From contig NW_003137827.1 in NCBI RefSeq assembly GCF_000003605.2, positions 238,067 to 260,960 on the forward strand: a stretch of DNA of 22,894 nt, read 5' to 3'. Origin of the DNA: Saccoglossus kowalevskii. Lineage: Eukaryota > Hemichordata > Enteropneusta > Harrimaniidae. The position numbers were made by a program, and so were the translations under genes. The notes below the pieces were generated by a model. The model saw nothing but the letters and a program-made list of their open reading frames with translations. It was not told where the DNA came from and made no database searches. Positions 1 to 22,894 of this stretch are shown here, in pieces; the stretch's first letter is position 1, and each line of letters opens with the position of its first letter.

Positions 1-1140
1 AACATGACACGGGGTTTCAACAAAGGCCAATAAAATTTGAGCACGATTTTGCGTGACTCGGCAATATTTTGTTTTTTGAACACGTTTGGTTTTAACAAAA
101 AACGCACCCGATTCTCTCGATGTCGAAGTATAAAAAAATGTACGTTCTTTCTTAGACCAAATTTGAACACGCACTCGGCTGGAAGGTTCTACGCGTTACC
201 GAAATAACGTTTACGACGCGTTTGCAAGACTGTTGATTATTTTCTTCTTTTAAAGCTACCAGTGCACGTGTATAAATATTTTTTTCTATTTTTTTTTACA
301 TTATTGAGGGAATAAAGGATGGCACATCGCACATTTCTGTGTGATAACAGTGCAAAGACGTTGACGTATGCAATATTGGGCGAGACATACATAGGTAATA
401 AACGATAATGACCAGACTTGAACGAATAGTGGCGGGTTTGTTCAGTTTTCTGGGTTCCGAGATGAACGCAACTGCTGTAATCTCTTCGCAAACACAAAGG
501 ATTAAACATTTTGCACGTGCCGAGATCCCATAAAATGGAGGTAATTTGACCCCGTGCGTTATGATATGACATCACGTAATCTAATTTAGATAGTAGTGAT
601 TTATAAAACGCAATATTGACCAGCGGTTTGCCCTTTGCTCCCAGCTATAATGAACGCACGAGGGCAGTTATGGCATAAACCCCAGACTACTAAAGAATAA
701 TAGCTTGATCCTAACTCAACTTCAAGCCGACTCTGATAACCCCGAACTACACCGCAGTTCATGTGTCGACGTCAGGTGTATACCGAGAAGGCAGTGATTT
801 ATAACCTGACAAAGTTCTTAAAGAAATCAAAGTCAATGTCACCAGCGTCGAAAACGATGAACGTGTGTGCTTGGGTTTGAATTACGTTTAAATTCTCACA
901 TACCTAGTCTAAGATTTTACCAACTGTTTTCGTGATAAGTTCCAACGTCGAGGTTGACCTTTCAAGTGATTGCGATATAAATGCCACGCCGGTGAGTTTA
1001 AGTACGCAAAAAAAAAAAAATGGCACGACAATACATATGCAAATGTTCACCCTTCGAGCCTCCTATCACGTGTTGTGCTACGAATATTTCTTTTCAAATT
1101 CTATTGATAACTCTTTTCATTGGCACAAGTTGAAACATTG
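1..1140. other. No gene recognised
   Basis: AT-rich sequence. A 112-codon open frame at 237-575 (minus) has no recognisable motif or splice context. An A13 run sits at 1008-1020. Confidence 0.6.
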
Positions 1141-1187
1141 GCAAGGGCGGGATTCGAACCCCAGCCACCTAGATTCCAGGGCAGTGC
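1141..1187 (-). mobile_element. tRNA-like / SINE-head fragment
   Basis: The minus strand carries GGTTCGAATCC (1150-1160), a perfect polymerase III box B, preceded by an anticodon-arm-like CCTGGAATCTAGG and followed by CCGCCCTTGCC. The T-stem is only partly paired and no box A or acceptor partner is visible at tRNA distance. A degraded tRNA-derived SINE is more likely than a working tRNA. Confidence 0.45.
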
Positions 1188-1194
1188 GTTGTCT

Positions 1195-2588
1195 TTCGTA
1201 TAACAAAGATCGTGATACAAAAAATGCTTGTATTCAAGTTCTATTTGTAGGTTAACTCTCTCGTTAGCAAAAAATACGAGATAAAGATGTACTTTCAACC
1301 GCTCGCCTAAATGCCAAAAGCATGTTCATAGACGTGAATCACCATCAAAATAAATAATTCGTCGTGTGACTTACCTTAATTCCATATCAGTATCCATATC
1401 AGGGCACAGATTAGAACACTAGTGACTCCTATAATCAATGAAAAGCAGACTTCTCAAAAAGACTAAGAAAGACCCAATACAAGTTCCTTTATGAGCTCAA
1501 TTGCCCAGTTTCGTTTTATATCTAGCGTGATTCAAGTTATCTAAATTTGTATTGAGCAGTTTTTCGTTTACCGTGTGTGCCGCGCCGCAACCCATGGTCG
1601 CTTGTCCCTTCTTTGCTATCATTGTGACGTTGCGGTTGTTGAATGATGTCTTGTTAGCGCGTCACGCCATGATCCAGTTTCAACAACACGACCATGTTGA
1701 TTCAACGAAGTGAGCCAACGATTCATTCTCCGGTATAGTATGCTCAAAATTATTGCCGATTTTGTCTTTCAAAAATACAATATGAACGAACAAATATTTT
1801 CAATGTTGTTGTTCGATACTCCACACTGTACACAGCTATGAACCATACATGTTGCGTTTGTAGAACATTATTCGTCAGATGAAGAATCAAAACGCATGTG
1901 CAGTGATTATTACTGTACGTACCAAAATAACCAGTGTACATGCGTACTAGAGAATTGCATTGTTATGTTGAGCGAGAACTCAGATGTGTACGAGAAAGGC
2001 GTTTTTCAGACTCAGATAATCAGATAAATCAAAGCTCAATGAATCTGTCAATATATACAGACCGAAGCGAATTATACCATGATGACAACTTTGCGAGATC
2101 CTTGTCTTTACTGTAGAGAAGAGGAGTAATAAAATGAGGCACAGAATAGAAATCACCTTGGCGTGTTTCATAGTAGCCAAAAAAAAAAAAAAATCTCCCG
2201 ATTTGGAAATATTTTGATTTCCAGTGACCTTAATTTATCAATTTCCTGTCTTTTTTTGTTCCCGTTAGCGCACTAGTAAGAGTTATATATTTACCAAAAA
2301 ATTGCCAAATGTACTAATATGACGTGGTGAAAATATGAATGATGGTAGATTTAGTTACCCGCTCCATCGAGTGAAATAAAGTGAACACCTTCACATAGAT
2401 CAGAATTGATCACTTGAACATAATATAACAATATACATAAGTAAACACCCCCAAACCCGTTACATTTGACAACACATTACATGTTTTACATTACAAAACG
2501 TATTAAACTTTACCAAAGTTAAAATCAACATGTAGTGCTTCTCGACAAATCAGACGTGTATCGTCAATACAATCAAACGTTGAAAACA
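1195..2588. other. No gene recognised
   Basis: Only short chance frames (for example 1750-1941 minus and 1980-2180 minus). An A15 run lies at 2179-2193. No repeat family or splice-bounded exon could be seen. Confidence 0.55.
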
Positions 2589-2719
2589 TCACGCATTTCT
2601 TACAAACAAATTAACATCTCTGAAAAACGCCACCACAAAGCATCCTCCGGGGCCCAGGCTAGCCACATTTGTATCTGAGCTGTACACATTCCCGTCGAAG
2701 AGGGCGTCCTCGCATGCAC
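2589..2719 (-). other. GC-rich island, possible terminal exon
   Basis: A sharp GC-rich patch in AT-rich flanks. On the minus strand an acceptor-like TTCATTAG (AG at 2721-2720) leads into a frame encoding ACEDALFDGNVYSS followed by GPGGCFVVAFF and ending in TGA at 2589-2591. A second minus frame and a plus-strand frame are also open across it, so openness does not prove coding. No upstream partner exon was found. It could equally be a piece of a repeat. Family not recognised. Confidence 0.25.
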
Positions 2720-2722
2720 CTA

Positions 2723-4830
2723 ATGAACTTGAAAAATAGCGACGTAACAATACCAACCACTGAAATTGTTGTTACGATTTAATTAAGACGTTGAATTTTG
2801 AAAACAATAAACAACACTGACACAAGGGCAAAACACTACTCATTCACTTATACTAATTAGTCATTTTCATGTTGATACATCAAATGATACCTTTACTCTG
2901 ATTATGACCATCCTACTTTCAAATTTACTGACTAATTTGTCAACACAGCATCATATGCGAAAAATTGGGTATTGACATCTATAAATACATCACAACACCA
3001 TAACCGTTGCTTTACGTAGATTTTCTACAATTCCGAGATGCACTCCATTTCCGGCAACATATCAACGGACCTCAATGCGTAATTGATACACCTTCCAGTA
3101 CACAACAAACTTTTTCTTCTAAGAACATTTTACTGAAGCAGGTGTCGAAACGACATGTGACCTGAGTACAACACGGACAGAAATTGTTTTTTGAAAAACC
3201 TACAAAATATGTATAGGCGAAATCTACGCGTCTATTTTCCTTCATGTTGGATCTGAAAAATTGTTTTATCCGCCATTTGCATAAACTACAAACGAATGAT
3301 TCCACCGTAGCTCTGACTGAATAGCTACCTATAAAAATACAGGTGGTAAGAACTTAGTCTATGGTCAATTCAACATAATAACGAAATGTATATCTATTCT
3401 GACTTAGCCAATGGTGTGCATTATGTATAATGCCATCCCATTACGTAATCGTCTGTTGTCTGTGCATAAGAAGGTGTTTGTGATGAAAATATAGTTTCTC
3501 AATATCTGTGCACGTTACTGAAACGTATGACGGCCGGGTCAAATCTGTAGCATACTTAGATGGGTGGAAGTTCACAAGTTATTGTTAATTGTAATTACAT
3601 AATTCCATACATATATCATGTACACAAATCTACAGTGCACCGGATCACGTGGATGGCAGTGGTGATACACGGAATTAATGGGATCAACGAGGATAACTAG
3701 GGCAATGACCTATATGATTCAACTCCCGATTTTCCTTAATCTTGTCCCTATCTAAGAAGTAATATAACATATCGCAATAATGAGTTCATACGTTAGACCA
3801 TTCAGCAAAACAACACGTCCGTCAATATCAATTCATTAATAGGACGGACATATCTTAACTACCGGTACTGAAAGCCAGTGGGCATTTAATAGTACCAATA
3901 TTTGTGTATTTCATAAAAGTGGTACTGGCCATAATATGCAGCTTAGTTTGTTTTTATGGAAAAAATACTTTTTTTTAATCGTTGTCGTGTTGGTGTTGGT
4001 TATTTGTGTCTGTGGCGTGGTAGGTGAGCAGACAATCATAACATACTTTATGTCGTTTTAGTTGTTTATTGGATAATAAAAATATAGAAAAATATAGATG
4101 AATCAGGTGTTAGATTGCACCACGTTTTGCTCAATTTGGTCATAGTAGTTTTGTAATTTTTCCACATTAATAGTTTATGTTCATAAATGTTTATCCTTGT
4201 GTTAAAATAATTACGAATTATGATTTACGATCGCGTAAATTGTTATTACGAAATATAAGTGGCGATGTACTTTGCTGAGGGAACTGATTATTTGATATTT
4301 TATTTTGAAACGTTTCAGGTCTGTAGTAGAATAATTATGCACAGAAATTAACAATTTAAACATTATTTCAACTATTAAATTCACAATTCATATTGATAAT
4401 TGTGACCCCTCTGTATAATGGATAATCCACTTATTTGACATAGACACTTTCTTTGACAAATACAGTTTAGTGCCAAGTGGCATGTAGGGCCACTCATGTC
4501 TGTTTTCTAGACACCTCCCCAGATGGAGTTCAAATTCATGCCTTTCTAAAAAAAAATACCGTGTATGACTAGACTTGTTGTTGTCAACACACAGTCGCTG
4601 GCGCCCGGAGTAACTATTCAACAAAAACGTCAGCACATAACAAAAATATGCATATTGATATGAAAGAATGGTCAAACTTAGCAGCTTATACGAAACATTC
4701 TTGGAGCGTATCCAGATCGGTGTAAAACTACAATATACAGACATAGGGGGACATTTCGAATAAAAACAACAACTTACATGAAACATTGTTCACTTTGAAT
4801 TATTTGTTTTACTCAAATTCAGAAGCAAAT
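2723..4830. other. No gene recognised
   Basis: AT-rich. The open frames at 3072-3305 (minus, Cys-rich but motif-less) and 4388-4786 (minus, 132 codons) lack recognisable domains, splice signals or a promoter, and their lengths are within chance for this composition. Confidence 0.5.
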
Positions 4831-4834
4831 ACAT

Positions 4835-4840
4835 TTTATT
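4835..4840 (-). terminator. Polyadenylation signal AATAAA of the deiodinase-like gene
   Basis: The plus strand reads tttatt, so the minus strand has AATAAA. It lies about 95 nt beyond the distal SECIS-like element and sits at the start of the duplicated unit. The matching place in the other unit has lost the hexamer (AAAAATAG), so the duplication appears to have pushed the working 3' end outward and kept both stem-loops in the transcript. G/T-rich stretches follow downstream. Confidence 0.55.
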
Positions 4841-4934
4841 GTTAATCACATCTTAGTCGTAGACCTATACACGTCCACAATAGTTGAACATTATATTTGT
4901 AAACATAAATGTCTTTCAAATTAATAGATTCGTT

Positions 4935-4977
4935 ATCGGATTACAAGAAGTCAATATTTTTTCTTAATAATCGTCAT
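4935..4977 (-). promoter_or_regulatory. SECIS-like element, copy distal to the stop codon
   Basis: Same 43-nt core as the proximal copy; only two bases differ, both in the apical loop (AAAATATTGAC). This copy also has a 7-bp outer helix: ATTGATA upstream pairs with TATTAAT downstream, one G.U included, across an internal loop of about 8 nt on each side. By eye it is therefore the better-formed SECIS of the two. It lies about 790 nt past the stop and about 95 nt before the polyadenylation signal. Confidence 0.74.
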
Positions 4978-5181
4978 TATTCCATTATCAATGAATATAC
5001 TGCATAGACGTGTGTAGGTGTAGAATTAATCATGAAATACACTCTATTTTTGTTAATTACATCTAATTTCATCAATTCAATGTGTACCACTAATTCATAT
5101 ATCAAAGTCCAGGACCTATACACGTCCACAGTAGTTTGACATATCTTTCAGAGACATGTCCCTCAAAGTATTAGATTCGTT

Positions 5182-5224
5182 ATCGGATTACAAGAAGTCA
5201 ATGCTTTTTCTTAATAATCGTCAT
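5182..5224 (-). promoter_or_regulatory. SECIS-like element, copy proximal to the stop codon
   Basis: The minus strand reads ATGA, then C, a GATTA arm, TT, an AAGAA arm, an 11-nt loop AAAGCATTGAC, TTCTT, G, TAATC and CGAT. GATTA pairs with TAATC and AAGAA with TTCTT. The ATGA/CGAT pair supplies the tandem G.A core, and an A-run opens the apical loop 13 nt after ATGA, as SECIS elements require. It lies about 540 nt after the stop. The base before the 3' GA is C rather than the usual G or T. The outer helix is weak in this copy. SECIS elements direct selenocysteine insertion at UGA from the 3' untranslated region. Confidence 0.72.
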
Positions 5225-5762
5225 TATTCCAAGATCAATGACTATACTGCATAGACGTATGTAGGTACAAATTCCTTGCATATATGGTTGTACACACTAG
5301 TGTTAAAACTGTCTTTATAGTGATTGTCTTGCTGATGTACATAAAAATTCAAATATTACATTTTTTCACTGGTGCTCGGCATTTTGATAAAGTAATGATA
5401 TACACCAACAACTACTGATTGGTTATATTAAATCAAAGTTGCATTTTGCTTAAGTTGTCTTTTGCTGTAAAAAAAATGTCATGCGTACAATTTTATCTTA
5501 ATCTCATCTTGGACCAACTTAAATCATGGAATTACACAGATTCGGAATGATACAATGCATGCACACGATGACAAATATGTGAGTACTCTGAATAATTGTT
5601 TTAAGAAACAAAAAATGAAACGTTTTCAACACAATTTTACCAAAAGCGGGCAGATCAATGATAACCAGTTTAGTGACAATATGAATTCAAAATGGCACCA
5701 GCGAACTTACTAGACCTACAAAAACGGTGTCTTACTATGTATAGATTTACACCAGATTAATT

Positions 5763-6009
5763 TTATTCGTTCTGTGCTTCCATCCACTCACGAAGATCAG
5801 TTGTCAGGAGTTTATCAGGTGTTTTCATCTGTTGAACAATGTTGCGACCAGTGAAGGCAAGCTGACCATCTTTAATTGCCAGAGATCTATCTGGCCAACA
5901 CCAGAACGTCTCGTCAAATTTGTTGTCCATGTCGTCAACAACAACACGAACTTTGCTTGTATCGTAGGGGTCAGAGGTCACTGTATCAGGAATGATGTAC
6001 AGCAAATCT
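5763..6009 (-). CDS. dio: Deiodinase-like exon 4 with stop (residues 218-299)
   Basis: The acceptor reads TTATTCTGTAG (AG at 6011-6010). The first base, A, completes the split Arg codon AG|A. It encodes DLLYIIPDTVTSDPYDTSKV, the VVVDDMDN block, WPDRSLAIKDGQLAFTGRN and the C-terminal helix LREWMEAQNE, ending in TAA at 5763-5765. In vertebrate deiodinases the equivalent block is Val-Val-Val-Asp-x-Met-x-Asn followed by a Pro-Glu-Arg loop, so the match is close. AATAAA overlaps the stop codon. Confidence 0.92.
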
Positions 6010-9000
6010 CTACAGAATAAATAAACATTTTTGAATTAACACACATATTGTATTATGACGTATGTCACTTTTAGTCATCATATTGGAAATATGCAAACAC
6101 TGTTCCCCTTAAATTTTCAGCCAATCGCAACCTGACGTTTGTACTGAAATATTTGAATGTATAATGTATTATCTATTTAAACCTATAGTAGAACATTTTA
6201 ATCAAATTATAAATAACCATTTTTTTTTGAAAACCCATTTCTCCTTTTTCATTTTCCCATAATATGTGTTGGGCCAGTCAATGTCCCGTTTAGTAAGAAC
6301 ACATGTTCATCACAGGAATTTTCACTAATACTTCGGTGGTGAAGTGAAGACGGTGGGGTTGTGTATGCGTGAACTTGTGGTCGCGTGAGCCATTATCCAG
6401 CCATTGTTCAGAACACTTCATCATTTGTGTGATACCACGTGTTGCACCGTCCTTACGGTGAGGGAATGCAACGAGTGGTCGCGATGGTACATGTATTGTA
6501 TAAATGAGGTGTGCATTGTACATCTAGGTCGACATTCCATCTTTGATCATCGGAGCAAAATCTCAAAAGTCTGGCTTGTAACATGATGTAAACATTGGTA
6601 AAACAATACAGATGCTGTTAGCAGCAATGATGTACTCGATAAGTCCTTACCTGGCCCTGTCTATTCTTTCCTCAATCGTGATTGGTTGTTTAGCGTCACT
6701 GAACGTAGTGCCCATCTTCCAGCCCTCAGTTGAGTGTGCTTCCAAGATATAAACCAAAATGATATCCGCCTTATCTTTATAGTCCATGTAGAGGGCGTGT
6801 AGTGCACCACCGTGTACAATGCCCTGGTACAAACAGAAATAAGTAGAAAGTTGATCAACTGCCATCCAATATGGCCTCGTTTATGTTCCCTGCAGTGAAG
6901 TATTGTGATGAAGTCGATGGGCATATAATTATAATATTATCACGTGATCGAAAACATGTCCAGTATTAGCTGCAAATGCCTTCTAATTGATATCCCCCTG
7001 GTTATTAATACTTTGAAGTTATTCGCAGCAAACTACAAAAAATACCTCGCTTTATTTTACGCACAATTTCCAAATAACAAGAGGTCATTCGGCCGCTTCA
7101 GTAATACCACACGTGATAGAGGGACTGTGGTAAAACCTTCAAAATCGTTTTAAGAACTGATAGATAACTCAGTTTTAGACGTATAATAATGCATGTAAAA
7201 TGAAATGTTCACCCTAACAATGGTTGACATGATATAGTTTCAGCGAACCGAAGACCTCATTTGTCAACCGAAGCGAAGTCGTGGATAATATTAGTCTACG
7301 ACGTCACTCGAACAAGTGATATCAGGTGATAAACTTTGTATCACAAGACCAAATCTAAGTGTCAAATCGATAGAGAAATTGTTATTTTACGGAACTACGC
7401 TTACGAATCATGACGTCACGTCTAAGACCGTTGGTAGCCGACGCTTTCCCGAGTGTTATCAAGAATTTTTTACGCTACTGCCGCGTGATTTGATTTCCCA
7501 AACTGTTTGAGCACACTCAGACTGATGACGTTTGTCGTGCATATCGCCACATAAAAATTAAATATCAGGTCACTACTGTGAATGATATGCATCATGGCCA
7601 AGTAATTATACATAATCCCCGCCATCCCGAATCTGTGTGACGTCATCGTTGTATCTCCACATTGTGACGTCCCACCTCGGTGATGGCGAATCTGCATGTA
7701 TATTAAAGAACTATGTTTACCTATTAAGCACGAATCAGATTTGTACATTGCGATATGTGTCAATGTCTACCTCCATCCGGCTTTTACGGAAATAACTTTT
7801 CAAGGAGGCACGATGCGAGGCAATATTTTTAAAAACAAGCAAACTTGCCTTTACTATGTGACTATATTATTTGAGAGAAAATGTTGTTGCTTGTTCTTTC
7901 AGTCGAGCTTGTCTCATTAACTTGTCGGAGAAAGCGCAAGAGAGAAAAAAAGAAAAAAAAGGGAAACAGTCTGGAGCGTCGGAGCCACAACTGGGCGGAT
8001 TTGTGAAAGTAGTTGAACCGCCTGAATTTATAGTAGTTCATTGAGGGAAACAAATATTCAAGGAAAGACCTAATAAAAGTAAATCACTGCTCTAAAACTT
8101 GTTTTACTCATAGTTCTGTGCTCATATATTGCATTTGTTATCCTCTGGGAGATTGCCTTCTACGACTGAGTGTCACAATGTTTGTCGGTGTCATAACATA
8201 CATGTAATTATTATCTCCAACAACGGTCGACAGATATAAAGTGTTGTGACCCCAGCGCTCATCACACGTGTTCACGCTTCCTTTGATAGCCGCCGACACA
8301 CTGCTGATAGTCACGTGATGCAATAAACTACACACATACTAATAGTAAAGAACATGGCCCAGATAACTCTCTTACCGATAGCGGGGGTCAGCTCAATGAT
8401 GAGGCAATAATTAAAAGTGGTCGATCTTTGTTGATAATTAAATCAACCACGGGGATACGTTTTCCCGTTTCCATGGAAACTAACTCCACATCTTCCGGTA
8501 CTTTATCTCCGAGTGCGACCCTGGGTTTGCGATTTGGTAGCATTCTTTCCGGCACTTCGAGTATACCCTTGAGCTTGCCAACAACCTGTGAATAAATATA
8601 AATCGTCAATAGTAAAATCTAAAATTCATTGAAGATACAATGTAACTGCAAGTATTACTGTTTGATACTGTATAATGACAGAAACCTTTGACTAGGATTT
8701 ATCACTGAAACTGAAAATGCTGTGTGTGTTTTTTTTTTGCAGCGCCTACCTGGGTATTCGTACGATAAAACCATAACATTCTCTAATGCGCATGTGCACT
8801 GGTACATCCAATAACAATGCGCTGGAGTATAAGTTTTGATTTGTCGTCCAACAAATAATGTTATGTCTTATCTTCAAACGCAACATTACAGTTGATGATA
8901 AATCATAATCCAATTTCGTCTACAGGATGACGTAACCAACAACAATTGTCCATCTTACATCTGTTGAGTCACTAATTACATCTGCACCCTCTATTTCCAA

Positions 9001-9318
9001 ATAAATAAATAAAACAATACGACCCACCGCGCGATTCCCAATACATACCTCAGGGTCATCTGCGAAATTGATGACTGCGACACTTTCTATCATCGCATCG
9101 TCTGGAATTTGACTCGTCTCGACCCCGGCATCCTTCAGTGCCTGTTTCGTAAAATGAACATGAATATCTGACATTGCCCTGACAACATCGGGTTTGGTAG
9201 GGTCAGCCTTCTCATTGAACATCTTCTGATACGCGTCTGATTTGCTGAGTTCCTTGTATCTATCGATGGCCTTTATAATCAATGATTTGTTTTTGGTGAA
9301 GTGATCTGCTTCAGCCAT
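5763..9318 (-). CDS. dio: Iodothyronine-deiodinase-like selenoprotein, four coding exons
   Basis: Coding exons on the minus strand are 9318-9049, 8585-8376, 6823-6651 and 6009-5763, giving 299 residues plus TAA. The family has a thioredoxin fold and removes iodine reductively from iodothyronines with a selenocysteine. Seen here: residues 91-160 lead into the active site, with TGA as residue 156 in Ser-Leu-Ser-Sec-Pro-Pro-Leu. Next come residues 180-195, the ADIILVYILEAHSTEGW stretch (Glu188, His190, Trp195). EERIDRAR follows at 211-218, VVVDDMDN at 240-247, and WPDRSLAIKDGQLAFTG at 256-272. Introns are phase 0, 0 and 2, all GT/AG, and the frame is kept throughout. The ATG at 9316-9318 has G at -3 and +4. 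The N-terminus is hydrophilic with no membrane anchor, unlike vertebrate DIO1-3. The second catalytic His (DIO1 His174) aligns with Pro207. The family assignment is firm; the substrate and orthology to any one vertebrate type are not. Confidence 0.92.
6010..6650 (-). other. Intron 3 of the deiodinase-like gene
   Basis: 641 bases, GTAAGG...CTGTAG, phase 2. The short open frames at 6290-6523 (minus) and 6404-6586 (plus) overlap here and look like chance frames. Confidence 0.88.
6651..6823 (-). CDS. dio: Deiodinase-like exon 3 (residues 161-218)
   Basis: The acceptor reads TTTGTACCAG (AG at 6825-6824) and the donor GCCAG|GTAAGG (GT at 6650-6649). The 173 bases enter in phase 0 and leave two bases of an Arg codon. 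It encodes GIVHGGALHALYMDYKDK, then the central strand ADIILVYI, then LEAHSTEGW. This is the family's second active-site block (Glu188 and His190 match the catalytic Glu/His of DIO1). ITIEERIDRAR follows and matches the family's LxxR helix. Confidence 0.92.
6824..8375 (-). other. Intron 2 of the deiodinase-like gene
   Basis: 1552 bases, GTAAGA...TACCAG, phase 0. This is the largest intron and it directly follows the selenocysteine codon exon. Several short open frames inside it have no recognisable product. A cluster of CRE-like TGACGTCA sites lies at 7300-7670. Confidence 0.88.
8376..8585 (-). CDS. dio: Deiodinase-like exon 2 with the selenocysteine codon (residues 91-160)
   Basis: The acceptor reads TTTATTCACAG (AG at 8587-8586) and the donor TCG|GTAAGA (GT at 8375-8374), phase 0 at both ends. 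It encodes VVGKLKGILEVPERMLPN..., then the linker before the thioredoxin-fold strand (IPVVDLIINKDRPLLIIASS). The TGA lies 15 bases before the donor and is followed by CCC CCG. Conventional gene finders would stop here and either truncate the protein or skip the remaining exons. Confidence 0.92.
8388..8390 (-). other. In-frame TGA read as selenocysteine (residue 156)
   Basis: The minus strand reads TTG AGC TGA CCC CCG CTA TCG then the donor GTAAG. In deiodinases the active-site selenocysteine is followed by Pro-Pro or Pro-Ser, exactly as here. The coding sense continues in two downstream exons with family motifs, which argues against TGA being a real stop. The residue two before Sec is Leu; DIO1 has Cys there and DIO2 has Ala. 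Confidence 0.92.
8586..9048 (-). other. Intron 1 of the deiodinase-like gene
   Basis: 463 bases, GTATGT...CACAG, phase 0. AT-rich with no coding signal on either strand. Confidence 0.88.
9049..9318 (-). CDS. dio: Deiodinase-like exon 1 (residues 1-90)
   Basis: Begins MAEADHFTKNKSL and ends ...NFADDPE at a donor reading GAG|GTATGT (GT at 9048-9047), phase 0. The whole exon is charged and looks helical. No hydrophobic run could serve as a signal peptide or the N-terminal membrane anchor typical of vertebrate deiodinases. The reading frame stays open for some distance upstream without another ATG, so an added upstream coding exon cannot be fully excluded. The ATG at 9318 is the first in frame. 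Confidence 0.85.
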
Positions 9319-9325
9319 GACGTCA
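9318..9325. promoter_or_regulatory. CRE palindrome TGACGTCA at the start codon
   Basis: A perfect cAMP-response-element palindrome touching the initiator ATG. Two more perfect copies lie in intron 2 (7411-7418 and 7638-7645), with half or near sites at 7300-7306, 7526 and 7665-7670. Binding is not shown by sequence alone. Confidence 0.35.
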
Positions 9326-9366
9326 GATACTGTGGGTGTGCTGATGATATCAGAAAAGATAGAGTG

Positions 9367-9372
9367 TATATA
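9367..9372 (-). promoter_or_regulatory. Possible TATA box of the deiodinase-like gene
   Basis: The minus strand reads TCTATATACACTC about 50 nt before the ATG, which would give a very short 5' untranslated region. This is only motif evidence in AT-rich DNA. Confidence 0.3.
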
Positions 9373-9467
9373 GATTAAAACCTGGACACGGTATTATTTA
9401 AAGCGTTATAACAAGCTTCAAGGCATTAGAAAATCGCCTACAGTAACGAAGCGTGAGTCGGCGTTTA

Positions 9468-9770
9468 AAGGGCGATAGTCGTCGTGCCACGCATGCGCGA
9501 GATTTGAGTCTCATAAAAACAAAGACGGCGACTTTGACTGTTGCGCAGATCAACGAGTACAAACTGGGACGTTACCAAGCTTTAATTAGACATTTTTCAG
9601 GTGATTGGAAGGTATCGTAAGAATCAACGGCGGTAATTAATGCAAGTCGCACTCAGGTCAAATCTCATTCATGTGATTAGAAGAGCGCATGGTTTGCGGG
9701 AAAATCAATGATGTTCATCAACAACACAAATGTCGCACATGCGCAGCGCGACGACCACCGTCCTTGTACA
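9468..9770. mobile_element. Inverted-repeat (MITE-like) element upstream of the deiodinase-like gene
   Basis: The left end AAAGGGCGATAGTCGTCG (plus) and right end CGCGACGACCACCGTCC (inverted) are imperfect inverted arms about 270 bp apart. The same arm motif recurs at 11837, 11930, 13391, 13489 and 16229. Its right half, read on the minus strand from 9770 to about 9660, aligns with 16229-16310. No transposase is present, which suits a non-autonomous DNA transposon. The target-site duplication is unclear. Confidence 0.5.
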
Positions 9771-9964
9771 AGAGCAGAGTATAAAGTGGGTGGGGGAGGG
9801 GGGTGATTCCAACCATAACTCATAACCTCAATCACAACCACCGCCACTACAATATCGGTTCTGGAATCCACTTTTGGCTCCCGAGGTTGAGGGGGTGATA
9901 TAAAGTTCATTTCTAGCATTCGTTAGGTTATCAAATGGATATTGATAATAATAATGACCAAATT

Positions 9965-10645
9965 CACCCCAAACAAGTTATCCATGCTGCAGTCGTCATC
10001 TCTGGTCCCTTTGCCCACGTAATCAATTGTTCACTGAGCCAAGGAAAATGTCCTGACCCCCTCAAGGTTGCAAAAATTACCCCAATCTTCAAAAAAGTTT
10101 CAGTAACAAATGTCAGTAATTATCGTCCAATTTCCATTTTACCAATTTTTAGCAAAATTTATTGACTATTTAGAAAAAAAAAATATACACCCAATTTGGT
10201 TTTCGTAAAAACACAGTCCTAAGCTGGCTCTTGCAGACTAACACAGACATAGCTGCAAAACTTGACTAAGGATTCATCACTTTTGGCATTATTTTGATCT
10301 CAAAAAGGACTTCGACACTATTAATCATGACATCCTTATTTCCAAATTAGAGCATTATGGCATTAGGGGGCTCCCCTTTCATGGTTTAGAAACTATCTTT
10401 ACAATCGCCACCAATCAGTTACTTTAAATAACGTTTCATCGTCATACACTCTAATTAAATGTGGCGTCCCTCGAGGTACAGGGTCCTATTTTATTTCTAG
10501 TCTATATTAATGATATTGCAAATTTAACTAACGCATCATATTAATTGGAAACCCCACATTGACAAAGTCAGGAAAGTAGTTGCCCCCAAAGTTGGAATCA
10601 TTTCTCAAATTCGTCACTATGTTCCTAAATATATATTTCTCCATC
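9965..10645 (+). pseudogene. Decayed non-LTR retrotransposon reverse-transcriptase fragment
   Basis: The first open part (to 10165) encodes HVINCSLSQGKCPDPLKVAK, then ITPIFKK and NYRPISILPIFSKIY, the conserved N-terminal block of LINE reverse transcriptases. After the stop, shifted frames still show QFGFRKN, a DxxKDFDTINHDIL block (motif A aspartate), WFRNYLYNRHQSVTL and CGVPRGT (motif B), then INDIANLTNAS. The catalytic FADD block is deleted: the sequence jumps to NWKPHIDKVRKVVAPKVG. Stops and frameshifts make it dead. It ends abruptly where the next repeat starts. Confidence 0.85.
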
Positions 10646-10647
10646 GT

Positions 10648-10810
10648 CCGAATCGTACGGTTTCGCTAAAGCCGGCCATTCATAACCGACCCACGAATCC
10701 GTGCGTGATCGCGTTAGGAACAAACTGTATTTCACTGCAGTTAAATTGAGTCATTTGATTGGGCGCGCAAAAGAGCTGGCGCCACCAATCAGCGTGTATG
10801 CATGCGTGAA
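10648..10810. repeat. Paired-CCAAT repeat element, copy 1
   Basis: Starts GTCCGAATCGTACGGT and contains TGATTGG (10756-10762) and CCAATCAG (10785-10792) as inverted arms around a GC-rich centre. The same architecture recurs at 14791-14900. It appears to interrupt or abut the LINE fragment. Confidence 0.5.
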
Positions 10811-10999
10811 TGCATGTGTTACATTTACATAATTTATGTTGAGACAGTTGATGTGCAATGTGTATTCGATTTTTTTGTTTTTTATGTATCTAAAGACTTC
10901 AAATTTGTTATTGCTATTATAGTACTCATTACATGCTTTAACTATGTCTTGGGCATCTTAGCTTAATACTACTTTATTATATATTGTAAAATGGTTAAT

Positions 11000-11177
11000 T
11001 ATTCACTGGGTTTTAACTTAGCTTATTTCGCTGGCTGGAAAATGCGCCAAATTAAAACCCAGTGAATATGTAAAATTTAGCATAGAACAAATAATATAAA
11101 TGATAAAACTGTGAATTTAAAACCCACTGAATATGCCAGAAATGGTAAATCAGTTAAAATTTAAACCCAGTGAAAAT
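11000..11177. repeat. 17-bp motif: one inverted and three direct copies
   Basis: TTAAAACCCAGTGAATA occurs at 11052-11068, inverted and perfect at 11000-11016, with one mismatch at 11117-11133, and degenerate around 11160-11176. The first pair forms a 17-bp perfect stem with a 35-nt spacer. Confidence 0.75.
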
Positions 11178-11303
11178 TAGTCATTTTACAGTATCTTGGA
11201 TCATTGATCACAGACTAGATTATTTTGAATAAACTAGTTCTGTGACCCCACTAGAAACAACAATATATACTATATTACTATTACTATCATTGTAATTACT
11301 ACT

Positions 11304-11306
<3 letters not shown>

Positions 11307-11339
<33 letters not shown>

Positions 11340-11340
11340 T
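11307..11340. repeat. (ATTT)n microsatellite
   Basis: About eight ATTT units. It stands where the second copy of the large duplication has a distinct 60-base stretch, so the microsatellite expanded or the stretch was lost in copy 1. Confidence 0.9.
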
Positions 11341-11836
11341 AAAATTAGCATAAGTATCGCCAAATAATGTGACTTATGCATTCAGTTTATTAGGTTTTGA
11401 CCTGCGCTAATTTTAGTAACTGAGAGAATGCGATCGACACAATTTGTAGTAACGCACGGCATATTTTGTAATAAATAAACTTCGTTGTTTTATAATAAGT
11501 TGCTACGCAACATGTGTATATTTGCAAAGCACAGTAATATAGTTGTCCAATAAGCCAATGCAAGAATTAGTATGTAAACGTAAAAAGGAGAATGAGTGTA
11601 GACGACGGATGCGGGTAACAATCTGTGATGACATCGGCAATAAGTCCATTTCCAATTCCATACTCTATCGTTTCCCATGATGCTTAGAGAGAGGTCACGC
11701 TACGTCTAGTACATATATAAACATTTGGTACAGAAAGCAGCACTGAAACAAGTACTATACACAGCAAGCTCTGTTTTTTTCCAGAAACCAGCCATTTAGG
11801 GTGAGTTTTCTCAATATTGTCCAATATGATTAACTT

Positions 11837-11966
11837 AAAGAGCGGCAGTCGTCGCGCCGCGTCTTGTTCGATATGGGATTCATAGCGACGTATACAACAC
11901 GTGTAAAATACATAGTTTATTTACATGAAATTCGAACATGCGCTGCGCGACGACCACCGCGCTTTA
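11837..11966. mobile_element. GC-rich inverted-arm (MITE-like) element in duplication copy 1
   Basis: Left arm AAAGAGCGGCAGTCGTCGCG and right arm CGCGACGACCACCGCGCTTT are imperfect inverted repeats. TTAA/TTTAA lies at both outer edges. The copy 2 equivalent is at about 13391-13526. Confidence 0.55.
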
Positions 11967-12730
11967 AACCTTTGTTAGATTGGTTCATAATGTGTTTTAA
12001 TTACAAAGGAAGTCTTTATTTTTTTTAAATGACTTAAACTGTTCTTTCATTAGATTGGCTAAATTAGCAAAACAAGTTGTTGGAATGATAATAATAATAA
12101 ACTAACCATGGGTAAAACAATTATTGGATTACAACAGTGATTCCAAAAAATATTTATAATAAAACAAAATACCACGCAGCACTGGCCTATATCGAAAGTG
12201 CTGTCCCGTCCACTCATTCAAGTAGTTGTAGGATGAGAGGACACCATTTAACTAAATGGAATATTTTGAGAGTGTGTAAATGGCGAAATCCATTAAATAC
12301 TACCATTAGACTGACAGTGGCTAATACCGACATTTGCTTTACACGGACGTGCTCTCATCACAATATGGTGTATACGCGCATTATTGTAATAACGGTAGAA
12401 TATTTAATGGTTGCGCCATCTGGCACATTACGGTAATTAAACCTGGCACGTGCTGTAATGATGACGAACTCTGTAAAATCATTTGGATTTTGTACTGGGC
12501 ATTAAACATCCATTAACAAGGTAGAAATCAACGTAAAAATAGACGAGTAAAACAAATGTTTGAGGAAGTAGTTTGTGACGTAAACGCTATTCATTTGCAT
12601 ATTATATCGATTACTCTTTTCAGTACCTCGAATAGAAAACGCGCGCGTCTTTGGAACGTTTTCTCGGGTTTCGCGCATTGCATCAATAGAAAAGGTCGAC
12701 ATAGCATATTTTATGGTCGTTCTGCCAAGG

Positions 12731-14236
12731 TCTGTGACCCCACCAGAAACAACAATATATACTATATTACTATTACTATCATTGTAATTACTACTATTAT
12801 TAATTTTAGTATTTATTTATAATTGTTTACTCCATGTATACACTGTTTCTGGTGAAATACATTTCATTGGATCATGTTAAAAATAATTAGCATAAGTATC
12901 GCCAAATAATGTGACGTATGCATTCAGTTTATTAGGTTTTGACGTGCGCTAATTTTAGTAACTAAGAGAATGCGATCGACACAATTTGTAGTAACGCACG
13001 GCATATTTTGTAATAAATAAACTTCGTTATTTTATGATAAGTTGCTACGCAACATGTGTATATTTGCAAAGCACAGTAATATAGTTGTCCAATAAAAACA
13101 AGCCAATGCAAGAATTAGTATGTAAACGTAAAAACGGGAATGAGTGTAAACGACGGATGCGGGTAACAATCTGTGATGACATCGGCAATAAGTCCATTTC
13201 CAATTCCATACTCTATCGTTTCCCATGATGCTTAGAGAGAGGTCACGCTACGTATAGTACATATATAAATAAACATTTGGTACAGAAAGCAGCACTGAAA
13301 CAAGTACTATACACAGCAAGCTCTGTTGTTTTTTTTCAGAAACCAGCCATTTAAGGTGAGTTTTCTCAATATTTTCCAATGTGATTAACTTAAAGAGCGG
13401 CAGTCGTCGCGCCGCGTCTTGTTCGATATGGAATTCATAGCGACGTATACAACACGTGTAAAATACACGTAAAAATTATTTACATGAAATTCGAACATGC
13501 GCTGCGCGACGACCACCGCGCTTTAAACCTTTGTTAGATTGGTTCATAATGTGTTTTAATTACAAAGGAAGTCTTTATTTTTTTTAAATGACTTAAATTG
13601 TTCATTCATTAGATTGGCTAAATTAGCAAAACAAGTTGTTGGAATGATAATAATCATAAACTAACCATGAGTAAAACAATTATTGGATTACAACAGTGAT
13701 TCCAAAAAATATTTATAATAAAACAAAATACCACGCAGCACTGGCCTATATCGAAAGTGCTGTACTGTCCACTCATTCAAGTAGTTGTAGAATGAGAGGA
13801 CACCATTTAACTAAATGAAATATTTTGAGTGTGTAAATGGCGAAATCCATTAAATACTACCATTAGACTGACAGTGGCTAATATCGACATTTGCTTTACA
13901 CGGACGTGCTCTCATCACAATATGGTGTATACGCGCACATTGTAATAACGATAGAATAATTAGCGGTTGTGCCATATGGCACATTACGGTAACTAAACCT
14001 GGCACGTGCTGTAATGATGACGAACTTTGTAAAATCATTTGGATTTTGTACTGGGCATTAAACATCAATTAACAAGGTAGAAATCAACGTAAAAATAGAC
14101 GAGTAAAACAAATTTTTGAGGAAGTATTTTGTGGCGTAAACGCTATTCATTTGCATATTATCAGTACCTCGAATAGAAAACGCGCGCGTCTTTGGAACGT
14201 TTTCTCGCATTACATCAATAGAAAAGGTCGACATAG
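12731..14236 (+). repeat. Large tandem duplication, copy 2
   Basis: Second copy, about 40 bases longer. It keeps CACCAGAAACA near its start and the inverted TGTTTCTGGTG around 12844, an 11-bp inverted pair absent from copy 1. Its minus frame 13032-13226 matches copy 1's with a two-codon insertion; this follows from the high identity and is not evidence of coding. Confidence 0.88.
13391..13526. mobile_element. GC-rich inverted-arm (MITE-like) element in duplication copy 2
   Basis: Duplicate of the element in copy 1, carried along by the large duplication; a few internal changes, including a small insertion near 13470. Confidence 0.55.
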
Positions 14237-14253
14237 TCGGCATTTGCACAACT

Positions 14254-14790
14254 GGTCGACGTTTTTCCCGAGTTTGTTTTATCACGTATTAATTTGTAAG
14301 AAGTTGTCCAAAGTATGTTGAAATATTTGAGTAAGTGCAAATGTTAATCTTATTATATCTTAGATAGAGTTCCACTCAGTTTATTTTTTTTTATTTTTAT
14401 TTTTTGGTAGACCAAAATAGTTGCAATGCAAAAATGGGACCCTTTCAGTTTGTATTCGATGTAGGATGGCTGTCAAATCACGCGACTCATCGCAATCATC
14501 TCTTTTTATATTCAATACAATTAGTATATATATGTTACACAAATTTTTGACCTAAATTTTATGTCGCTTGAGCGAACGAAAATGACTTTGGCGTTTCACA
14601 TGGGTATTTTTTGGGAAAAATCCAACATAGCGACAAAAGTAACACAATTGCTAGAGATTGTAAAAGTACGTGATATACAAATTTCAGATTTATATAATCC
14701 CTTTTACTAGCGGATCGCTTATGTTACCCGAAGGCAAACCCCGCGTTTATACCAACAAAAAAAAACAAAAAAAACAACCGTAGTGTCATG
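14254..14790. other. No gene recognised
   Basis: AT-rich with T- and A-runs (about 14385-14405 and 14756-14776). No feature seen. Confidence 0.55.
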
Positions 14791-14920
14791 GTCCGAATCG
14801 CACGGTCCCGTGTCTTCGACCTAGAGGCCTCTAATTGCGTATCATAAGCAGTGAGATCTGATTGGACGCGCCTCGAAACAAGGCGCCCAATCAGCTTGGA
14901 CGTACCAAATTATAGAACAA
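14791..14920. repeat. Paired-CCAAT repeat element, copy 2
   Basis: GTCCGAATCGCACGGT head, then CTGATTGG (14858-14865) and CCAATCAG (14887-14894) as the ends of a GC-rich stem of about 14 bp with a small bulge. Same order as 10648-10810, with different spacer sequence. Confidence 0.5.
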
Positions 14921-15170
14921 AATTCCACTTCCTGTTTTTGTCGCTATGAAAACATCCTTCCCACACAAAACTGCGTCGATTGCCTGTACCTGATGAGGCT
15001 TGAAGGCAAAAACACCGCAATTTTATTAGCACAAATATCACGATTCATGGCCGCCGCCACTTTGTTTAAAATGAAACACCAAAGAGAGATTTGTAACACG
15101 CAAACTGATTGAACAATGATTAGCCGCAACTGACTAATGGGGGCGCTGTTAGAATACGCATACTTATTTG

Positions 15171-15786
15171 ATGGTCGTTTTGCCAAGGTCTGTTTAGAGG
15201 CTTGGCCGAATAAACTTAGACCATGGCTAGCGAAGATGCCGTAGTGTCTAATCGATATTTTTTCTAGCTCACAGGGGATTCCACAAACCAATCTCCACAC
15301 ACAAGTCCTACAGCTGACGTAATATGTGTGAGCCCTCATAGCCGCGTTTCAAGTCTCACTGTGGCAAATAACATCCGATCGAAACATATGCGGATTGCTA
15401 GAAATAAATGCAGAAATGTAATAGATATACGACATCGGTTAGAATTACTATTGCCACACTAGAAAATTGCACGTCAATTTCAAACTCAAAGAAAGCTACA
15501 TTACCCTGTTGGGGGGGGGGGGGCGGTGTTGTGCTATGATAACAATTATTTTTCAACACCTCATAAACGAGGGCGCTCTTCACTAACAAAAGCTATATAC
15601 GTTATTACACAGGCGCAAAAACCTGACCATATATGGGAAAAAAGACACATTCCAATCTCTAATTTCTACGATTGTATTTTATGAGCACTATTACACAATA
15701 TAGCTGCATGACATACCGTCTTAACCTTCTGCCGTCTATTGTGTGGTATGTAAAAAAAGGTCGACATAGTCGGCATTTGCACAACT
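15171..15786 (+). repeat. Segment sharing head and tail with 12713-14253
   Basis: The head ATGGTCGTTTTGCCAAGG recurs at 12713 and the tail (GGTCGACATAGTCGGCATTT plus flanks, 15755-15786) recurs identically over 32 bases at 14222-14253. The interiors differ. This suggests members of one element family with shared ends. Confidence 0.4.
15511..15523. repeat. G13 homopolymer
   Basis: Uninterrupted run of 13 G; a polymorphic or sequencing-error-prone tract. Confidence 0.9.
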
Positions 15787-16225
15787 CAACCAAAGTGCTT
15801 GTAAATATGCAAATTACGTCATTGAAAAATGAATTTTTGCCACGGCCATTCTTTTGAAAAAAAAAACACTGCTTATTCAAACGTATTTTCACTTCGATAT
15901 CAACAAATAAATAAATATGTTTTTTTGACACCAAGACTCAGAACGTGTCATTTCAGGGAGAATCTTCATTCTTTTTTTCTCAGTTGTTTGTAGTTGCAAC
16001 AAAGTTGTTTTTAATATATTGCACACAAAAGCCACTGGTTTGATTTGCTCTCTTAGGCCAAAACAATTTTCTGTTTGAAGCCTGCGGCATTTTACGCATT
16101 TTATTTTCCAATTTGCATACCGGTAAAGTACGCCACATATGGCAGGGTGGGGAAATGTTTTGTTTCCTTTTTGTTTCATTTCAGAAAATGATTTGTTGCT
16201 CTTTTAATGCATGTACTCGAAAACA
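15787..16225. other. No gene recognised
   Basis: The overlapping minus frames at 15659-15934 and 15889-16179 have no motifs or splice context. Confidence 0.5.
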
Positions 16226-16228
16226 TTT

Positions 16229-16310
16229 AAAAGACGGTGGCCTTCGCGCCGCGCAAGTGCGACATGTGTGTTGATAAACATCGTTAAATGCGCTTTTCTA
16301 ATCACGAAAT
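16229..16310 (+). mobile_element. Single arm of the GC-rich MITE-like family
   Basis: AAAGACGGTGGCCTTCGCGC onward aligns with the reverse complement of 9660-9770, including GTGCGACAT, GTGTTG and TTCTAATCAC. No opposite arm is visible nearby, so it is probably truncated. Confidence 0.5.
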
Positions 16311-18350
16311 CACGGGTACGAGTTTTGACCTGGGCGCGACGTGCACTGTCGGTGACTTTTTTGATACCTTCTAGTCACCAACGTGTCTTCACTCGTACAA
16401 ACGCAGCTGCAGGACACACCGCATAACATATGAATAAAACTTACATACAGCACAAAAGGAGGTAAATGCCGTGTCATATAGCTATTGTATAACAGTCCCC
16501 ATAGAGTCTACCAGAGTATTTTCGTAAGTTAAGGGCCTGGTGCATATCTGTTCTCAAATGTGCCATGACGCAATAAAAACAAAATTTATGCAGAGCTTTA
16601 TTCAATAGTAAATTGTCTAACAATTCTCTCCTGAGAAATTGTTGTTGCAAAGGTCCAACAACTTGCATCACTACAAAATATCAGAGTCACGGGTGATGAT
16701 TTTTCGAGAAATTAATTAAATGGAATATTTAACTTCGTTAGATATTTTGTTTGTTTTTTATTCAAAAAAGTAACACGGATTTTACAGCTTAGATTTTTCT
16801 TCAACAATTACTTTTTCAATGAACTGACAAATCGGTAATACTAGCTGTATTTTAAAGCTAACCTAGTAATCTTTCTACTTCAAGTTAGGGAAACTCAGCA
16901 CGTTCTTTACTAGGGTCAATTCAAAACAGAAGCAGCTCAGTTTTAATAACAAGAAAAAGGAGGCTTATTCACGAGGCCGTGGACAAATATGTGACACCCC
17001 AAGGTAACTGTGGCAAAATACGGTTGACCCTCTGAATTAGAGTAATTTGAGGAGTACCGCCTCAATCGAGAGTAGTCCAGAACACGTCACGGCTTTGACG
17101 TTAAAACACTTAGTGTTTATCGACCAATCTTAACGGTCAACTGCAGGACTCTTTGTATATTACATGGTCTGTTTGCGAGTCTGACAAGTCTTCTCAAGTC
17201 AAATTCTAAATTTATTTGTCTAGGTCTTGTTTACACATAGGTTCCCATAAATTATCTATGATCTTCATACAGATCACGTGACACCAAAGGTGAAACACTG
17301 ACGGAAATTTACAGCGCTAAAAATAAACAATGGCTGGGGTGGAAATCTGAGTTCACACACTGGACGATATGACAGACACGCTGACACGAGGGCTTTATCT
17401 TATATTCTGAAAAACTAGACCTCTGCAGCTGACCCCTTTTAAAACCATTCAAAGCCTTTTCAATTGAAAACTTCTCCCCAATGATGTTCTTATAGATAAT
17501 GTTAACAATGGGTGGCTGTGAATATGCATAGATATAGAAAAAAATGATTGTTAATAGTTTAAGAACGTTTATTTCTTGATTTCCAATAGTTTATTTTAAT
17601 CAGTGGACCACTCCTAATACAGACTATTGGAATCGTTGACCCCGGTACTGAACCCCTGTACAAAAAATAAATAAAAAGCGAACCCATTTTGGCGACATAC
17701 TTTTGTATACCTTTTCAGACGAGGTGCTAACCGTGCTAACAAAAGAGTGATTTGCGGTTGTGACATGTGTTTTGTCTCCCCTGAAACGCTTTGCAACCCA
17801 CGGTATTACTATTATGTAAACTCGTCATACACCTCTGCACATTTTGTCAAAAACTTGACTCTCGGAGACTTACTAGAAACTGGGAATAAGTTGACGCAAT
17901 GTTATGCAAAAACGAAAATCATATCACGACAAGTGTTATTTTATTTTATTTTATTTCCATGAAATATTGAATAAATTATTTTCAGTATAATAATATTGTA
18001 CAGGCTACTACAACTTCTTTTTATCACGTGTCTGTTTTTTTTTTGGCAAAAATTGATGTGTATACGAGTCAGCGACTTGTTTTTTTTGTTTGAGCCCCAA
18101 ATTGCGTTGTCAAGTCGAAACCAGCATATTCTTACAATTTGCATCAAAACAGACGATTTTCTTCAACGCATAAATCATCCTCTTGTATTATATTTAGCAC
18201 TGTTCACGTAGCGAAGCAAATTCACTATAGAGTAGGGATTGCTAGCACAATAATTTAATCAACGTAGTGATTTGATGCTAGTGTCACAGAATCATTCAGG
18301 AGACAGGGTATAGTTGTAGTTATAACATACGCCATTAATTGTGAAGGATT
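16311..18350. other. No gene recognised
   Basis: Mixed AT-rich sequence with only short frames (for example 16474-16671 minus, 17747-17962 plus). No conserved motif, RNA gene or clear repeat recognised. Confidence 0.5.
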
Positions 18351-18370
18351 CAGCCGCCCCTCGAAAAAAA

Positions 18371-18545
18371 TGTTGGGGGGCTTTGCCCCCTAAAATCCGT
18401 AAAAGCTGTAACCCTTTGTGTCAGCAAAATTTGCCCCCTCAAAATGCAAGGGACTAGATTTCAATTTTTTAAGGGGAAACAGGTCCTCGGACCTCCTAGT
18501 AAGGCCGCGCCTTCGGCGCGAGGGATGGCGAGCAGATCTCGCCCC
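18371..18545 (+). repeat. Cluster of tight GC-rich hairpins
   Basis: GGGGGCTTTGCCCCC, AGGTCCTCGGACCT and CGCGCCTTCGGCGCG each form a 6-bp stem with a 2-3 nt loop within about 150 bases. GC content is well above the flanks. It is probably a structured repeat or part of a mobile element; family not identified. Confidence 0.55.
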
Positions 18546-20270
18546 CTGCAACATTTCGAAACCTTACAATACTGAAAACGGAATACGGAAAAAGGGTGTA
18601 GCAATTACATACGCGTCGGCTAACTGAAAATGTTATTAACGTATGAATGTGAATATAAACTGGGGATTTTACATATGAACAGATGACTATTACTAATAGA
18701 TTTATAGTCCCCTCGCCCAGGATAGTTGTCAATCCCCACATGGACCCACCCAGTTGGATCCAGGCATCCAACCAAGACCGATATCGCGTTTATTTTTTAG
18801 CACTAGTCGACCCCGTCCCAACTCTGTATCGTGATATCTAACGTAATCGCGCCTAATGATTCGTAGTATGTTATTGTCTATTGTATGTATCAATTAAAAT
18901 TTGATTATACATTAATCATAACCTAAAAAAAACTTTTTTGCAGATTGAAGGGGTTAATTTAGAACACTTTTCATCACTTGACTACGACCATGACTAATAA
19001 TACGTATTTCACACCAATGATATCACCGATGTCATCACAGAATATGCCGAGTTACAAGCATTCTTCGTCCGTACTCAATACATATATTTACACGTGCATT
19101 GATCGGCTTACTTATTTGCGAAAAAAAAGGTTTTTATTTGCAACGAATTTAAATATGAATAATATTTACGAAATGTACGTAACATATGGTACAGACAGTT
19201 CCATTACTATGTATGACAAGTTTATACAAACTATTGATTTCATTAAAAATGCATCCGATCGCATTCTCCCAGTTATTACACAGTTGCGCAACCGTTGTTT
19301 CGTCATATTAATAATGTCTGTGGCCCTAATCGGATTTGTGAGTTCCATTCCCAGGGTTGGCAGTGCGTAAACAATACAAAACCCTCGTCGCAACGTCCAC
19401 CGTTTTGCCGGAGCTTAATACAACTAATTAGGCCACTAATTGGTATATAATAAATTGACAATCCTTGTGGAATATGGTCAGATAAGAACTAATACCAATT
19501 ACCATGCATGCTATTAAAAGTTTGAATATAACATACCTCTCTGTTTCAGGGTATAGATGTTTTAATGCAGGCCGGCGCTGTCTGTTCAAGTGAATGTGAT
19601 ATGATGCGGACACGCTGGTCATATACGCAATGCAACTATTGAACCCCATAATATATATGCAAATTTTCACACCACGAGGCTGCTCTGATGTTACCCCACC
19701 AACGGCAAAATGTTGAGTATTGATTCGCACAGCTTATGGTGTGTTTATGATGGTGAATATTACAGTCGTAGCCAGCGTTGTGTATTTTGAAACATTGCTT
19801 TTGATTTTTTGTGGGGATTGATTGTTATCTTTTTTTTGAGCTTCATGTAACACGTCAGGCAAAATTAGGTAGTTCTGAAAGCGTGCATATTTGGCATTTC
19901 CCTACCCAGCAGCGGTGGAGGAGGTGGTGTATTGAGTATAGGTTTCATTTTGTAATGTTAAAAAAAAATCTTTCGACAAGGGCTAAAAGAATTACAGGTG
20001 ATAAACGACAAACAAGGGTATTTGGTCGCTGATACAATACTTCTCCGGGTAAACTTAGCATCTATGGCGGAAGATACAAACCGAGCGTAAGCGCCATGTT
20101 GCAATGAACGCGCACGTTCCTCATGGGGGAGTTTTCTCGCAAAATGCGCAAAATAATACAATTTTAGGCGATAATAAATCGTATTAGTACTTGTAACAGA
20201 TTCCCAGCCTCGATCAGCCCTTGTAGAATTTGCATATATATTGTGGGGTTTAATAGCCCACTTTCATAAT
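18546..20270. other. No gene recognised
   Basis: The plus frame 18978-19370 (130 codons) is Thr/Ser/Asn-rich with one hydrophobic stretch near its end, but it has no promoter, family or exon partner. An ATGGCGGAAG start with a GTAAGC donor-like site at about 20064-20092 resembles a short first exon but has nothing to join to. Confidence 0.45.
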
Positions 20271-20550
20271 AAATGGCCGCTGGTGGCGCCATCCTATCAC
20301 GTGACCAAACATTTCCTCACGGTGGGGCTATATTGAAGTCAGCCTCGTCTGTGTATAAACTTAATTTACGACCTCGTCAATCTATCAACGTACCGTACTC
20401 ATTTCGCCCAACCTCCCGCCCGCTTCCGCTTTTTTTGCTCGCTTTCACGACCGCTTGTTGAATTCGACCGGACAATTTCCGCTTTTTTTTTCGACCGCGC
20501 AAACCCAGAAATATCACCGTCCGCTCGCTCGCTTGCATTTAAAATTCCGA
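20271..20550. other. CpG-richer stretch of unknown role
   Basis: Richer in CG dinucleotides than its surroundings, with two related TTCCGCTTTTTTT pyrimidine tracts (about 20425 and 20476) and a CACGTG E-box near 20299. It might be promoter-like, but no transcript structure is supported. Confidence 0.25.
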
Positions 20551-20629
20551 GGTTCACATTGTCTTATAATTGTCGTTCTGGTTTTCATAGGTGTTGAACA
20601 GCCGATAGAACTTCAAATACTTTTTGTTT

Positions 20630-20630
<1 letters not shown>

Positions 20631-20659
<29 letters not shown>
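20631..20659. repeat. (AACT)n microsatellite
   Basis: Seven AACT units. Confidence 0.92.
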
Positions 20660-20660
<1 letters not shown>

Positions 20661-21910
20661 CTATAATTATATGCACGCAATCTGACCCTTTGACCTCGAT
20701 TTGGCTGGAATTGAATATTTTATTTTAAACAATATATATTCTGACGTGAAATACAAAATTTATTTCAACACAAGTACGACGTGGTTGTATGCGTTTTGTA
20801 CCTGATTGTTGAGTCTTCGCAATGTGTTTAGGATTTGTATAATTATTGTTGTTTTACCCAAGACAAGCTAAAGGACCATGAAGCTAAATGGCAGTTCCAT
20901 GCAAGGACTGAGTGAAAGAAAATATTTCTAAGCCTAAAATAAAATAAAATTAATTTTACATATGTTTGTCATGACAGTATGTTTGTGAATATCTAAAAAT
21001 ATCTCGTCTTTCGTTGATAATTTCGATTGTTTGGAATATCGATCCCCGTTGATTTCTTCTTTCTAGCTCCATAGTTTCTCCATATTGAGTTTAGGACGGG
21101 CGTCGGTCTCGACGTCCAGCATTCAACGCAATCAGCCGAGACAGTATTATTATTATTTATATCACATCTCACTTCTGTTACGCCTGCTATGATTGGTTGA
21201 AACTCGGTCACATGAGATTGAATGAAAATAGTATATTGCCCGCCAAATGGATATTACATGGGTATTTCACATGGATGACGTCACTGAAACTACTGCACAA
21301 CGATACTGTGCATAACAAATTGTCGGTCGCTGCACTGGTGCTTCCCCGGCCGTGGTTGCTTTCGGGCACAGTCCCTTCAGTGTTTCGGGGTTGCTTTCAA
21401 GATTTTAAAGGAGCTTTAGCCATCCAAAATAGACAGCGAACGTGCCAAAATGAATATTAAGTAAGATACTCTGTTTTGATGTTTAGGGTATTCTTTATAT
21501 GAAACAAATATATACGGCAAAGCAGCCACTGAAACGTCGCAGCCGGGATCGCTGCGGCGCGTTCCACGCTATGAGCATTTCTACGCATTCAAGTTCCACG
21601 CCGATGCTTACCGAAAACGCTCTAAAACTGTGTGACTTGTGAATATAAGGTGTAGTACGCTCGTGAGAAAGTAATTTCAATCACTTCTACGACATTTTAT
21701 CAAGCAAGTCTAGGTTAAATGTTACTGGTATATAATATTCGCATGTTCAGGGCAGGGGGCTGTTCTACAGTTTCATTATCAAATTTAGGTCAACGTCATT
21801 GTGGTTTGTCAGATGTACACATCTTTTTAAATATTTTCTCCAGTTTAAGAGGCTAGGTGAGGCAACCTCAGGCTAGTGACTGGTGGAGTAAGTAAGATGA
21901 TAAATCTTTA
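20660..21910. other. No gene recognised
   Basis: Short frames at 20993-21211 (minus), 21197-21460 (plus) and 21495-21680 (minus) show no motifs. One CRE palindrome TGACGTCA lies at 21276-21283. Confidence 0.5.
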
Positions 21911-21913
21911 CTA

Positions 21914-22552
21914 ATGTTACTGGTATCAGGTTTCACCTATTTAGGAAGATGCCCTACAGATGTAATTATTCAGAAGCAAGTGATTAAATATTTCAATCGC
22001 GCAATGCACTCGAAAAACACCCTACTAAAAAAGCATTTACAGTCAACAAAAACCTTGAAAAGAAAATGGTTTAAAAATATGGAATCAAATTTAAAAGATA
22101 TAGACAACTTATCGTTAATGAACAAGGGTGAAATAATAACACTACACAAATTACAAAACATCAATGATGAAATGAAAAAAATCATTTCACTTTTTTGGAA
22201 AAAGGAAATTCATAAAGACTCCAGACCAAATTCTCACTCAAAAAATAAACTTAGAACATATAGAATATTTAAAACAGAGTTTAAATTAAATAGCTACCTA
22301 ACTCAAAAATATTGAACTGCGACAAATTTTGACAAAATTCAGATTGGGGAACCATTGCCTCAAAATAGAAACAGGCAGACATACTCACACTGCAGTGGAA
22401 AAGAGACCAAAAAACAGATTGAAATTGAATATCATTTCATAATAACATGTTCAAGATTCAAGACACAAAGGAAAAGCATATTTGAAACAGCAGAGAAAAA
22501 AGTACCACACTGTACACAATTTGAAAATGAAAACAAATTCAAATATTATTAA
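21914..22552 (+). pseudogene. Frameshifted LINE ORF2 C-terminal fragment
   Basis: The first frame (to 22315) encodes a Lys-rich segment ending KLRTYRIFKTEFKLNSYLT. After a shift the sequence continues ELRQILTKFRLGNHCLKIET and GRHTHTAV. After a second shift it reads EIEYHFIITCSRFKTQRKSIF and ends ...FENENKFKYY. The order LRTYR-FKTEF / TKFRLGNH-L-IETGRH / E-HF---C---- is the recurring C-terminal pattern of animal non-LTR retrotransposon ORF2 proteins. The Cys pair normally between the last two blocks is lost. A dead copy, possibly of a different family from the one at 9965. Confidence 0.8.
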
Positions 22553-22654
22553 ACAACATCAAAATGTCTATCCCTTTGGCACAATATATTAAATTATGTA
22601 TGGAAATAAGGCAGCGACACCTCCCCTAAATTTAACGCAACAACATTATATTTA

Positions 22655-22658
<4 letters not shown>

Positions 22659-22691
<33 letters not shown>
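22659..22691. repeat. (TA)n microsatellite
   Basis: About 33 bases of TA, close after the LINE fragment. The rest of the interval 22553-22894 holds no recognised feature. Confidence 0.92.
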
Positions 22692-22694
<3 letters not shown>

Positions 22695-22894
22695 TTCTTT
22701 TTATTTAGATCATGGCAATTTTTTGGTCAGAGCGCCCTCTAGTTTTGTGGAGAATCATGTTCATTTGGAATGCTCTGATTGGATGGAAGTTCAAGCCTAG
22801 CAAGGTGTGATAGAATTGGCCTGTTATGTTCAGATTCAAATAAGCATGAACCACTAATTTGACAGGGAAGTGATACTTATAATGCAGCAAGCTG

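Follow-up and report, generated by a model that had tools for sequence, protein, structure and literature searches.

Our analysis finds, on the minus strand of the window (the whole stretch of 22,894 nt analysed, C2921:238067-260960), a deiodinase-like gene whose 3' flank holds a tandem duplication with unevenly conserved parts, a module shared with related loci of the same genome, and a poly(A) signal behind only one of the two copies. We think it likely that this is a single-UGA gene with two duplicated SECIS modules, of which the distal one is probably the main element and the proximal one probably weaker or conditional. Why a gene with a single selenocysteine (Sec) codon keeps two SECIS elements is the question here, and the same genome offers two single-copy relatives against which the pair can be set. 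Genome searches covered the 572-Mb assembly; all features of the gene and its 3' flank described below lie on the minus strand.

The gene consists of four intact exons with AG/GT splice sites: exon 1 (9049-9318), which opens with the start ATG and runs as an open frame to a GT donor, exon 2 (8376-8585), exon 3 (6651-6823) and exon 4 (5763-6009), which terminates in the stop TAA of the gene model. Its 299 codons contain a single in-frame TGA, codon 156 in exon 2 (8388-8390), in the context SSLS-U-PPLS. The encoded protein matches the Pfam family T4_deiodinase (PF00837) over residues 110-296 with 56.7 bits (cut-off 27) and an E-value of 2.8e-15; the deiodinase-family context of the original prediction, with its single putative Sec codon, is borne out; a search of PDB chains with the same protein returned Dio3 (E 5.7e-06) and Dio2 (E 1.3e-04). 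Approximately residues 1-109, encoded by 9318-9049 and 8585-8530, matched no Pfam family at E-values up to 10, and residues 63-115 weakly match ubiquitin-conjugating enzymes in the PDB search (E 0.012).

Four deiodinase-like genes, that of the window and those on contigs C4558, C1606 and C1465, share a TGA at this position with PP behind it, and we infer that it is read as Sec in them. Exon 4 of the window gene differs from the copy associated with L003, one of the related units described below, with dN 0.145 and dS 0.59, and from the L004 paralogue with dN 0.209 and dS 0.728; judged by these values, the coding sequence behind the TGA is under purifying selection. Both the low dN relative to dS in exon 4 and the shared position of the TGA in the four genes count as support for a selenoprotein gene. 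Since tRNA-Sec genes are also found in the genome, the deiodinase match and the conserved TGA make it most likely that the window gene encodes a selenoprotein and hence needs a SECIS. Further deiodinase-like matches were noted at L031 (C1606), L033 (C1465) and L032 (C1267) and on C2222, and the C1606 gene has a SECIS candidate of its own at L031:3492-3558.

Two stem-loop units had been described from the sequence, with 60-base blocks differing at two positions, both apical. This is confirmed at 5231-5172 (proximal) and 4984-4925 (distal), which are identical except for two adjacent mismatches in the apical loop. In the genome sequence the two elements lie 539 and 786 nt past the stop codon; the copies are spaced 247-251 nt start to start (247 nt for the blocks, with 187 nt separating them). 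A pattern scan places the quartet strands at ATGA 5224-5221 and CGAT 5185-5182 in the proximal copy and at ATGA 4977-4974 and CGAT 4938-4935 in the distal one. Both copies thus read AUGAC on the 5' side and CGAU on the 3' side, as in an AUGA/NGAN quartet with tandem G-A pairs, and both have AAA on the 5' side of the apical loop, where AA or CC is looked for. Helix II of eukaryotic SECIS elements has about 10-13 pairs from the quartet to the apical loop; here it has 11 in each copy (12 versus 11 nt), and its lower part forms with a mean pair probability of 0.98 in the proximal and 0.68 in the distal copy. Helix I can form 7 of 7 pairs in the distal copy and in L003, 6 of 7 in the proximal copy and 5 of 7 in L004, with predicted probabilities of 0.39, 0.8, 0.0 and 0.14, respectively.

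When both strands of the window were searched for a simple SECIS pattern (ATGA, a helix of 10 or more pairs, AA at the loop, NGAN), three places came up: the two copies, with 11 pairs each, and a weaker 10-pair pattern at 5072-5029, which sits between them on the minus strand. In shuffled windows 11-pair places turn up 0.11 times per window and 10-pair places 0.74 times, so the third place is expected by chance. When the 3' regions of the related loci were scanned at 10 pairs or more, only the module cores appeared in L003 (11 pairs) and L004 (10 pairs); in the 3' region of the window gene the cores are the only 11-pair candidates, the one further match being the 10-pair pattern between them.

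The SECIS-like reading of the original prediction stands on pattern, place and conservation; what it did not gain is a covariance-model match. Rfam SECIS_1 found neither the proximal nor the distal copy, an outcome that had been named beforehand as one that would refute the prediction. This silence says little, since the candidate of the C1606 deiodinase-like gene (L031) also lies far under the cut-off of 35, at 16.9 bits. Three other places in the genome (L045, L046 and L047) exceed this cut-off, and together with L031 they made up a home-made covariance model of four SECIS candidates. With it one window copy scored 13.1 bits (E 1, rank 4 of 18) and the other 12.0 bits (E 1.9, rank 7), neither of which is significant, L004 scored 14.4 and L003 10.1 bits, and the distal copy was aligned in the expected register. 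Near-matches to the Rfam families MIR6027, snoR120, mcrA and sn668 fell far under their cut-offs and were discarded. We regard the SECIS assignment as a candidate one argued from pattern, place and conservation, with the covariance models neither for nor against it.

The duplication has not been conserved evenly along its length. Between the copies, 7 of 106 sites differ in the outer arms and SECIS, against 45 of 107 in the flanks and the side-hairpin region (Fisher test, 8.6e-10; ungapped sites with gap columns dropped, 16 alignment columns, 67-82, belonging to neither class), in agreement with the earlier remark that the flanks had diverged far more. That cores and outer stems were kept while the rest drifted speaks against simple decay. 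Genome searches with the distal unit, with the C4558 unit and with the proximal unit plus flanks each led to the same four places, a count that is a lower bound (at least four): the two in the window, L003 (C2921:224959-225070) and L004 (C4558:70520-70632). Every one of the four sits behind a deiodinase terminal exon. A dispersed repeat or transposon, the alternative against which the original prediction was to be checked, therefore fails, as all three queries led, on these lower-bound counts, to places behind deiodinase exons.

L004 follows a paralogue on C4558 that matches all four exons including the TGA; in front of L003 there is a copy of exon 4 only. This lone exon (L005, C2921:225784-226026) lies about 18 kb downstream of the window gene and is intact: it has an AG acceptor, an unbroken frame, a dN of 0.145 and a phase that fits window exon 3. 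With 76% protein identity to window exon 4 and a dS of 0.59 it is not allelic, and L003 was rejected as a haplotype or assembly copy. Exons 1-3 were not found for L003 in the sequence retrieved to the left and right of an 8.7-kb N run (C2921:229388-238066); this run could hide the first three exons of a second gene, and the L003 exon is either an alternative terminal exon or part of a separate gene. Over the module, the proximal copy differs from the distal one at 21 of 151 sites and from L003 at 5 of 151. Informative sites group proximal with L003 and distal with L004 in 11 cases, the alternative groupings having 2 and 0. Read as a tree, this would place the SECIS duplication before that of exon 4 (dS 0.59) and imply loss of the second copy from L003. 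The same site pattern may instead have arisen through gene conversion involving the window 3' region and L003.

What is conserved extends beyond the SECIS core to a module of about 152 nt, in which the SECIS arm and a side hairpin are enclosed by an outer stem formed by CCUACAyACGUCUAUGCAGUA paired with UACUGUGGACGUGUAUAGG. The proximal module (5115-5265) has a predicted fold of -42.5 kcal/mol (z -4.33) and the distal one (4864-5018) of -33.0 kcal/mol (z -3.09), with 0 of 200 shuffles as good in either case; for L003 and L004 the z values are -2.32 (2 of 200) and -2.65 (3 of 200). These values depend on the cut, since moving the ends by some bases gives -3.85, -1.93, -0.66 and -1.93 for the four units. 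Cuts drawn short around the SECIS cores show no folding signal, with z from 0.23 to -0.98. In the predicted folds the side hairpin occupies 5138-5160 in the proximal and 4887-4913 in the distal module, where its sequence differs and its pairing is kept. The outer-arm duplex reaches -19.9 to -21.7 kcal/mol in the four units, values attained by 14, 9, 16 and 0 of 2000 shuffles. Across the four units 94.3% of cells are paired, against 33.7 to 50.6% when the pairing is slid. Shuffles equalled the four-unit covariation score in 13 of 500 cases, the fraction paired in 55 and the double changes in 74; with only four sequences such pair statistics are weak and appear only mildly favourable to the module. 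In the fold predicted for the L031 candidate, helix I is long and plain.

When the full 3' flank is folded, the arms of each outer stem pair within their own copy, with 17.6 and 16.1 expected pairs. For the trimmed segment 5275-4850 a domain-swapped fold was seen, the arms of either copy pairing with those of the other; it was gone at 5320-4820 and 5763-4815, and was rejected; the summed outer-arm energies are the same, -40.2, for own-copy and swapped pairing. A branched outer stem of this kind exceeds the usual picture of a SECIS, and reporters built with minimal elements would miss it.

An AATAAA poly(A) signal lies behind the distal module at 4835-4840 and at the corresponding positions of L003 and L004; it is absent behind the proximal module, which at the matching place reads AAAAATAG. 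The originally proposed span, 4831-5275, fits the SECIS pair together with this signal. Between the stop codon and 4840-4835 we found no AATAAA or ATTAAA except one overlapping the stop (5767-5762). It appears that the module was duplicated together with its poly(A) signal and that the proximal signal has since been lost. As only the distal AATAAA remains, transcripts should run to 4840-4835 and would then carry both SECIS elements, an extent predicted from the genome sequence.

The two copies part company in the predicted accessibility of their cores. All four units have a UCAUU upstream that is able to base-pair with the AAUGA at the quartet, and in the full 3' flank this hairpin has a predicted probability of 0.99 in the proximal and 0.06 in the distal copy. 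Keeping the quartet open within the module costs 6.0 kcal/mol in the proximal copy, against 0.0 in the distal copy and L003 and 0.5 in L004; among the SECIS candidates taken as controls, namely the three Rfam matches and L031, the cost is 0.0 (L045), 2.2 (L046), 1.0 (L047) and 0.0-1.6 kcal/mol (L031). With 25-nt flanks the costs become 4.7 (proximal), 0.6 (distal), 0.0 (L003) and 2.6 (L004), so overall 6.0 kcal/mol for the proximal copy stands against 0-2.6 for seven other SECIS elements or candidates. Folding with letter swaps traced the masking hairpin to the stretch 5233-5242, bounded by C5233 and G5242, which favour it: the L003 letter at both positions lowers the proximal cost to 0.0, and at one alone to 2.1 or 0.7 kcal/mol. 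This suggests that the core of the proximal copy is partly locked, a model-based effect that may be overstated, as energy models give no credit to the non-Watson-Crick quartet or to a bound protein. In prediction it takes two letters to turn an open SECIS into a masked one, which makes the role of masking directly testable.

These observations can be assembled into a working scheme. A module of about 250 nt including the poly(A) signal would have been duplicated in tandem, giving two SECIS elements in the 3' UTR, each of them (helix I, internal loop, UGAN/NGAN quartet, helix II and apical AAA) displayed atop a long outer stem that is accompanied by a side hairpin. A SECIS-binding protein would grip the quartet and bring eEFSec with Sec-tRNA to UGA 156. 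After loss of the proximal poly(A) signal, the mRNA would extend to 4840-4835 and include both elements. The distal copy, predicted to be open, would probably be the main element, and the proximal copy, whose AUGA is predicted to be buried in the UCAUU/AAUGA hairpin, probably a weaker or conditional one.

Other readings of the same facts have to be weighed. It is possible, if doubtful, that the proximal copy is a remnant in the course of being lost and only the distal one matters, as the text of PMC3473315 proposed for amphioxus DI_b, where a single SECIS is argued to suffice for a single UGA. The C-U mismatch in proximal helix I, the predicted masking of the core and the want of a poly(A) signal of its own are what such a leftover could look like; its core, outer stem and loop AAA are nevertheless intact, and the 5 of 151 differences from L003, set beside an exon-4 dS of 0.59, are hard to reconcile with neutral decay unless the region was converted. 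That both copies are instead fully active and additive, the second SECIS raising insertion at the one UGA or sustaining it at low selenium, seems unlikely to us. The 60-base blocks are indeed identical outside the apical loop, and the site topology (11 against 2 and 0) dates the duplication before that of exon 4 (dS 0.59), so that both copies would have been kept long; however, the two proximal letters are predicted to switch the core from open to masked (6.0 kcal/mol, and 0.0 with the L003 letters), and gene conversion between the clustered window and L003 3' regions may account for the topology.

We give very little weight to the view that the module is some other 3'-UTR element, serving protein binding or RNA processing, that holds a SECIS-like hairpin incidentally. 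The covariance models give no support to a SECIS and conservation reaches well past its core, yet the gene needs a SECIS, and the module cores are the sole candidates with at least 10 pairs in the L003 and L004 3' regions and the sole 11-pair ones in that of the window gene. A further reading seems improbable: a regulated pair in which the open distal copy provides basal Sec insertion and the self-masked proximal copy is opened under some condition, such as selenium level or a binding protein, to raise it, combined with a possible choice between the two-module terminal exon and the single-module L003 one. If it were true, splicing between phase-compatible terminal exons would set SECIS dose and C-terminus together.

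A single Sec codon with two SECIS elements is already known from a few animals, which the original prediction overlooked in taking selenoprotein P as the classic case. The closest precedent is Branchiostoma floridae DI_b, described in the text of PMC3473315 as a clustered deiodinase with one TGA and two strong SECIS elements downstream, a layout that the present gene, with its two SECIS candidates, shares. Uneven copying during duplication was proposed there, one of the two elements was called unnecessary, and the extra amphioxus SECIS was suggested to have no current function and to be liable to loss; Nematostella Gpx_a and amphioxus SelP_a are also listed with two (PMC3473315). Unlike DI_b as that text describes it, the unit found here includes an outer stem, a side hairpin and a poly(A) signal, and how unevenly the copies are conserved has been measured, the comparison being one of descriptions. 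Ciona intestinalis SelW1, with one Sec codon and two predicted SECIS elements in a single 3' UTR, belongs to another protein family and has form II elements with a mini-helix by the account in PMC2874816, whereas our copies are near-identical and have form I-like loops without one. In human Sep15, as cited in PMC2874816, one Sec codon is accompanied by two SECIS candidates, the upstream one reported nonfunctional; the inactive copy is not described in that text as a conserved duplicate. Selenoprotein P carries two SECIS elements in one 3' UTR exon, 334 nt apart on average in vertebrates and with distinct roles inferred from mutant mice according to PMC5133445 and PMC3316567; it has many Sec codons, in contrast to the one TGA in 299 codons here, where the copies stand 247 nt start to start. 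In the open-access literature we found no SECIS set in a branched outer stem and duplicated whole, no self-masking SECIS copy and nothing under tandem or duplicated SECIS wording, while SECIS together with three-way junction occurred only as a phrase in a cited title on H/ACA RNAs. Our results suggest that the present locus adds to the known cases a larger conserved fold and one partly locked copy, the latter as predicted by folding.

Some other features of the genome and window should be mentioned. The search for tRNA-Sec gave 11 matches above the Rfam cut-off, ten on an 11-kb contig (L048, C1591:112-9534) and one at L034 (C4068:252344). The ten are located inside or around a tandem repeat (1,299 bp, 5.1 copies), and ARAGORN calls seven of them. 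Eukaryotes normally have one or very few tRNA-Sec genes, and eleven are predicted in a diatom, as stated in PMC5330540. On the plus strand of the window, frames at 12517-12822 and 14073-14321 share a similar start, QGRNQRKNRRVKQ...NAIHLHIIS, and form a repeat about 1.56 kb apart that is perhaps a mobile element. A short plus-strand frame at 9917-10165 encodes the peptide PLKVAKITPIFKK...NYRPISILPIFSKIY, which we take to resemble a fragment of a LINE reverse transcriptase.
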